NCBI GenBank assembly: GCA_913061095.1
Contig: CAJXVM010000009.1
Coordinates: 62,001-126,000 of the forward strand
Length of the DNA stretch: 64,000 bases
Reading direction: 5' to 3'
Source: an uncultured Ignavibacteria bacterium
Lineage (GTDB): Bacteria > Bacteroidota > Ignavibacteria > SZUA-365
In this document: in pieces, positions 1 to 64,000 of the stretch
Layout of the letters: the number at the start of each line of letters is the position of its first letter
How positions within the stretch are numbered: the first letter of the stretch is position 1
Program-made: the position numbers and the translations under genes
The notes under the pieces: generated by a model
What the model was told of the DNA's origin: nothing
The model's input: only the letters and a program-made list of their open reading frames with translations
Database searches by the model: none

Positions 1-96
1 ATCACACCCCATACAACACGCTTGAAGCTTCAAATAACTCCCCGGGGAGAGAATATTCTTGGGGGCACGAAGGGCACGAAGTCGCGAAGACACGAA

Positions 97-221
97 GAAT
101 TTGAACAACGAAGTCATCGAAGGAAGCGAAGAAGCATTTTCACAGAAAAGACCCGGCAAACCTGCCGGATCTTTCCTGTGATAGAAATCTTCGTTCCTTC
201 GTCCCTTCGTTGTTCAAATTC
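97..221. repeat. 17-bp inverted repeat in GAAG-rich spacer downstream of cydB
   Basis: GAATTTGAACAACGAAG at 97-113 is the exact reverse complement of 205-221. The arms are 91 nt apart and enclose the hairpin at 141-180. The left flank (about 66-135) is a degenerate run of CACGAAG/CGAAG units. The whole piece can fold into one long stem. It resembles other low-complexity self-complementary spacers in this window. Confidence 0.7.
141..180 (-). terminator. Hairpin terminator after cydAB
   Basis: CACAG (141-145) pairs with CTGTG (176-180), AAAGA with TCTTT, and CCGGCA with TGCCGG around an AACC loop, giving 16 base pairs with two mismatches. On the minus strand a CTTTTC stretch follows the inner stem. 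It lies 43 bases past the cydB stop, so it is the likely end of the cydAB transcript. Confidence 0.6.
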
Positions 222-222
222 A

Positions 223-1239
223 TCAGTAGCTGAATTTTCCGAGGGTCGTTTTGCCGCGGAAGATCCAGTAGATCGCGATGGTGTAGCTGAGTACGAAAGG
301 CATGCCGAGAATGGCGATCCAGCGCATGATGCCGAGCGTTTTCTGCGACGAGGCCGCGTTGTAAATGGTCAGGTTATACGCGGGATCGATGCTCGAGACG
401 ATCATGTTCGGGAACAGAGCGAAGCCGAACAGGAAGGTCAGCGCGGCGATGGTCGCCGTCGAAGAAATGAACGCGTATCCCGGGCGTCCGACGTAAATCG
501 CGCGCGGAATATTCGCGATGGCCAGCACGTTGAGTACGACAACGACCCATGCCCACGGGACGTCGCGGAAATTCGTCACGGCGCTGGGCAGGCTGACGAG
601 TGTGGCCATCGTGGAGAATATGTACAGCACGAGGAAAATCCCGAACGTCGTCCACATCCACCGGTGAATGCGTTTCTGCAGATCACCCTCGGTTTTGAGA
701 TAAAGGTATATCGATCCGTGCATGGCGAAGGTCGCCACCGCGAAGACGCCGATGAGCAGAGGATAGGGACCAAGCAGGTCGAGCACAGTGCCCTGGAAAT
801 TCATGTCGGCACCGATAGGCAGTCCGATCATGACATTGCCGACGGCGACACCGAAGAGGAAGGAGGCCAGCGTGCTGGCGACGGTGAAGGAAACATCCCA
901 GGCTTTTCTCCACCGGGGATTCTCCTGCTTGCTGCGGAATTCCATCGATACGGCGCGGAAGATCAGCGCGAAAAGCAGGAAAATGAAGGGCAAGTAGAAT
1001 CCCGAGAAAGCTGTCGCATAGACATGCGGAAAGGCGGCGAACATCGCTCCACCGAAGGTGACGAGCCAGACCTCGTTGCCGTCCCAGAGGGGACCGATGG
1101 AATTCATCAGGATGCGCCGCTCCTCATCCTTCTTGACGAACAGGTGCAGGATACCAACGCCGAGATCGAAACCGTCGAGCACCGCGTACCCGATCAGCAG
1201 CACTCCCATCAGAACGAACCAGAAAATGTTGAGATCCAT
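223..1239 (-). CDS. cydB: Cytochrome bd ubiquinol oxidase subunit II
   Basis: Second subunit of the membrane quinol oxidase that reduces oxygen to water and supports respiration at low oxygen. The 338-residue product begins MDLNIFWFVLMGVLLIGYAVLDGFDLGVG, written here only as a guide to the fold: the early LDGFDLGVG segment and WDGNEVWLV motif are typical of CydB, and about eight to nine hydrophobic helices follow. The start at 1239 is preferred to an upstream ATG at 1266 because a strong GGAGGAG ribosome site sits just before it and the cydA stop is one base away. It forms a two-gene operon with cydA. No CydX-like small subunit was seen downstream. Confidence 0.95.
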   Translation of the reverse strand: MDLNIFWFVLMGVLLIGYAVLDGFDLGVGILHLFVKKDEERRILMNSIGPLWDGNEVWLVTFGGAMFAAFPHVYATAFSGFYLPFIFLLFALIFRAVSMEFRSKQENPRWRKAWDVSFTVASTLASFLFGVAVGNVMIGLPIGADMNFQGTVLDLLGPYPLLIGVFAVATFAMHGSIYLYLKTEGDLQKRIHRWMWTTFGIFLVLYIFSTMATLVSLPSAVTNFRDVPWAWVVVVLNVLAIANIPRAIYVGRPGYAFISSTATIAALTFLFGFALFPNMIVSSIDPAYNLTIYNAASSQKTLGIMRWIAILGMPFVLSYTIAIYWIFRGKTTLGKFSY

Positions 1240-1240
1240 G

Positions 1241-2737
1241 TTACTTCTCCTCCTTTCCGCGTTCACTATCCGCGGGACTGTCGCTGTTTCCAGGGCCGTT
1301 GCTGCCCGCGTGCTCGTCTCCGCGCGAGCTGGTCAGTGATGGACCACCCGTACCGGTGCGCGTGGAAATCGTCTCGATCATCCCTCCTTCTGCACCGGCT
1401 CCGGCGAGAGCGGATACATCTTCGGGACCTGTCTTGATTTTTTCGTTCATGATATACAGCCAGATGGCAAAGAGAAACAGGTAAATCACCGTGAAGAGAA
1501 TGATGGAAGTGAGCACTTCCCCTGCGGCCACCGATTTCGACAGTGCGTCACTGGTGCGCAGAAGGTCCTGGACGATCCACGGCTGCCGTCCGACCTCGGC
1601 TGCAATCCAGCCTGCCTGGTTGGAGATGTACGGTCCGATGATGGAGAACACGAACACCCAGAGCAGCCAGCGCTTGTCGAACAGCGTGCCGCGCCATCGG
1701 AAGAAGGCGGCCAGCAGCGTGATGAAGATGAAATACATCCCGAGGGATATCATGATGTGGTAGGATTGAAACGGGATCTGCAGCGGGGGACGGTCTTCCG
1801 GCGCATACTGATCGAGTCCGGTCACGGGGGTCGAGAAATCATTGTGAATAAGGAAACTGAGTCCACCCGGGATAGCCAGCCCGAGTCGCACGCGCTCTTC
1901 TTCCGCGTCAGGGATGCCGAACAGGTACATGTCGCCGGGGCCGGTGCGGAAATGTCCTTCGAAGGCCGCCAGCTTCGCCGGCTGCGTGACCGCCACCGTA
2001 TTCGCCTGCACATGTCCGCTCACAAGTGCCGCCAGCGAGGAAATCACGCCGATCACCAGTGCGATGGTGAACGACTGTTTCGCCATTTCCAGGTGGCGGT
2101 TGCGCAGGATGTAATACGCGGTGATGCTCATGACGAAAAATGCGCCGAGGATGAACGATCCGATCAGGGTATGCACGAGGCGATCGACGCTGGAGGGATT
2201 GAACACCATCGCCCAGAAATCGGTGATTTCCGCGCGGGCCATCATCCCTTCACCCACGATATGAAAGCCGGCCGGCGTCTGCTGCCAGGAATTTGCGACG
2301 ACGATCCAGACTGCCGAGAACATTGATCCCAGCGATACCATGACCGTGGAGAAGAAATGCACCCTGGGGGATACGCGGTCCCAGCCGAACACCAGGATGG
2401 CGAGGAAACCGGATTCGAGGAAAAAGGCGAAAATGCCCTCGGCGGCGAGCGGAGAACCGAACACGTCGCCGACATAGCGCGAGTACGTTGCCCAGTTCGT
2501 GCCGAACTCGAATTCCATCACGATACCGGTCGCCACACCCATGGCGAACACCACGGCGAACACTTTCGTCCAGAAGCGCGCCATGGATTCGTACTGCCTG
2601 TTTTTGGTTTTCAGGTACATGCCCTCGGTCACAACCATGATCACACCCAGCCCGATCGAGAGCGGGGGAAAGAGGTAGTGAAACATGATGGTGAGGGCGA
2701 ACTGGAAGCGGGAGAGAAAGAGGACGTCGAGATCCAT
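1241..2737 (-). CDS. cydA: Cytochrome bd ubiquinol oxidase subunit I
   Basis: Haem-bearing, quinol-oxidising subunit of cytochrome bd. The 498-residue product shows the N-terminal [13 protein letters not shown] segment with the haem-ligand His20, a second conserved His in LVHTLIGSF, and the [12 protein letters not shown] motif. The last roughly 65 residues are a Gly/Ser/Glu-rich hydrophilic tail beyond the final helix, longer than usual for the family and probably disordered. It is first in the cydAB operon and is divergent from an arsR gene. A promoter and a dyad lie in the shared 212-bp spacer. Confidence 0.95.
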
Positions 2738-2768
2738 CAGAGGGTCCTTTCGGATAGGTGCTTCAATG

Positions 2769-2822
2769 GTCGCATATTGCGACGTGCTCCTCCAATGTAC
2801 GAACTATCCCTACATCAGTCGA
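2769..2822 (-). promoter_or_regulatory. Candidate cydAB promoter with dyad near the start site
   Basis: On the minus strand TCGACT (2817-2822) is followed after 17 bases by TACATT (2794-2799), matching the promoter form seen elsewhere in this window. Just downstream of the expected start site lies a perfect 6-3-6 palindrome, GTCGCATATTGCGAC, at 2769-2783. This could be an operator or an mRNA hairpin. The regulator is unknown. Confidence 0.45.
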
Positions 2823-2907
2823 GCATACGGAATGCGGGATTCGGCGCGCTGAACAGCGGATTTCCCGAACATCTTTTGCAGGAAACGGACGATATGCGTT
2901 AAAACAC

Positions 2908-2946
2908 TTGACGCCGCGGCTTGTATTTCGTATTTTTACGAAATAC
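2908..2946 (+). promoter_or_regulatory. arsR1 promoter and perfect 10-4-10 operator
   Basis: TTGACG (2908-2913) and TATTTT (2931-2936) are spaced by 17 bases. A perfect inverted repeat covers the -10: GTATTTCGTA at 2923-2932, a TTTT spacer, then its exact complement TACGAAATAC at 2937-2946. It ends four bases before the arsR1 ATG, so the transcript would be nearly leaderless. This is the classic geometry of ArsR autorepression. Confidence 0.75.
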
Positions 2947-2949
2947 GAT

Positions 2950-3246
2950 ATGAAAGAGACAATCATCACCGGACAGCAGATCAAACTTGCGCGATACGCG
3001 AAAGCCCTCGGGCATCCGGTGCGCGTATTCATCGTGGAGCTGCTTTCGAAGCAGAGCTGCTGCTACAGCGGTGATCTCGCCGAGGAACTCCCCATCGCGC
3101 GTTCCACGCTTTCACAGCATTTGAAGGAATTGAAAGAAGCGGGACTGATCCAGGGGGAGATCCATCCGCCGAAAATCAAATACTGCATCAACCGGGAGAA
3201 CTGGGAGGAGGCGCGGATGATGCTGCGTGAGCTGTTTACCATGTAA
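2950..3246 (+). CDS. arsR: ArsR/SmtB-family transcriptional repressor (arsEFG operon)
   Basis: A 98-residue winged-helix repressor. The recognition-helix region reads LPIARSTLSQHLKELKEAGLI, as in ArsR proteins. Immediately before it is a SKQSCCYSGDL segment, whose Cys-Cys pair could bind trivalent arsenic, although it is not the classical ELCVCDL box. An upstream in-frame ATG at 2758 would add 64 residues of non-homologous sequence across the operator, so the start at 2950 is chosen. It is the first gene of the plus-strand arsenic operon, 30 bases before arsE. Confidence 0.88.
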   Translation: MKETIITGQQIKLARYAKALGHPVRVFIVELLSKQSCCYSGDLAEELPIARSTLSQHLKELKEAGLIQGEIHPPKIKYCINRENWEEARMMLRELFTM

Positions 3247-3276
3247 TCCCCATTTTTTTTCGGAGTAAAAGGATAA

Positions 3277-3525
3277 ATGGATATTAAGATTCTGGGTGCC
3301 GGTTGCGCCAAGTGTCATTCCCTCGAACAGGCCGCACGGAATGTCGTGCAGAGGGAGGGAATCGATGCGACGGTCAGCAAGGTGGAGGACATCACCGATA
3401 TCATCGCTTACGGCGTGATGGTCACGCCCGCGCTCGTGATCAACGAACGAGTGGTTGTGAAAGGTCGTGTGCCGTCCGAAAACGAATTGTCCCAACTGTT
3501 GAAAAATCCGGAGAATGCTTCATGA
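3277..3525 (+). CDS. arsE: Thioredoxin-like small redox protein, ArsE type
   Basis: An 82-residue thioredoxin-fold protein with an active-site GAGCAKCHSLE motif (CxxC) near the N-terminus and the cis-Pro segment MVTPALVIN, matching the 'small redox-active disulfide protein' family. In the arsEFG operons described for Shewanella, ArsE works with ArsF in reducing nitro-substituted aromatic arsenicals before efflux by ArsG. The assignment rests on both the fold and the E-F-G gene order here. A good ribosome site (GGAG/AAGGAT) precedes the ATG. Its stop overlaps the arsF start as ATGA. Confidence 0.8.
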   Translation: MDIKILGAGCAKCHSLEQAARNVVQREGIDATVSKVEDITDIIAYGVMVTPALVINERVVVKGRVPSENELSQLLKNPENAS

Positions 3526-3944
3526 CACTGCGCATCACTTCCATTGCGTTCCTGCTTCTGTGCATGCTCCTGCCGGAACTGACGGCTTCCCCGAAGAAGG
3601 CAGATGCCGAAAATGCGTCCGTGAAAGACGGCGCCACAGTCACGGTGTACTATTTTCATGGAAGCAGGCGATGCCGCACCTGCCTCAGTATCGAACGCAT
3701 CGCACGCAACATCGTCAAAGAGCGTTACGGCGACAACAGGAACATCGAGTTCAAGTCGATCAACATTGAGAAAGAGAAGAACAAATCTCTGGCGAAAAAG
3801 TACGAGGTCGCCGGGTCGGCACTGCTCGTCTGCTGCGGGAAAGAGAAAGTGGACCTGACCGCGAAGGCCTTCCAGTACGCCCGCTCCAGTCCGGAAAAAC
3901 TCCAGGATGCGCTGATCGCAGCCGTCGACAAGTTCGTCAAGTGA
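3522..3944 (+). CDS. arsF: ArsF-type nitroreductase subunit, exported thioredoxin-like
   Basis: A 140-residue protein with an N-terminal signal or anchor (TSIAFLLLCMLLPELTAS), then a thioredoxin-like domain with a YYFHGSRRCRTCLSIE motif (CRTC as CxxC) and a second Cys pair in ALLVCCGKEK. This matches the ArsF family, described as a subunit needed for nitrophenyl-arsenical reduction. The start at 3522 overlaps the arsE stop by four bases, so the two are probably translationally coupled. The signal suggests that it acts on the periplasmic side. Confidence 0.8.
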   Translation: MTLRITSIAFLLLCMLLPELTASPKKADAENASVKDGATVTVYYFHGSRRCRTCLSIERIARNIVKERYGDNRNIEFKSINIEKEKNKSLAKKYEVAGSALLVCCGKEKVDLTAKAFQYARSSPEKLQDALIAAVDKFVK

Positions 3945-3948
3945 GCTG

Positions 3949-4659
3949 ATGGATATTCTGCAGCAGTTGCTGGATTCCACGGAGGTGCCGCTACTGTCCG
4001 CGTTCATCCTGGGATTGATGACCGCCATCAGTCCCTGCCCGCTGGCCACGAATCTCACGGCGATCGGTTACATCGGACGGGATATCCGCAACCGCAGGCA
4101 GGTGTTTTTCAAGGGACTGATCTACACCGGCGGGAGAGCGATTTCCTATACCGCCCTCGGTATGGTGATCTTCTTCGGTGCCAGCACCTTTGATGTTTCC
4201 TCGATATTCCAGGGCTGGGGAGAGAAACTGATCGGTCCCCTGATGATTGTGATCGGGCTCTTCATGCTCGATCTGCTTCGCCTTCCGCGCATCTCCGAGG
4301 GCGGGATGTCCGCGAAACTGGGAGAACGCATCTCCGGCGGCACGATGGGCGCCCTGCTGCTCGGCATGCTGTTCGCGCTGGCCTTCTGTCCATACAGCGG
4401 AGTACTCTACTTCGTCATGCTCATCCCGATGACTGTCGCGAGCGCCGACGGGCTGTATCTCCCGGCCGTGTTTGCAGTCGCAACGGGACTCCCCGTCATC
4501 ATCGCGGCATGGCTGCTCGCATTCACGGTCGGTGGCATCGGAAGCTTCTATAATCGTCTTCGCTCCTTCGAACGCGGATTCCGGCGTGTCGTCGGAGCGC
4601 TGTTCATTCTCTCCGGAATCTATCTGATCTGGCAGGTGTACTTCCCCGAGGCGCTCTGA
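3949..4659 (+). CDS. arsG: ArsG-type aromatic arsenical efflux permease
   Basis: A 236-residue, roughly six-helix membrane protein of the CcdA/DsbD-like superfamily. Two conserved Cys-containing segments, AISPCPLATN in helix 1 and AFCPYSGVLYF in helix 4, are as expected for the ArsG branch, which exports trivalent aminobenzyl-type arsenicals. A plain CcdA-like cytochrome c biogenesis protein is the alternative, but the position directly after arsE and arsF and before an ArsP-type permease argues for arsenical export. It starts four bases after arsF. Confidence 0.8.
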   Translation: MDILQQLLDSTEVPLLSAFILGLMTAISPCPLATNLTAIGYIGRDIRNRRQVFFKGLIYTGGRAISYTALGMVIFFGASTFDVSSIFQGWGEKLIGPLMIVIGLFMLDLLRLPRISEGGMSAKLGERISGGTMGALLLGMLFALAFCPYSGVLYFVMLIPMTVASADGLYLPAVFAVATGLPVIIAAWLLAFTVGGIGSFYNRLRSFERGFRRVVGALFILSGIYLIWQVYFPEAL

Positions 4660-5951
4660 TGGAAACGAGAAAAGAACTGAACATCTTTCTGTGGATGGCG
4701 CTGTTTTTCGTGGCGGTGTGGTTCATGCCGGTTGGTTCGCAGCGCTTCGACAGTGCCGTACTCGAATCGCTGGAACTGCTGCGCTGGTATGCACGTGAAC
4801 ATGTGCTGCTGTGTCTCGTTCCCGCGTTCTTCATTGCGGGTGTGATCGCGGTGTTTGTCAGTCAGGCCGCGGTCATCAAGTACTTCGGTGCGAATGCGGT
4901 GAAATGGAAATCCTACCTCATCGCATCCGTTTCCGGCAGCATCCTCGCCGTGTGTTCCTGCACAATCCTGCCGCTGTTTTCCAGCATTCACAAGCGCGGA
5001 GCGGGACTGGGTCCGGCCGTGACATTCCTCTATTCGGGCCCTGCAATCAACATCCTCGCCATCATTCTCACCGCGAGAATCCTCGGGATTGAGATCGGGC
5101 TGGCGCGGGTGGTCGGGGCGGTTGTATTCAGCATTGTCATTGGACTGCTGATGGCACTGATATTCAGGAAGGAAGAGGCAGAGCGCACGGCCGCGATGGT
5201 CGTGCCAGACATCCCGCAGGAGCGGCCGTTCTGGCAGACCGGTCTCCATTTTTTCGCTCTCGTCGGGGTGCTCGTGTTCGCGAACTGGGGGGAGCCCGGT
5301 GGCGACGGGGGACTGTTCGCGCGCATTTATGAATGGAAGTGGTGGCTGACCGGACTGTTTGCGCTGCTCACCGCGTATTCACTCATCCGTGTGCTCGGCA
5401 TGCGGAAACTGCATGTTCTTTCCGCCACGGCGGTCGTGGCCGCCCTGGCAGTAGCATTCCCGGAGCAGCCGCTCTATGCCTTTGTGGCAGGCACCGCGGC
5501 CCTCGTCATCCTGACCGCACGGAAAGCGGGGGAATCGCGTGACTGGCTCTATTCGAGCTGGGATTTTTCAAAACAGATTCTGCCGCTGCTCGCGGCAGGC
5601 GTGCTTGTCGCCGGGATTCTCCTCGGGACACCCGACGGCGAGGGACTCATTCCCGGGGAATGGGTCGCTGCACTTGTCGGGGGCAATTCGCTCGCCTCAA
5701 ACCTTTTCGCTTCCGTCTTCGGGGCCTTCATGTATTTCGCCACGCTGACCGAGGTCCCGATCGTGCAGGCGCTCCTCGCCAGCGGCATGGGGAAAGGCCC
5801 TGCGCTGGCGCTGCTGCTCGCCGGTCCGGCGCTTTCCCTGCCGAACATGCTCGTCATCCGAAGCGTCATGGGAACGAAGCGGACACTCGTTTTTGTCGCC
5901 CTCGTCGTGGTGATGGCGACGATTTCAGGGATGGTGTACGGGATGATGTGA
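4659..5951 (+). CDS. arsP: ArsP/DUF318-family permease
   Basis: A 430-residue polytopic membrane protein. The signature region is IASVSGSILAVCSCTILPLF followed by a GAGLGPAVTFLYSGPAINI segment, typical of the permease family that includes ArsP, which exports trivalent organoarsenicals. The C-terminal half repeats the pattern (GPALALLLAGPALSLPNML). The related SO_0444-type Cu/Zn permeases share this motif, so the substrate is inferred from the operon. The start codon overlaps the arsG stop by one base. It is the last gene of the operon. Confidence 0.75.
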   Translation: METRKELNIFLWMALFFVAVWFMPVGSQRFDSAVLESLELLRWYAREHVLLCLVPAFFIAGVIAVFVSQAAVIKYFGANAVKWKSYLIASVSGSILAVCSCTILPLFSSIHKRGAGLGPAVTFLYSGPAINILAIILTARILGIEIGLARVVGAVVFSIVIGLLMALIFRKEEAERTAAMVVPDIPQERPFWQTGLHFFALVGVLVFANWGEPGGDGGLFARIYEWKWWLTGLFALLTAYSLIRVLGMRKLHVLSATAVVAALAVAFPEQPLYAFVAGTAALVILTARKAGESRDWLYSSWDFSKQILPLLAAGVLVAGILLGTPDGEGLIPGEWVAALVGGNSLASNLFASVFGAFMYFATLTEVPIVQALLASGMGKGPALALLLAGPALSLPNMLVIRSVMGTKRTLVFVALVVVMATISGMVYGMM

Positions 5952-5972
5952 GTCGTCGATGAAGATGAAGCA

Positions 5973-5993
5973 GGACGACCCGTTGGGTCGTCC
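5973..5993. repeat. Perfect 9-3-9 hairpin between convergent arsenic operons
   Basis: GGACGACCC, loop GTT, GGGTCGTCC, then CTAC. The element lies in the 119-bp gap between two converging operons and lacks a U-run. The hairpin at 32539-32559 has the same arm length, the same GTT loop and the same trailing CTAC, so the two look like members of one dispersed family that may act as a bidirectional terminator or RNA stabiliser. Confidence 0.7.
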
Positions 5994-6070
5994 CTACTAT
6001 CCAGCGATAATGACCGCATGAGTGGATAGGAAGGTGTCGGTGGTTCGTATCAAGCCATCGTTCCATCTTG

Positions 6071-6712
6071 TCATCTTGTCATCTCCGCCGCACGGCGGAT
6101 CATGTACAGCATCTCCGTGCCGATCTGACGGCAGCGCCCGGCATAAGTTTCGGTTTCCTGAACAGTGTCGTCGGATTCCTTGGGATCGCGGTACGGCACT
6201 GCAAATCGGGCGGCGGCGCCAAGCACGACAGGGCAGGCTTCGTCGGCATCGCTGCAGGTCATGACCGCGGCGAAATCTTTCTGCGGATTGAAGTCGTCTC
6301 CGTACGTCTTTGAAAATGCGCTGACGGAATTTGCGTCTTCGGCAAAGGCGACGTGATACAGAGGATTATTCCCCTCGCGCTCAACAGTGATGTGGAATCC
6401 GCAGCCGCGCATCGCCTCGACCGCTCGCGGATTGAACTCCGTGGCCTCGGTGCCGCCGGAGAACGTGCGCAGGTAGTCAAGACCGTGCATCCACGCGAGG
6501 GACTGCGTCCAGATCTGCGCCATGTGGCTGCGACGGGAATTGTGTGTGCAGATGAAAATCAGGTCCGCCGGTTTGCCGGCTGCCTCCTGCGCGGCAATCC
6601 AGGACGCGATTCCCTCCAGCGTTTGCCTGCGCTCAACCGGGATCGCGGAAAAACCCTCTTGAAGATTGGAGACAGAGGATTGCAGTTTCGTAAGCAGCGC
6701 GCGGTGAGACAT
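6071..6712 (-). CDS. arsC: Arsenate reductase, low-molecular-weight phosphatase type
   Basis: A 213-residue protein with the phosphatase loop LIFICTHNSRRSHMAQIW. Cys55 and Arg61 form the C-x5-R signature, although the usual CxGNSCRS form is changed to CTHNSRRS. A late YRDPKESDD segment supplies the catalytic Asp-Pro. A TCSDADEACP segment has two further Cys that could relay the disulfide. About 50 residues precede the loop, an N-terminal extension relative to the basic fold. It lies 14 bases after acr3 in an arsR-acr3-arsC operon, which supports arsenate reduction over protein-tyrosine phosphatase activity. Confidence 0.82.
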   Translation of the reverse strand: MSHRALLTKLQSSVSNLQEGFSAIPVERRQTLEGIASWIAAQEAAGKPADLIFICTHNSRRSHMAQIWTQSLAWMHGLDYLRTFSGGTEATEFNPRAVEAMRGCGFHITVEREGNNPLYHVAFAEDANSVSAFSKTYGDDFNPQKDFAAVMTCSDADEACPVVLGAAARFAVPYRDPKESDDTVQETETYAGRCRQIGTEMLYMIRRAAEMTR

Positions 6713-6726
6713 GATCTTCTCCTGTT

Positions 6727-7806
6727 TCAGGTTGAGACTCGCGAGGATGCAGGTGAAAAATACCGGTCACGCAGCCGCAGGGCCACGGTGACAAGCGCGA
6801 GCAGCACCGGCACCTCGACCAGCGGACCGATGACCGCAGCAAATGCCACACCGGAATTGATCCCGAACACGGCGACCGCCACGGCGATGGCCAGCTCGAA
6901 ATTGTTGCTCGCCGCGGTGAATGACAGCGTCGTGGTCCTGGAATAATCCGCACCCATTTTCTTTCCCATGAAAAAGGATATCAGAAACATCACGACGAAA
7001 TAGATCACGAGGGGGACGGCAATGCGCAGGACGTCGAGCGGCAGCTGCACGATCAATTCCCCCTTGAGGGAGAACATCACGAAAATGGTGAACAGCAGGG
7101 CGATCAGCGTCAACGGCGAAATGCGAGGGATGAACTGCTCGTGGTACCACTGTTTCCCTTTCGCCTTCACGAGAATGAGCCGCGTCAGCGCCCCGGCGAT
7201 GAAGGGGATGCCGAGATAGATGAACACCGATTCGGCGATCGCGCCCATCGTGACATCCACTACCGCACCCTCGAGCCCGAGCCATTCGGGCAGCACGGTG
7301 ATGAACACCCACGCGTACACCGAATAGAACAGCACCTGGAAGATGGAATTGAACGCCACCAGCCCGGCCGCGTATTCACTGTCACCGCAGGCCAGGTCAT
7401 TCCAGACGATCACCATCGCGATACAGCGAGCCAGTCCAATCAGGATCAGTCCGGTCATGTATTCCGGATGCCCGGGGAGGAACAGCACCGCGAGCACGAA
7501 CATGAGTATCGGACCGATTACCCAGTTCTGCACCAGCGATAGTCCGAGGATGCGTACATTGCGGAAGACGTCCCCGAGCTCCTCGTAGCGCACTTTCGCC
7601 AGGGGCGGATACATCATCAGTATCAGGCCGATGGCGATGGGAATGTTCGTCGTGCCGGATTGAAAGCTGTTCCAGAATCCCGCGATGCCGGGGGAGTAAT
7701 GTCCCAGTGTAACGCCGACGCCCATGGCGAGGAATATCCATAGCGTCAGGTAGCGGTCGAGAAAGGAAAGCCGGCGTGTCAGCGCGCCCGGACGATCGGT
7801 GTTCAT
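6727..7806 (-). CDS. acr3: ACR3-family arsenite efflux transporter
   Basis: A 359-residue, ten-helix transporter of the bile/arsenite/riboflavin superfamily. Diagnostic segments are [18 protein letters not shown] and the [19 protein letters not shown] stretch, whose first Cys corresponds to the conserved arsenite-binding Cys of ACR3. It expels As(III) from the cytoplasm, the product of the neighbouring arsenate reductase. Its start overlaps the arsR stop (ATGA), so the three minus-strand genes form one unit. Confidence 0.93.
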
Positions 7807-8162
7807 GCATCCTCCATGTTCGTTTCGCAGGCAAGAGCGCTTGCGTCCTCGAGCGCCGACGCGTCGCGGGCGAACAGCGTGCTGGCGGGCAGCGCCTGCA
7901 TGAGAGATGAAAACAGGTCGGTTTTGAGACGGACGTCACGTTGCAGCCGGTAATGTATCCAGCGTCCCTCGCGGCGCGCGGAAACGAGTCCGGCATGCCG
8001 CAGAATGGACAGATGCCGCGAGACGCGCGTCTGCGGAATTTCCAGGACACGCTCGATATCACAGACGCAGAGTTCTGTGCGCTGCAGCAGGAGGTTGACG
8101 ATGCGCAGGCGGTTGATATCCGCCAGTCCCTGCATCAGGACGGCGATCTCCTCGGCCTGCAT
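7803..8162 (-). CDS. arsR: ArsR-family repressor with classical Cys box
   Basis: A winged-helix repressor with the canonical metal-binding ELCVCDIE box in the DNA-binding region, followed by [21 protein letters not shown]. The start at 8162 (119 residues) is chosen because ACAGGAAAGCACA gives it a ribosome site. An ATG at 8213 would add 17 residues that include a duplicated NNDIAT and has no clear ribosome site. A Cys-containing C-terminal tail ([11 protein letters not shown]) is also present. It heads the acr3-arsC operon, and its own promoter carries a dyad over the -10. Confidence 0.88.
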
Positions 8163-8175
8163 TGTGCTTTCCTGT

Positions 8176-8211
8176 GTCGCGATGTCGTTGTTCGTCGCGA
8201 TGTCGTTGTTC
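8176..8211. repeat. 18-bp perfect tandem duplication in arsR2 leader
   Basis: GTCGCGATGTCGTTGTTC occurs twice back to back (8176-8193, 8194-8211). The second copy ends on the last base before an alternative arsR start codon. If the downstream start is right, this is 5'-UTR sequence. If the upstream start is used, it encodes a doubled Asn-Asn-Asp-Ile-Ala-Thr. Confidence 0.85.
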
Positions 8212-8241
8212 ATGGTGGCTGAAATCCGTGGATGGATTACA

Positions 8242-8286
8242 TATATTTGTTTATGCGAATATAAGCATGTCGCTGGCCGCGGTCAA
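8242..8286 (-). promoter_or_regulatory. arsR2-acr3-arsC promoter and operator
   Basis: On the minus strand TTGACC (8281-8286) is followed after exactly 17 bases by TATATT (8258-8263). An 8-6-8 inverted repeat with one mismatch, TATATTTG (8242-8249) against CGAATATA (8256-8263), covers the -10 and the expected start site. This fits repression by the ArsR it drives. Confidence 0.75.
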
Positions 8287-8385
8287 GCATGGATCCCGTA
8301 CGCGCTTGAAAAAGGATCAAAATATTCTCAATATGCGAGTGCGCCGCGGCGTGTCGCCTGTTCCAGCAATCCCGAGGTTCCTCCC

Positions 8386-9537
8386 GTGAAATTCGCCAGC
8401 ATCACTCTTTTCGTTCTGATTGTCTGTATCGCTTTTTCCGCCTGTGAAGACGATGTCATCGATGCGCTGCCGTCGCGATACGTCTACTACACCGACGTGG
8501 GATACGAAGTGCAGCGCTATGACGTCACGCTGAAGAAAATCGAACAGCCGGGTATCAGTGACGTGCACGCCATCACATCCGTGGCGCAGAACGGTATCGT
8601 GCTCTTCGAGAAGAGCACTGCCGCGGAGGCGCGGCTGTGGGGACTCTGTGAAGACGGCAGCATCATTCCCGTGCCCATGCCGGTTGCGGAAAGCCCGTCG
8701 GAGGATTACATCTATGGCGGAGCGCATCCCTCACTGAGCGCAGAGGGACATCACGCCGCGTGGCCGGTATATCGTCGACCCACCGGCTCGTCCGACTCGA
8801 CTGCCTGGGTGCAGATCCTCTGCAAATTCGACTGCGGCGCCTGGGACATGGCACAGGTGGATATCAGCACCTTTCTCGAAAGTGAATTCCAGAACAGCGG
8901 TTTTTCCCCTGACCTGGTCGTGGTGCGGGACCTGCAGATCAGCGGTGACGGATCACGCGTCGTTTTCTCTGTGGCTGTAACCGATCTGCAGGCCGCCGGC
9001 ATGCGCAACGTGCAGCATCTGCTCATGGTATGGGAGAATAATGACGTTCGTCTGCTGCAGGGCAAGGAGTCTGCCATTGATATTCTCACCTTCAATCCGG
9101 GCTGCACGGTGCTGTATTATGCATCCGGCGGCGATTATTTCTCCATCGACTGCGCCGCCGGCATCACCAGCCCATTCGATCTGAAAACCGACCGCAGGGA
9201 CATTATCACACCGCACTCGTTCAGTCACGGCAGTGGCGAATATGTCTCTTCAGTCGTGGACGGCGAGATTATCGTCCTCACGCGGCTCAGTGACGGCAGC
9301 CGCACGGTCGTCCTTCCCAACATGCGCGAACTGACCATCGTCTATCCCGAAATCAACTACGGCACGCTCGGTGACTGGGCGTCTGTCTCGCCCGACGGAC
9401 AGTGGGTGGTGTTTCCGTGGCTGGGCGACGAGGAAAGTCATCTCTTTCTCATCAGCCGTGACGGTTCGGATATTCGCCGTATTGCAACGGGAAGTTTCCC
9501 CGTGCCCGCGGTTGTGTCGGATGAGATTCCTTTGTGA
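8386..9537 (+). CDS. Beta-propeller (TolB/PD40-like) lipoprotein
   Basis: A 383-residue predicted lipoprotein. The GTG start is followed by a hydrophobic signal ending CIAFSAC, a lipobox. The body contains repeated beta-strand blades with WD40-like PD40 hallmarks such as SADGHHA-type turns and, near the C-terminus, SPDGQWVVFPW...HLFLISRDGSDIRRIATG. Such modules usually bind or scaffold other proteins in the periplasm. The longer in-frame reading back to 8005 is antisense to arsR and is rejected. A GAGG ribosome site lies 8 bases before the GTG. The gene appears to stand alone. Confidence 0.75.
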   Translation: MKFASITLFVLIVCIAFSACEDDVIDALPSRYVYYTDVGYEVQRYDVTLKKIEQPGISDVHAITSVAQNGIVLFEKSTAAEARLWGLCEDGSIIPVPMPVAESPSEDYIYGGAHPSLSAEGHHAAWPVYRRPTGSSDSTAWVQILCKFDCGAWDMAQVDISTFLESEFQNSGFSPDLVVVRDLQISGDGSRVVFSVAVTDLQAAGMRNVQHLLMVWENNDVRLLQGKESAIDILTFNPGCTVLYYASGGDYFSIDCAAGITSPFDLKTDRRDIITPHSFSHGSGEYVSSVVDGEIIVLTRLSDGSRTVVLPNMRELTIVYPEINYGTLGDWASVSPDGQWVVFPWLGDEESHLFLISRDGSDIRRIATGSFPVPAVVSDEIPL

Positions 9538-9611
9538 TATTGCATGCTCTCGAGTTGAGCGCGCTCACTGTCCCGGACGCGCGCGCATTCGGTCCCGCGG
9601 AACCCGTCGGC

Positions 9612-9632
9612 GCGGAATGACGTATATTCCGC
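9612..9632. promoter_or_regulatory. 7-7-7 dyad over a candidate -10 box
   Basis: GCGGAAT (9612-9618) is the exact reverse complement of ATTCCGC (9626-9632). A TATATT that could serve as a -10 lies at 9623-9628. It sits 20 bases before the barrel-protein start. It may be an operator. No regulator is indicated. Confidence 0.4.
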
Positions 9633-9651
9633 ATTCCATTCACTCATTCGG

Positions 9652-10284
9652 ATGACGATGAAAACCATAGTTTCCGTGTTCGCCCTTTTGCTGTTCACCG
9701 CGGCGCCTCTGAGCGCCCAGCGCACGTGGATCGAGAACACCGTTGGTGTGGGTCCGCGCGTCGGCTGGTACGAGAGCACGGACGCTGACGAGGGGGCGCT
9801 GTACTACGGGTTCCAGGCACGGCTGCGCTGGGGAAGCAACATCGGCCTCGAGCTGGCGATGGATTATCGGGACAACGAGATGTTCAGTGCCGGGACGATT
9901 GACCTGCGCCGTCTGCGAGCCGAGGTGATGTACATTCCGATCAGTGCGACCGTCATGATTTTTGTCCCCGTCGGATCGTGGCTCAATCCCTACGGCATGG
10001 CGGGCGTTGGATGGTACTACACTATCACGGAATATCAGCTGCGCGATGCGGGATCGACCGAGATCCGGCGTCTTCTCGAGGACGACAGCAATTTCGAGCC
10101 GGGCTATCATTTCGGGCTTGGTATTGAGCTTCCGCTTACGCACAACATCGCGCTCAACTTCGACGCGCGCTACCTGTTCCTCGGCACCGAGATCCGCTCC
10201 ATTCGCGACGTCGTCAATCTCGACACCGAGACGAAGAACAGCGACGGCATCATGTTCAGCGGCGGACTGATGTTCTATCTGTGA
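9652..10284 (+). CDS. Outer-membrane beta-barrel protein, unknown role
   Basis: A 210-residue protein with a signal peptide (FALLLFTAAPLSAQ, cleavage after Ala) followed by alternating aromatic beta-strands such as VGPRVGWYES, YYGFQARLRWGSNIGLELAMDYRD and LNPYGMAGVGWYYTI. The C-terminus ends GGLMFYL, with a terminal hydrophobic residue as in barrel proteins. This looks like an OmpA/OMP_b-brl type small barrel. No specific family could be named. An equally good start is the second ATG at 9658. Confidence 0.7.
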   Translation: MTMKTIVSVFALLLFTAAPLSAQRTWIENTVGVGPRVGWYESTDADEGALYYGFQARLRWGSNIGLELAMDYRDNEMFSAGTIDLRRLRAEVMYIPISATVMIFVPVGSWLNPYGMAGVGWYYTITEYQLRDAGSTEIRRLLEDDSNFEPGYHFGLGIELPLTHNIALNFDARYLFLGTEIRSIRDVVNLDTETKNSDGIMFSGGLMFYL

Positions 10285-10379
10285 GCACGAGCTGCCGCAG
10301 GCCCGCCGCAGCCGAGCCAAACGAGGCGAAGGAGGGGGCAGGAGGCCAGTTATCCACCATAAGCAATCAGAGACGCTCA

Positions 10380-11126
10380 ATGCGCATATCCCTCATATGT
10401 ATTACACTTCTCGCATGCACCGTCTCCTGCTCGGCACAGGAGAAGGAAGCGCTCAGTTGTCTGGAACTGGAGGACGGCGGGAGGCATGATTTCGGGGAAA
10501 TCACGCACAGCGAAAAACCGTCGCATCGCTTCGTGCTTCGCAACGTGTGCAGCGATACGGTGCGCATTACCCATGTGAAGGCAGCCTGCGGATGCACCGC
10601 CGCCTCGCTCGCCGGCGGTACCATCGCACCGGGCGGTACGGCGACGGTTGATGTGACGTTTTATCCGCCGCGCTCGACGAACGGACACATCAGCAAGTCG
10701 GTCGCGGTCTGGGCACAGGGCGGCAAGCAGCAGCAGTATCTGCTCCGCGTCGAGGCCGATATCCGGTCGAGTTTCAAAACCGCACCGGAGAATGTCGAGC
10801 TCGGATCAATACGCAAAGGCATCGTTACGGAAACGACAGTGCGGCTCACAAACATTTCGGACACCGAGCAGGAGATCTCCGAGATTCTCTCCGGCTTCTC
10901 CATCGAGTCGCGCGGTGTCACCGGTGACGCGCCCCCGCGTGTCCTGCCCGTCAGCGAGGCCGAGTTTTCGCCGCGGCAGTTCACTCTTGCTCCCGGTGAC
11001 GCGCAGGACATCACCGTTCGTCTCTCGCCGCAGCACACGGGCAAGCTCATGGGCAGCATGATCATCTATGCCGGACCGGAGACAAGGCAGGTGGAATTTT
11101 CCGGAATAATCTCGAATGAAGAATGA
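10380..11126 (+). CDS. DUF1573 family secreted protein
   Basis: A 248-residue exported protein. After a signal sequence (MRISLICITLLACTVSCSAQ) comes a DUF1573-type immunoglobulin-like domain: HDFGEITHSEKPSHRFVLRNVCSDTVRITHVKAACGCTAASLAGGTIAPGG, shown only in part here as the key ACGCTAA motif. A second beta domain follows, with NISDTEQEISEI and LAPGDAQDITVRL. DUF1573 proteins are common periplasmic or surface proteins in this assemblage, and their function is unknown. The start at 10380 is chosen because the 33 upstream codons lack signal-like character. Confidence 0.8.
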   Translation: MRISLICITLLACTVSCSAQEKEALSCLELEDGGRHDFGEITHSEKPSHRFVLRNVCSDTVRITHVKAACGCTAASLAGGTIAPGGTATVDVTFYPPRSTNGHISKSVAVWAQGGKQQQYLLRVEADIRSSFKTAPENVELGSIRKGIVTETTVRLTNISDTEQEISEILSGFSIESRGVTGDAPPRVLPVSEAEFSPRQFTLAPGDAQDITVRLSPQHTGKLMGSMIIYAGPETRQVEFSGIISNEE

Positions 11127-11194
11127 AATGTGAGCTGCGGAGACCGGCGGTGTCGTTGGAATCCGTTTTCATTTTTCAGTATTAATTCTTCATT
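11115..11194. repeat. Low-complexity self-complementary spacer (GAATGAAGAATGAA type)
   Basis: AATGAAGAAT (11115-11124, overlapping the end of the DUF1573 gene) is the exact complement of ATTCTTCATT at 11185-11194, which is followed by TTTCCC. Surrounding bases repeat the same TTCATTTTTC theme. The T-rich right arm could end transcription of the upstream gene. Confidence 0.55.
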
Positions 11195-11232
11195 TTTCCC
11201 TGATCAGGAAATCAAGCTGGCAGCATTCGGTC

Positions 11233-11964
11233 ATGTCCCTCAAAGAAAAACTCACATCCCGTCTCGCGATAAAGATCTATATCGTGCTGTCGAGCCTGTT
11301 CATTCTCGCGTTCATCCTCGATGCGTGGGTGATGCCGGCCATCGTGCATTCGCGCGGCGAAATCACCATCCCCGACGTGACGGAAATGGAGATTGACGCG
11401 GCCATGGCCCGCCTGCAGGGGATGGAACTGCGTCCCCAGATCCTTGAAACGGCGCCGCATCCCACCATCCCGCCCGGACACGTCGCCTACCAGAATCCCG
11501 TTGCCGGCAGCATTGTGCGCGAGGGACGCAACGTGTACCTGACGGTGAGCGGCGGGGAGGAGCGCATCGCCATGCCCAACCTGCGCGGACGCTCACTGCG
11601 CGACGCACGCATCACCCTTGAGCAGATGGATCTGCAGCTCGGTATGATCACCTACGAAGCGTCCGAGCTGCCGGCGGAGACCGTGGTCGGACAGAATATC
11701 GCTGCGGGCAAGCGCATCCCGAGGAAGAGCACGGTGGAAATTACGGTCAGCGGTGGCTCCGACATCGAAGTGGAAGTTCCCTACGTGCTCGGCCTGCCTC
11801 TCGACGACGCGCAGCAGAAGCTGCTCGAAAGCGGCCTCCGTGTGGGGAATATCACCTATCAGGAAAACAGCAACTGGAATCCCTCCACCGTGCTCGGACA
11901 GGATCCGACTGCCGGCAATCCCGCCGCGCCGAATACTCCGGTCAACCTGACAGTGACGCGCTGA
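11233..11964 (+). CDS. PASTA-domain membrane protein
   Basis: A 243-residue protein with one N-terminal transmembrane helix (IKIYIVLSSLFILAFILDAW) and then three PASTA domains of about 65 residues each. Each has the VP/MP-L-G/R...A...L...GL pattern and ends in VNLTV or similar (VYLTVSGGEE, VEITVSGGSD, VNLTVTR). PASTA repeats bind peptidoglycan or muropeptides in kinases and penicillin-binding proteins. Here no kinase or transpeptidase domain is attached, so a cell-wall-binding or scaffolding role is inferred. It is followed one base later by the next gene, so the two are probably co-transcribed. Confidence 0.88.
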   Translation: MSLKEKLTSRLAIKIYIVLSSLFILAFILDAWVMPAIVHSRGEITIPDVTEMEIDAAMARLQGMELRPQILETAPHPTIPPGHVAYQNPVAGSIVREGRNVYLTVSGGEERIAMPNLRGRSLRDARITLEQMDLQLGMITYEASELPAETVVGQNIAAGKRIPRKSTVEITVSGGSDIEVEVPYVLGLPLDDAQQKLLESGLRVGNITYQENSNWNPSTVLGQDPTAGNPAAPNTPVNLTVTR

Positions 11965-11965
11965 C

Positions 11966-12358
11966 ATGACCATCCATGAAATGATGCATCAGGTCGCCCT
12001 GCTCTCCACGGGCCACTATGAGAGACGGGGGGATGTCAGCACCATCGAGATTCCGACGCCCGGTGAGCGACGGCAGGTCATTTTCGGAAAGACCGACGAA
12101 ATCGGGGAGGATGTCATCGCGGTGCTGTATACCACGGTGGGAAGCAGCAGTGATTGTCCCGACATGCAATACCTGCTGCAGCTCAACACGGTGCTGCGTC
12201 ACTGCCGCACCGCCCTGCTGGAAGATGGCTCAATCGTGCTCATCGCGATGTTCGACCTGCTATCGGCCAGCGTCAAGGAATGCGCACGCGTGATCCAGGA
12301 ACTCGCCGCCGTCGCGGATGACCTGGAAAAACGCTGGTTCGATTCGGATACCGCCTGA
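11966..12358 (+). CDS. Small cytosolic protein, possibly YbjN/T3S-chaperone-like fold
   Basis: A 130-residue soluble protein without a signal. The ordering of an N-terminal helix, central strands (VIFGKTDEIGEDVIAVLYTTVG), a LLQLNTVLRHCRTALLEDGSIVLIA segment and a C-terminal helix with VADDLEKRW resembles the YbjN or type III chaperone-like fold. This is a weak pattern match only. The start lies two bases after the PASTA gene stop, so it is likely co-expressed with that gene. No function is claimed. Confidence 0.6.
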   Translation: MTIHEMMHQVALLSTGHYERRGDVSTIEIPTPGERRQVIFGKTDEIGEDVIAVLYTTVGSSSDCPDMQYLLQLNTVLRHCRTALLEDGSIVLIAMFDLLSASVKECARVIQELAAVADDLEKRWFDSDTA

Positions 12359-12365
12359 GGAATGG

Positions 12366-12444
12366 ATTTCAGATACCAGATTACAGATTGCTGATAGCAG
12401 ACGCGTTTCTGAGTCGTGCAGCAATCAGCTGCCATATCTGAAAT
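12366..12444. repeat. Nested hairpin of CAGATTACAGATT-type repeats between convergent genes
   Basis: ATTTCAGATA (12366-12375) pairs with TATCTGAAAT (12435-12444), and inside it GATTGCTG (12386-12393) pairs with CAGCAATC (12419-12426). The arms are built from reiterated AGATTNCAGAT/GCAATCTGCAAT words. The element fills the 108-bp gap between convergent genes and may terminate both. Confidence 0.65.
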
Positions 12445-12466
12445 ATGCAATGTGCAATCTGCAATT

Positions 12467-13204
12467 CTATTCAGTGAGCATGGTAGCGGCATCCAGCCGC
12501 AAGGCCTGCAGCGGAATGAATCCCTCCCCGTATTCAGCATTTACATGAAACCCCAGCCGGCGGGAGCGGCCGATCAGTGATTCGAGGAACTCCGGGCGGC
12601 TGATGTAGGTCTGCGGCTCCGCTCCGGGATTCTGCACGGCGAACTGCGTCCCGTACGCGCGGATGGCCGCGAGCTTTTCGCCCTGCACGGCGCTGACATC
12701 CACCACGAACGAGGGATTGAACTCATAGGCCATCATATAATAGTAGGCGAGCGGGGGACGCCAGGCTTCCTGCGGATTGCCGTCGTCGTCGGTAGTTTCC
12801 ATTTTCCGCAGTCCCGCTGCGAACATCGCCTCGCGCACGAGCACCGAGGCGTTTTCATGATCGGGATGACGGTCACGGAAGTACGGCACGAGGACGGCGC
12901 CGGGACGCAGCCGCCGGATTTCCCGGACGACGGTCAAGCGGTTTTCGGGGGTGTTTGCGATGTCTCCGTCGGGGATGCCGCAGTTGCCGCGATAGTCGAG
13001 ATCGAGAATGCGCGTGGCCTCCGCGGTTTCGCGCGCACGGGTGTCGAGGTCTCCGCGCGTGCTGAGTTCGCCGCGCGTCAGGTCGATGATACCCGTGCGT
13101 CGTTTCGCATGCTTGAGCAGCAGCAGCGTGCCGCCGCAGTACAACTCCGCGTCGTCGGGATGCGGCGCGAAGGCGAGCATGTCAAGTGGGGGTGTACTGG
13201 TCAT
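12467..13204 (-). CDS. bshB1: Bacillithiol biosynthesis deacetylase BshB1
   Basis: A 245-residue LmbE/PIG-L deacetylase that removes the acetyl group from GlcNAc-malate in bacillithiol synthesis. The zinc-site motifs are present: APHPDDAELYCGG near the N-terminus and the later PYFRDRHPDHENAS. Length and sequence match the BshB1 branch used by Bacteroidota-like bacteria. The start overlaps the stop of the upstream membrane/TPR protein as ATGA. The other bsh genes are not in the window. Confidence 0.92.
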   Translation of the reverse strand: MTSTPPLDMLAFAPHPDDAELYCGGTLLLLKHAKRRTGIIDLTRGELSTRGDLDTRARETAEATRILDLDYRGNCGIPDGDIANTPENRLTVVREIRRLRPGAVLVPYFRDRHPDHENASVLVREAMFAAGLRKMETTDDDGNPQEAWRPPLAYYYMMAYEFNPSFVVDVSAVQGEKLAAIRAYGTQFAVQNPGAEPQTYISRPEFLESLIGRSRRLGFHVNAEYGEGFIPLQALRLDAATMLTE

Positions 13205-16143
13205 TGCCGCTCCTGGAATTTTTCCAACTCTTCGATGCGTCCGGGTACCTCGGCGCGGTAGGGATCCAGAGGCGAGGCGACCCGCAGGTACTGTTCGTAG
13301 GCCTCCTTCGACAGGGTGAGCCGTCCCTGCTCGGCGTAGAACATCCCTTTGAGGTAATATGGTTTGGCAGTGTAATACGCGCGCTGTGTCGCCTGGTCAA
13401 GCACGCGGATGGCCTCCCAGATCCGTCCCTGGCTGTAGTGAAACGAGGCCATGTTGCAGTAAAACTCCTCGTTCGTGGGATCGAGGGTGATGGCATTTTC
13501 GTACAGCAGCAGTGCGTCGTCGGTGGCGCCCTGACGGGCGCGGATGGTCGCCTGGTTGTCGCGGAAACCGGCGTGCGCGGGATCGAGCCGCCGGATGCCG
13601 TCGATGGCGAGTCCGCTCGCCTCACGGTCGCCCACGTTGAACGCCGCGATCATCAACAGGCGCAGCAGATAGGTGTTGACCGGCATCAGCGCGAGTGACT
13701 GCGTGAGCAGCTGCAGTGCGGGACCGTACTGCTCGGCGCCCACGTAACCCGCGGCCTGGCGCAGCAGGATATCACCCAGGACGCGCGAGGCCTCTTCGTT
13801 GCCGGGCGTCTGCTCGACGATCTCGGTGAGCATGCGCACCGCGCTGCTGTCGTCGCCGGCGAGGGCGGCGGTTTTCGCGCGCATAACCAGCGGACGCTGC
13901 TGGAAAAGCGCGGAAGCCAGTACGCGTGTGCTGTCGTCGGCAGTGCGCAGCAGGCGGTCGGGTACGGATCGTGCCGTGAGCAGCGCGTTGACATCCAGCA
14001 TGGTTTGCTGCAGATCCGTTCCCGGGCGTCGCGGGATGTCGTCAAACAGTCCGTACGGTGCGGCGTTCTTCGCCAGCGCTTCCAGCGCTGCGCGATCCCC
14101 GCCGTAGGCGGAAACCAGTGACGCGTAGGATCCCAGCTCAATGCGATGAAAGTGGTCGCGCAGATCCGTGGATGCCGCGAGCAGGCGTTCGAGCCTTACA
14201 CGCGAAGGCTGATCCGCCGCGAACGGCGAAGCGGACGCTATGATTCCCACCATGGCGTTCTCCGGATCCGGCGACGTGATCCAGAACTCGGCATGGGGAA
14301 ACACCTCCAGCGCGGCGGCGAATACCGGGCGCATGGCATTGAGATCGAGATGCGCCACGGGCAGCCACTGGGCGAAAATCCCGTCTGTGGTGAGATGCGC
14401 CGAGACGAGCGCGAACCAGTCGCGCGTCAGCAGCGCCGGTTCCATACCCGGTTCGGCGAAGGGCTCGGCCGAGATGATCACATCGGCCCTGTCGTCGCTG
14501 CGGGAGAGATATGCTTCGATTCGTTCATGATGGAATTGCACGCCGCGCAGCCAGGGCCGGGGACGCGCGGTCTTCTGCGTCGCCTGCGAGAGACGCAGCA
14601 TGGCCGCCGAGGGCTCGACGCAGATCACCGAGGCCGGTTCGTGCATGGCTACGGCCTCCAGGGCGCGCGATGAGCCGAGGCCCAGCATCAGCACCCGCGG
14701 ACGATCCGGTGCCATGAGCATTGGAAGGTGTCCCATGCGCTGCAGGTCACTCTGCACGGCGCGTGACGCCTGCGTGAGCGCACGCTGCTGATTCCAGAAC
14801 ACCGCGTGGAATCGGTCGTCGTAGTCGCGCGACTGCAGCAGTGTCATGCGTCCGGCGGGAGTGCGCTCCTCGGCTACAACGCGGAAGGCGGTGGGATTGA
14901 AGAAATTCCGGAATCCGGGCGCGCCGATGTCTGCCAGCAGGGCGAGATGCGCCAGCCAGAGCACACCCAGCACCGCCGATGCCACGTTGCGCTCGGCCAT
15001 GCGCAGCAGCAGGTACAGCGAAAGAAGGGCAATCAAAACCGCGGCGCCGGCGAGAATCCAGGTGAAATACATCGCCTCGCGCAGGAAGAGTGCGAGCAGC
15101 AGTCCCGCCGCGAGTTGCAGCAGCACGATCCCCGCGGGCAGGGGCACGCTTTGCGGGGTGCGGACATGCGCGAGTCCGGCGGCACCGAAAAACAGCGCCA
15201 CGAGCAGATGCAGTGCAAACATCTGGGCCTCGAAACCGGAGTCCCCGCCCATGTAATAGTCTTCGTAGATGGCCGGGAACCAGTCCGTGAGCCACGCGCC
15301 GGCGAGATTCAGCAGCAGCGCCGCGGCAAAGATCAGCGCCACGATGCCGACGGCGAGGCCGTAGCCTTTCCGTGCAGTCAGAAGTCCCGCCTGCCAGCCG
15401 AGTCCGACAGCGATCAGCACGGCCGCGGGCATCCGCTCCTGCAGTCCCTCGCCGAACGCAGGAATCTCTGACATGGCCTGCAGTATGAAGGGCAACGTGA
15501 AAAGCAGCAGCGCGGGAAAGATGATCCGCACGAGGCCCCATGGGGAGGGAAGGCGGAGATTGCGTTCCTGTGTGCGAAGCGCGTCTTCATTCGCGTCCTG
15601 TTCGGCTGGAAAGGGAATGATGAGAGGGAGGAAGAGTGCGAACTGGGCGATCCACAGCGCCGGGAGGCCGAGGCTGCCGGTGAGGATGCTGACCGCGAGA
15701 TATCCGAAACCTGCTCCCAGCAGAATCCAGGCAAGGCGATCACCCGTTCCGGCATTTTTTTCTCCGCGCAGGGAGGATTCCGCGGCGGTGAGCGCGTCGA
15801 TGGGGAGTCCGGCAACGACCGCGTAGAGGATTGTGCTGAAAATCAGCGGAATCGGACCGTCCCCGCCACCGATGAACGCGAACGCGTCCGTCGCGCCGTA
15901 GAGGAGGTATAGCGCGGGCGGCAGGACGAGCGCGAGTACCAGTGGCGCGAAGCGTCGCGGGACTTCCGGGAGCGCACCCAGGAGCAGCGGGCGTCCGCTG
16001 AGGAGTGCGGCCGCGAACGGGATAATTCCGATCAGCAGCGGCCAGGCGCCCCAGGCGATTGTGGGCAGGAAATGGGAATGGACGGCCGCGTACAAGGCGC
16101 ATGTGGCGCCGGCGGCGAGACCGGTCAGCAGGCGGTATTTCAC
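13201..16143 (-). CDS. Multi-helix membrane protein fused to spermidine-synthase-like and TPR domains
   Basis: A protein of about 980 residues with three parts. Residues 1-400 form a dozen or more transmembrane helices. Around 485-640 is a Rossmann domain like spermine/spermidine synthases, with RVLMLGLGSSRALEAV and VICVEPSAAM giving the nucleotide-binding glycine loop and acidic residue. The last 200 or so residues are TPR helices (YCNMASFHYSQGRIWEAI and similar). Such 'fused MFS/spermidine synthase' proteins are widespread, but the substrate is not established. A GTG at 16143 with a GGGAG ribosome site is preferred to an ATG at 16170. It is in an operon with bshB1. Confidence 0.8.
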   Translation of the reverse strand: MKYRLLTGLAAGATCALYAAVHSHFLPTIAWGAWPLLIGIIPFAAALLSGRPLLLGALPEVPRRFAPLVLALVLPPALYLLYGATDAFAFIGGGDGPIPLIFSTILYAVVAGLPIDALTAAESSLRGEKNAGTGDRLAWILLGAGFGYLAVSILTGSLGLPALWIAQFALFLPLIIPFPAEQDANEDALRTQERNLRLPSPWGLVRIIFPALLLFTLPFILQAMSEIPAFGEGLQERMPAAVLIAVGLGWQAGLLTARKGYGLAVGIVALIFAAALLLNLAGAWLTDWFPAIYEDYYMGGDSGFEAQMFALHLLVALFFGAAGLAHVRTPQSVPLPAGIVLLQLAAGLLLALFLREAMYFTWILAGAAVLIALLSLYLLLRMAERNVASAVLGVLWLAHLALLADIGAPGFRNFFNPTAFRVVAEERTPAGRMTLLQSRDYDDRFHAVFWNQQRALTQASRAVQSDLQRMGHLPMLMAPDRPRVLMLGLGSSRALEAVAMHEPASVICVEPSAAMLRLSQATQKTARPRPWLRGVQFHHERIEAYLSRSDDRADVIISAEPFAEPGMEPALLTRDWFALVSAHLTTDGIFAQWLPVAHLDLNAMRPVFAAALEVFPHAEFWITSPDPENAMVGIIASASPFAADQPSRVRLERLLAASTDLRDHFHRIELGSYASLVSAYGGDRAALEALAKNAAPYGLFDDIPRRPGTDLQQTMLDVNALLTARSVPDRLLRTADDSTRVLASALFQQRPLVMRAKTAALAGDDSSAVRMLTEIVEQTPGNEEASRVLGDILLRQAAGYVGAEQYGPALQLLTQSLALMPVNTYLLRLLMIAAFNVGDREASGLAIDGIRRLDPAHAGFRDNQATIRARQGATDDALLLYENAITLDPTNEEFYCNMASFHYSQGRIWEAIRVLDQATQRAYYTAKPYYLKGMFYAEQGRLTLSKEAYEQYLRVASPLDPYRAEVPGRIEELEKFQERQ

Positions 16144-16314
16144 GGAAGCTCCCGTCTGGACATGATACATCGGCGCATGGTGTGGAAACAGCGCAGTGCA
16201 GGAAAATACGCATCCGCCGTGCCTTCCTCAAGGATACGGGATACAGACTTGCAGGATATCGTCGTGATGCGTAGCTTTGTGGTCCTGCGAAAGACATGGC
16301 CGCACAAAACGCTG

Positions 16315-16370
16315 TTGACTCGTGCGGGAAACTTTCGTACATTTAATTCTGCTTCGAATGGAGCAGAATT
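16315..16370 (+). promoter_or_regulatory. Promoter and 9-8-9 dyad of the ribosomal-protein cluster
   Basis: TTGACT (16315-16320), 17 bases, TACATT (16338-16343). Right after it is a perfect inverted repeat, AATTCTGCT (16345-16353) and AGCAGAATT (16362-16370). It spans the expected start site, so it could be an operator or the first hairpin of the leader RNA, for example for ribosomal-protein feedback. Confidence 0.6.
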
Positions 16371-16398
16371 TCGTTACCAGTGCATCAGGAGTAAGGCC

Positions 16399-16569
16399 GT
16401 GGCGAAGAAACAGACGTTTGCCGACAAGTCGAAGGGCAAAGAGAAGGCCGACACCGTCTCCATCAAGTGCATCGTGTCGGTGTACGATGACAATACGCAG
16501 TCGTGGAAATTCCGCGAGAAGATGGTGCGTGTCGCCAATGCGAACGAACTGCAGAACATGAAATTCTAA
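16399..16569 (+). CDS. Small basic protein heading the L31-S18-L28 cluster
   Basis: A 56-residue protein starting at [22 protein letters not shown], then a short sheet-like core with [12 protein letters not shown]. Evidence that it is real: AGGAG lies 6 bases before the GTG, a good promoter is 55 bases upstream, and L31 follows 11 bases after its stop. It is lysine-rich, as ribosome-associated proteins are. Its place and size recall DUF4295 next to L28/L33 in Bacteroidia, but I do not recognise the family. L33 is an unlikely alternative, because its motifs are absent. An ATG-initiated longer reading back to 16072 runs through the promoter and is rejected. Confidence 0.75.
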
Positions 16570-16580
16570 GTGGTGATACA

Positions 16581-16814
16581 ATGAAAGAGAATCTGCATCC
16601 GCGATATCACAAATGCGAAGTGACCTGCAGCTGTGGAGCGACCTTTGTCACGCGTTCGACGCGCGAGTCGCTGAAGATTGAAATCTGCTCGCAGTGTCAT
16701 CCGTTCTACACGGGCAAGCAGAAAATCATCGACTCCGCCGGCCGTGTTGAGAAGTTCAATCGCCGCTACGCGAAGTACAACGAATCCAAGAAGAAGGAGG
16801 GTCAGAGCGCATGA
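16581..16814 (+). CDS. rpmE: 50S ribosomal protein L31 (zinc-binding form)
   Basis: A 77-residue protein reading [22 protein letters not shown] and then [26 protein letters not shown], the hallmark L31 sequence. The Cys set (CEVTCSC and CSQC) marks the zinc-containing C+ form, not the zinc-independent paralogue. L31 bridges the two ribosomal subunits. Its stop overlaps the S18 start (ATGA). Confidence 0.96.
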
Positions 16815-17071
16815 GACCCCAGCGCAGACGCGGCGGACGCCGCCGTTCCAACGTTGCAAAGCGCCGTCCGGATCCGTTCGGCGGCAAGGATGTCATTTAC
16901 ATCGACTACAAGGAATCCAAGTTCCTTGAGCGATTTACCAATGACCAGGGCAAGATTCTCCCGCGTCGTCTGACCGGGCTGTCTGCCAAGAACCAGCGCC
17001 GCGTGGTGGAAGCCATCAAGCGGGCGCGTTACATGGCCTTCCTGCCGTTCGTCGGTGAAGGACTCAAGTAA
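16811..17071 (+). CDS. rpsR: 30S ribosomal protein S18
   Basis: An 86-residue basic protein with the S18 core [33 protein letters not shown]. The N-terminus is arginine-rich ([15 protein letters not shown]). In many bacteria rpsR lies between rpsF/ssb and rplI. Here it is between L31 and L28 and overlaps the L31 stop by four bases. Whether a second rpsR exists elsewhere cannot be told from this window. Confidence 0.96.
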
Positions 17072-17097
17072 GCAAACGGAAAACAGAGGATAGATCC

Positions 17098-17322
17098 ATG
17101 GCTCGTAAATGTCAGGTGACGGGCAAGAAGCCGCTGGTGGGTAACCATGTGTCCCACTCCAACAATCGTCTCAAGCGCCGTCAGCTTCCGAATCTGCAGA
17201 AGAAGAAAATCTACATCCCGGAGCAGAAGCGCTACGTGACGGTGCGCATCTCCGCCCGCGCGCTGAAAACCATCAACAAGAACGGCGCGTTCGTCACGCT
17301 GCAGAAGGCGGGACTCCTCTAA
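17098..17322 (+). CDS. rpmB: 50S ribosomal protein L28
   Basis: A 74-residue protein beginning MARKCQVTGKKPLVGNHVSHS, the L28 signature, with NRLKRRQLPNLQKKKI and a C-terminal ALKTINKNGAF segment. Only one Cys is present. It is the last gene of the cluster. A rho-independent terminator follows about 130 bases after its stop. Confidence 0.96.
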   Translation: MARKCQVTGKKPLVGNHVSHSNNRLKRRQLPNLQKKKIYIPEQKRYVTVRISARALKTINKNGAFVTLQKAGLL

Positions 17323-17453
17323 GTCCGCGTCGCCGCGCCCCGTACTCCGTCGCGTGCCGTGGCGGTTCCCGGGACGATGAACGCCCGCGCATTCCAGGCG
17401 CGATACGGATATTCTTCTGCTGCGCAGGCAGCGCGATGCTATCACATTTGAAT

Positions 17454-17486
17454 CACCCGGCATCCTTTGGGAGCCGGGTGTTTTCG
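17454..17486 (+). terminator. Rho-independent terminator after rpmB
   Basis: CACCCGGC (17454-17461) and GCCGGGTG (17473-17480) form a perfect 8-bp stem with an 11-nt loop, followed by TTTTCG. It ends the L31-S18-L28 transcript. Confidence 0.85.
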
Positions 17487-17496
17487 TTTGCGGAGT

Positions 17497-17548
17497 TTTT
17501 GCATATTCCGGCTACGCTTCCACAGCACCCAGGTTTTGCATATTCCGG
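17497..17548. repeat. 15-bp direct repeat upstream of the DUF2807 gene
   Basis: TTTTGCATATTCCGG occurs at 17497-17511 and 17534-17548, spaced by 37 bases. Both copies continue with NTAC. The core CATATTCCGG also occurs at 55241-55250 before another gene. It may be a regulator or sigma-factor site. Confidence 0.6.
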
Positions 17549-17578
17549 ATACCGTCCGACAAGAAGGAGAGGTGACCA

Positions 17579-18313
17579 ATGGCATTTCAGACACGACTGC
17601 ACGCGGGCATACTGGTCGCATGCCTGCTGATACTGCTCGCGGCTTCCAGCTGTGACGACGACGCCATCGAAGGCAGCGGCGTTCTGCTGACGCAGGAATA
17701 CCCCATCGCCGATTTCACGGGTATTCTCGCGGAGAGCGGATTTGATGTCACCGTAGAGCCCGACTCGATGTTCCGTGTGGAAATCACCACCGATGACAAC
17801 CTCACTGACGCCGTGGAAGTCTATCGCAGCGGTGCCGCGCTCGTGCTGAAGCCGAAGTCCGGCATGGACGTCCGCCGCAACTTCATGCGCGCCGACGTGC
17901 GCATGCCGCTGCTCTCCTCGCTGATCCTCACTGCGGGAGCGGAATGCGACATCCGCGAGGGCTTCGATTCCGATGAGTCCTTCTCGGTCACCCTCTCCGC
18001 AGGAGCGCGCGCCGCGGGCGAGATGCGCAGCGGTCCGCTGTCCTGCGTGCTCAGCGCTGGCAGCAGCCTCGTTCTCCGCGGCGCGGGTGCCGCGGGATCA
18101 CTTGTTGCAACCGGCGGCAGCAGCATCGACCTGCGCGACTATCCGCTGACCGATGTCACCATCTCCGCCGAAGGCGGTAGCGTGATCTACGTACAGCTCG
18201 ACGGACGCCTCGACGTGACCGCCAGCGGAGGCTCGCGGGTATACTACCGTGGCGATCCGCAGCTCGGCGCGGTTTCCATCACCGGCGGAAGCACGCTGCA
18301 GCAGCTGCCGTGA
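17579..18313 (+). CDS. Lipoprotein with DUF2807 (head GIN) beta-helix domain
   Basis: A 244-residue protein with a lipoprotein signal (LLILLAASSC) and a repetitive beta-helix-like body rich in Gly, Ser and Ala: FTGILAESGFDVTVEPDS, SLILTAGAECDIREG, VLSAGSSLVLRGAGAAGSLVATGGSSIDLRD and so on, each cited only to mark the strands. This is the head GIN / DUF2807 family, a putative adhesin-like surface module frequent in Bacteroidota. Its function is not known. The GGAGAGG ribosome site supports the ATG. Confidence 0.85.
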   Translation: MAFQTRLHAGILVACLLILLAASSCDDDAIEGSGVLLTQEYPIADFTGILAESGFDVTVEPDSMFRVEITTDDNLTDAVEVYRSGAALVLKPKSGMDVRRNFMRADVRMPLLSSLILTAGAECDIREGFDSDESFSVTLSAGARAAGEMRSGPLSCVLSAGSSLVLRGAGAAGSLVATGGSSIDLRDYPLTDVTISAEGGSVIYVQLDGRLDVTASGGSRVYYRGDPQLGAVSITGGSTLQQLP

Positions 18314-18603
18314 GGGAATGAAAAAACATGATGGCGAGACCGGGGGAAGGGGACGCTTTACCGCCGTCGGCCGCACCTGGCTCGTCTGAATCCTGGCGTT
18401 TTTCTCCGGAAATGCATAGATTTCCCGAAAAAGGAGGAGAAGAGAAGAAACCGCCGGGTGCCTTTTTCATGATTTTCGCTGCGCAGCGATATCCGTATCC
18501 CAGCGCTTCAGTGCCGGCAGCGGCACGTTGAACCATGTGGGAAGCACTTATTCAAACCTGGCGTCTCCGGAGGATTGTTTCATTCGGATGGAAGGAGGAA
18601 TCC

Positions 18604-19065
18604 ATGACCCGATATACGCCGGCCGCTCTCGTTGTTATTCTGATTGGGACCGTTTCGGTATCAGCACAGGAGGCCCTGCCCGAAATGAGCATACGCTGCA
18701 ATGGTTCTGCCGTCGTTGTGCACAACGGTGAAGAGCAGGTCCTGCAGATGAACAGCATGAGTTTCATGTGGAACGATGACCGATCCGAGATTGGATGGAA
18801 CTACAAACCTGAGCACCCCATCGGGTTGAAGCCCGGTGAATCGAGAGGTATCCGGTACAGCGAAATAATCAAGGACTACGATGCGGAAGCAGATCACGGG
18901 CTGCCCTGGAGCATTCTGGTTTCAGTGACGAAAGATGCGCGTCATCCTGCCATTCTCTGTTTCACTCAAAACGAGAACGATCTGTACGTCCTCGATGAAA
19001 AGCTGAGCATGGTTCTCACGCCCGCGGAACAGCGCAGACGGATGCAGAATCCTGAAGGGAAATGA
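18604..19065 (+). CDS. Small secreted protein of unknown function
   Basis: A 153-residue exported protein (signal ALVVILIGTVSVSAQ, cleavage after Ala). The start at 18604 is set by a strong AAGGAGG ribosome site. The mature part is soluble, with no recognised motif. It has two Cys and ends in a basic helix (TPAEQRRRMQNPEGK). It stands alone between the DUF2807 gene and tRNA-Ser. Confidence 0.6.
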   Translation: MTRYTPAALVVILIGTVSVSAQEALPEMSIRCNGSAVVVHNGEEQVLQMNSMSFMWNDDRSEIGWNYKPEHPIGLKPGESRGIRYSEIIKDYDAEADHGLPWSILVSVTKDARHPAILCFTQNENDLYVLDEKLSMVLTPAEQRRRMQNPEGK

Positions 19066-19168
19066 CGCCAAAAAACAGGATGGCGACCGCAGCAAGTTCC
19101 ACACTCGACTGACATCGCGCATGGATGAGAGTTGTAACCTGTTGACATGAAATAGATTGCAGGGGCTG

Positions 19169-19197
19169 TTGCTTTTCGCTGGGCGGTATCGTACTTT
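19169..19197 (+). promoter_or_regulatory. Candidate tRNA-Ser promoter
   Basis: TTGCTT (19169-19174), 17 bases, TACTTT (19192-19197). It lies 25 bases before the mature tRNA 5' end, a usual distance for a short tRNA leader. Confidence 0.5.
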
Positions 19198-19222
19198 TGA
19201 AATCAGCCGTAAACGGCTCCCC

Positions 19223-19315
19223 GGAGAGGTGGGTGAGTGGCTGAAACCAACGGTTTGCTAAACCGTCATAGTGGGACAACTGCTATCGAGGGTTCGAATC
19301 CCTCCCTCTCCGCCA
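19223..19315 (+). tRNA. tRNA-Ser, anticodon GCT
   Basis: A 93-nt class II tRNA. The acceptor stem GGAGAGG (19223-19229) pairs with CCTCTCC (19305-19311), then G discriminator and encoded CCA. The anticodon loop is TTTGCTAAA, giving GCT, which reads AGC/AGU serine codons. A long variable arm and the T-loop GGTTCGAATCC are present. Confidence 0.96.
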
Positions 19316-19323
19316 CTTCATCG

Positions 19324-19362
19324 AAGACCCTGATCATACCATGATCGGGGTCTTTCTCTTTG
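19324..19362 (+). terminator. Terminator after tRNA-Ser
   Basis: AAGACCCTGATCAT (19324-19337) and ATGATCGGGGTCTT (19341-19354) form a 14-bp stem with one G-U pair and an ACC loop, followed by TCTCTTT. It starts 9 bases past the tRNA CCA. Confidence 0.88.
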
Positions 19363-19411
19363 CGAGCTATCCGAATAAGCGAGACTTCCAGGTCCGCAGA
19401 CGCACATCTTT

Positions 19412-19453
19412 TGACATTTCCGTGACAATACTCCGGCGGCGAATGGGTACCGT
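19412..19453 (+). promoter_or_regulatory. TGACA-N6-TGACA box with downstream -10
   Basis: TGACATTTCCGTGACA (19412-19427) is followed after 20 bases by TACCGT (19448-19453). An almost identical box with exactly the same spacing is found at 29125-29166 before another secreted-protein gene. The direct repeat of TGACA with an 11-bp period looks like a regulator site placed at the -35 region. Confidence 0.45.
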
Positions 19454-19499
19454 ACGGCAGACAACGCCCCAGATCATGAATATTCTGCCCGGAGGAGAC

Positions 19500-22400
19500 A
19501 TGAAGACGCGATCGTTCCGATACGGATTCCTCGCAGCTGCTGTATGCTGCATCCTGATGACTTCCTGCCCGACTGCGCAGGGACAGGTTGATCTCAAGCT
19601 CGATACGGTGCAGGTACGCTGGCCGGATGTCACCGCGACGGTGCGTGTCACGTGTAACGGCACGCCTGACACGACGATGACCGCACAGGATTTTATCCTC
19701 CAGGAAGACGGAACCATCATGCAGCCACTTTCCCTGCAGTACCGGACAGTGCAAATGATCCCGACGTATTCGGCGGCGCTCGTGCTCGACGGGAGCGGCT
19801 CAACCCTGGGGAGCTGGAACGCAGGAATAAAAAACGGCGCGTCTGCATTCGTCGATGAAATGGATGGCGTCAATGACGAAGCCACCGTCATCCGATACTC
19901 CTCTGTTGTCAACATCGTGCAGCAGATGACGACGATCAAACCGCTGCTGCATGCGGCCATCAACACGCTGACCGCATCGGGCCTCAGCGCGACATGGGAT
20001 GGCACGTATGCGAGTGTTGTCGAACTCATCAACAACGCCCGGCGTGATGCACGCTTCGCAGTCGTGGTAGGAGACGGTCCGGACAATGCAAGCACACGAA
20101 CGCCGGCTGAAGTCATTTCGCTGGCAAACCGGAATCGCATACGCATCTTTACCATCGGCTGCGGCACCGCATACGACCAGAGCCTCGAAACGGTGGCGCT
20201 GCTCACCGGCGGCCGCTTCTACAATGCCGCGACTCCGAATGATCTCCCCGCGATCTACCGGGCGATTGAGAACAGCATTACCGCTCTCGTAACCGTCTGT
20301 GATATTTCCTACAGCACGTCGTGTCCTGATGGAAGCAGCAGATCACTGAACGTGGAACTGACAAATTTCTGTGGAGGTTCGGACAGTGAGACGCGCAGCT
20401 TTACGGTGCCCCGACTCCCTGCCATGTTCACTCCCGTTGACATCACGCTCTCCGACATCAATGTCATGGCGGGTGAACCGGCAGATCTCACGCTCAGCCT
20501 CGACACCGATCCTGGGGGACTGCCATTTTCCCCCTGCAGTTTCGTACTGCACTTCGATCCCGCCAAGCTGACATTCGTATCCGCGGGCCCGACTGCCACA
20601 CAGATACTCGACGGTGTCCCCATTCAGGTCACGTCGGGCGGTGGCACCGTAAACATTCAGGTAACCGGGAGCACCTATCCTGCCGGCCCGGGAGAACTCC
20701 TCGATATGCGATTCCGTGCCACCGACGCGATGGACACACTGCACTGTCCGGTATCCATCCAGCAGTTCAACTTTTCCGGCGGATGCTTGAATCCCTTCAC
20801 ACATGACGGCAGCGTGTTTATCGACGTACAGCCGCATCCCATGCTCGAGATTTCTGGACCGGTAAGTTTCTGTGAGGGTGACTCCGTGACTTTCACGGCT
20901 CCCGAGGGATATGCCCGGTATGAATGGAGTACGGGAGATACGACGAGGAGCATTACGACTTCGACGTCAGGAGTATACAGCGTGACCGTGTACACCGCGT
21001 CCGGCAGGTCCGGCAGCTCGGATCCGGTCACTGTTGTCGTACACGCGATCCCCCGGCCGACGCTCCACATCGAGGGCTCTCTGTATTTCTGCGAGGGGAA
21101 GTCCGTGACACTCAGCGTTGACCATGCTATGAACTACAGCGCGATTCAGTGGTCCTCCGGACAGACAGGCGAATCAATCACCGTAACTGAACCGGGCATG
21201 TACAGTGCGACGGTGACGGATCTCCACGGATGTACCGGGTCCACGGATCCTGTAACCGTTGTTGTAACCCCGAATTTCTTTTCGTTTGGATACTACGAAC
21301 CGGTGACTCTCTGTGCAGGTGACACCCTATTCCTGGATGCCGGCGCGGATGGTGAGGAATATTCCTGGTCCACCGGCGACAGCACGCGCATTCTGAGCGT
21401 CACCGAACCCGCGAGTTATTTCGTTACCACACGGAATGCGGATGGCTGCATCTCACGATCCGACACCTTGGTTGTGCATGTCGTGCCGAAGCCGGAACCG
21501 GAAATCCGCGCCAGCGGACCGCTGCAACTCTGCCCCGGAGATTCCGTCACACTGGAAGTGACGACTCCGTATGCATCCTATCTCTGGTCCACCGGCGAAA
21601 AAACGGCGCGCATCCACGTCTCTTCGGCCGGAAGGTATTTCGTGCAGGCGACGAACGCCGAGGGCTGCTCAGGGATATCCGAATATCTCGATGTCACAAT
21701 GCCCGACGCGCCTCGTATCTCCCCTCCAGGTCCCCTGAGCCTGTGCAGGGGAGCGAGCGCCACTCTTGACGCAGGAGAAGGATACGACAGTTATCTGTGG
21801 TCGACCGGGGAGCGCACCCAAACCATTGCGGTGAGCACTGCGGCTGCATATCATGTCACGGTGACCGAAGGCTCCTGTACAATGACGTCGGATGCGGTGG
21901 AGGTGACACTGGTGGAAGCGCTGTATCCCGTCATCGCAGTTGACGGGGATTCTGTTCTGTGTCAGGGTGAAAGTGTTGTTCTTGACGCCGGAGAATATGC
22001 CGGGTACCATTGGTCTACCGGGGATACCACGCGTCGTATCATCGTATCTTCGACTGGTGCGTATCATGTTGATGTCCGTGATGCATTCGGATGCAGCGGT
22101 CGTTCCCTGCCGGTGTCGATTACGGTCGTCCCCCTGCCCGAACCGGTGATCGCCGTGCTCGGTGATGCAGAGATCTGCGAGGGCGACAGCGTCGTACTCG
22201 ATGGAGGAGGCGGGTATGCGCGGTACGCCTGGTCGACAGGAGCGACGACACGGAGTATCCCCGTGAAGACGGGAGGCACGTATACACTGACCGTCTGGAA
22301 CGATGCGGGATGCGACGGCAGCGCGGAGCCGGTCACCATTACCGTATGGCCCGCCCCGGCTCCACCGCGGATTACCCGGACGGCCGAGGGGCTGGAGTGC

Positions 22401-22832
22401 AGCCCTGCTGCCGCCTACCAGTGGTATCGGGACGGTACGGCGATACCGGGTGCGACATCGCGCACACTGCAGCCGCCCGCAAGCGGTCGATACACCGTGC
22501 GCATCATCGGCGACCATGGCTGCGCCGCATGGTCGGAGGCCTACGATTATACCGCGACATCGTCAGGACGTTTCCCCGCACCGGCGGCATGCGCAGTCTA
22601 TCCCGAACCGAACCACGGAAGCGTGACCCTCGATCTGACATCCCCGGTCCCGGCGTCGCTTTCTGTTGTCGTAACGAACCTGCTCGGACAGCAGGTATAT
22701 GCGATTAAGGAAATGCATCCTGCGCGGCGCCATCTGAGGAACATCGACCTGCAGTACGTACAGCCGGGTGTGTATATCATCAGAATCCGACATGGAAGCA
22801 GAATCTGGACCAGAAGACTGATTCGGCAGTAA
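19500..22832 (+). CDS. Large T9SS-exported VWA / cohesin-like / Ig-repeat protein
   Basis: A 1110-residue secreted protein. Domains in order: signal (residues 1-29); VWA domain from about 92 to 265 with the MIDAS motif DGSGS at 97-101; a cohesin-like beta domain (about 310-430, FVLHFDPAKLTFVSAG); seven tandem modules of about 70-80 residues with pattern FCEGDSV-L-A...YxWSTGxTTRSI...G.Y.VTV.. GC; one degenerate Ig-like module (YQWYRDGTAIPGATSRTL); and a C-terminal T9SS sorting domain ending RIRHGSRIWTRRLIRQ. The ATG at 19500 has a GGAGGAG ribosome site. It is probably a cell-surface adhesion or binding protein. Confidence 0.82.
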   Translation: MKTRSFRYGFLAAAVCCILMTSCPTAQGQVDLKLDTVQVRWPDVTATVRVTCNGTPDTTMTAQDFILQEDGTIMQPLSLQYRTVQMIPTYSAALVLDGSGSTLGSWNAGIKNGASAFVDEMDGVNDEATVIRYSSVVNIVQQMTTIKPLLHAAINTLTASGLSATWDGTYASVVELINNARRDARFAVVVGDGPDNASTRTPAEVISLANRNRIRIFTIGCGTAYDQSLETVALLTGGRFYNAATPNDLPAIYRAIENSITALVTVCDISYSTSCPDGSSRSLNVELTNFCGGSDSETRSFTVPRLPAMFTPVDITLSDINVMAGEPADLTLSLDTDPGGLPFSPCSFVLHFDPAKLTFVSAGPTATQILDGVPIQVTSGGGTVNIQVTGSTYPAGPGELLDMRFRATDAMDTLHCPVSIQQFNFSGGCLNPFTHDGSVFIDVQPHPMLEISGPVSFCEGDSVTFTAPEGYARYEWSTGDTTRSITTSTSGVYSVTVYTASGRSGSSDPVTVVVHAIPRPTLHIEGSLYFCEGKSVTLSVDHAMNYSAIQWSSGQTGESITVTEPGMYSATVTDLHGCTGSTDPVTVVVTPNFFSFGYYEPVTLCAGDTLFLDAGADGEEYSWSTGDSTRILSVTEPASYFVTTRNADGCISRSDTLVVHVVPKPEPEIRASGPLQLCPGDSVTLEVTTPYASYLWSTGEKTARIHVSSAGRYFVQATNAEGCSGISEYLDVTMPDAPRISPPGPLSLCRGASATLDAGEGYDSYLWSTGERTQTIAVSTAAAYHVTVTEGSCTMTSDAVEVTLVEALYPVIAVDGDSVLCQGESVVLDAGEYAGYHWSTGDTTRRIIVSSTGAYHVDVRDAFGCSGRSLPVSITVVPLPEPVIAVLGDAEICEGDSVVLDGGGGYARYAWSTGATTRSIPVKTGGTYTLTVWNDAGCDGSAEPVTITVWPAPAPPRITRTAEGLECSPAAAYQWYRDGTAIPGATSRTLQPPASGRYTVRIIGDHGCAAWSEAYDYTATSSGRFPAPAACAVYPEPNHGSVTLDLTSPVPASLSVVVTNLLGQQVYAIKEMHPARRHLRNIDLQYVQPGVYIIRIRHGSRIWTRRLIRQ

Positions 22833-22922
22833 GGCGCGATATCATTCACCGCCGGTCGGTCCGATTCAGCCTGTTGCCCGCATGGCGGGATATAGGGGAG
22901 GAAGGTGTAATGCAGGATGTCA

Positions 22923-24875
22923 TCAGATTCCCGCATGCAGCTGCAGCCGGATGATGCGGCCCGGCTCCCAGACTTGAATCCCCGATGAAAACGGACTGCG
23001 CAGGTAGGAGAGATGCTGCCGGTAGTTGCGGTCGAAGAGGTTTTCGATGGTGAGATCCGCACGCAGCGTGCTGCCGGTCCAGCGCAGGCCGAGGTCGAAG
23101 CGCAGCCAGCCGGGAGTGGCGGACTCGCCAAGGGAAGGATCGATGCGATGCTGGTCTGCCTGTGCGACTGTGCCGGCATGCAGGGAGAGGCGATGCCATG
23201 CGGGCGTGTGAAGGGAGATCGACCCGCGCAAAGGAGGAATCTCCGACAGCGGCGTGCCGCCATCCATGTGCTGTCCCCAGGTCCAGGCGAGGTCGGCCGT
23301 CAGCAGCCTGCGCTCATACCGCAGTGTAGCACCGGCGATCCACGCATCGACGTTGTCAAAGGTCTGATACATTCCCGCGCTGCCGCTACGCTTTACCGGC
23401 AGCACGTATCCGAATACGCCGCTGCCGAACAGCTCGGCCTGCAGTCCGTGTCGTCGTGCGCTCAGGCGCAGGGTTCCGCGCATCGGCTGGGAGAGGGTGG
23501 GATTCCCGCTCCAGGTCGGTTTGCCGCCTGGCTTGCGCACGGCGATGTACAGCTCCTCGGTCTGCGGAGCCTCGGTCGCCGCTTCCAGCTGCACACCGTA
23601 GCCGCCGCGCGGTCCCGTACGCCGCCGCCATTCCGCCTGCGCGGCACCGATGATGAACCAGCGGCCGTTTTTCGCCTCGGGATGCACTTCGCGGTGCACT
23701 GCCAGACGCGATTCATCCCCCATGCGCTGATGCGTCAGTCCCGCCCGCAGTGAAAGGGATATGCTCCCTGCATGCACGCGATGCATCCCCGCCGCGTAAT
23801 ACTGCTGCGCCTCAGGCAGCATGTGATTTTCGAGCAGCGGCTGACGGTCTGCCGCAGCCGCGTTTGTCAGTGTCCATCCGGTATTCCGGGATTTTCCCAT
23901 CACTGCATTCGCGATGGAATCGACGCGCGAATCAAAGCGGTTGTCGGCATCCCAGCGCCGCATCCACACTTCGAAGCGGTCGCCGGTGACGCCCACGGTG
24001 AGATTCCGCGCAGCGGTGCGCATGGATACCATTCCCCGGCGGAATTCATTGGTCATCAGGTGGTCGGTCCAGGTCGCGTACAGGCGCATATCCTTCCACT
24101 GCAGGTGCCCGTTCCACACGCGGTTGAAGCGTTCGTCCATGAGCAGGTAGGGAAAAAGCACATTCTCCGTATACGAAAACCCGCCACCATACTGCCAGTC
24201 GCCGGACTCCCCGCGCGCGGACACTTCCGCGAGCGTGTGCGCATGCAGCGAGGTGTATCCATAGAGGTCGGTGAAATCGCGTCCGCTGCCGTCGGTGTAG
24301 GGATCGCCGCTGGCATAGCGCAGGGAGAACGCTTGCCGGCGTCCCTCGGCCATCACCGCGGCGTCAACGCTGCGCGCTGCATCCGCGCTGCCCGCGAGGG
24401 AAGCGTGCGCGTGCCACTCATCGGAGGGCGGCCGCCGCCGGAAATGCACACTGCCCGCCAGGCCGGTGACCGGCGCGAGCGCGGATTTGTCGAGTACGAC
24501 GGTAGCGAGGTCAAGGGGATTGACACGCGTCAGGGGAGAATCCATGCGGTTGGGACAGGCGCTGTGATAGCGCTCGCCGTCCACCGCCACGACGATGTCC
24601 CCGCGCCGGAAGCCGTCCACCGCGATATCCTGCGCGAAGGCCACACCGCGCCGTACGAGCGTGAATCCCTGCCGCGCGAGCACGGACTCCAGCGCTTCCT
24701 TGCGCATCGGCACATCGAGACGGCCGAACGCGATGCGGCTCGCCGAAATCTCCACGGCGCCGAGTTCCCAGGTGCGCACGCTGTCTGCTCCCCGCGCGTG
24801 CTGGCGGTCTGTTCCCTGCGCGTACAGGCTGGCGGCGGATGTGATCAGGAGGATGAGCAGAAGGACGGTTCTCAT
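22923..24875 (-). CDS. TonB-dependent receptor, OprC/NosA-like copper type
   Basis: A 650-residue outer-membrane receptor with signal (LLLILLITSAASLYAQ), a plug domain and a C-terminal 22-strand-type barrel ending IRLQLHAGI. The plug has ERYHSACPNRMDSPL, so Cys107 and Met111 form CxxxM, and the barrel has TDHLMTNEFRRG, His272 and Met274 as HxM. CxxxM plus HxM is the copper-binding signature of OprC, and the spacing of 165 residues is similar. A role in copper uptake is therefore inferred. The start at 24875 is chosen because the signal begins there. 67 extra upstream codons are non-signal-like. No copper chaperone is adjacent. Confidence 0.8.
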   Translation of the reverse strand: MRTVLLLILLITSAASLYAQGTDRQHARGADSVRTWELGAVEISASRIAFGRLDVPMRKEALESVLARQGFTLVRRGVAFAQDIAVDGFRRGDIVVAVDGERYHSACPNRMDSPLTRVNPLDLATVVLDKSALAPVTGLAGSVHFRRRPPSDEWHAHASLAGSADAARSVDAAVMAEGRRQAFSLRYASGDPYTDGSGRDFTDLYGYTSLHAHTLAEVSARGESGDWQYGGGFSYTENVLFPYLLMDERFNRVWNGHLQWKDMRLYATWTDHLMTNEFRRGMVSMRTAARNLTVGVTGDRFEVWMRRWDADNRFDSRVDSIANAVMGKSRNTGWTLTNAAAADRQPLLENHMLPEAQQYYAAGMHRVHAGSISLSLRAGLTHQRMGDESRLAVHREVHPEAKNGRWFIIGAAQAEWRRRTGPRGGYGVQLEAATEAPQTEELYIAVRKPGGKPTWSGNPTLSQPMRGTLRLSARRHGLQAELFGSGVFGYVLPVKRSGSAGMYQTFDNVDAWIAGATLRYERRLLTADLAWTWGQHMDGGTPLSEIPPLRGSISLHTPAWHRLSLHAGTVAQADQHRIDPSLGESATPGWLRFDLGLRWTGSTLRADLTIENLFDRNYRQHLSYLRSPFSSGIQVWEPGRIIRLQLHAGI

Positions 24876-25024
24876 GGCGGAATTCCCGTGATTGATGTTC
24901 CTGCGTAGCGACGGCATATCGTGATGGCGAATCAACGGAAAGCTAGGGAAACTTTCCATGCAAGACAATGATATCCAGATCATGTGCGTGGTCGTTGCCC
25001 GCGTATTGCTTCTTTCGAGAGCGC

Positions 25025-25052
25025 ATAGTATTTTCTTCAGCATAACCGACAA
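25025..25052 (-). promoter_or_regulatory. Candidate promoter of the TonB receptor gene
   Basis: On the minus strand TTGTCG (25047-25052), 16 bases, TACTAT (25025-25030). It lies about 150 bases before the chosen start, leaving a leader that contains GGAAAG...CTTTCC words around 24940-24960. Confidence 0.4.
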
Positions 25053-25247
25053 TATGATCCGAAAAAAAGTCCGCATGCCGGCAGCCGTATGGTGGTATGC
25101 GTCTGTGCGATGATTTCTGACCGTGTCTCCGCCATGCGCCGTGCATGGACGGGGAGGGAAGGATGAACGAACGTGCGTCCCGCTGTGTCTTCCACAGCGT
25201 GACGGGACGGTCGATCCTCATGGTAAAACTGATTGGAGGAATGAACG

Positions 25248-28200
25248 ATGAAAGCACTGTGTATTGTCTGCGCCCTCCTGATTGTGATTCCCGGTTTGCT
25301 GTGTGCGGAAGAGGTGACGCGCGATGACGCTGAAGCGGTCGCCCGGTCGTGGATGCTCCGGCAGGGCTGGACCGAATTCCGGGATGCGGACATCCGTACC
25401 ATCCTCCCGCATCGTGTCGACGGTGTTACGGTCGGGTATGTCGTTTCCTTCATGCCTGACGGATTCGTCGTTGTGGCGGGAGACGATATTGCGCATCCGG
25501 TCGTGATGTTCGCGCGAAGCGGCACCGTATCGGAAGTAATGCCGCCGCAGCTCGGCGCGATACTCGATGCGATCGGATCCGACATTATCCGCAGCGCCGG
25601 ACGCCACAGCACCGCTGTACCGCATGCCGCGCTGCTCTGGGAGCAGCTGCGCAGCGGCGTCCATCCGCCGGGTATCATGGACGATATGTCGTCGCCTCTG
25701 CTGCAGACGCGATGGAATCAATCGTGGCCGTACAACAAATACTGTCCTGAAGATCCAGCTGGGCCGAGCGGACACTGTTACACGGGTTGCGGGGCTGTGG
25801 CGCTCGCCCAGGTGCTGCGCTATTATCGTGCACCGGGTCGCGGAAACGGTGCGCATGCGTATCATCATCCCGACTACGGTTCACTGTCGGCGACGTTCGA
25901 AGACCGCTGGTATGCATGGCAGGACATGCCGTCGAAGATTTACAGCTCGAGTCCGGAAGGACACATCGACGAAGTCGCGACGCTTCTGTATCACTGTGGT
26001 GTCGCCGTCGAGATGGACTATGGGCCATACGGATCGTCATCCTCCATGCCGGATCTGCGCGACGCGTTCGTGAATCATTTTCGTTTTCATTCCTCCGCCA
26101 CCTATATCAAACGAAGCGATTTTGAGGATGGGAAGTGGCACGATATCCTCCGCCATGAACTCGACGGCGGCCGGCCGATCGTCTATTCAGGTCACAGCTC
26201 CTCGCTGGGTGCCGGACACATGTTCATCATAGACGCATACAACGCTGAAGGATATTATCATTGCAACTGGGGCTGGGGAGGTTCGTACGATGGATGGTTT
26301 TACCTGCATGATCTGACACCGGGATCACGGGAGTTTGACACATATCATGCCGCTCTGACCGGACTCCTCCCGATTGCATGGATGGTCGCATCCACCGGCG
26401 TGAATTATGATCTTCATGCGGTTGACGCGTGTGAGTCTGCCGTCTGGGCCTGCGGGGATGCCGGCAGTGTTATTCTTTCGACGGATGCGGGGTGGACGTG
26501 GAGTCCGGTATCTTCGCCCTCCGGAGCGACGGCGCTGCACAGTGTCTCCGTGGTGGATGCATCGTGTGCCTGGGTTCTCGGGTTGACTGAAACAGCATCC
26601 GTATCCGCCCTCTGGCGCACGACGGACGCCGGTCAATCCTGGACAAAGCAGCTCAGTGTGGATCCTGCCGGCGGGATGCTGCGCGCGGTTTCCTGTCGTG
26701 ATGCGGATAACGCAGTCGCCTACGGTGATCCGGTGGACGCGGCATTCCGGGTATGGCGAACGTCCGATGGCGGAACAACCTGGCTCCCGGTCGACGCGCC
26801 ATCCCTCCCGCAGGCGGCATCAGGCGAACACGGCGGGTGGGATAATCTCTCCCGATACGGATCGATCCTGTGTTTCGGCACCACCCTGCCTGCCGGCACG
26901 GCCCGTGCAGTGTGTTCAACCGACGACGGGACAACATGGAGCGTGTCTCCGATGCATGAAGTATTCGGGAGATCCGTCCTCCGTACCGCGGCGTCTTCGA
27001 GTCAGCAATTCTGGGCGCTCGGCGTCGGAGGCATCGTATCCGTTTCCGGCGACGGCGGAATGACATGGGGGCAGGGTGTCGCGACCGGCATGAACACCGC
27101 ATCCTCGATAGCTTCCGGAGGCGAGGGAATCATCACCGTGGTAGGGGAAGGCGGGGTGCTGCGGTATTCAACCGATGCGGGGATAACCTGGAATGAGGAA
27201 GGTCTTCCGTCGCGCAGCGGGATGCGGGATGTAGAGGTGAACCCTGACGGACAATGCTGGATCGTCGGCGACGGCGGGATCGTTTTCGTGCGTATCAAAC
27301 CCTCGTCGTACATCGCTCCCCCGGAAGCGCCGATTCCACTGCTTCCGGAGGAAGGTGCCGACGATATCACCATCCCCGCCACTTTCGAGTGGGAAGGAAA
27401 TGAGCGCGCGTGGTCTTACGAGATCCAGGTGTCGAAGCTGATGGATTTCAGTGATATCACGTACCAGCGAACGAATATTCTGGGCACATCGTGCAGGGCG
27501 TATTATCTCACGGTGAATACGGATTATTTCTGGCGTGTCCGGGCCGAAAACGGCGGCGGACCGGGAGAGTGGTCTGCGATCCGGACCTTCCGCACGGTTC
27601 CGGGAAAACCGGTTGCGCCGGAACTCTCGACACCGATCGACGGCGCGGTCGGAGAACCGACAGAGGTTTCAGTGACCTGGCTTCCGGTGGACGGAGCCTC
27701 TTCGTACCACCTTCGAGTGTATTACAAGGAGTTTAATATCTATGTGACATTTGCTGAGAAGACGCAGCTGACGGATACCTCTTTCACCCTGACCAACCTC
27801 GAACGCGGTGTCACGTATTACTGGAGAGTCCGCGCCCATAACAGCATGGGATACAGTTCGTGGACCTCAACCTGGACGTTCACAACCATGCCGCTGCTGT
27901 CCGCACCGGAACTGCTTGCACCTGCGAACACAGCGGAGGAGATATCACTCGCTCCGACGCTGGAATGGCAGAAGCAGGAAGCGCTCGAATTCTATCACGT
28001 CCAGGTGGCGGAGGACGAACAGTTCGACGTGATCGCCTATGAGCACACGGAAATCCAGGAACCGCCTCTCGGTGTGTCGAACCTGAAGGGGCTTACGCAG
28101 TACTACTGGCGGGTGCGTGGGATTGTTGCCGGCGCCTCTTCGCCGTGGAGCGAGGTCTGGTCCTTTACCACATGCCCGGCGCTTTCTGCGCCAGTCCTCC

Positions 28201-29051
28201 TCACACCTCCCGATTTGAGCAGCGGGGTTTCGGTGGATGTGACATTGAGCTGGAATGCGGTCAGTGCAGCCGAAAGTTATGACGTTGATCTCGCGCTTGA
28301 TGGAGAGTTCAGTTCTATCGTCCTCCATCAGCAGGGAATCCCGGATCCCTCGCTTCCTGTCACCGGTCTGCACGATACGACGCAGTATTTCTGGCGCGTC
28401 CGTGCCGTCAACGACGACGGATGTTCACGGTACTCGGAACCATGGACCTTCACCACGAAGCTGACTGTTCCGGACGTGCCGCAGCCCCGATCACCGGAGA
28501 ATCATGCAACGAATGTGCTGCGATGCTGTTCATTTAGCTGGGAAGCAGTGCCGCGCAGCGATATGTACAGGCTGCAGGTCGGCACGGATGATCAGCTGAA
28601 GCAGCTGTTCTGCGATACCAGTGGACTCCTGCAAACGGTGTGCATGGTTCAGCAGCTGCATGCCGAAACACAATATTACTGGCGTGTCGCGGCCGGCAAT
28701 TCCTCCGGATACAGCGACTGGTCGGAGGTATATGACTTCATCACCGGGACTGTCGTTGGTGTGCATCCACTGCGAGGCGGAGACGAGGTGTCCGTTCCGC
28801 AGTTGCGGATGTATCCCAATCCGTTCCGAGATGGGACGACGGTCCGGTATTTCATCCCGCGGCCCGGCGCCGCGGAGCTGATCGTTCACGACATTCTCGG
28901 ACACGAGGTCTGGAGAAAATCCATGCGGCACGTGACATCCGGCTGGCACGAGCTCTACGTGCCGGCAGTTCATCTGCGGCCGGGCATCTATCATTGCGCG
29001 CTTGCATCCTCTGGTGGAACGCTCGTGCGCCGGATGGTCATTCTGAAATGA
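25248..29051 (+). CDS. C10-family cysteine peptidase with repeat domains and T9SS tail
   Basis: A 1267-residue secreted protein. Residues 1-20 are a signal. A Spi-like propeptide runs to about 130. The peptidase domain at about 150-370 has catalytic Cys181 in YTGCGAVALAQVLRYY, His324 in GAGHMFIIDAYN and the HCNWGWGGSYDGWF motif, as in streptopain and prevotella interpain. Next come BNR/YCF48-like photosynthesis-assembly-type repeats (about 385-690, WRTTDAGQSW and similar) and five fibronectin III-like modules (YWRVRA). A T9SS type-A domain follows (MYPNPFRDGTTVRYFI...RRMVILK). It probably degrades proteins outside the cell. Confidence 0.88.
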   Translation: MKALCIVCALLIVIPGLLCAEEVTRDDAEAVARSWMLRQGWTEFRDADIRTILPHRVDGVTVGYVVSFMPDGFVVVAGDDIAHPVVMFARSGTVSEVMPPQLGAILDAIGSDIIRSAGRHSTAVPHAALLWEQLRSGVHPPGIMDDMSSPLLQTRWNQSWPYNKYCPEDPAGPSGHCYTGCGAVALAQVLRYYRAPGRGNGAHAYHHPDYGSLSATFEDRWYAWQDMPSKIYSSSPEGHIDEVATLLYHCGVAVEMDYGPYGSSSSMPDLRDAFVNHFRFHSSATYIKRSDFEDGKWHDILRHELDGGRPIVYSGHSSSLGAGHMFIIDAYNAEGYYHCNWGWGGSYDGWFYLHDLTPGSREFDTYHAALTGLLPIAWMVASTGVNYDLHAVDACESAVWACGDAGSVILSTDAGWTWSPVSSPSGATALHSVSVVDASCAWVLGLTETASVSALWRTTDAGQSWTKQLSVDPAGGMLRAVSCRDADNAVAYGDPVDAAFRVWRTSDGGTTWLPVDAPSLPQAASGEHGGWDNLSRYGSILCFGTTLPAGTARAVCSTDDGTTWSVSPMHEVFGRSVLRTAASSSQQFWALGVGGIVSVSGDGGMTWGQGVATGMNTASSIASGGEGIITVVGEGGVLRYSTDAGITWNEEGLPSRSGMRDVEVNPDGQCWIVGDGGIVFVRIKPSSYIAPPEAPIPLLPEEGADDITIPATFEWEGNERAWSYEIQVSKLMDFSDITYQRTNILGTSCRAYYLTVNTDYFWRVRAENGGGPGEWSAIRTFRTVPGKPVAPELSTPIDGAVGEPTEVSVTWLPVDGASSYHLRVYYKEFNIYVTFAEKTQLTDTSFTLTNLERGVTYYWRVRAHNSMGYSSWTSTWTFTTMPLLSAPELLAPANTAEEISLAPTLEWQKQEALEFYHVQVAEDEQFDVIAYEHTEIQEPPLGVSNLKGLTQYYWRVRGIVAGASSPWSEVWSFTTCPALSAPVLLTPPDLSSGVSVDVTLSWNAVSAAESYDVDLALDGEFSSIVLHQQGIPDPSLPVTGLHDTTQYFWRVRAVNDDGCSRYSEPWTFTTKLTVPDVPQPRSPENHATNVLRCCSFSWEAVPRSDMYRLQVGTDDQLKQLFCDTSGLLQTVCMVQQLHAETQYYWRVAAGNSSGYSDWSEVYDFITGTVVGVHPLRGGDEVSVPQLRMYPNPFRDGTTVRYFIPRPGAAELIVHDILGHEVWRKSMRHVTSGWHELYVPAVHLRPGIYHCALASSGGTLVRRMVILK

Positions 29052-29124
29052 GACGGAAGAAAACGCTCGAAATGCATCGTGTGTGATGTACTCCAGCGGC
29101 GCGTGTACGGATATGATTGAATTG

Positions 29125-29166
29125 TGACATTCCCGTGACAGTTGCCCTGCTGTTTCGGGATACATT
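29125..29166 (+). promoter_or_regulatory. Second TGACA-N6-TGACA box with -10
   Basis: TGACATTCCCGTGACA (29125-29140), then 20 bases and TACATT (29161-29166). It differs from the box at 19412 by one base and has the same spacing to the -10-like hexamer. It precedes a small lipoprotein gene. Confidence 0.45.
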
Positions 29167-29206
29167 TCCGTCAGTTTGAAGATCGCACAATGACGGAGAT
29201 CATATC

Positions 29207-29671
29207 ATGACACGCACATTCATCCGCTCATCATTTCTCATTTGCATGTCGATGTCAGCCTGCGCACCGCGGGTGGTCACGACCGGCGCCTGGCGCTCCG
29301 CCGCGCCCTGTGAGGAGCTGGAGTCCGCAAGACAGAAGTACCGGACGATGCAGCGGATGCCCTGTGTCACGGTCAGTGAGCTGCGCGCGTCGGCGATGGA
29401 CGTCCGTCGTCTTGAAGCGGAATGTGCGGAGTGCACAGCGCGGGCGGCAGCGCTGCAGAAACAGCGGGAATGCACACAGGAGGAAGCCCACCATCAGGCG
29501 GCCATCACACTCATGATGGAGTATCGGCCCGGACGCAGGACGGAGACGCGCTTTCAGCCGGATGTCGAACGCGCGATCGTCGACGGGATGTGTATCGCCA
29601 CGGCGATCAGCGACCGGGATTCCCGCACGTTCACACAGATTAAGCGCGACGCGCGCAGCGCCGGCTGGTGA
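29207..29671 (+). CDS. Small Cys-rich lipoprotein, unknown
   Basis: A 154-residue predicted lipoprotein (SSFLICMSMSAC as lipobox). The mature part has about seven Cys, including ECAECTARAAALQKQREC, within a helical, Gln/Glu/Arg-rich region suggestive of a short coiled coil. No family is recognised. The ribosome site is weak. It is convergent with the next gene. Confidence 0.55.
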   Translation: MTRTFIRSSFLICMSMSACAPRVVTTGAWRSAAPCEELESARQKYRTMQRMPCVTVSELRASAMDVRRLEAECAECTARAAALQKQRECTQEEAHHQAAITLMMEYRPGRRTETRFQPDVERAIVDGMCIATAISDRDSRTFTQIKRDARSAGW

Positions 29672-29783
29672 TGATGGCCCCCGCGCCAGGGGATATCGCC
29701 GAAACAGGGGAATCTCTCCCCCCCCAGTTTTCGGGTTCCAATGAAACCGGTGTTCGGCTGAATAACGGGAAAACACGACAGTT

Positions 29784-30272
29784 CTACTGCGGAGAGGAGG
29801 GGTCGTCCCCGTTCTCTTCGAGGGGGATGCGCGCCTGCGGTGGTGTCTCGCGGTCGCGGCGCCCGGCGGTAAACAGCAGGCCCACCATGCTGACCACGAG
29901 AAAGACAGGTGAGCCTACGACGGCCAGGATGAAAGATGAAACGGAAAGGACGTTGAGGAAACCCGTGAGCAGCGCATCGCCGCTCGACTCGGCAAGGGCG
30001 TAGAAGAGATTGTGCAGGAGAACGAACACGATAAATCCTGCGAGGCTGCCGATCCCGAGGATGTAATATTTCCGGCGCGATTTCCAGCGCCGCGCGATCA
30101 TGAGCGCGAACACCACCCCACCGGCAAACAGCAGTGCCAGCCCCGGACGGTTGGCATCCTGCGTCCATATCAGCTGGGACAGTACGATGCAGGCCGCACC
30201 GCCCGCCGCCAGCCATGCGGTCTCGCGCCAGGATCCCGTGCCGGCGAACCAGTCAGACATTCTCTTCCACAT
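29784..30272 (-). CDS. Four-helix membrane protein, unknown
   Basis: A 162-residue protein with about four transmembrane helices (AAGGAACIVLSQLIW, LALLFAGGVVFALMIA, YYILGIGSLAGFIVFVLL, SVSSFILAVVGSPVFLVVSMVGLLF) and an acidic C-terminal tail. The ATG has a very good AAGGAGG ribosome site, so the gene is likely real. No motif indicates a function. Confidence 0.7.
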   Translation of the reverse strand: MWKRMSDWFAGTGSWRETAWLAAGGAACIVLSQLIWTQDANRPGLALLFAGGVVFALMIARRWKSRRKYYILGIGSLAGFIVFVLLHNLFYALAESSGDALLTGFLNVLSVSSFILAVVGSPVFLVVSMVGLLFTAGRRDRETPPQARIPLEENGDDPSSPQ

Positions 30273-30357
30273 GCGGCCTCCTTATATCCAATTGGGGGAT
30301 ACGGGACAAGGTAGGCCGGATATCTCCCAATGGCAATTCATGCATGAACGGCCGACG

Positions 30358-31359
30358 TTACCGCACGATCATCACTTTTCGCAATTCGATTGCCACGCCG
30401 GTGTGGATGCGGGCTATGTACAGTCCGGGAGCAAGATTATTCGTGGGGATCAATGCGCGGTACGTGCCGCTGGCTGCGTCGGCATGCGAACGCGCCACGA
30501 TGCGTCCCTGCATATCTGCCAGCTCGATGCTCACGTGTGCACCCGTTGCGGCCTCCACCGTCACGGTCACGAAATCCCGCGCGGGCTGCGGCGCAATGCT
30601 GATCCCGTGCACCAGCGGCGCGAGCACATCCGTCGAGGTCGCGATGCCGAGCACGTAGTTGTAGCACCTCTCATAGTCGTCGCGGAATTCCTGGGAATTG
30701 AAATACATATTGTCCACATGCTCGACGCCCGGCTTGACGATGTACAGCAGTGAACCGCCGCGATTGGGAATCTCCTTCATCAGCTGATCCACGGCCGCGT
30801 AATTGAAATCCTGGTCACCGAGAATCGTGGCCATGCGGATGCGCGTGATGTTGTCCCACATGCCCTGTGTCATCTGCCCCATCCCGATCGCCGGCGCAAA
30901 GCCGATAATGCCGTCGAAGAGCAGGGGATTCTGCAGACCGAGCTGATATGACATCTGTCCGCCCCAGGAAAAGCCGGTGACGATGCGTTTCGTCGTGTCG
31001 ATGCTGTAAAGATCCATGACGCGTCCGTAAGACGCATTGATCAGATTATTCAGCTGCTGATTCGTCGACAGGTTGTTTGCATCAGGCGCGACGACAATGG
31101 CCTTGATACGCTGGGCGATCGTCGCATACATCACGTCGCGCATCGATGAGCCGGCCATGCCGGCGCCATGCCAGGAGTAGAACAGCGGATACGTCTGCGT
31201 CGAATCGTAATCCTCGGGCACGTAGTAGTTGATGACGCTTGTTACGCCCCCGTTATCGAATGACTCCGCAAAGCGGCCGGTGTTGGGCTGGGCAAGGGTC
31301 GTGATGGCACACGCCAGGAGCGCGATGCCGACGCATGCGATACGGGAGCATGATGACAT
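30358..31359 (-). CDS. Secreted alpha/beta-hydrolase (feruloyl/PHB-esterase-like) with T9SS tail
   Basis: A 333-residue exported hydrolase. A signal (ACVGIALLACAITTLAQ) precedes the esterase fold with oxyanion HGAGMAG, nucleophile Ser131 in GFSWGG, an acid-loop ILGDQDFNY and a GVEHVDN His. This resembles PHB-depolymerase or feruloyl-esterase-like lipases. The last about 80 residues are a T9SS type-A domain (SIAPQPARDFVTVTVE...LAPGLYIARIHTGVAIELRKVMIVR, cited in pieces). The chosen start at 31359 excludes a long antisense extension up to 32334. Confidence 0.82.
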   Translation of the reverse strand: MSSCSRIACVGIALLACAITTLAQPNTGRFAESFDNGGVTSVINYYVPEDYDSTQTYPLFYSWHGAGMAGSSMRDVMYATIAQRIKAIVVAPDANNLSTNQQLNNLINASYGRVMDLYSIDTTKRIVTGFSWGGQMSYQLGLQNPLLFDGIIGFAPAIGMGQMTQGMWDNITRIRMATILGDQDFNYAAVDQLMKEIPNRGGSLLYIVKPGVEHVDNMYFNSQEFRDDYERCYNYVLGIATSTDVLAPLVHGISIAPQPARDFVTVTVEAATGAHVSIELADMQGRIVARSHADAASGTYRALIPTNNLAPGLYIARIHTGVAIELRKVMIVR

Positions 31360-31632
31360 GGGGATACTCCGGGAAAGGTGAGAGGAAATCAGCGAACAGA
31401 AACGCCGGAAACGGTATATCCAACATAAAATACCGTATGCTCGGAAACAACCGCCACCCCACCGGGACATCGACGAATCCCCGTGCGAGGCGCAGGGCGA
31501 GATAGGTCGACGGACAGCTTGACATCCATTTCCCTCCGTCAGCTTCGAAACGTCGGGATCCTCACGCGTTGTGATTCCCCGCGCACGGATGTAGTTTTCC
31601 TCATCCGCGTATTCACACACGAGCCATCCTCC

Positions 31633-32514
31633 ATGTCCCAGCCCCTTTGCCGAATCCCGCATCCCCGTATCCCCGTATTTCTGACGACGCTTTTCATTCT
31701 GCTGCTGCTCGGCGGCTGCGGCGCATCCCGCATCGAGAAGCGGACCGCACGCGATCATACGTTCGTGGATGTGACCTACGACGACACGAACTTCAGCATG
31801 CTGGTGCGCAAAGACACCATCGACCGCAACGACAACAACGTGCTGTTCTGGGGAGTCAATCCGATCTTCGCGCCGAAATACGATCCGGAGCTGCAGAGTC
31901 TGTATTTCAGCCTCGAGAGCAATTACCGCGACGAGCGCGACCGCTGGTACATGGAGTGGAATCTCGACAGCCGGGGCACGGCGGGACAGAAGCACCGGCT
32001 GATCCACGGCATGATCCCAAAGGACAACGGATATGGACAGCTGCTGGAGATGCGCTGGAACCGCTATCTGTTCAAGAAGGCGTATGGCGACACCGAGCTG
32101 GTGGATATCCGCGAGAGCGGCACGACGATCAACACGCCGGTGATCCACGGGTCGCGGCTGGTCACCGTGATCGGGAACGCCGTCACCATCGACTGGCGGG
32201 ACCGCGACATTTTTTCGGTGGAACTGCCCGCGGACGGCTCGCGCGGATACGATGCCGCCAAGCCGATCAGCTTCACCTTTCTCGGCAAGAACGTGAATCA
32301 GACCGTCACGGTGTACCTGTTCAGCAATGTACATCCGCAGAAGCTGTCATGGGGTACCGACCACGGCGGCGTGCCGCTGTACTGGAAAGACGGCCGTGTC
32401 ATCGATGAAATACCGGCGGAATCAGTCGCCGCATTTAAATTCTCGCGCATCCTGCGTCCCACCGGAGAGCACGTTTACCTCGCCGCGCTCAAGGGCATCT
32501 ACGCACGGCCGTGA
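31633..32514 (+). CDS. Lipoprotein of unknown function
   Basis: A 293-residue protein with a lipoprotein signal (FLTTLFILLLLGGC). The mature part is a mixed beta protein (TFVDVTYDDTNFSMLVRKDTI, SLYFSLESNYRDERDRWYMEW, ISFTFLGKNVNQTVTVYLFSN and similar). No family is recognised. It begins at an ATG with weak ribosome site. An in-frame ATG at 31483 would place the signal 50 residues in, so it is rejected. Confidence 0.65.
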   Translation: MSQPLCRIPHPRIPVFLTTLFILLLLGGCGASRIEKRTARDHTFVDVTYDDTNFSMLVRKDTIDRNDNNVLFWGVNPIFAPKYDPELQSLYFSLESNYRDERDRWYMEWNLDSRGTAGQKHRLIHGMIPKDNGYGQLLEMRWNRYLFKKAYGDTELVDIRESGTTINTPVIHGSRLVTVIGNAVTIDWRDRDIFSVELPADGSRGYDAAKPISFTFLGKNVNQTVTVYLFSNVHPQKLSWGTDHGGVPLYWKDGRVIDEIPAESVAAFKFSRILRPTGEHVYLAALKGIYARP

Positions 32515-32538
32515 ATCTGTGCCGGGCCGTGGAGGGAT

Positions 32539-32559
32539 GGCCGAGCCGTTGGCTCGGCC
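32539..32559. repeat. Perfect 9-3-9 hairpin with GTT loop
   Basis: GGCCGAGCC, GTT, GGCTCGGCC, then CTAC, 25 bases after a stop codon. It shares arm length, loop and trailer with the element at 5973-5993 despite different arm sequence. This pattern suggests compensatory change in a dispersed structural repeat. Confidence 0.7.
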
Positions 32560-32569
32560 CTACCCGGAC

Positions 32570-32640
32570 ATCCTCCCGATCCCGACGTTCCTCCCCGCTC
32601 CTCCCGTTCCTCCCGGTTCCTCCCGATCCTCACGCTTCCG
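32570..32640. repeat. C-rich degenerate tandem repeats (TTCCTCCCG)
   Basis: About six copies of a 9-10 bp TTCCTCCCG-like unit lie head to tail in a gene-free spacer between a lipoprotein and a barrel gene. Three further ATCCC/TTCATC words follow to 32695. No gene is seen in this 266-bp gap. Confidence 0.6.
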
Positions 32641-32780
32641 TTCATCCCGGCGCGATACACGTTCATCCCCTTCGTATGCGCGTTCATCGGGAAAAAATTT
32701 CAACCGCTTCACGCGTGCCCCATCTTGCGGACAGTTGAACGCCGAAGAGGCAATGTTTCACACGCAACACGGAGCACATC

Positions 32781-33434
32781 ATGAAACGCATCATCACACT
32801 CAGCATCGCAATCCTTCTCTCCATCACTACAGCAAACGCTCAGAGTTCAACGGGAACGAATGACAAATCCAGCGCGCGTGGCCGCAACGTCGCGGCGTTC
32901 ACGGTCGGTGACACCGAAGTCGGCGTGTACGCCGGAGTGGCCACGAAATACACGACCATCTTCGGCGAGCATGCCGGACTGCTTGAGCTGCGCGGCGCGT
33001 TTACCGTCGACCGGCGCTGGTCGATTGGACTCGTCGGGGCCGGACTCTGGTATGACAAATCCCTGCACGAACTCGTTGACGACGGCAGCTACCGCATCGA
33101 GATGGCCTACGGCGGCATCTTCGTCGAGCGCATGTTTTCGCTGTCGGATCATTTCATCCTCTCGCTGTCGGTGGCGTCGGGACAGGGCGAAGTGCGCTAC
33201 ATCTATGACAAGGAATACCGCGATGAGAAAACCTGGACCGAAGAGACCATCGACCGCACCACCTTCGCCTTCTTCGAGCCGACCGTGGGCATGCAGGTAC
33301 AGGTCAGCGACCGCGTCTGGCTGGGAGTCTCGGGCAGCTACCGCAACACCTCCCCCGTGCAGCTGATCGGCACCGACGAAGACGTCTTCCGGAAATTCAG
33401 CGGCGGCCTCACTCTGACCTACGGCGTTTTCTGA
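32781..33434 (+). CDS. Outer-membrane barrel protein, unknown
   Basis: A 217-residue protein with a signal (LSIAILLSITTANAQ) and alternating strands typical of small OM barrels: VGVYAGVATKYTTIFGEHAGLLELRGAFTVDRRWSIGLVGAGLWYD, given to show the pattern, and a terminal FSGGLTLTYGVF ending in Phe. It resembles the OMP_b-brl superfamily. The substrate or role is unknown. The ribosome site GGAG is near. Confidence 0.7.
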   Translation: MKRIITLSIAILLSITTANAQSSTGTNDKSSARGRNVAAFTVGDTEVGVYAGVATKYTTIFGEHAGLLELRGAFTVDRRWSIGLVGAGLWYDKSLHELVDDGSYRIEMAYGGIFVERMFSLSDHFILSLSVASGQGEVRYIYDKEYRDEKTWTEETIDRTTFAFFEPTVGMQVQVSDRVWLGVSGSYRNTSPVQLIGTDEDVFRKFSGGLTLTYGVF

Positions 33435-33607
33435 GGCGCGCAGGCGCGGTGGAAGGCCTGCTTCGGGACGTCTCCCGGGAGGGAAGGTTCCGTCGAGCTC
33501 GCCACCGGACACAGCCGTGAGAGCAGTCACGTCCATCTCCCCAAGCGCCGCTCGTTCCCCCGGGCGGCGTTTCTTGTCTTCGGAATCCCTACATTTGGAG
33601 GAGTATC

Positions 33608-34642
33608 ATGAAACCGACGCGCAGCATTCTCATATCCATTCCCATCGCGGCGACGCTGATCCAGCTGCTGATCATTACCTACAATCATGCGACGGGATTC
33701 ATCAATATCAGCGGTCCGCTGGAGTTCCTCGTCCGCCTCGCCTTCGGCACCACGTTTACCGCGCTGTTCGGTGCCGCGCTGTTCTTTGTCGATGCCGGGA
33801 CGATCGAACGCCTCGAGCGGCGCTTCGCCTGGCGCGAGCGTCCGCTGCCGCGCAGCAGCATCGAACTGCTGGCAGTCGCGGTGATCGGCATGTTTTTCGG
33901 TGCACTGGTCACTGTCGTGGTGCATCTGATCGCGCCCTATGAGGACGGTCTCCTGTCCAACGTCGTCAACAACGCGCTGATCACGGCCGTGATCAATCTT
34001 GTGCTCGCCGCCGCGCTCGAGGCCCTGCTCTGGTACCGCCGCGGACAGGAGGCGCAGCTCGAGGCCGAGCGCCTCGCGCGGGAGAATCTGCAGATGCGTT
34101 TCGAAACACTCAAGCAGCAGCTCAACCCGCACTTCCTCTTCAACAGCCTCAACACCCTGTCGTCACTGATCGGACGCGACGACGAACGCGCGCAGGATTT
34201 CGTCGACGAATTCTCCGCGGTGTACCGTTACACACTGGAGGTTATCGACCGTCCCCTTGTCAGCCTTGAAGAGGAGCTCCGCTTCGCGCGCGATTACCTT
34301 GCCCTGCAGCGTACGCGCTTCGGTGACGGCGTGCGCGTGGACACCCGCGTCGACGGCGCACTGCTGCAGCGCATGATTCCGCCCCTTGCGGTGCAGACCC
34401 TCCTCGAAAACGCTCTCAAGCACAACGCCGCCACCGCTGAGGAGCCCCTGCATATCACGATTGCCGCGGAAGATGGCGCCCTCGTGGTACGCAACCGCCT
34501 GCAGGCGCGGCGCACGCTGGAGCGCCGTTCGGGCGTGGGACTCGAGAACCTGCGCAAACGCTATGCCCTCGTCTCCGACCGTGAACCGCGCATCACCGTC
34601 ACCGGCGAGGAATTCATCGTGTCACTCCCACTGGTAGAATGA
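33608..34642 (+). CDS. LytS/YehU-type sensor histidine kinase
   Basis: A 344-residue kinase. Four N-terminal helices (about 5-140) are followed by a coiled region, the His_kinase domain with His175 in LKQQLNPHFLFNSLNTLS and a HATPase region with Asn268 in LLENALKHN. The extracellular signal is not known. A GGAGG ribosome site precedes the start. It is paired with a LytTR regulator seven bases downstream, the standard arrangement for this family. Confidence 0.92.
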   Translation: MKPTRSILISIPIAATLIQLLIITYNHATGFINISGPLEFLVRLAFGTTFTALFGAALFFVDAGTIERLERRFAWRERPLPRSSIELLAVAVIGMFFGALVTVVVHLIAPYEDGLLSNVVNNALITAVINLVLAAALEALLWYRRGQEAQLEAERLARENLQMRFETLKQQLNPHFLFNSLNTLSSLIGRDDERAQDFVDEFSAVYRYTLEVIDRPLVSLEEELRFARDYLALQRTRFGDGVRVDTRVDGALLQRMIPPLAVQTLLENALKHNAATAEEPLHITIAAEDGALVVRNRLQARRTLERRSGVGLENLRKRYALVSDREPRITVTGEEFIVSLPLVE

Positions 34643-34648
34643 GCGCCC

Positions 34649-35404
34649 ATGCATGTCGTAATCATCGAAGACGAGAAGCCCGCCGCCGAGCGGCTGCAAA
34701 AAATACTGGGGGATGTCGATCCGTCTGTCACCGTCGACGCCGTGCTGACCTCCGTGAAGGATTCCGTCGCCTGGCTGCGCGACCACAGCGCGGATCTGCT
34801 GCTGGTGGATATCCGCCTGTCCGACGGCTCAAGCTTCGAGATTTTCCGGCAGGTGAATGTGCAGACGCCCGTGATTTTCACCACCGCCTACGACGAATAC
34901 GCCATCGAGGCTTTCACCGTCAACAGCATTGCCTATCTGCTCAAGCCGGTGCGGAAGGAGGAGCTTCGACGCGCGCTGGAGAAATTCCGATCACTGCAGG
35001 GACTGCGCAGCGCGCAGGTGGAGGCACTGCTCCGCACGCTGCAACCCGAGACGCGCAGTTATCGCCGGCACTTTCTCATTCAGGTGGGACAGCGCCTGCA
35101 GCAGCTCGCCGTCGACGACATCGCCTACTGTTACGCGATGGATAAAAACGTCTTCTGCACGACCTTCGACCGGCACACCCACACGCTGGATTTCACGCTC
35201 GACGCGCTGCAGGAGGAGCTCGATCCCGCCCACTTTTTCCGCATCAACCGGAAGATGATCGTCAGCATGCGCGCCATCCGCGCGATGCACGCCTGGTCGC
35301 GCTCACGCATCCGCATCGAGCTTGATCCGCCCGAGCCGAAGGGCATCGAAGCCCTCGTCAGCGTCGAGCGCACACCGGAATTCAGGGAGTGGCTTGATAC
35401 GTGA
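34649..35404 (+). CDS. LytTR-family response regulator
   Basis: A 251-residue regulator. The receiver domain has Asp54 in LLVDIRLSDG, Thr/Tyr of FTTAYDEYAIEAF and Lys of YLLKPVRKEE. The C-terminal LytTR DNA-binding domain (about 145-250) has RHFLIQVGQRLQQLAVDDIAY and FFRINRKMIVSMRAIRAM. LytTR proteins bind paired imperfect direct repeats. The operon with the upstream kinase indicates a two-component system. The target genes are unknown. Confidence 0.93.
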   Translation: MHVVIIEDEKPAAERLQKILGDVDPSVTVDAVLTSVKDSVAWLRDHSADLLLVDIRLSDGSSFEIFRQVNVQTPVIFTTAYDEYAIEAFTVNSIAYLLKPVRKEELRRALEKFRSLQGLRSAQVEALLRTLQPETRSYRRHFLIQVGQRLQQLAVDDIAYCYAMDKNVFCTTFDRHTHTLDFTLDALQEELDPAHFFRINRKMIVSMRAIRAMHAWSRSRIRIELDPPEPKGIEALVSVERTPEFREWLDT

Positions 35405-35444
35405 GGTCGGTTTCACCCCGCGAAACCTCCCGATCTTCCCGAAC

Positions 35445-37019
35445 CTATAGCTTCTTCCGATCCTCACGCACATATACATCCAGGTCCCCGATCTGCGTGG
35501 CGAGGCGATAGCTGCGCTGAAAGCGCAGGGAGCTGCGGAGTGCCGTTTCGTAGTCGTTGCTGCCGGCGGCCCGGAGGAATTCGTCGATCTCCGCGCGCAG
35601 CAGCACCACGGCGGCGGGCTCCTGGTCGAGCACGTAATCCGTGTCGAACGGCAGTCCCTGCCGCGAGCGGCGCGCCAGATGCGCGTCGATCAGTCCGTTG
35701 CAGTCGATCACGCGCAGTCGCGGATTCGCATACCCGATGATGCCCGCCTCGCCGGTGGCGATTGCGGCATCCGGCGGCACGCTGCGCTGCAGCCATCCCG
35801 CCACGGCGGACTTGTACGGCAGCGCATGTCCGCTGACATCCTTCATCCCGGTTTTCATGTATGGGATCTGTCCACGGATCAGATCACGCTGCATCATCCC
35901 GGCGGCGAGAACGACAAGCAGCAGCGCCACGGCGGTGGTCCACGTTCGCAGCAGGCGTCCCTCGGCATGCTTCGCCAGCGACGACAGCAGTGTCGCGGCT
36001 CCGGCGCCCCCGAGTGCGGCGAACAGCGGAATGACGGGCACGAGGAAGCGATAGCCGGGCATCCAGTCGCCGCCGCTGTACACGCTGAAAAACACCGAAC
36101 AGCCGATGAGCACTGCGAGATACCAGACGCGCCGGCGTTCGGCCACGCTCCGGAGGAAGGCCGCGGGCAGGACGATCAGCGCCGCGCCTCCGGCAGCGCC
36201 GATGGCGGCTGCGGTGTATTTGACGCCGTACACATAGACGAACAGTCCGCCGCCCGTTTTTGCGTAAAACGTGTTCGGAAGGATATCACCGTACGTGACG
36301 ACGCGCCATGCGAGGAAGGCGGCATAGAGGACGGCGAACGTGGTGCCGGAGAACAGCACACCGCGCATGCGCCGTTCGCGTGGGAGCAGCAGCCACAGCA
36401 TTGCGATGCCCGCGGCGGCGTGCAGCACCGGTTCGGGACGCGTGAGCGACGCAGCGGCAAAGGATGCGCCGAGCAGCACGGCGTAGAGCGTGAATGAAAG
36501 CTCGCCGCGTTTCGTGCGTGCCATACGCAGGGCGGCAAGCCCGGCCACGGTAAAGAGAAATGCATTGAGGATGGTTTCCATCCCGCCGATCGACCACGCC
36601 GCGAAAAAGGCATTTCCTGCCGTGAGTAGCATCGCGAAGGCGGCCGGCCAGCGTGCGTGCTGCATCGACGGCAGAAGCTCCCGCGTCAGCGCGAACACGG
36701 CGGCGAGGGAGGCGAGGCCGAAAAACAGGCTCGCGAATTTCGCCGTCCACATCAGATCGAGCGCGGACAGCACGCCGGTCTGTTTCAGCAGCGCGAAACC
36801 GCTGAGCAGCTGCATCCACAGCCAGTTGGAATACCCTTCGACAAACTCGCCGGGATTATACACCGGCCCGAGTCCCGCCGCATTGTTGTGCGCGTAACGG
36901 AGCGTGATGAACACGTCATCCACAGTGAAGTTCAGGAAATCCATTACGAACAGCGCCAGCAGCAGCAGGGCGCCCGCGATCAGGATGATCCAGCTTTTTG
37001 TCGTCTCGAGTTGAAGCAC
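35445..37019 (-). CDS. GT-C type membrane glycosyltransferase-like protein
   Basis: A 524-residue protein with about ten helices. The first loop carries the catalytic-type Asp pair and YNPGE element: VDDVFITLRYAHNNAAGLGPVYNPGEFVEGYSN, cut here to its key part VDDVFITLRY and GEFVEGYSNWLW. This is typical of GT-C enzymes such as arabinofuranosyl/PMT-like transferases that use polyprenyl-phosphate sugars. The donor and acceptor are unknown. It uses GTG at 37019. It is the last gene of the minus-strand DUF6599-DUF362-GT operon. Confidence 0.78.
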   Translation of the reverse strand: MLQLETTKSWIILIAGALLLLALFVMDFLNFTVDDVFITLRYAHNNAAGLGPVYNPGEFVEGYSNWLWMQLLSGFALLKQTGVLSALDLMWTAKFASLFFGLASLAAVFALTRELLPSMQHARWPAAFAMLLTAGNAFFAAWSIGGMETILNAFLFTVAGLAALRMARTKRGELSFTLYAVLLGASFAAASLTRPEPVLHAAAGIAMLWLLLPRERRMRGVLFSGTTFAVLYAAFLAWRVVTYGDILPNTFYAKTGGGLFVYVYGVKYTAAAIGAAGGAALIVLPAAFLRSVAERRRVWYLAVLIGCSVFFSVYSGGDWMPGYRFLVPVIPLFAALGGAGAATLLSSLAKHAEGRLLRTWTTAVALLLVVLAAGMMQRDLIRGQIPYMKTGMKDVSGHALPYKSAVAGWLQRSVPPDAAIATGEAGIIGYANPRLRVIDCNGLIDAHLARRSRQGLPFDTDYVLDQEPAAVVLLRAEIDEFLRAAGSNDYETALRSSLRFQRSYRLATQIGDLDVYVREDRKKL

Positions 37020-37094
37020 GGCAATGATGTCTGAATGTATCGCACGTCACAAAACCAAGCGTAAAATAACTGTAGCATTCCAAAGTTCCGTGTG

Positions 37095-37997
37095 CTACAG
37101 TTTTTCGATCAGCATATCCTTCTTCCAACCGAGCGTCACGAGGTCAATGCGCGCGGGATCGGCCACGCCGAGGCCGTGCCGCGTCTGGGCGAGGTCGATG
37201 TGTTTGGGCGGGGGATTGATGGGACGCTCCTCGCCGAAAAAGGCACGGCGCTTCGCCTCGATGATGCGCGCGCCGACGGCGTCGACAGCTACCGGGTCGG
37301 TTCCGAGGATAAGTCCGTTGTAGCGCCAGACGTATTCGGGATTGAAATGATGCGCGCCGCTGCCGTGGAACAGCGGGGTGAGCATGACGAGGACGTTGAG
37401 CCGCGTGCGCTCGGCCAGCCGCTGCTGCTTCCAGATCGCGGCGAGGTCGGCGCAAGAGTCGCCGTGCCAGTCCGACGGGCGGTCGATGAACATGATGTAA
37501 TTCTTGATCAGCGTGCCGAGTCCCGACCAGTGATGCGTGCGCATCGGCCGCATGTTGATCAGCGCCGTGGCGCTGCGGAACGCCGCGTTGTCGTGAACGC
37601 CGCGGTCATCCACGCTTATGCGTTTGTCATCGACACCGGCGCCGCGCAGCCGCGCGCGCACAATGTCTTCGAGTTCTGTCGGCGTGCGCAGGTAGCTCCA
37701 GACATTCGTCTTGATACCGACGGCATCGTCGGGACGGATGATGCCGCTCCACGCCGTCGCGGCATCCTGCGCATTGAACAGCGCAGCCATCGCCTCATCC
37801 AACATGCCTGCGAGCACCTCGCCGTCCGTGCGGTTGAGGCGGTCGGTCGCCTCCGCGTGACGAACCAGTACGACGCGGGATTTCTTCCGCTGCAGTTTCC
37901 GCGCGAAGGCAGGGGAACGCAGTGCCAGGGCGGCGGCTGCCGCGGCGGTTCCGCCGGTGATGAGAAAATCCCTTCGGTTGACTGTGCGCGGACTCAT
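37095..37997 (-). CDS. Tat-exported DUF362 protein
   Basis: A 300-residue protein with a twin-arginine signal (NRRDFLITGGTAAAAAALAL) and a DUF362 body: DAVGIKTNVWS, INMRPMRTHHWSGLGTLIKNYIMF and GLILGTDPVAVDAVGARII. DUF362 proteins often carry iron-sulfur sites, but no Cys cluster is visible here. Their function is not known. A good AGGAGG ribosome site supports the start. It lies 33 bases after the DUF6599-like gene, and the two often travel together. Confidence 0.85.
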   Translation of the reverse strand: MSPRTVNRRDFLITGGTAAAAAALALRSPAFARKLQRKKSRVVLVRHAEATDRLNRTDGEVLAGMLDEAMAALFNAQDAATAWSGIIRPDDAVGIKTNVWSYLRTPTELEDIVRARLRGAGVDDKRISVDDRGVHDNAAFRSATALINMRPMRTHHWSGLGTLIKNYIMFIDRPSDWHGDSCADLAAIWKQQRLAERTRLNVLVMLTPLFHGSGAHHFNPEYVWRYNGLILGTDPVAVDAVGARIIEAKRRAFFGEERPINPPPKHIDLAQTRHGLGVADPARIDLVTLGWKKDMLIEKL

Positions 37998-38030
37998 TTC
38001 GTGTTCCTCCTGCTGTTGCCGTTTGCCGTT

Positions 38031-38930
38031 CTATTCGATTGCCGCCACGGCGCGTTCGACCAGCGCCTGCGCGTCGCTCTCGCTCGGTGCGTCATGCACG
38101 AGCACGATGAATTTTTCGAGGTGACACGCCGCATACCAGCGGTCTTCACGACGCACGGAAGCGAATGCGCCGTGCGTTTCATCCCCACGTGCCTCCGCTC
38201 CGTAATGGGCGCACCATCCCCGGAATCCCGCTTTCGCTTTTGCCTGGTCAGGGCAGGCAATCAGCAGAAGGGTTGCCGCATCACCGTCGAGGTCGTATCG
38301 CGCCGCTGCGGCGGGTACGTCGTCACCGATGCCCAGCAGGTTCTCGGTGGAGATGAATCCATAAACATTCTGCCAGGCGTGATGCCGGAAAAAGCGCACG
38401 CTTCCGGAACGCCGCCCCTCGGGGGGAAGCATGCTGACAACGTCGGGCAGGGGACCGGTTTCAGGGACGGCCGCATCGATGCGCCGCGCGATCTCCCGCA
38501 CCGCCTCGCGGGATTCGGGGGTTTGCGGACTGGCAAGGATGGAGACGAAATAGCGGTGCTTCCAGAACAGCAGCAGTCCCGCACCCACCTGCGCGCCCTG
38601 ACCGAAGCCGCCGTCCTCCCGCTCCCGCGACAGCGAATACACGGCGAAGGCGTCCTGCGGACGCTGCATCCGGAAGATGTCCACCGTGATTTCCGGCTGG
38701 TCTTCGCGCGCGTAGCGCCGGGATGCCGCTGCCTCGAAGCCGTGTGAGAGAAACAGTTCGGCCCCGCCGTTGATGTAGCGGTAGAGCGTCTCCGGGGTCC
38801 ATCGTCCGCGGTCGTCGATGCGCCATCCCGCGATTTCGTCGGGGAAGGTGAAGGACGGATTCTCCGAAATGATGGCGCGGTCTTGCGGAAGTTGCATCGT
38901 CAGCAGGATACAGAGGACAGGGATTGTCAT
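38031..38930 (-). CDS. DUF6599-like protein
   Basis: A 299-residue protein with a possible short signal (PVLCILLTMQLPQDRA). The body has WRIDDRGRWTPETLYRYINGGAELFLSHGFE and a VDIFRMQRPQDAFAVYSLSRE segment, as in DUF6599 proteins. The second half repeats a similar alpha/beta pattern (GAFASVRREDRWYAACHLEKFIVLVHD). Function is unknown. It is first in the minus-strand operon with DUF362 and GT-C genes. Confidence 0.68.
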   Translation of the reverse strand: MTIPVLCILLTMQLPQDRAIISENPSFTFPDEIAGWRIDDRGRWTPETLYRYINGGAELFLSHGFEAAASRRYAREDQPEITVDIFRMQRPQDAFAVYSLSREREDGGFGQGAQVGAGLLLFWKHRYFVSILASPQTPESREAVREIARRIDAAVPETGPLPDVVSMLPPEGRRSGSVRFFRHHAWQNVYGFISTENLLGIGDDVPAAAARYDLDGDAATLLLIACPDQAKAKAGFRGWCAHYGAEARGDETHGAFASVRREDRWYAACHLEKFIVLVHDAPSESDAQALVERAVAAIE

Positions 38931-39049
38931 GGACGGAATATCAGCACGGAGGAGAAGAATGTCAAAGGAACCCCGCGCATCATTTGTAGTTCATTCGTGG
39001 GATGTGTAACATGGCGCAATATCCATCGTTTCCCTTCGTCTGACATGCG

Positions 39050-41650
39050 ATGAGCTGGTATACGTTTCTTTCCGGTGTGATATACGGGATGTTCCTGCTG
39101 AGCGGGGTGTTCAGCCTGGTACTCTCCATACGCGGGATCGAGCGGCGCATCAACCTTCCGTATTTCTTTTTCTCCCTGATGATCGGTGCCGCGATCGCGC
39201 ACGGGCTCTTCACCGTCTTCGCGGAACAGCTCGGTTCCATGCTTCTGCACGAACGCCTGGTCAATACGTTCATGATTCTCGGCGGCATTGCCTTTGTGTA
39301 CATGGTGTCGGGATTGACGGGCTATGAAGCGAAGCGTCTCCGGATTGCGCTCGTGTCGGGACTGCTTCTTCTGCTCGTGCTGAACTGGGTGCTCCCCTAC
39401 GGTCTCACCTGGGGCACGATGGAGGGGATCAGCCGCCAGCGTCTGCTCTGGGGGGAGGAAGTGATGTGGTTTGACGCCCGCACCGGCATCGGGAATCTGG
39501 CGTCCATCGTCATCATGCTCGGGCTGCTCGTGTTTGTCGTCCGCGCAATGCTCTACCAGATGAAGCACGGCGACCGCACCATGTCGCGCTGGATGATGCT
39601 GATCCTTCTGATCGGATCTTCGGGTGTGCTGACCGATGTCGTTCTCCTTGAGATCCATGGCACGCTGCTCGGCGTCATCGATGATGTCGGCTTTTTCGCC
39701 TTTGTGCTGCTCATCGGTCATCGCAACTTCAATAACCTCCTGCGGTCCAACGAACTGATCCGTCGCAGTGAACAGCGCTTCGCACTGCTCACCGAAGCGG
39801 CATTCGAAGGTATCGGATTCTCCGAGCAGGCGCGCATCATCGACGTCAATCGTCAGCTGGCCGACATGCTGGGCTACGAACCGGAAGAACTGATCGGGCG
39901 CTCCGCGATGGAATTCGTCGCGCCGCCCTCGCGCGATATGGTCGAAGAGCAGATTCGGTCGGGAAACGAGCTACCCTATGAACACCTCGCCATGCGCAAG
40001 GACGGATCGGTGTTTCCGGTGGAAGTACGCGTCAAACACATCGTCGACGGGGAGCGCACGATGCGTGTCTCCGTCATCCGCGACGTCACCGAACACAAAC
40101 GCGCAGAGGAGCAGAATCTGCTGCTCGCGCGGACGCTGAAATCCGTGCGTGACTGCGTGTCCATCACCGACAGCGAAGACCGCATCATTTTCGTCAACGA
40201 TGCCTTTACGTACACGTACGGGTACAGTGAACAGGAAATCCTCGGCAAGCATGTTTCCGTGCTGCGCTCCCCGAACGCCCCGGCCGACCTGACGCAGGGC
40301 ATCTTTCCCTCTACACGCGACGGCGGCTGGCACGGCGAAGTGCTCAACCGGCGCAAGGACGGCTCTGAATTCTCGGTCGAACTCTGGACGTCGGTCGTGC
40401 GCGACGGCAGCGGCGAACCGGTCGCCTACGTGGGTGTCGCGCGCGATATCTCGGAGCGCAAGTACGCCGAATCCGCGATTATCGCGGAGAAGGAGCGCGC
40501 CGAGCGCAGCGAGCGGCTCAAGGATGCATTCATCGCGAACATCTCGCACGAGGTGCGTACACCGCTGAACATCATTCTCGGGTATACGGGATTGATCGGT
40601 GAAATCCTTTCCGAGGAAACGAGCGAGGAGGTGCAGGGGTATTTCGACAGCGTGCAGCGCGGCGCACAGCGGCTGCAGCGGACGGTGGACATGATCCTGA
40701 GCATCTCCCGTCTGCAGGTCGGTGACATTCTCATTGAGCCGAAGCGGCTGCGGCTGGATCACCTGCTGGCGGACATCCTGGAGGATTACCGTGCCGCTGC
40801 GCGCCGGAAGTCACTCGCGCTGTCGTTTATCAATGACACCGGCGGGGAAGTCACAGTCTCCGCCGACGAGTACTGCACGATTCAGACGGTACAGAACCTG
40901 ATCGACAACGCCATCAAGTACACCGAAGAGGGAAGCGTGACACTGCGCCTCGCAGCCGACGGCGAAGGGGCGACGGTCATCGAAGTGCGCGACACGGGCA
41001 TCGGCATCTCGGAGGAATACCTGCCCTTGATTTTTGAGCCCTACACACAGGAGGAGAGCGGATATTCACGTTCTTACGAAGGAATCGGCCTCGGTCTCTC
41101 CCTGGTGAAGCGATACGTGGAACTGATCGGTGCCACGCTGCACATCAGCAGTGAGAAAAGCAGGGGAACGACCGTGTCGGTGCGATTTTCGCCCCGTGCG
41201 GAGGAAGAAGTTCCCGCTGTCGCGCATGATCCCGCGCGTGGTACTGTCGAGCGGTCATCCGTCGGTGATCGTCCTTCGGAACTGCCGACCGTTCTGCTCG
41301 TCGAGGATGAACTGCTGACGGTGGAATACATGACCATGCTGCTCCGCCGGCAGGCCAATGTCATTTCCGCGGCATCGGGAAACGAGGCGTGGGACATCCT
41401 CGACACCGTGAAAGTCAATCTGATTCTGATGGATATTTCGCTGAGCGGGGATGTCAGCGGGCTGGAGCTGACGCGGCAGATACGCGCGACGGAGCACTTG
41501 GCGGATATTCCGATCATTGCGGTCACGGCGCACGCATTCGCACACGACAGGACGCGCTGCCTGGAGGCGGGCTGTGACGCCTATCTGCTCAAGCCGGTCG
41601 AACAGCAGACGCTACTCGATGCCATGAACGAACTGCTGGATACACGCTAG
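39050..41650 (+). CDS. Hybrid sensor histidine kinase with membrane sensor and two PAS domains
   Basis: An 866-residue hybrid kinase: seven or so helices (5-225), PAS1 (about 240-350), PAS2 (about 358-475), HisKA with His500 in ANISHEVRTPLN, HATPase with Asn620 in NLIDNAIKY and DTGIGI at 648-653, then a receiver (about 746-866) with Asp795 in LILMDISLSG and Lys848. Internal transfer to the receiver could pass phosphate on to an Hpt protein not seen here. It lacks a clear ribosome site. It is divergent from the DUF6599 operon. Confidence 0.92.
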   Translation: MSWYTFLSGVIYGMFLLSGVFSLVLSIRGIERRINLPYFFFSLMIGAAIAHGLFTVFAEQLGSMLLHERLVNTFMILGGIAFVYMVSGLTGYEAKRLRIALVSGLLLLLVLNWVLPYGLTWGTMEGISRQRLLWGEEVMWFDARTGIGNLASIVIMLGLLVFVVRAMLYQMKHGDRTMSRWMMLILLIGSSGVLTDVVLLEIHGTLLGVIDDVGFFAFVLLIGHRNFNNLLRSNELIRRSEQRFALLTEAAFEGIGFSEQARIIDVNRQLADMLGYEPEELIGRSAMEFVAPPSRDMVEEQIRSGNELPYEHLAMRKDGSVFPVEVRVKHIVDGERTMRVSVIRDVTEHKRAEEQNLLLARTLKSVRDCVSITDSEDRIIFVNDAFTYTYGYSEQEILGKHVSVLRSPNAPADLTQGIFPSTRDGGWHGEVLNRRKDGSEFSVELWTSVVRDGSGEPVAYVGVARDISERKYAESAIIAEKERAERSERLKDAFIANISHEVRTPLNIILGYTGLIGEILSEETSEEVQGYFDSVQRGAQRLQRTVDMILSISRLQVGDILIEPKRLRLDHLLADILEDYRAAARRKSLALSFINDTGGEVTVSADEYCTIQTVQNLIDNAIKYTEEGSVTLRLAADGEGATVIEVRDTGIGISEEYLPLIFEPYTQEESGYSRSYEGIGLGLSLVKRYVELIGATLHISSEKSRGTTVSVRFSPRAEEEVPAVAHDPARGTVERSSVGDRPSELPTVLLVEDELLTVEYMTMLLRRQANVISAASGNEAWDILDTVKVNLILMDISLSGDVSGLELTRQIRATEHLADIPIIAVTAHAFAHDRTRCLEAGCDAYLLKPVEQQTLLDAMNELLDTR

Positions 41651-41667
41651 CAGATTGGACTCGAGGC

Positions 41668-42060
41668 CTAGTACGGCCCGCTGCCCGTTGTGTCGCGGTC
41701 GTCGAATGAACAGTCACCGTCCTCGACATGTCCCTTGAACTGGAATTCGAGCGTTTCCCGGTAATGCTCCTCGAGAGCGTGACAGATGCCTGGCCGCTTC
41801 AGCCAGTGACCCTGTTCATCCAGGCAGTACTTCACGTCGAGGGGAATTTCACGATCCTGGTACAGTCCGAACAGTTTGGCGTCTTCGGGATCGACGTTCT
41901 GCTCGTCGAGATACTCGATCAGTCCGCAGATCGTATCCGCGAAGTAATCGTTTTGCAGTTCATCATCACCCTCCACGGCGGGTACGCGGGCCACGTACGT
42001 AAACGGAAGTGTTTTGTCGTACCTGGATTTGGGTCCGAAAATCTTGCTTTTGATGCTCAT
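41668..42060 (-). CDS. Small acidic cytosolic protein, unknown
   Basis: A 130-residue protein without signal or helices in the membrane. The start at 42060 (MSIKSKIFGPKSRYDK) is preferred to an ATG 10 codons upstream on the basis of sequence character. Features include a YFADTICGLIEYLDEQNVDPEDAKLFGLY segment, CHALEEHYRE with a Cys/His mix, and an Asp-rich C-terminus. I do not recognise the family. It is convergent with the hybrid kinase, 17 bases away. Confidence 0.55.
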   Translation of the reverse strand: MSIKSKIFGPKSRYDKTLPFTYVARVPAVEGDDELQNDYFADTICGLIEYLDEQNVDPEDAKLFGLYQDREIPLDVKYCLDEQGHWLKRPGICHALEEHYRETLEFQFKGHVEDGDCSFDDRDTTGSGPY

Positions 42061-42318
42061 AATCAACTCACACAGTGCGTGGACATGCACAATATACGAT
42101 GTATCGTGATCGAATGCGCGTTGGGGAGCAGGAGCACGAGCAGGAGCAGGATATCGGCCTGATGTTCCCGGGAACGTGCCGCGGTATATTCACCGTTTCA
42201 ATAGTAATGGATTTTTTCATCCCGCACGATCCGGCGGCCTGACATATCAGACATGCCGGAGCGACATTCGACTGGAGTCTATGATCAACACTTCTGAGAC
42301 AGCATCCCTGAGCACCAT

Positions 42319-44097
42319 ATGACGCTCGAAATGGGCATTGTCATTGTCCTGCTCGTGCTGGCGCTTGTCCTCTTTGCGAGCGAGCGCATCGGCACGGATC
42401 TGACCGCGCTGATCATCATGGGTGTGCTTCTGCTGACCGGCATTCTCACACCCGCCGAGGGACTGTCCGGGTTCAGCAATCCCGCCACGGTCACGGTCGC
42501 CGCCATGTTCGTCATCAGTGCCGCGCTGCGCAGCACCGGTGCGGTCAGTTTCCTGGCGCTGTTGTCCACCCATGTCTTCGGGAAGGGGTACTGGACCGGG
42601 GTGATCTCCTCGATGGTGCTGATCGGAGTGATGTCGGCCTTCATCAACAACACCCCTGTCGTTGCCGTGTTCATCCCCGTTCTGCTCAGTGTTTCGCAGA
42701 AAACGGCGATCAGTCCCTCACGCCTGCTCATGCCGATTTCCTTCGCCTCGATGTTCGGCGGACTCTGCACGCTCGTGGGTACGTCGACGAACATTCTCGT
42801 GAGCACCATCGCCGCTGACCACGGCTATCCGCCGTTCAGCATGTTCGAATTCACGGCGCTCGGAGCACTGTTTTTTCTCGCCGGTCTGCTGTATATGATT
42901 GCGGTGGGCGCCCGGCTGATTCCCGTGCGGGATGTCGAAAGCAGTCTCACCCGGCGGTATGCGATGGCGGATTATCTCACCGACGTCGTGCTGCTGCCCG
43001 ATGCGCCGTCGGTCGGTGAACGTGTCGAGGATTCCCGGCTGGTGCGCGACCTTGACGTGGACGTGCTCGAGGTGATTCGCGATGGGGAGCGCCTGCATGA
43101 AAACGTTGCTGACACGCGCCTGGCCGCGGGTGACGTGCTGCGTCTGCGTGTGGACGTACGGCAGATCCAGCGGCTGAAGAACAGCGTCGGCTGTGCGGTG
43201 CGCGGCGACAAGGCGCTGCGCGACGAGGATTTCGATGCAGACCAGCTGGCGCTGATGGAGGTCATCATCGCGCCAAATGCCCCGCTCGCGGGCAGGACGA
43301 TACGCGGCGCCCGCTTCCGCAATACCTATGAGGCTACGGCTCTTGCCCTGCGGCATCGTGGCGAGCTGCTGCACGGTGGCTTCCGCGACACGCGTCTCAG
43401 TGCGGGAGACGCGCTGCTGCTCGAGGTGCCGCGCAGCAATATGGATCGCATCCTGCGTGATTCCGATTTCGTGGTCGCATCCGAAGTGGAGGTGCCCAGG
43501 CCGCGCCGCTCACGACTTGTCCCCGCACTGCTGATCACAGCAGGTGTCATCCTCGCCGCCACGTTCGATATCCTGCCCATCGTCACTGCGGCGGTCGCCG
43601 GAGCCGTGCTGCTCGTGCTGTCCCGCAGCATTTCCCTCGAAGAAGTCTATCGCGCCATCGAGTGGAAGGTCATTTTCCTGCTCGGCGGTATCATCTCGCT
43701 CGGCATCGCGATGGAGAAAACCGGGCTCGCGCTACTGCTGTCAGGAGCGTTGATCGACGTCATCGGTGATCTCGGTCCGCTCGCCCTGCTGGCGGCGCTC
43801 TATCTGGTCACTACGCTGCTCACCGGTGTGATGTCCAACAATGCCACCGCCATTCTCATCGCGCCAATCGCCATCGCCGCGGCGGAGGCGGTGGGCGTGA
43901 GTGCGCGCCCGATGCTCATCGCCGTGACCTTCGCTGCGTCCGCCAGTTTCATGACGCCGGTGGGATATCAGACCAACACCATGATCTACGGCGTCGGCGA
44001 GTACCGCTTCGCGGATTTTCTCAAAGTCGGCACACCGCTGACCCTGCTGTTCTGGATACTCGCGGTGCTGCTCATTCCCGTATTCTTCCCGTTCTGA
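42319..44097 (+). CDS. SLC13-type permease with two TrkA-C domains
   Basis: A 592-residue transporter of the DASS/SLC13 superfamily. N-terminal helices include the SSMVLIGVMSAFINNTPVVAVFIPVL motif and LVGTSTNILV, then two RCK/TrkA-C regulatory domains (about 215-290 and 300-385, with GDVLRLRVD and GDALLLEVP turns), and a C-terminal helix set with MSNNATAILIAPIAI. This pattern fits sodium-coupled anion permeases (sulfate, dicarboxylate). The substrate is not determined. Eleven bases separate it from the MscS gene, so they may be co-transcribed. Confidence 0.88.
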   Translation: MTLEMGIVIVLLVLALVLFASERIGTDLTALIIMGVLLLTGILTPAEGLSGFSNPATVTVAAMFVISAALRSTGAVSFLALLSTHVFGKGYWTGVISSMVLIGVMSAFINNTPVVAVFIPVLLSVSQKTAISPSRLLMPISFASMFGGLCTLVGTSTNILVSTIAADHGYPPFSMFEFTALGALFFLAGLLYMIAVGARLIPVRDVESSLTRRYAMADYLTDVVLLPDAPSVGERVEDSRLVRDLDVDVLEVIRDGERLHENVADTRLAAGDVLRLRVDVRQIQRLKNSVGCAVRGDKALRDEDFDADQLALMEVIIAPNAPLAGRTIRGARFRNTYEATALALRHRGELLHGGFRDTRLSAGDALLLEVPRSNMDRILRDSDFVVASEVEVPRPRRSRLVPALLITAGVILAATFDILPIVTAAVAGAVLLVLSRSISLEEVYRAIEWKVIFLLGGIISLGIAMEKTGLALLLSGALIDVIGDLGPLALLAALYLVTTLLTGVMSNNATAILIAPIAIAAAEAVGVSARPMLIAVTFAASASFMTPVGYQTNTMIYGVGEYRFADFLKVGTPLTLLFWILAVLLIPVFFPF

Positions 44098-44107
44098 CGA
44101 GGCACGC

Positions 44108-44971
44108 ATGGAACAGATTCAGATGATATTCGATGAGATCACGCGATTCTTTGATATCGTGCTCTTCACGCTCGGCGACTCGACCGTGACAATATGGAAA
44201 GTCACATATCTGGTCGTGCTCAGTGTTCTGCTGTTTTACCTGACCGGCAAGCTCAATCGCCTGCTCGTCTACCGCGTCATGGCAAAGAGCAAAATCGACC
44301 TCGGCACACGCGTTGCGATGGGATCGTTCATCCGCTATATGGTGCTCACCGTGGGCTTTCTCATCATCCTTCAGACGGCGGGGATCAACCTCAGCAGTAT
44401 CACGATTCTGCTCGGTGCTCTCGGTGTGGGTATCGGTTTCGGTCTGCAGACGATTACCAACAATCTGGTCAGCGGTCTCGTCATCTTCCTCGAGCGGCCG
44501 ATCAAGGTCGGCGACCGCATCGAAGTTGGCGGGATCGCGGGCAATGTGATCAATGTTTCGATGCGCGCCACCGAGATTCTCACCAACGACAATATTTCCA
44601 TCATCGTGCCGAACTCCGAGTTCATCTCCAACACGGTGATCAACTGGAGCCACTCCGACCGCGACGTGCGTTTCAACTTTCCCGTATCGGTTTCATACAA
44701 GGTGGATTCCGCGCGCGTACGAGAGGAACTGCTCGCCGTCGCCCATGCCGAGGATGGCGTGCTCAAGCAACCGAAGCCGGATGTGCTGATCAAGGAGTTC
44801 GGCGACAGTGCCGTCGTGTATAACCTGCGCGTCTGGACGCGGGATTTCACCGACCGTCCGGGCGTGCTGAAGAGCCGGCTGTATTACGCCGTCACCGAGC
44901 GCTTCCACGACGCCGACATCGAGTTTCCCTATCCCCAGCGCGATCTGCACATCAAGCAAATGCCGCAGTAA
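44108..44971 (+). CDS. MscS-family mechanosensitive channel
   Basis: A 287-residue channel with three N-terminal helices and the MscS core: GALGVGIGFGLQTITNNLVSGLVIFLERPIKVGD, of which the key parts are the GxGxGFGxQ pore helix and ERPIKVGDRIEV. The NDNISIIVPNSEFI beta domain follows. It releases solutes during osmotic downshock. GAGG lies upstream of the ATG. It may share the transcript of the SLC13 permease, implying linked osmotic or ion balance. Confidence 0.92.
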   Translation: MEQIQMIFDEITRFFDIVLFTLGDSTVTIWKVTYLVVLSVLLFYLTGKLNRLLVYRVMAKSKIDLGTRVAMGSFIRYMVLTVGFLIILQTAGINLSSITILLGALGVGIGFGLQTITNNLVSGLVIFLERPIKVGDRIEVGGIAGNVINVSMRATEILTNDNISIIVPNSEFISNTVINWSHSDRDVRFNFPVSVSYKVDSARVREELLAVAHAEDGVLKQPKPDVLIKEFGDSAVVYNLRVWTRDFTDRPGVLKSRLYYAVTERFHDADIEFPYPQRDLHIKQMPQ

Positions 44972-45021
44972 GCAGGAGGCAGTAAGCAGGAAGCAATATG
45001 CCTCCTGCTTCCTGCCTACTG
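44966..45021. repeat. Self-complementary GCAGGAGGCAGTAAGC-type spacer between convergent genes
   Basis: The left arm (CAGTAAGCAGGAGGCAGTAA and onward, from 44966) can pair with the right arm (ending TGCCTACTG at 45021) around an ATA loop, with a mismatch about every ten bases. The words GCAGGAGGCA and CAGTAAGCAGGAAGC recur. The same words build the element at 52072-52149. It fills the gap between converging genes. Confidence 0.7.
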
Positions 45022-45033
45022 TGTAATGCTTAA

Positions 45034-47490
45034 TCAGCGCATGAGTGTCATGCTGCGGGTGCGAACGACGTCGCCCGCGCGCAGCGTCATGAAATAAGTG
45101 CCCGACGGCAAAGTGCTGCCGCTGAACGAACGACTGTGGCGTCCCGCATCCAGCACCTCGTCGGCGAGCGTCGTGACGATGCGGCCCAGCGCATCGGTTA
45201 CGATTAGCGTCACCTGTGCACGCGCGGGAAGATCGAAACTGACCATCGTCGAGGGATTGAACGGATTCGGGTAGTTCTGATGCAGCGCGAGCGGTGCATC
45301 CGCGGGCAGCGGCACGACGTCGGTGACGAAATCCACGAGAGGCAGCTCGATGGCCTGGATGATCTCTCCGAAATTCTCGCCGTCGTATTCATGCACGAAA
45401 ATGACGAAATCACTGGTCTCGATAGTGGAATCCATCGACGTGAACCCGATGTCCACGCTGGCAGTGCTCTGCGAGGTCATCGTCGAATGCCGTGTGAGAT
45501 CCTCCCCGCCGTTGCTCGGCTGCAGCTGCCGCAGCACATGGTCATGGTAATACGGGAAGAGTTTCTCGCTGCCGCCGCCCGGGGGATAGTACGACTGGGT
45601 GTAATTCATCTGGTTCTGCAGCTGCGCGACGTTCAGACGCAGTGGTGTGGTGACGTCGCGGTGGAAGAATACCTCGATGGTCATGTCCACCCGCTTCGTG
45701 GCTTCGTCGTAACTCTTTGCCGTGACGCTGATACTGATCGGACTCCGCCGGGTTGCCAGCACTTCCTCGACGCGCCCGCGCCATGCGGGGCGGCTGATCG
45801 CCAGCCGTGTTTCACCATCGAATTGGATGCGGTTGATCGATCCCTGCGGCCAGCCCTGGAGGTCCACCAGATTAGTCCAGAAATCGGTGAACGGCGTTTT
45901 CATCGGTTCGGTGCTGCTACCGCCATGGTAGGAAATGCCGAACACGCGCCCGGGATTTTCCTCGATCAGTGCTTTAAGCGTGTCGGCGCCGTAGGGACAG
46001 AAACCGCACCAGGTGCCGGTGCCTTCCTCAAGCAGTACGTTCATGTCGGTGTCCACATCCTCGTCCTGCACGGTCAGCGTTACGGGGATCTCTGTGGATA
46101 ACGCGTCCGGATCGTCGGTCGTGACGGTCACCGAGCCGGTGAACGTGCCGTTCCCTTCCGCCGAGGAAAGCTGAAGCTCAATATCCCGCATCTCACCGAC
46201 GGGAACGACTCCGCCGGCGGCGGCGAGCGTCAGCCATGCCGCGGAACCCGCGTCGGCTGTCGCGCTCCAGTTCAGCGGCACGCTGCCGTCGTTGCGCAGC
46301 GATATGCCCGCGGTCGTGCTGTTGCCGTTTTTCAGCCAGACGTCGAGACTGGTCTCGCCGAAGACCGCCACCGGACCGCCCGCCGCGGTGACGTCGAATA
46401 CTTCGGCGGCGCCTGTCACGGTACCGCCCTGAAGCTGCCCGCCGAAGACATACATTTTGTCCGTACCGTCGAACACCATGGGACTGCCGAAATACACCGG
46501 TGTCGGTTTTTTATCCTTCAGAATCCATATCCCCGCAGCGGGATCATAGGCGTAAGTGCCACCGGCGGGCGGTCCGCCATCCCCGGTGACTCCGTCCCAT
46601 CCCGCACAGAAGTACGCTTTTGATCCGTCACTGCCGGCGGAATGGCGCATGATGGAACGGCCGGGATAATCCTCGATTTCCGTCCATGTGATGTCGTCAC
46701 CGGAAATCGTCCCGGTGTACGCCCAGGGTCCGTACGTGCCGCGTCCCGCCGAGTAGCGCACGCCGCCGACATACAGCACTGTGTTCGCGGCATACGCGAC
46801 ACCGGTTGCCCAGGAAGCATATGGCGTCAGGCTGGTCGAGAAGGTCCACTGGTCGAGCGCGGGATCGTAGATCTGCACGGCGTTGGTCGATGTTGCGAAT
46901 GCCGTCGTGCCGCCGCCGAGCACCCAGATACGGCCGTTGTATACGAATGATCCCGCACCGAACACCGGCATCGGCATGTCTGCTTTTTCGGCATAGGTGT
47001 CGGTCGCAGGATCGTATTCCAGGACGGGTTTCTGTACGGTAAATGGATTGACCGCGCTGTACCCGCCGATGATGTATATTTTGTCGCCCACGGCCTGCAC
47101 CGCGGGAAGACCGCGCTGCACGGGCAGAGAGGCGATGCCGCTCCACATGGTCGTCCCGAGATCAAACCTGTAGCACTGGGTGTCGAAATGCCGTGTGACG
47201 TCGAGTCCGCCGAAAATGTAAATCGCGCCGTTGAGCGCCGCGGCACCGTGATAGCATTTCTCGGAGGGCAGGGAGATCGTTGTGGACCACTGTGCCATGA
47301 TGTCGGTTGGACCGCCTTTCGCAAGTCCGACGTTCATGGGGTCGGCAGCAGCTGTGCTCCCAAGCGGACCGGCGTCCGCGGCGGTGACATGGAGGTCGGG
47401 GGCGGCGTCGGCTGTCTGCGCGGATGCAGTGCCGCACAGCAGGCACACGGCAAAACATGCCGTCAGGAAAAACGGTAGCAGGGATTTCAT
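45034..47490 (-). CDS. Kelch-propeller / Omp28-like thioredoxin fusion with T9SS tail
   Basis: An 818-residue secreted protein. Signal (FFLTACFAVCLLCGTASAQ); kelch beta-propeller (about 68-365, repeats with IYIFGG, IYIIGG, IWVLGG, LYVGG, MYVFGG); an Ig-like domain (about 380-475); an Omp28-like domain starting LLEEGTGTWCGFCPYGADTL with CxxC at Cys495 and Cys498; and a T9SS type-A tail (YPNPFNPSTMVSF...TRSMTLMR). The Omp28 module is thioredoxin-like and may do disulfide chemistry at the surface. A GGAG ribosome site sets the start. Confidence 0.85.
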   Translation of the reverse strand: MKSLLPFFLTACFAVCLLCGTASAQTADAAPDLHVTAADAGPLGSTAAADPMNVGLAKGGPTDIMAQWSTTISLPSEKCYHGAAALNGAIYIFGGLDVTRHFDTQCYRFDLGTTMWSGIASLPVQRGLPAVQAVGDKIYIIGGYSAVNPFTVQKPVLEYDPATDTYAEKADMPMPVFGAGSFVYNGRIWVLGGGTTAFATSTNAVQIYDPALDQWTFSTSLTPYASWATGVAYAANTVLYVGGVRYSAGRGTYGPWAYTGTISGDDITWTEIEDYPGRSIMRHSAGSDGSKAYFCAGWDGVTGDGGPPAGGTYAYDPAAGIWILKDKKPTPVYFGSPMVFDGTDKMYVFGGQLQGGTVTGAAEVFDVTAAGGPVAVFGETSLDVWLKNGNSTTAGISLRNDGSVPLNWSATADAGSAAWLTLAAAGGVVPVGEMRDIELQLSSAEGNGTFTGSVTVTTDDPDALSTEIPVTLTVQDEDVDTDMNVLLEEGTGTWCGFCPYGADTLKALIEENPGRVFGISYHGGSSTEPMKTPFTDFWTNLVDLQGWPQGSINRIQFDGETRLAISRPAWRGRVEEVLATRRSPISISVTAKSYDEATKRVDMTIEVFFHRDVTTPLRLNVAQLQNQMNYTQSYYPPGGGSEKLFPYYHDHVLRQLQPSNGGEDLTRHSTMTSQSTASVDIGFTSMDSTIETSDFVIFVHEYDGENFGEIIQAIELPLVDFVTDVVPLPADAPLALHQNYPNPFNPSTMVSFDLPARAQVTLIVTDALGRIVTTLADEVLDAGRHSRSFSGSTLPSGTYFMTLRAGDVVRTRSMTLMR

Positions 47491-47576
47491 GCGGGTGGCT
47501 CCTTGTCCAGGTTGAGGGATGGGATCTATATGAGTGCCATCAATACCGTGGATGCGAATCGAACGAGCCGGACACG

Positions 47577-47605
47577 TTGAACGGTGTCTGCTCACTGCGT
47601 ACATT
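47577..47605 (+). promoter_or_regulatory. Candidate promoter of the first sulfotransferase-like gene
   Basis: TTGAAC (47577-47582), 17 bases, TACATT (47600-47605). It lies in the 280-bp spacer divergent from the kelch/Omp28 gene and leaves a leader of about 160 bases before the downstream ATG. Confidence 0.45.
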
Positions 47606-47770
47606 GAGGTCGGATAGTATGGAACGTAGCGTTTCTGTGGAAAAACAGCAAACGCATGCCAGGGGGACGCTGCGTTCCGGGGACAGGACGAACGCGCGGG
47701 GCAATGCAACCATTTTCCTTTTCGTCTGTCTTATCTCCAGAGCTCTTTCCACCAATCCACACTGACCTGC

Positions 47771-49510
47771 ATGAATACTGATACTGAACCCCTGAGGCGA
47801 TCCCTGAGTCCGATGCGGGTTCTCGTCTTTTTCCTCGTACTGACGTCTGCCTCCATCGCACAGGAACGCACCATGGGACTCATGCGCAACTCGCCGCAGG
47901 CATATGAGGGATACACGCTCTTCGCTCCACTGCGAAGTACGACGACATATCTCGTCGACATGGAGGGACGACTGGTGCACTCCTGGCCGGGGAACACCAC
48001 GCCCGGACAGATTGCGTATCTGCTGCCCGACGGTCGGCTGATCCGCTGCGAAATGCTGCACAATCTGAGCTTCCGCGGTGGTGGCGGCGGCGGACGCATC
48101 GTCACGCGCGACTGGAACGGCGACGTACTCTGGGAATTCATCTATTCGAACAACCGCGTGCAGCAGCATCACGACATCGAAGTGCTGCCCAACGGCAACG
48201 TGCTCATGATCGCCTGGGAGCGGAAATCCCGCGCCGAAGCTCTCGAGGCCGGCGTGGATCCGAGTCGCGTACCGGACTACGGGCTGTTTCCCGACCATAT
48301 CATCGAGGTGCGTCCCGAAGGTGCCGACAGTGGAACCATCGTCTGGGAATGGCATCTGTGGGATCATCTCGTGCAGGATGTGGACTCCACGAAAGCGAAT
48401 TACGGCGTGGTGGAGGAGCATCCGGAACTGATCAATCTCAACGCGCAGCTCACCGCTACCGACACCCGCCAGCCGGACTGGTGGCACAGCAACGCCGTCG
48501 ATTACAATGCCGCGCTGGACCAGATCCTGATCAGCGTGCGCAACTTCAGTGAGATCTGGATCATCGATCACAGCACTACCACCGAGGAGGCGGCCGGCCA
48601 TACCGGCGGACGCTACGGCCGGGGTGGTGATCTGCTCTATCGCTATGGGAATGTGCGCGCCTATCATCCCGACGCACCCGCGCTGCGGCAGCTCTACGTG
48701 CAGCACGACGCGCGGTGGATCGAGGAGGGATATCCCGGCGCGGGGAATATTCTCGTATTCAGCAACGGGGATCAGACCATGGGGTCATATTCTTCCGTGC
48801 TGGAGATCGCTCCGCCGGTGGATAGCAGTGGACACTACCGCATCGGCGCGAACGGTGTGTACGGTCCGGAAACGCCGGTGTGGAACTATACCGCGCCGGA
48901 TCCGCGGGACTTTTTCGCGGTGAATATTTCCGGGGCGTCGCGTCTGCCGAACGGAAATACGCTGATCTGCAATGGCCCGGTGGGCGAGTTTTTCGAAGTG
49001 ACTCCCGCCGGGGAGATCGTCTGGCGCTACATCAATCCCGTCACGCATGACGGGCCGCTGACGCAGGGAACGCAGATCCCGGGATCAGGATTCAGCAAAG
49101 ATAATATGGTGTTCCGCTGCGCGCGTTTCGATGCCGATTACCCGGGACTGCAGGGCAGAGATCTCACGCCCGGCGATCCGATCGAACGGTATCCGACGGG
49201 AATTGAAAGCGGTGACGGTCAGGCGGATATGGAGGCATCACTGCCGGCGGAGCCGACACTCATGCCGAATTATCCCAATCCCGTTGCGGGATACACCGTC
49301 GTGCGCTTTTCGCTGCCGGTGGAGGGAACGGTGCGGCTCGAAGTGTGTGATGCGTTGGGCAGGAGCGTTGCCCTCCTGCGTGACGGTCGCATGGCGGCCG
49401 GGTCGCACGCGCTGCGCTGGCATCCCGGAGATCTGCCCGCGGGCATGTACCTGCTGCGTCTGCGCGCCGGCACGCAGCAGGAGACGCGCAGCATGCTGCT
49501 GCGCCACTGA
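47771..49510 (+). CDS. Aryl-sulfotransferase-like secreted protein with T9SS tail (copy 1)
   Basis: A 579-residue exported protein. The signal (VLVFFLVLTSASIAQ) begins after a second possible start at 47813. The six-bladed ASST-like propeller has QQHHDIEVLPNGNVLMIAWE, PDWWHSNAVDYNAALDQILISVRNFSEIWIID and LPNGNTLICNGPVGEFFEV, whose conserved His are as in the ASST family, which moves sulfate between phenolic esters. The end is a T9SS type-A domain (NYPNPVAGYTVVRFSL...ETRSMLLRH). Activity is inferred from the fold. The next gene encodes a related protein. Confidence 0.8.
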   Translation: MNTDTEPLRRSLSPMRVLVFFLVLTSASIAQERTMGLMRNSPQAYEGYTLFAPLRSTTTYLVDMEGRLVHSWPGNTTPGQIAYLLPDGRLIRCEMLHNLSFRGGGGGGRIVTRDWNGDVLWEFIYSNNRVQQHHDIEVLPNGNVLMIAWERKSRAEALEAGVDPSRVPDYGLFPDHIIEVRPEGADSGTIVWEWHLWDHLVQDVDSTKANYGVVEEHPELINLNAQLTATDTRQPDWWHSNAVDYNAALDQILISVRNFSEIWIIDHSTTTEEAAGHTGGRYGRGGDLLYRYGNVRAYHPDAPALRQLYVQHDARWIEEGYPGAGNILVFSNGDQTMGSYSSVLEIAPPVDSSGHYRIGANGVYGPETPVWNYTAPDPRDFFAVNISGASRLPNGNTLICNGPVGEFFEVTPAGEIVWRYINPVTHDGPLTQGTQIPGSGFSKDNMVFRCARFDADYPGLQGRDLTPGDPIERYPTGIESGDGQADMEASLPAEPTLMPNYPNPVAGYTVVRFSLPVEGTVRLEVCDALGRSVALLRDGRMAAGSHALRWHPGDLPAGMYLLRLRAGTQQETRSMLLRH

Positions 49511-49543
49511 CATTCGCTTGATTCATATTTCGGAGGTACGCAC

Positions 49544-52075
49544 ATGCGATGCACATTCCTTTGTCTGCTGGTCACACTGCTTTTCACGACTGCTCTCCCC
49601 GCACAGCAGTCCACCGCACTTGTTCAGCGTGACATCAATCAATTGCTCTCGGAAGACGGCTGGCACGCAGTGCGTGCGGATTCGCTGCCCGCGAATTTCC
49701 CGTCCATCACCGCGCAGGTCTTCGACTCATCCGCGCTCGGAGAGGGATATATTTTTCTCGCCGTGGCGGCGGAAGTGGAAGGCGTCGGCTACTATCTCAT
49801 GATTCTCGAAAACGACGGCACGCCGCTCTGGTACCGCGAGCTAACCGACGATTACGCCTATGACTTCAAGGTGCAGCCCAACGGACGCCTGACCTACGCG
49901 CAGTTCCTGCACCATCACGATTACACGGGCGGCGGTGATGTCATTCACATGGTGATGGATCACGACTTCAACGTCATCGACAGTGTGCAGATGAAAAACG
50001 GCTACATCGCCGAGGCGCATGACTTCCAGATGCTGCCGAACGGACATTACCTGCTCTTCGGCTATTATCTCACGCGTGTCGATCTCAGCGACATCGTCGA
50101 CGGCGGCTATCCGAACGCGCTCGTTTCGGGCGGCGTGGTGCAGGAACTCGATGCGGACCAGAATGTCGTCTTTCAGTGGCGCTCCTGGGATCACTATTCC
50201 TTCGACACCTTCGACTACGGACGCTTTGGTGGCCGCTCCACCGTGAGCGCCTTTCACCTGAACACCATCAACCTCGACATCGACGGAAATATCATTCTCG
50301 CGACGCCGGTGTGGACGAAAAAGATCAACCGCGCCAGCGGAGAAATCATGTGGCATCTCGGCGGGGATGAAAACGAGTTTTCCTTCGTGGGAGTGGACAG
50401 CGCCGACGCCGTCGGACATTTCGGCGGACACATGATCCACCGCATCCCGAACGGGAATTTTCTCATCTACGATAACGGTGATCGGCGGGGACAGCAGACC
50501 TCCCGCGTGTGGGAGTACGAGGTCGACGAGGAGAACAGGGTCGCCACGCTGGTCTGGGGCTGGGAGCCCGACGAAGTGATTTCCGGCTGGCATCGCGGCA
50601 GTGCGCAGCGCCTCTCGAACGGCAACACCTTCATCGGATGGGGCGGTGGCCGTGGCGATCTGATTCCCGCCTGCACGGAGGTGACTCCGGATGGCGACAA
50701 GGTCTTCGAGCTGTTCTTCGACAATCCGGAAGTGGAAAGTTACCGCGCCTTCCGTTTGCCGATGCCCGACGGTCAGCCCTGCGCCGATGTCGTCGAGTTC
50801 GAAGTGTCTGCCGGGCTCGCGTACGAGTTCCGGGAGGATGAGGGGAATGACAGCGGCATCGAGGTGAAAATCAATTCCCTCGGCGGCAGCGGGTACAACG
50901 AGATGTACGTCAAGAAGTACTGCTTCGCGCCTCTGAATCCCGCGTTCACCGAACGGGCACCGCGCGTGATACCGCTGCACGCGACGTTCACCGAGTACAG
51001 CATTTCCGACATCGACGCCGAGCTGCGCTTCGATGCCGCGAAGTGGGATATCGATGATCCCGAAAACACCACCGTGTACTGGCGCGCGGAATACGGCACG
51101 GGCGTATTTTCACCAGTGCAGACATCCTACAACAGCGTGACGGGCAAGGTGGTGGCCGACGTGACGGAATTCGGTGAGTATATCCTCGCCACGCCAGACA
51201 TTCCGATTGAAGTCCATATCCCCATGCCGTACTCACCTGACAACGGCGGTACGGTGAACCAGACCCTGCCGGCCATGTTGCAGTGGAATCCTGTGGGACT
51301 CGTCGAGAGCTTCGCTCTGCAGGTCGCCATGGACGATGGATTTTCCAGCCCGATCGTCGACGTTCAGAATATGCATGCGGGCATGTACGAGCTGTCGTCA
51401 CTGGACGCCGACGCCACGTATTACTGGCGGGTGCGCGCGACGAACGAGGCCGGACAGAGCGACTGGTGTGAGACGCAGTCCTTCCGCACTGTTGCACCCT
51501 TCGTCGATGTCACCGTTCCCGACGGCGGGGAGCAGTGGCAGCGCGGACTCGAGCACTTCATTGAATGGGATGACAACATCGCAGAGGATGTGATTATCGA
51601 GCTGTACCGCGGCGAGGACAGGGTGATGGTGCTTGACACGGCAGAAAGCACGGGCGCCTGGCTGTGGGATATCCCATCTGATCTGGAAACCCGTGACGAT
51701 TACACGATCCGTCTGACGGCACTTGGCGGCGAGGCCCTGACGGATGTCAGCACGGCGGTATTCTCGGTCATCGACACCACGACCGCGGTGGAGCCCGGCT
51801 TCGCGGCCGCGGGCGGATTCGTGCTGTACCAGAACTATCCGAATCCGTTCAATCCCGCGACCCGGATCACCTTTGAACTTCCCTCGCGCGCGCAGGTGAC
51901 GGTCACCGTACGCGACCTGCACGGGCGCACAGTCGCTGTGCTCGCCGACGGAGAACGCACGGCCGGAACGCACGTGGTGGAATTCGACGGAAGCGATCTG
52001 CCCAGCGGCGCCTACACCGCCGAGCTGCGCACCGGCCGCATCCTCCTCACAAGGCGGATGATGCTTGTGAAGTAG
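49544..52075 (+). CDS. Aryl-sulfotransferase-like secreted protein with FN3 and T9SS tail (copy 2)
   Basis: An 843-residue exported protein starting 33 bases after copy 1 with a GGAGG ribosome site. Signal (LLVTLLFTTALPAQ), ASST-like propeller (AEAHDFQMLPNGHYLLFG, FHLNTINLDIDGNIILATPVWTKKINRASGEIMWHLGG shown in part, GGHMIHRIPNGNFLIYDNGDRR), a beta domain, a fibronectin-like module (TYYWRVRATNEAGQSDW), an Ig-like segment and a T9SS type-A tail (YPNPFNPATRITFEL...LLTRRMMLVK). It differs from copy 1 in its propeller histidine motifs and added domains, so the roles may differ. Confidence 0.8.
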   Translation: MRCTFLCLLVTLLFTTALPAQQSTALVQRDINQLLSEDGWHAVRADSLPANFPSITAQVFDSSALGEGYIFLAVAAEVEGVGYYLMILENDGTPLWYRELTDDYAYDFKVQPNGRLTYAQFLHHHDYTGGGDVIHMVMDHDFNVIDSVQMKNGYIAEAHDFQMLPNGHYLLFGYYLTRVDLSDIVDGGYPNALVSGGVVQELDADQNVVFQWRSWDHYSFDTFDYGRFGGRSTVSAFHLNTINLDIDGNIILATPVWTKKINRASGEIMWHLGGDENEFSFVGVDSADAVGHFGGHMIHRIPNGNFLIYDNGDRRGQQTSRVWEYEVDEENRVATLVWGWEPDEVISGWHRGSAQRLSNGNTFIGWGGGRGDLIPACTEVTPDGDKVFELFFDNPEVESYRAFRLPMPDGQPCADVVEFEVSAGLAYEFREDEGNDSGIEVKINSLGGSGYNEMYVKKYCFAPLNPAFTERAPRVIPLHATFTEYSISDIDAELRFDAAKWDIDDPENTTVYWRAEYGTGVFSPVQTSYNSVTGKVVADVTEFGEYILATPDIPIEVHIPMPYSPDNGGTVNQTLPAMLQWNPVGLVESFALQVAMDDGFSSPIVDVQNMHAGMYELSSLDADATYYWRVRATNEAGQSDWCETQSFRTVAPFVDVTVPDGGEQWQRGLEHFIEWDDNIAEDVIIELYRGEDRVMVLDTAESTGAWLWDIPSDLETRDDYTIRLTALGGEALTDVSTAVFSVIDTTTAVEPGFAAAGGFVLYQNYPNPFNPATRITFELPSRAQVTVTVRDLHGRTVAVLADGERTAGTHVVEFDGSDLPSGAYTAELRTGRILLTRRMMLVK

Positions 52076-52149
52076 GCAATACGCAGTACGCAGGAGGCAG
52101 GAGGCAATACTCGTGTATTGCGTACTGCCTCCTGCGCTCTGCCTCCTAC
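52072..52149. repeat. Self-complementary GCAGTACGCAGGAGGCAGGAGGC-type spacer
   Basis: Between convergent genes, the left half (GTAGGCAATACGCAGTACGC... from 52072) is nearly the complement of the right half (ending CTGCCTCCTAC at 52149), with TCGT as loop and perfect CAATAC/GTATTG next to it. It overlaps the last bases of both genes. It uses the same GCAGGAGGCA words as 44966-45021, but the sequence is not copied exactly. Confidence 0.7.
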
Positions 52150-53303
52150 GGCATCACCACGCGCGGGATTTCGTACGGCAGGCGGATGAGCATTTCGTAG
52201 TTGACGTACTGCGCCAGGTCGGAGAATGAGCCGACCGTGATTTTCTGCTTTCCCTGTCTGCCGATCAGAACGACTTCGTCGCCCGCCTCCACACCGGGAA
52301 CGGCGCTGACGTTGATGAGAATCATGTTCATGTTCACCATGCCCACCACGGGGGCTTTGCGTCCGTGAATCAGCACCTCTCCGAGGTTGCTGAGATTGCG
52401 GCTGTACCCGTGATAGTACCCGACGGGAACAATCGCCACGGTCGTCGGCGTGTCGGTCAGGTAACTCGTACCGTAGCCGACATGCTCGCCTGCAGGGATA
52501 CGGTTCAGCGAAATGACGCTGCTCTTCCAGGTCATCACCTGCTGCAGCGGATCGCGGTTGAAATGCGTCTCCTTCGACAGCATGATGTGAATGCGTGTCT
52601 CCTTGCTCGGCCAGAATCCGTACATGGAAATCCCGCAGCGCACCATGTCGCTGCGGGTGTCGGGATACGTGAGCGTGGCGGCGGAACTTGCGGCGTGGAA
52701 AAAGCGGGGACGCAGTCCCGCCGCGACAAAGCGCTCGCGGATGCGGTAGAACCGCTCCTTCTGCCCCTGGATGCGGTAGTAATTCGCGATGCTCTCCGCG
52801 CCCGCGAAATGCGTGCACACCCCCTCGAGTGTCAGCGCGTGGCGGTGCGCCCGGCAGAACTCCATCACGTCCTCGAGCTGCTCCTCCTTGAATCCCGTCC
52901 GGTTGAACCCCGTTTCCACTTCGATGTGAATGCGTGCGGGCTTTTCGCATCGGCGCGCCGCTTCCAGCGACGCCGCAAGACGGTTGACGTCGAACACGTA
53001 ATAGGAGATGTCGTTCTCGATGGCCCAGTCCAGATCTCGGTTGTCAATCATGTTCATGATCATCAGCTCCGAGTCGGGACGCTTCACGCGTAGCGCCCGC
53101 TCGGCTTCGGTGGCGTCGGAGACGGCAAAATCGTGCAGCCCGCACTGCTCGGCGAGTGGCAGAAAGGCCTCGATGCCGTGGCCGTAAGCGTTGCCCTTGA
53201 TCACCGACACGAGGCGGACCGACGGACCGATGCGTTTTTTCAGGTAGTGGATGTTCCGACGGAGGGCGGAAGTACTGAGTTCGATGTAGGAGCCGGAAAT
53301 CAT
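52146..53303 (-). CDS. alr: Alanine racemase
   Basis: A 385-residue PLP enzyme converting L- to D-alanine for peptidoglycan. The N-terminal PLP-binding motif is SVIKGNAYGHG with Lys36, usually VVKANAYGHG, and the catalytic Tyr is Tyr277 in VGYGTSY. The MYGFWPSK and VVGMVNMNMILINVS segments match the C-terminal half. The start at 53303 is set by homology. An ATG at 53414 adds 37 unlike residues. It is divergent from an alpha/beta hydrolase. Confidence 0.93.
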   Translation of the reverse strand: MISGSYIELSTSALRRNIHYLKKRIGPSVRLVSVIKGNAYGHGIEAFLPLAEQCGLHDFAVSDATEAERALRVKRPDSELMIMNMIDNRDLDWAIENDISYYVFDVNRLAASLEAARRCEKPARIHIEVETGFNRTGFKEEQLEDVMEFCRAHRHALTLEGVCTHFAGAESIANYYRIQGQKERFYRIRERFVAAGLRPRFFHAASSAATLTYPDTRSDMVRCGISMYGFWPSKETRIHIMLSKETHFNRDPLQQVMTWKSSVISLNRIPAGEHVGYGTSYLTDTPTTVAIVPVGYYHGYSRNLSNLGEVLIHGRKAPVVGMVNMNMILINVSAVPGVEAGDEVVLIGRQGKQKITVGSFSDLAQYVNYEMLIRLPYEIPRVVMP

Positions 53304-53470
53304 GGCGATGGGGGAAGGAATATCTCGTGAAACATGGGGACGACCTTTGGTGAATTCCTGCTGCGGCAGACCGCGTGTGACGCCGGCAGGATGCCTCCGC
53401 ACTGTCGGGGCCATCGCACGAACAGTGCCTGCGTAAGGTACGAATTCCCCGCCAATCGACGGACAGGGGA

Positions 53471-53498
53471 TTGACTTTATCCCTGAAAAAAATAGATT
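53471..53498 (+). promoter_or_regulatory. Candidate promoter of the alpha/beta hydrolase gene
   Basis: TTGACT (53471-53476), 16 bases, TAGATT (53493-53498), 29 bases before the ATG. Confidence 0.5.
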
Positions 53499-53527
53499 GA
53501 ATTCCGTTCATCCCCGGAGCCCTCATC

Positions 53528-54610
53528 ATGACAGTCTTTTTCATTCTCCTCGGATTGATTCTGCTGACCGTTGTCTATGCCGTGGTCGTCGCCTTCGCAC
53601 CCTGGATAACCGCGCCCCCCATCACGCTGGCATCCGACAACACTGCTGAACCGGAAGATGATCCGGAAGAGAAACAGGCCGTTTCCGGCATCCCATCCTG
53701 CAGGCACGATGTCATCATCCCGTGCGGAGGTGATCACATCCATGCGTGGCTTTACCTTCCCGAGGCAGGAGAAGCTCCCGCGCCCTGTGTCATCATGGGT
53801 AACGGCTTCGCTGGCACGAAAGACATGGGACTCGAGCAGTACGCCCTCCGCTTCGTGCGGGAGGGATTCGCAGTTCTCGCGTTCGACTACCGTTTTCTCG
53901 GTGCGAGCGAGGGGCAGCCACGGCAGCTCATCTGGATTCCGTACCAGAAGGATGACTGGCGGGCGGTCATCGCCTGGGCGCGTGCGAGGCCGGATATCGA
54001 CGCGGATCGCGTCGCGCTCTGGGGCACGTCCGCAAGCGGTGCCTACGCGGTAGACATCGCCGCGGAAGATACGAAGGTCGCTGCCGTCATCGCACAGGTG
54101 ACGAGTCTCGACGGCAGGGTCGCCGGGGAGATCATGCTTCGCAAGGTGGGCATCGGCTCGCTGCTGCGACTCATGGTGCACGGCCAGCGCGACATGTTCC
54201 GCCGTTTTCTCCGGCGGCCGCCGCACCGCGTGCCCGTAACCGGTCCCGCCGGGTCACTCGCGATGTTTCCCCTCGACGATGCATACGCATTCTACTCCCG
54301 CATGGGGGCGCCGTCATTCCGAAATGAAGTCTGTGCGCGTATCGTGCTCCGCGGCGACAAGTACCGTCCGATCAAGCGCGCCGACCGCGTGCGCTGCAGT
54401 GTGCTCTGGCAGATGTGCGAGCACGATGAAATCAATCCCCCGGCGGCGACGGCCGCGGCGGAGAAGGCGCTGGCCGGGAGAATCCTCGTGCGGCGATATC
54501 CCGCCGGCCATTTCAGCATTTATAGTGGAGAGCATTTCGCGCGTGCCGTGGAGGAGCAGGCCGCCTTCCTTACCACGCAGCTTTGGGACGTCCCAGCCAC
54601 ACCCACATGA
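53528..54610 (+). CDS. Alpha/beta hydrolase with membrane anchor
   Basis: A 360-residue protein. An N-terminal helix (VFFILLGLILLTVVYAVVVAFA) probably anchors it. The hydrolase fold shows MGNGFAGTKDMGLEQYA, FDYRFLGASEGQPRQ, nucleophile Ser168 in WGTSASGAYA, an acid in MCEHDEINPP and a late His in PAGHFSIY. The family resembles dienelactone hydrolase or X-Pro-type serine hydrolases. The substrate is unknown. GGAG gives a ribosome site. Its last 41 bases overlap the DinB gene on the other strand. Confidence 0.83.
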   Translation: MTVFFILLGLILLTVVYAVVVAFAPWITAPPITLASDNTAEPEDDPEEKQAVSGIPSCRHDVIIPCGGDHIHAWLYLPEAGEAPAPCVIMGNGFAGTKDMGLEQYALRFVREGFAVLAFDYRFLGASEGQPRQLIWIPYQKDDWRAVIAWARARPDIDADRVALWGTSASGAYAVDIAAEDTKVAAVIAQVTSLDGRVAGEIMLRKVGIGSLLRLMVHGQRDMFRRFLRRPPHRVPVTGPAGSLAMFPLDDAYAFYSRMGAPSFRNEVCARIVLRGDKYRPIKRADRVRCSVLWQMCEHDEINPPAATAAAEKALAGRILVRRYPAGHFSIYSGEHFARAVEEQAAFLTTQLWDVPATPT

Positions 54611-55070
54611 TCATGTCTACCAGCGGCGGGTCACCGCCGAGCTCACGCAGACGCGTCATCATCTGTCCCCGGTGATGTGCGCTGTGCATCGGCACCTGCA
54701 GCATCGTGTCTTCGAGTGTTGTCTGTTCAGGGGGATTTCCGATCTGCGCTTCGACGTGGCGCACCCATGGCACCATGACTCGGCGCTGGAGTTCGGCGGG
54801 ATCGAGTGCGGCAAGGAAGGGGAGGACATCGAGATGCCAGCTCCGGGCCCATTCCATGATATCATTGAGGGAGGAAAAACTGTCCGGCTTCGGCACATCG
54901 AACGGCGTCTTTCTCCACAGGTGGAGGAACGCGTGCTGCACGAGGTGGATGTGATACGCAAGTTCGCGGATGCGCGTGTCGTCACCGGCCGCCGGCGTGC
55001 CGGTGATGGCCTTCCACATGGATGCGTCGGCCCAGTGCATGTGCTGATACAGGTCATGGAACGTTTTCAT
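54570..55070 (-). CDS. DinB-family metal-binding protein
   Basis: A 166-residue four-helix protein. The start at 55070 (MKTFHDLYQHMHWADASMWKAI) fits the usual DinB start. Metal-binding His appear as HIHLVQHAFLHLW and the closing HSAHHRGQMMTRLRELG motif. DinB/YfiT-like proteins act as thiol-dependent transferases in bacillithiol-using bacteria in some cases, which would fit the bshB1 gene in the window, but no direct evidence links them. The 3' end overlaps the hydrolase gene by 41 bases. Confidence 0.88.
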   Translation of the reverse strand: MKTFHDLYQHMHWADASMWKAITGTPAAGDDTRIRELAYHIHLVQHAFLHLWRKTPFDVPKPDSFSSLNDIMEWARSWHLDVLPFLAALDPAELQRRVMVPWVRHVEAQIGNPPEQTTLEDTMLQVPMHSAHHRGQMMTRLRELGGDPPLVDMIMWVWLGRPKAAW

Positions 55071-55191
55071 GGTGCTGTGCTGCTCGTGGGTGGATTCGAT
55101 GAGGGGAGTGCGGGCGGACCGTCGTCCCGTGCAAAAATAGAACATTCAACCGGGAATCCCCACCTCCCCGGGCATGTGTCATGCGCGTGTC

Positions 55192-55220
55192 TTGCGCAAA
55201 CCCCGCAAATTTCGTAGTAT
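55192..55220 (+). promoter_or_regulatory. Candidate promoter of the propeller sensor kinase
   Basis: TTGCGC (55192-55197), 17 bases, TAGTAT (55215-55220), 40 bases before the ATG. A CATATTCCGG word follows at 55241-55250. Confidence 0.45.
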
Positions 55221-55260
55221 TCAGACCAGAGTCTCCGAATCATATTCCGGGTAGAGCGTC

Positions 55261-58200
55261 ATGCGTCTTCACGCATTCGTTTCGGTCATGGTTGTCTGGG
55301 CGGTCCTGCATCTCGGCAGTGACGCGTCAGCACAGCGGAACGCGGAATCCCGCTACGGCAGGGAGATCGGCATGCCGATGATGGAGGTGATCAACACCGG
55401 GGAACTGCCGTATGCGGATGTCATGAACTGGGGTTGTGTGCGGGATCAGAGGGGAATGCTGTGGCTCGCAAATACATACTGTCTGCTCGAGTATGACGGT
55501 TTGCGTTGGGACTATGTTGCATCGGATAATACGATGCCGTTTTTCACCGTCGCGTGCGGTGATGATGGAACGATCTATTACGGTATGTTCGGAGAATTCG
55601 GAAGGCTTTCGCTGGATTCACTCGGCGGCTGGGAGCTGAATTATCTCAGTGACAGTCTCCCATCCAGTGCACCGCGATTTACTTCTGTCAATCAGTGTAT
55701 TCCGTTAGCCGATGAAACATGGTTCGTTTCGCCCGAAGCCCTGTGCAAATGGGACGGAAGCAACTGCAGCTACATCCTTCCTCAGACAACATTCAAACGG
55801 GCATTTCCTGCACACGGCAAGCTGTACGTTTATCAGGACAGTATTGGTATCTGCAGGATTGAGGGTGGAAACGTCGTGCCGGTCAGGGGAGGCGACTTCC
55901 TTGCTGATGCCACCGATAAACTCATTTTCCTGTTTGCATCAGCGTCCGGTGATATCGTGCTCGGGAACCGACGCCACGGAATTTTCCGCTATGACGGTCA
56001 CCGGTTCAGGCAGATCATGGATTACGCAAAGGATCTCGTTCCCGATTGCATCCCGTCCTGCGGTATCGAGCTTGCGGATGGTACGATTGCCCTCGGAACT
56101 GATCGCCACGGGATATGGATCGTCGACACCACCGGTGCCCTTATCGCCGTGATCGATAAGGAAGTAGGTCTTCCCGATAACTCGGTGAATCGTCTCTACC
56201 AGGACTATGAGCAAAATATCTGGGTCATCCTCGATGAAAGCGTTGTGCGTATCGAGTGGCCGGCAAAGGCTACGCAGTTCTCCTCTCCGCAGGGCATCGA
56301 CGGGATCGTGGCTGACATGGTGCGGTACAATGGTGTGCTCTATGCAGGAACAACACAGGGGCTTTTCCGGCTCGAACCAGCATCCGTCAATCAGACGGCA
56401 CGGAAGTTCCGGCAGGCGAGGTTTGTTGCCGAAGACTTCATTCAAAGCACGGTTCATGATTTCCTGCCGCTGAAAGACCAGCTCCTGATTGCTTCCGAGC
56501 AGGGAGTGTTTGTCAAAACGGGGGGAGCCAGACCGAAACCTGTCGCGCATCGAGGAGCACGGAAGCTTCTGTTGCTCTCCGGGAGTCGGGATACGGTGCT
56601 TGTTGGTGCAGGCAGCGGATACTATTTGCTGATCCGTCGTGGTGATACATGGATCACGAAGAATTTCCTCGAGAAAGAGCAGGATTTCGTTATCAATCTC
56701 TGTGAAGACGCCGAAGGGCGAATCTGGGCGGGCACTGCACGTTCCGGCGCCCGCTGCATCAAACGCGACCGCGGCATTCTGAATCCCGATGTGAGCGTGG
56801 TCACTCCGTCCGGTGATATGAATACAGTCGGGGTCATCGACATCCAACTCGTCTTTGGTGAACCTCTGTTCATTCTTGAGGGAGAAGGGGGGATGTGGTT
56901 GAGCGATTCCGCTGATGAATTCATCCCTGCCGATGAGCTTCAGTCCCTTGTGGGTCTCCCGGTGGTGGCGAGTGAACCGCGGGTCATATTCAAGCTGTCG
57001 AATGGGAGATACTGGGTGCAGTTGTTTTCCGGTCTGGCAGGATACCTCGTCAGAAAGAGTGACGGGCGATACGCGCTCGAACAGCGGGAGGATTTTCTGC
57101 GCCTCCTTGATCTCCCTGTGTACGAAACTTATGTCGATCCTGACGGGGTATTCTGGTTATCCTCGGAAGGAAGAGTTATCCGTCTGGATCCCTCCGTTGA
57201 GCAGTCGAGGCAACAGCTGTTCAAAACGCTGATACGAGAAATATCCGTCGATGGTGTCACCCTCTATAATGGCAACACTGATCCGGACAGCACATCCATG
57301 ATTCGAATTGACGACGATCACCGCCGTGTCGTGATCTGGTATACCGCACCGAATTTTGGAATCGCGAACAGAGTGGGATTTCAGTACAGAGTTGATGGTC
57401 TCGATACCGCATGGACGGCGTTCAGCTCCTGGCCTGAGAACGTGGAATATATGCAATTACCTCCGGGTGATTACGTCTTTCGGGTGCGTGTTGTTACCCT
57501 TGATGGCATCGCCGGCGAGGAGGCCACAGCCGAATTTACGGTGCTCGTTCCGTGGTATCGGACCTGGTGGGCATTCCTTGTGGGAGGGATTCTTTTCGGG
57601 ATCGTGGTATTTGGCGGTCCGGCCTGGTATCGTTCCCGTTTTCTGAAGGAACGCAGCAGGGAACTCGAAATGCTGGTCGCTGCGCGCACGGAAGAAATCC
57701 AATCGCAGGCGCGTGAGATCAGCTGGCAGGCGGAGGAACTTGAACGACTCGACAATATCGTCCGCACAGTGAACCGCGAAACACAGCTGCCGTTCGTGCT
57801 CGATGCCCTGCTGATGCAGTCACTGCTGCTTTTTCCACACGCTGATGTCGCGCTGTTCGTGCGGCGTGAAATGAAAGGCGATGTTTTCCGCGTCATCGCG
57901 GCAGTGGGACGTAATTCCGCCGATTTGAAGGAACGCACCTTCACATTGCGCGACCTCGTAGGCAGCGTGGATGCGTCACTGGAACGGATGCGTGAAGGGG
58001 TGTATTTCCTGCATGGACTCGGTAAGCGGTACCTCCCCGAGAACAGCGACGGCAGGGAGACGCATTTCATGGCGATGGTCATTGAGCGCGCGCGCCTGCT
58101 GGAAGGTTTTCTCGTGCTGGGATCCAATACGGAAGACACCTTCGGGGAAAGCGATCTGCGGCGGCTGATGCGACTCAAGGAACATGCCTCCTCGGCCATT

Positions 58201-59070
58201 GCCAAGGCAGGCGCGATCGAGCAGCTCGAAGAGAAGAACAAACAGCTGGATACGACGAACCGCCGCCTGCTGGAGACGCAGCGGCAGCTGGTCGCGCACG
58301 AAAAACTGGCGGCGCTCGGTGAGCTGACCGCAGGTATCGCCCATGAAATCCAGAATCCGCTGAACTTCGTCAATAATTTCTCCGAGCTTTCCTGTGAACT
58401 TCTCGGTGAGCTTGAGCAGTCACTGAAAGCGCAGAACGACGAGGGCGATCCGCAGTCGGAGCGCCTTATCGAGCAGATCCGTTCGAACTGTAAGCACATT
58501 CGCGAGCACGGGCGGCGGGCGACATCCATCGTCAGCGCCATGATCATGCATTCCCGTTCCGGCATGAGCCAGCGGAGCAGCGTCACACTCAACGACCTGG
58601 TCGATGAGTTCGTGATGCTGGCCTACCACGGTATGCGTTTGCAGTTCCCGCAGTTCACGCTCGACCTTCATCGCGACTATGACAAGAATATCGGCGAGGT
58701 GGAAATCCTGCCCCAGGACCTCAGCCGCGTCATCGTCAACATATGCAACAACGCGTGGGAGGCCGCGCTCAATCGTGCGGCGGAAGAAGGGGGCGACTAC
58801 GTTCCGACCGTCAACGTGCAGACCCGGGATCATGGCAGCAGGGTGCAGATCTCCATCACCGACAACGGTCATGGCATCCCGGAGGACCTGCGCGAGAAAA
58901 TCTTCGAACCGTTCTTCACGACGCGCCGCAGCAGCCGCAACGCCGGTCTCGGCCTCTCGCTTTCCTATGACATCGTCACGCAGCTGCATGGCGGTGAACT
59001 CACCGTGCACTCCACACTGGGTTCACGTACCGAATTCCGCATCATCATCCCACGGGAAGCCCCGAAATAA
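55261..59070 (+). CDS. Beta-propeller sensor histidine kinase with Y_Y_Y and GAF domains
   Basis: A 1269-residue sensor. Signal (VSVMVVWAVLHLGSDASAQ); a periplasmic two-component-regulator-type propeller (about 30-690, with repeats such as DGTIALGTDRHGIWIVD and EGRIWAGTARSGARCI); a Y_Y_Y domain (about 700-760, FQYRVDGLDTAWTAFSSW); one helix (about 765-790); coiled coil; GAF-like domain (about 835-985); HisKA with His1028 in LTAGIAHEIQNPLNFVNNF; and HATPase with NICNNAWEA and DNGHGIP. It has no receiver, so it must signal to a partner elsewhere. It resembles the one-component part of hybrid two-component systems. Confidence 0.88.
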   Translation: MRLHAFVSVMVVWAVLHLGSDASAQRNAESRYGREIGMPMMEVINTGELPYADVMNWGCVRDQRGMLWLANTYCLLEYDGLRWDYVASDNTMPFFTVACGDDGTIYYGMFGEFGRLSLDSLGGWELNYLSDSLPSSAPRFTSVNQCIPLADETWFVSPEALCKWDGSNCSYILPQTTFKRAFPAHGKLYVYQDSIGICRIEGGNVVPVRGGDFLADATDKLIFLFASASGDIVLGNRRHGIFRYDGHRFRQIMDYAKDLVPDCIPSCGIELADGTIALGTDRHGIWIVDTTGALIAVIDKEVGLPDNSVNRLYQDYEQNIWVILDESVVRIEWPAKATQFSSPQGIDGIVADMVRYNGVLYAGTTQGLFRLEPASVNQTARKFRQARFVAEDFIQSTVHDFLPLKDQLLIASEQGVFVKTGGARPKPVAHRGARKLLLLSGSRDTVLVGAGSGYYLLIRRGDTWITKNFLEKEQDFVINLCEDAEGRIWAGTARSGARCIKRDRGILNPDVSVVTPSGDMNTVGVIDIQLVFGEPLFILEGEGGMWLSDSADEFIPADELQSLVGLPVVASEPRVIFKLSNGRYWVQLFSGLAGYLVRKSDGRYALEQREDFLRLLDLPVYETYVDPDGVFWLSSEGRVIRLDPSVEQSRQQLFKTLIREISVDGVTLYNGNTDPDSTSMIRIDDDHRRVVIWYTAPNFGIANRVGFQYRVDGLDTAWTAFSSWPENVEYMQLPPGDYVFRVRVVTLDGIAGEEATAEFTVLVPWYRTWWAFLVGGILFGIVVFGGPAWYRSRFLKERSRELEMLVAARTEEIQSQAREISWQAEELERLDNIVRTVNRETQLPFVLDALLMQSLLLFPHADVALFVRREMKGDVFRVIAAVGRNSADLKERTFTLRDLVGSVDASLERMREGVYFLHGLGKRYLPENSDGRETHFMAMVIERARLLEGFLVLGSNTEDTFGESDLRRLMRLKEHASSAIAKAGAIEQLEEKNKQLDTTNRRLLETQRQLVAHEKLAALGELTAGIAHEIQNPLNFVNNFSELSCELLGELEQSLKAQNDEGDPQSERLIEQIRSNCKHIREHGRRATSIVSAMIMHSRSGMSQRSSVTLNDLVDEFVMLAYHGMRLQFPQFTLDLHRDYDKNIGEVEILPQDLSRVIVNICNNAWEAALNRAAEEGGDYVPTVNVQTRDHGSRVQISITDNGHGIPEDLREKIFEPFFTTRRSSRNAGLGLSLSYDIVTQLHGGELTVHSTLGSRTEFRIIIPREAPK

Positions 59071-59096
59071 AAAACCGCCCCCTGGGAAGGGGACGG
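59071..59096 (-). terminator. Terminator of the minus-strand gene at 59122-59658
   Basis: On the minus strand CCGTCCCC is followed by the loop TTCCCA, then GGGGGCGG and TTTTTT, ending next to the kinase stop codon. The stem has one mismatch. The T-run makes it rho-independent in the minus direction. Confidence 0.75.
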
Positions 59097-59121
59097 CATG
59101 ATCTCCGGCATCGGGATGGAT

Positions 59122-59658
59122 TCATCGCCAGATGATGATGATCTTCTTTTTCTTCAGCGGATTCCCGGGTTGCTCATCCACCCCTGCTGGAAGCGCGAAG
59201 CGGAGAGGAAACGCGTCTATCGATGGTTCCGGTTCGTCCAGAATAAAATCCCCGCCACCGCCCAATGGCATGGTGAAATACACCGTGATGCCGTAGCTCT
59301 TGTGGTCAGAGCAGTAACCGGCCCACTCATCGGGATCAACGGTGATCAGCGCAATGGCCGATGTGGTGACAAACTGGTTGCCGTTGCCGTCGGGCTGCGG
59401 AATCGCCACGCCCTGCTGCCATGAAGCCCCGTCACCGCGATCGACAAGCCACGGACCGTCACTGTACAGGTATGTTCTCCATGCTCGCTTTTCGTCCTCG
59501 AGGCAAATTCTCCACAGGGGAGTGTTCAGGGGATAGTTGAGTTCGACGAAGAACTGACTGTCCGTCGCATCAGGCGCGTCCTGCAACTCAATGTGCACAT
59601 CTGCGCTCACTCCGTTCGGAAACGTGATGGTCGTTGTCTGACCATAGGGTAAACACAT
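59122..59658 (-). CDS. Soluble protein with KKKKIIIIWR C-terminus, unknown
   Basis: A 178-residue cytosolic-looking protein. The GAGGAGGAG ribosome site just upstream sets the start at 59658 rather than an ATG six codons earlier. The body is beta-rich (TTTITFPNGVSADVHIELQD, SYGITVYFTMPLGGGGDFILD). The C-terminus NPLKKKKIIIIWR is striking. It carries its own promoter region divergent to the next gene and a clear terminator. I recognise no family. Confidence 0.65.
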   Translation of the reverse strand: MCLPYGQTTTITFPNGVSADVHIELQDAPDATDSQFFVELNYPLNTPLWRICLEDEKRAWRTYLYSDGPWLVDRGDGASWQQGVAIPQPDGNGNQFVTTSAIALITVDPDEWAGYCSDHKSYGITVYFTMPLGGGGDFILDEPEPSIDAFPLRFALPAGVDEQPGNPLKKKKIIIIWR

Positions 59659-59807
59659 AGACTCCTCCTCTTCCATGGAAATATGTGTGGATAGACGAAA
59701 CTCATCATAACAATATCTTGAATCGAAGTCAAGTACTCTTGATTATCAGTTCCGGATCTCCTAATATTTTCAATGATTTGACTGTCCCATCCGACCGGAG
59801 GAGTCCC

Positions 59808-62129
59808 ATGAATCGTGTTGCCGTTCTCGCCCTCGTAATCATCATGCATCCCCTCAGCGCGGTGGCGCAGCACACACCACTGCTGCTGAAACAGCGCTCT
59901 GCGACGGATTCCGAACTGTTCCGCCAGCCGGCGGCCGTGCCCCTGCCCCTGCCCGCGGTGCTGTCTCCTCGCAGCAGCCGCAGCGGAGACGCTGTAACGG
60001 AAATGCGACAGGGCATGCTCCGCGTTTCCGACGGTGACGTGGTGGCCTCGACCGAAGAACGGCAGCTGCTTTTCGAAGGTGAGACCATGGTGCTGCGCAT
60101 TGATCCGGTCACGAAGATCATCGAACGCGAAGACGAAGCGCCGCAGCTCTCCTCCGCCTCTCAGCAAGCGCTCGAGCAGTGTCCCGACTGGCTGCGCGAC
60201 CGCCTCAGCCTGAAACTGCGACTGCTCGCAGCGCGCAATCAGGACGACAATTTCGCCCGGCTGATCACCGGCGCCGATCCCGGCATCAAGGATGAAATAG
60301 CGTTCACCATCGCCGGTTCGTCGCTGCAGACGTTGACTGAGACGCGGTTCGGCATGGATCGCGAGATGCTCGTCCGAAACGCCGAGCACATATATCGAGT
60401 GGCCGATTCGCTGCAGTACGTGCGGCTCGTGGAACACGGGAGTTACGAGAACCGCGACTACTTCACGACGACGGAATACCGCATCTATGACCGCGCCGCA
60501 CAGGATACGATCTGGTCGGAAATCCCGCGCGACTATTACTACTGGTATGTCGTGCATCCGAAGATGGACCAGGAGGGTGTCTACGTCGTCGACAACACGG
60601 GCAGCAGCGGACAGCGCACCTACGGCCATTCCTGGCGGGAGTTTATCTGGAGCAACCCCGACCCGGCGCACGATTACCAGCCGGTGAACATCACAACCAG
60701 CAAGGGAACCGTCGCATCCATCCGTCGCTTCGGTGAACTGATGAAGCAGCCGCGGCTGCTCTGGAGCCGCGAGGCAACCTACCTGCCGTTCAATCGCGAC
60801 TACGCCCCCGGGCAGTCCGCCCTCGACATGCTCGGCAACTGGGCGTCGCGTGCCGTGCCGGTGGATGTAACGTTGCCGCGCGCCTTTCAGCCCAACCAGA
60901 TCCTGATCAAGCACAACGGCAATTGCAACGAAGACGCGTTTCTCGTTGCCGCCGCCTGCCGCACCGCGCTCATTCCGATTATCTACCTCGGCTGTCATGC
61001 GGAGGATCATGTGTTCGGCTGTGTCTGGGATGAGGGGTGGCACCATTACGAATTTTTCCGCGGTGGACTTTCCGAGAGCGGCAACCAGTTTTACGGGATC
61101 ACGAACATGCTGCCGGGCGGCAGCTATGGGTGGGAAATCTCCATGGTGGAGGCGACGCGGCCCGACGGCTATCCCTTCAACATGACCGCAGGCTATGCCG
61201 ATACCTGCACGTTCTCACTTACCGTGACAGACACCCTGGGTACCCCGATGGAAGGGACGATGGTGCAGATTTACGGCCCGAACATTTACGGACAGGGATA
61301 TCGTCCCTGCATGCATTTCTATACCAACAGCAGTGGCGTCGTAACATTCGCCGCGGGCGCGGACAAGCGCTACCTGGTCAACCTCTTCCATCCGCATTTC
61401 GGATGGAGTCCGCAGGATTCCACGCGCGCATACTTCCTGACACAGCGCAACACCGCGGCGGGTGCCCGGTACAACGTGACCGTTGCATATCCGCATCTGC
61501 GCCGCGCCGACGATGCGCCGTCCGTGGAAGCGCCGTCTTCACCCGGTCCCTGGTCGGTGAAAGTGACGTCTGGCGGAACGCAAATCGTGAGCGGCGTCAA
61601 CACGCGCGACAGCCAGCGCAGCCGCTTCCATCGCTGGGAGGCGCAGGGCGGTGGAATGCTCGCGGCCATGCTGCTCGACGCGGGCAATTATGACGCCTGG
61701 AAGCGTGGTGCGCCGTTCAGCTGTCTCGCCTATACTCCGTCGCTGGAAGGCGGGGACTGGGCTTCGACTGTGGCGGATGACAGCGAGTGCTATCTGGTGC
61801 TGAAAAACCGTGCTCCCGCGAATATTCTCGAACAGGCCGACGTGCGTGTCGAACTGTTTGACGGCGTGGTCGTCAGTGCGGAAGAGCCGCCCGCGGCCCG
61901 GCGTATCCGCGTGGACATTGTGCCGCAACCGGTCTCAAGCTTCTGCGTCTTCCGAAGTCCCGCCCGGATTCAGCGCATTGAAATCGTTGACCTGCTCGGT
62001 CACCGCGTCGCGGAACTGCAGGAGCCGTGGCAGTGGCGTCCCGCTCCCGCCCTTCGCGCCGGCATGTACTTCGCCCGCATCCACACCGGAGGTGGCGTGC
62101 AAATGCGCAAGCTCCTTCTTGTGCGGTAG
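59808..62129 (+). CDS. Secreted transglutaminase-like protein with T9SS tail
   Basis: A 773-residue exported protein (signal VLALVIIMHPLSAVAQ; start fixed by a GGAGGAG ribosome site). The middle has a papain/transglutaminase-like core: Cys373 in HNGNCNEDAFLVAAACR, His401 in AEDHVFGCVWDEGWHHYEFF. The overall length of about 370 residues before this is an uncharacterised N-terminal domain. A beta domain (SLTVTDTLGTPMEGTMVQIYG) and a T9SS type-A tail (LRAGMYFARIHTGGGVQMRKLLLVR) follow. It may crosslink or cut peptides at the surface. The triad acid is not certain. Confidence 0.75.
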   Translation: MNRVAVLALVIIMHPLSAVAQHTPLLLKQRSATDSELFRQPAAVPLPLPAVLSPRSSRSGDAVTEMRQGMLRVSDGDVVASTEERQLLFEGETMVLRIDPVTKIIEREDEAPQLSSASQQALEQCPDWLRDRLSLKLRLLAARNQDDNFARLITGADPGIKDEIAFTIAGSSLQTLTETRFGMDREMLVRNAEHIYRVADSLQYVRLVEHGSYENRDYFTTTEYRIYDRAAQDTIWSEIPRDYYYWYVVHPKMDQEGVYVVDNTGSSGQRTYGHSWREFIWSNPDPAHDYQPVNITTSKGTVASIRRFGELMKQPRLLWSREATYLPFNRDYAPGQSALDMLGNWASRAVPVDVTLPRAFQPNQILIKHNGNCNEDAFLVAAACRTALIPIIYLGCHAEDHVFGCVWDEGWHHYEFFRGGLSESGNQFYGITNMLPGGSYGWEISMVEATRPDGYPFNMTAGYADTCTFSLTVTDTLGTPMEGTMVQIYGPNIYGQGYRPCMHFYTNSSGVVTFAAGADKRYLVNLFHPHFGWSPQDSTRAYFLTQRNTAAGARYNVTVAYPHLRRADDAPSVEAPSSPGPWSVKVTSGGTQIVSGVNTRDSQRSRFHRWEAQGGGMLAAMLLDAGNYDAWKRGAPFSCLAYTPSLEGGDWASTVADDSECYLVLKNRAPANILEQADVRVELFDGVVVSAEEPPAARRIRVDIVPQPVSSFCVFRSPARIQRIEIVDLLGHRVAELQEPWQWRPAPALRAGMYFARIHTGGGVQMRKLLLVR

Positions 62130-62165
62130 GGAATTCGAGAAAGAGAAAGATCACGGAAAGGCAGA

Positions 62166-62186
62166 GGCCGCGGCTATGCCGCGGCC
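62166..62186. repeat. Perfect 9-3-9 hairpin after the transglutaminase-like gene
   Basis: GGCCGCGGC, loop TAT, GCCGCGGCC, located 36 bases after the stop codon. There is no U-run. It is similar in geometry to the GTT-loop hairpins at 5973 and 32539. Confidence 0.65.
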
Positions 62187-62220
62187 GCACGCAGGAGGGC
62201 CAAGCGTGGTAGCAGTAAGC

Positions 62221-62349
62221 CATGCGCTATCCACACGCGATGGTGTGTGACACGCGATGGTGTGTGACACGCGATGGTGTGTGACACGCGATGGTGTGTG
62301 ACACGCGATGGTCTTGCCGCATGCGCTATCCACACGCGTAAGCGTGTGG
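62221..62349. repeat. 17-bp tandem repeat array flanked by 19-bp direct repeats
   Basis: CACGCGATGGTGTGTGA is repeated four times exactly (62234-62301) with a fifth copy of 11 bases to 62312. The array is bounded by CATGCGCTATCCACACGCG at 62221-62239 and again at 62320-62338. The second boundary copy merges into a perfect 8-4-8 hairpin, CCACACGC, GTAA, GCGTGTGG (62330-62349). The 17-bp unit is not a codon multiple, so the array is non-coding. Confidence 0.9.
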
Positions 62350-62376
62350 TGCGGTCCGTGCCCCCCCCCGCACAGA

Positions 62377-62922
62377 TTACCGGTACGTGATCTGAATCCG
62401 CGTCCTGAAATTCTCCAGAAAATCCTCATCCACACTGCGCACTTCCTCGGAACCGTGGTTCAGTGCGGTCACCGAGACAAACGGCGTGTTGTTTGTAATG
62501 AAGTCGTTGCCCCTGCCGGGCTGGAAAACATGGAAATGTTTTTCATAGCTCCAGCCGCGCTCGTCCACCAGCTCCCGGATGTAGAAATCCTGCACGGCCT
62601 CGGCCGCGTCGGAACAGATCAGCGTGACGAAGTGCAGTTCCGTGGCGCCCTCACCGATGCTCCCGCTGTTGATGATGTAGGAGTCGGGGAAGGGCGTGAT
62701 GTCGATGTCTTTCAATCCCGGTGCGTCTTCGGGATGGATGGCGGAATACGCTTCGCCCTTCATCTTGGCCCAGGGTGCGTAGGCGTCATGCACGACGGTC
62801 GGAAACTGGCTGCCTGCCGCCTGCACCGTGGTGATATCCTGAATCTGCGTGTCGGCGTCTCGCTCATTCGAGCAGGCGGTGATCAAAAGCAGGGCGGCGG
62901 TCACGAAAAGGATGGACTTCAT
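62377..62922 (-). CDS. Small lipoprotein, unknown
   Basis: A 181-residue predicted lipoprotein (ILFVTAALLLITAC lipobox) with a GAGAGG ribosome site. The mature part contains TELHFVTLICSDAAEAVQDFYIRELVDERGWSYEK, pointing to an alpha/beta fold, and ends in basic RTRIQITYR. No family is recognised. Upstream in-frame ATG at 63144 adds 74 unlike residues and is rejected. Confidence 0.68.
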   Translation of the reverse strand: MKSILFVTAALLLITACSNERDADTQIQDITTVQAAGSQFPTVVHDAYAPWAKMKGEAYSAIHPEDAPGLKDIDITPFPDSYIINSGSIGEGATELHFVTLICSDAAEAVQDFYIRELVDERGWSYEKHFHVFQPGRGNDFITNNTPFVSVTALNHGSEEVRSVDEDFLENFRTRIQITYR

Positions 62923-63419
62923 ATTGTACCTCTCAGCAGATGATTGTGTGCAACGGAATACGACCGGTAGGCCCACGCGGGCCGATATGCGGCCGGACCC
63001 CTCCGGGCCAATGGCGTAGATCGCCTGACTGTGTGGCCCGTGGCGGGGATGAAGGTGCTGCGGATTATCAGGTGCGGATATGTGATTTAGGCGGACGAAA
63101 ACGCCGCGTCTCCAATCCGGTGCCGCGTAAAACGTGCGAGTCACCTGCGGAAGGAATAAAAAGGTGCGGATATCAACTATTTCCAGTGTAATTACGAAAA
63201 TATTTGCGATTTGTCAAGTCCGGATTTCGGGAAAAAATTCTCGAACCTCTGGTGAAAAGGTCTTTCGGCGATGTCCTTGACTTCCGGGGAGAAAAATCTT
63301 ATTTACGGGCATCATTCAATGCAGATGTTAATCAACGTTGCTTCGCCGGCGTCCGGCGGGTACGCGTTGCCACTGCTGTCCTGCTGCGTATTCATCCCAT
63401 CCTGATACGGAGGTATACC
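62923..63419. other. 497-bp gene-free divergent spacer
   Basis: No coding region is seen between the two divergent genes. It contains GC-rich inverted words (GGCCC/GGGCC near 62970-63010), a 12-bp direct repeat AGGTGCGGATAT (63070-63081, 63162-63173) and an AT-rich right part with one good promoter match. It may hold the promoters of both genes. Confidence 0.6.
63277..63305 (+). promoter_or_regulatory. Candidate promoter upstream of the last gene
   Basis: TTGACT (63277-63282), 17 bases, TATTTA (63300-63305). The downstream gene starts 115 bases later. Confidence 0.5.
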
Positions 63420-64000
63420 ATGGACCGCTCGCTTTTCACCCAGGCGGCGATCGCAGTTGTCTGCGTGCTGTTTGCCGTGCTGCTTCGACCGCATGTCTGC
63501 CATGCCCAGTTTGATCTTGAGAAGGTGAAAAAAAAGGCTGAGAAGGAATTGAAGCGTGATTCCGATGACCGGAATGAGTCTCGTGATGATGAGCGATCGC
63601 CCGTGCCAGAGGCGGCTGTGCCGTCGCCCGAGGCACAGCAGCAGATGGGCGGTGCCGACGGAGGGGACGCGGGAGAGATGCTCACGAAGGCCTACCATGC
63701 CATACGCCCGCTGCTCGATATCAACAGCGTGTACGGCGGGATGCTCAGTGACAAACGCGAGGCACAGAATTTCTACGACAAGTGCAGGACGGCCGACTAT
63801 CCGAACAACCGCGAGGTGGCCGAGCGCGCCATCGAAATGAATCCCGACCTGAAGCGCACCGAGTCCTTCAAGATCGATGATATCATGACGAAATTCCCCG
63901 CGCATTTTGACGAACTGATCCGCGAGTACCTGATCAGGGAAATCAACGCCGCGATTGAGCTGGCGTATGCGGAAAAGGCGAAGGGTGCAAGCCGCGCGGG
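63420..64000 (+). CDS. Secreted protein, partial at the right edge
   Basis: An open frame from the ATG at 63420 (good GGAGG ribosome site) runs to the end of the window without a stop, at least 193 residues. It starts with an export signal (AAIAVVCVLFAVLLRPHVCHA), then a charged, lysine-rich stretch and an Asp/Glu/Pro linker. Helical segments such as AEMNPDLK-like and AIELAYAEKAKGAS follow. No domain is recognised in this part. A full-length call needs the next bases. Confidence 0.7.
   Translation, partial: MDRSLFTQAAIAVVCVLFAVLLRPHVCHAQFDLEKVKKKAEKELKRDSDDRNESRDDERSPVPEAAVPSPEAQQQMGGADGGDAGEMLTKAYHAIRPLLDINSVYGGMLSDKREAQNFYDKCRTADYPNNREVAERAIEMNPDLKRTESFKIDDIMTKFPAHFDELIREYLIREINAAIELAYAEKAKGASRA

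Follow-up and report, generated by a model that had tools for sequence, protein, structure and literature searches.

A putative OprC-type TonB-dependent copper receptor of a divergent subfamily in an uncultured Ignavibacteria bacterium

The entry of copper across the outer membrane of Gram-negative bacteria is, to our knowledge, poorly known. The mechanism is defined by OprC, which has been described from Proteobacteria, and by its orthologue NosA of Pseudomonas stutzeri. A 64,000-nucleotide stretch of DNA from an uncultured Ignavibacteria bacterium (the window) encodes a TonB-dependent receptor in which an earlier note recognized a CxxxM motif in the plug and an HxM motif in the barrel. The locus raises the question whether a receptor so divergent from OprC could import copper in a comparable way.

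The predicted copper site and its likeness to OprC

Both motifs are present at the residue numbers given by the earlier note, in a gene whose limits also agree exactly with that note and which lies on the minus strand (Table 1). C107 and M111 lie within ACPNRMD, H272 and M274 within DHLMTN, and the whole protein contains a single CxxxM, a single HxM and a single cysteine, C107. Taken alone the bare motif is weak evidence, since 1.3% of shuffled sequences with the composition of the window protein hold both motifs somewhere along their length. When OprC of Pseudomonas aeruginosa (PDB 6fok) is included in a multiple alignment, C107, M111, H272 and M274 coincide with C143, M147, H323 and M325, the copper ligands of OprC (PMC8610252). 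M246 and M285 coincide with M286 and M343, which are among the silver ligands of the OprC methionine track, M286 being an Ag2 ligand (PMC8610252). These two methionines are kept, and equivalents of the remaining named silver ligands of OprC were not found in the window protein in this alignment. Akin to OprC, the window protein also displays D112, M246-D247 and N276 around these positions. It is, however, shorter than OprC (650 versus 723 residues in the crystallized chain), carries fewer track methionines and shares about 20% overall identity with OprC-type receptors.

Table 1. Features of the receptor locus and of related loci (window positions unless a locus or contig is named)
Feature	Position	Strand	Remarks
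Putative OprC-type TonB-dependent receptor	22923..24875	-	650 aa; signal peptide, plug, barrel; ATG at 24875, stop ends at 22923
Codons C107-P-N-R-M111	24543..24557	-	plug half of predicted copper site (OprC C143, M147)
Codon M246	24138..24140	-	OprC Met286 equivalent (Ag2 ligand, methionine track)
Codons H272-L-M274	24054..24062	-	barrel half of predicted copper site (OprC H323, M325)
Codon M285	24021..24023	-	OprC Met343 equivalent (Ag2/Ag3 ligand)
Conserved upstream block GGATATCATTGTCTTGC	24960..24976	-	85 bp before ATG
C10 (streptopain-type) peptidase	25248..29051	+	divergent from receptor gene
Small Cys protein	L093:8220-8597, L101:8255-8743, L102:10041-10427, L103:2119-2487, L105:10042-10425, L108:7817-8197		upstream of subfamily receptors
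Lipoprotein-like family	L104:10223-11023, L107:6959-7783, L097:9989-10816, others		about 275 aa
ZnuD-like zinc receptor L003, own genome	C2:125880-126521		

As a single sequence the window protein found no match in the PDB with phmmer and no significant plug or barrel match in Pfam, and it is therefore very divergent. Profile comparisons revealed its relationships more clearly. Aligned with hhalign to a plasmid-borne OprC relative from Pandoraea, it scored 98.6% with an E-value of 9e-16, both motifs being aligned. When a profile of its subfamily (A4) was compared with the PDB, OprC ranked first (E 1.3e-20), followed only by PhuR (2.5e-6). A better fit to siderophore receptors, which the earlier note had named as an argument against copper, was not seen, as none of them reached an E-value of 0.01 in this search. 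A control profile built from receptors lacking the motifs ranked colicin I and heme receptors at the top. AlphaFold2, supplied with a three-sequence alignment only, returned a mean pLDDT of 32.6 and hence no trustworthy model of the window protein.

Scoring against the TonB-copper equivalog TIGR01778 had been proposed as a check, and its outcome was mixed. TIGR01778 was the top NCBIfam model for the window protein (80.3 bits over nearly the full length, 46 bits ahead) and matched 11 of 11 subfamily members. However, the window protein misses the curated cut-off of 472.45 bits by almost 400 bits and hence lies outside the equivalog. Moreover, a paralogue in the same genome (L001), which lacks the motifs and whose best family is hemin, reaches 114 bits, so that the TIGR01778 score alone is not diagnostic and was rejected as a test. 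The siderophore and heme models (TIGR01783 and TIGR01785) gave about 33 bits, on C-terminal parts of the protein; TIGR01783 reached 33.6 bits over the C-terminal 100 residues only, against a full-length cut-off of 223.5 bits.

Conservation among relatives

A search of 197 genomes of the class with a profile built from motif receptors detected such receptors in 36 of them. At the loci examined, all 40 sequences with scores over 300 bits, of which 38 come from these genomes and two are plasmid-borne OprC relatives, contain both motifs in the expected context, whereas CxxxM was found in none of the 31 TonB receptors examined at about 136 to 255 bits. The presence of the motif is thus bimodal, with a clean score gap between carriers and the others. 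In a sample of the phylum, the subfamily of the window protein occurred in 11 of 296 genomes, seven of them outside the class. The assertion that copper-type receptors are rarely noted in lineages with a type IX secretion system (T9SS) is therefore only partly right: beside the 36 genomes of the class, a CxxxM-HxM receptor with 21.8% identity to OprC (G2EC70, BZARG_1494) was reported in 2024 from the flavobacterium Bizionia argentinensis (PMC11213822). By this description, G2EC70 resembles the window protein in being a CxxxM-HxM receptor in Bacteroidota.

Every one of the 48 motif proteins has the same residue at seven positions (C107, M111, D112, M246, D247, H272 and M274). The telling column is that of M246, because the 48 proteins were chosen by motif and this column played no part in the choice; it holds methionine in all 48 and in none of 22 receptors without the motif. 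At the M285 column 38 of the 48 have methionine, as does every member of alignment A4. A quick, unrooted tree was calculated without bootstrap and with the motif columns removed; in it the window protein belongs to a clade of 18 members (SH-aLRT 100), whose stem measures 1.7 changes per column. In the same tree this clade is distinct from OprC, from a clan with ACPNRMDPP and HLMDN and from a clan with AC[TV]DKMDP and HxMDD, and a single branch (support 97) separates the receptors without the motif from all the others. The exact alignment of the motif with the OprC ligands, together with its invariance in the 18-member clade and in the 48 motif proteins, constitutes strong evidence.

Gene neighborhoods and copper enzymes

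The receptor gene of the window stands alone, with a VWA/T9SS protein encoded on one side and a C10 peptidase/T9SS protein on the other. In the latter, a Spi-like propeptide is combined with repeats of two kinds (BNR-like and fibronectin III) and with a weak T9SS sorting domain. No copper gene adjoins the receptor gene, neither in the window nor at its three orthologues in the genus. Among the 40 motif-receptor neighborhoods, 16 contain nos genes, 14 of them three or more and two lying on truncated contigs; NosL and NosD in these neighborhoods were confirmed by Pfam. Three receptors of the window's own subfamily (L093, L101, L133) sit inside nos clusters. By counts uncorrected for phylogeny, NosZ occurs in 26 of the 36 genomes with a motif receptor compared to 75 of all 197 genomes (Fisher p 5e-6), and the receptor and NosZ genes are no more than about 20 kb apart in 14 of the 26 genomes having both. 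For receptors without the motif, a hand tally of those listed in NosZ genomes gave about one in 39 near NosZ. The gene linkage in the relatives supports copper as the substrate. As described for NosA, L093, L101 and L133 are CxxxM-HxM receptors tied to the copper supply of N2O reductase.

Unlike the setting of NosA, the window genome lacks NosZ. NosZ of either type and NosL are absent from this genome and from its genus, and NosZ was consequently rejected as the copper client in the organism itself. This does not contradict a copper role, since OprC is also present in non-denitrifiers (PMC8610252). The genome encodes three heme-copper oxidase superfamily genes, and such genes are also present in the genus; Cu P-type ATPases above the cut-off number two in this genome and were detected in four of five genomes of the genus. 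Because NosZ and NosL are missing, copper probably serves the heme-copper oxidases here and not N2O reductase.

Upstream of the receptor gene, a 17-bp block (GGATRTYNTTGTCTTGC) is kept in four orthologues of the genus, the upstream regions having otherwise diverged, and the block has its sole perfect match in the window's own genome at this site. It is possibly a promoter or an operator, that is, a site for a regulator; presumably it may contain the -33 element of a Bacteroidota-type promoter. A copper regulon sharing the block was rejected, as the other near-matches in the genus adjoin unrelated genes.

Two further families were observed beside receptors of relatives. Directly upstream of six subfamily receptors lies a gene for a protein of about 125 amino acids with an N-terminal hydrophobic segment and an NLC...C.G.C motif. 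It has no significant Pfam family, is absent from the window's genus and is possibly a periplasmic copper carrier. A lipoprotein-like family is encoded next to many AC[TV]DKMDP/HxMDD clan receptors, sometimes together with nos genes.

Alternative readings and proposed function

Copper might also enter as a complex with a small chelator or peptide, as with CrtA or MbnT, the four residues then acting as a selectivity filter. CrtA (BfrG) of Bordetella pertussis is, as proposed for the window protein, a TonB-dependent copper receptor; it takes up chelated copper using a conserved histidine and belongs to a separate sequence cluster whose family logo contains no conserved cysteine or methionine (PMC12914433). 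PepSY_TM genes neighbor most loci of the CrtA family. The thinned methionine track of the window's subfamily and the small Cys protein preceding six of its receptors would fit such uptake. However, that protein is missing from the window's genus, and the window protein keeps the complete OprC site for naked copper, C107, M111 and M274 being invariant throughout its subfamily. We regard import of chelated copper as unlikely.

We consider it very improbable that the motif is coincidental, or a relic of an ancestor, and that the protein is an ordinary receptor for siderophores, heme or zinc. Scores are low in every family, and TIGR01783 and TIGR01785 do match C-terminally, but OprC is the best solved structure, it is the control profile without the motif that meets colicin I and heme receptors first, and the motif is invariant across the 18-member clade with its long stem. 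With regard to zinc, the families that the window protein matched do not include ZnuD, a metal-ion TonB receptor whose metal site lies in a position resembling that of the OprC site (PMC8610252). The same genome encodes a separate ZnuD-like receptor, which scores 222 bits to NF038289, below the cut-off. It is harder still to believe that silver or some other soft metal occupies the site, or that the receptor senses surface copper without importing it. The Cys/Met/Met/His ligands of OprC do bind Ag(I) as well (PMC8610252), but the nos linkage of the relatives points to nutritional copper, and the stretch ahead of the plug is too short to hold an N-terminal signalling domain.

The receptor is thus likely, on the basis of sequence comparison, to be an OprC-type copper importer of a distinct Bacteroidota subfamily. 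The view of the earlier note, that an otherwise divergent receptor carries the OprC-type copper signature, is backed by the alignment, the ranking of profiles, the tree and the gene context alike. Metal binding, transport and the kind of metal carried are inferences, as is the geometry of the site, which is drawn from homology to OprC (6fok). Copper would arrive at a predicted site where C107 and M111 of the plug meet H272 and M274 of the barrel wall, the reduced methionine track (M246, M285) probably passing Cu(I) to these four residues; TonB energy would then open the plug and copper would be released into the periplasm.

As a broader and decidedly tentative proposal, somewhat doubtful as a whole, the 18-member clade may represent a separate subfamily of Bacteroidota copper importers that retains the primary OprC site and part of the track. 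It would be associated with the small Cys protein in many species and with clade II nos genes in some, and in the genus of the window it would supply heme-copper oxidases, N2O reductase being absent. The literature searched, mostly papers available without subscription, contained none describing this subfamily and none that connects clade II nos clusters in Bacteroidota with receptors of this type. A Bacteroidota class of CxxxM-HxM receptors, tied in part to these clusters, would offer a testable route by which copper could reach an enzyme that consumes a greenhouse gas. The sequence rule CxxxMD, then MD, then HxM may also serve to spot likely copper receptors where the TIGR01778 score fails.
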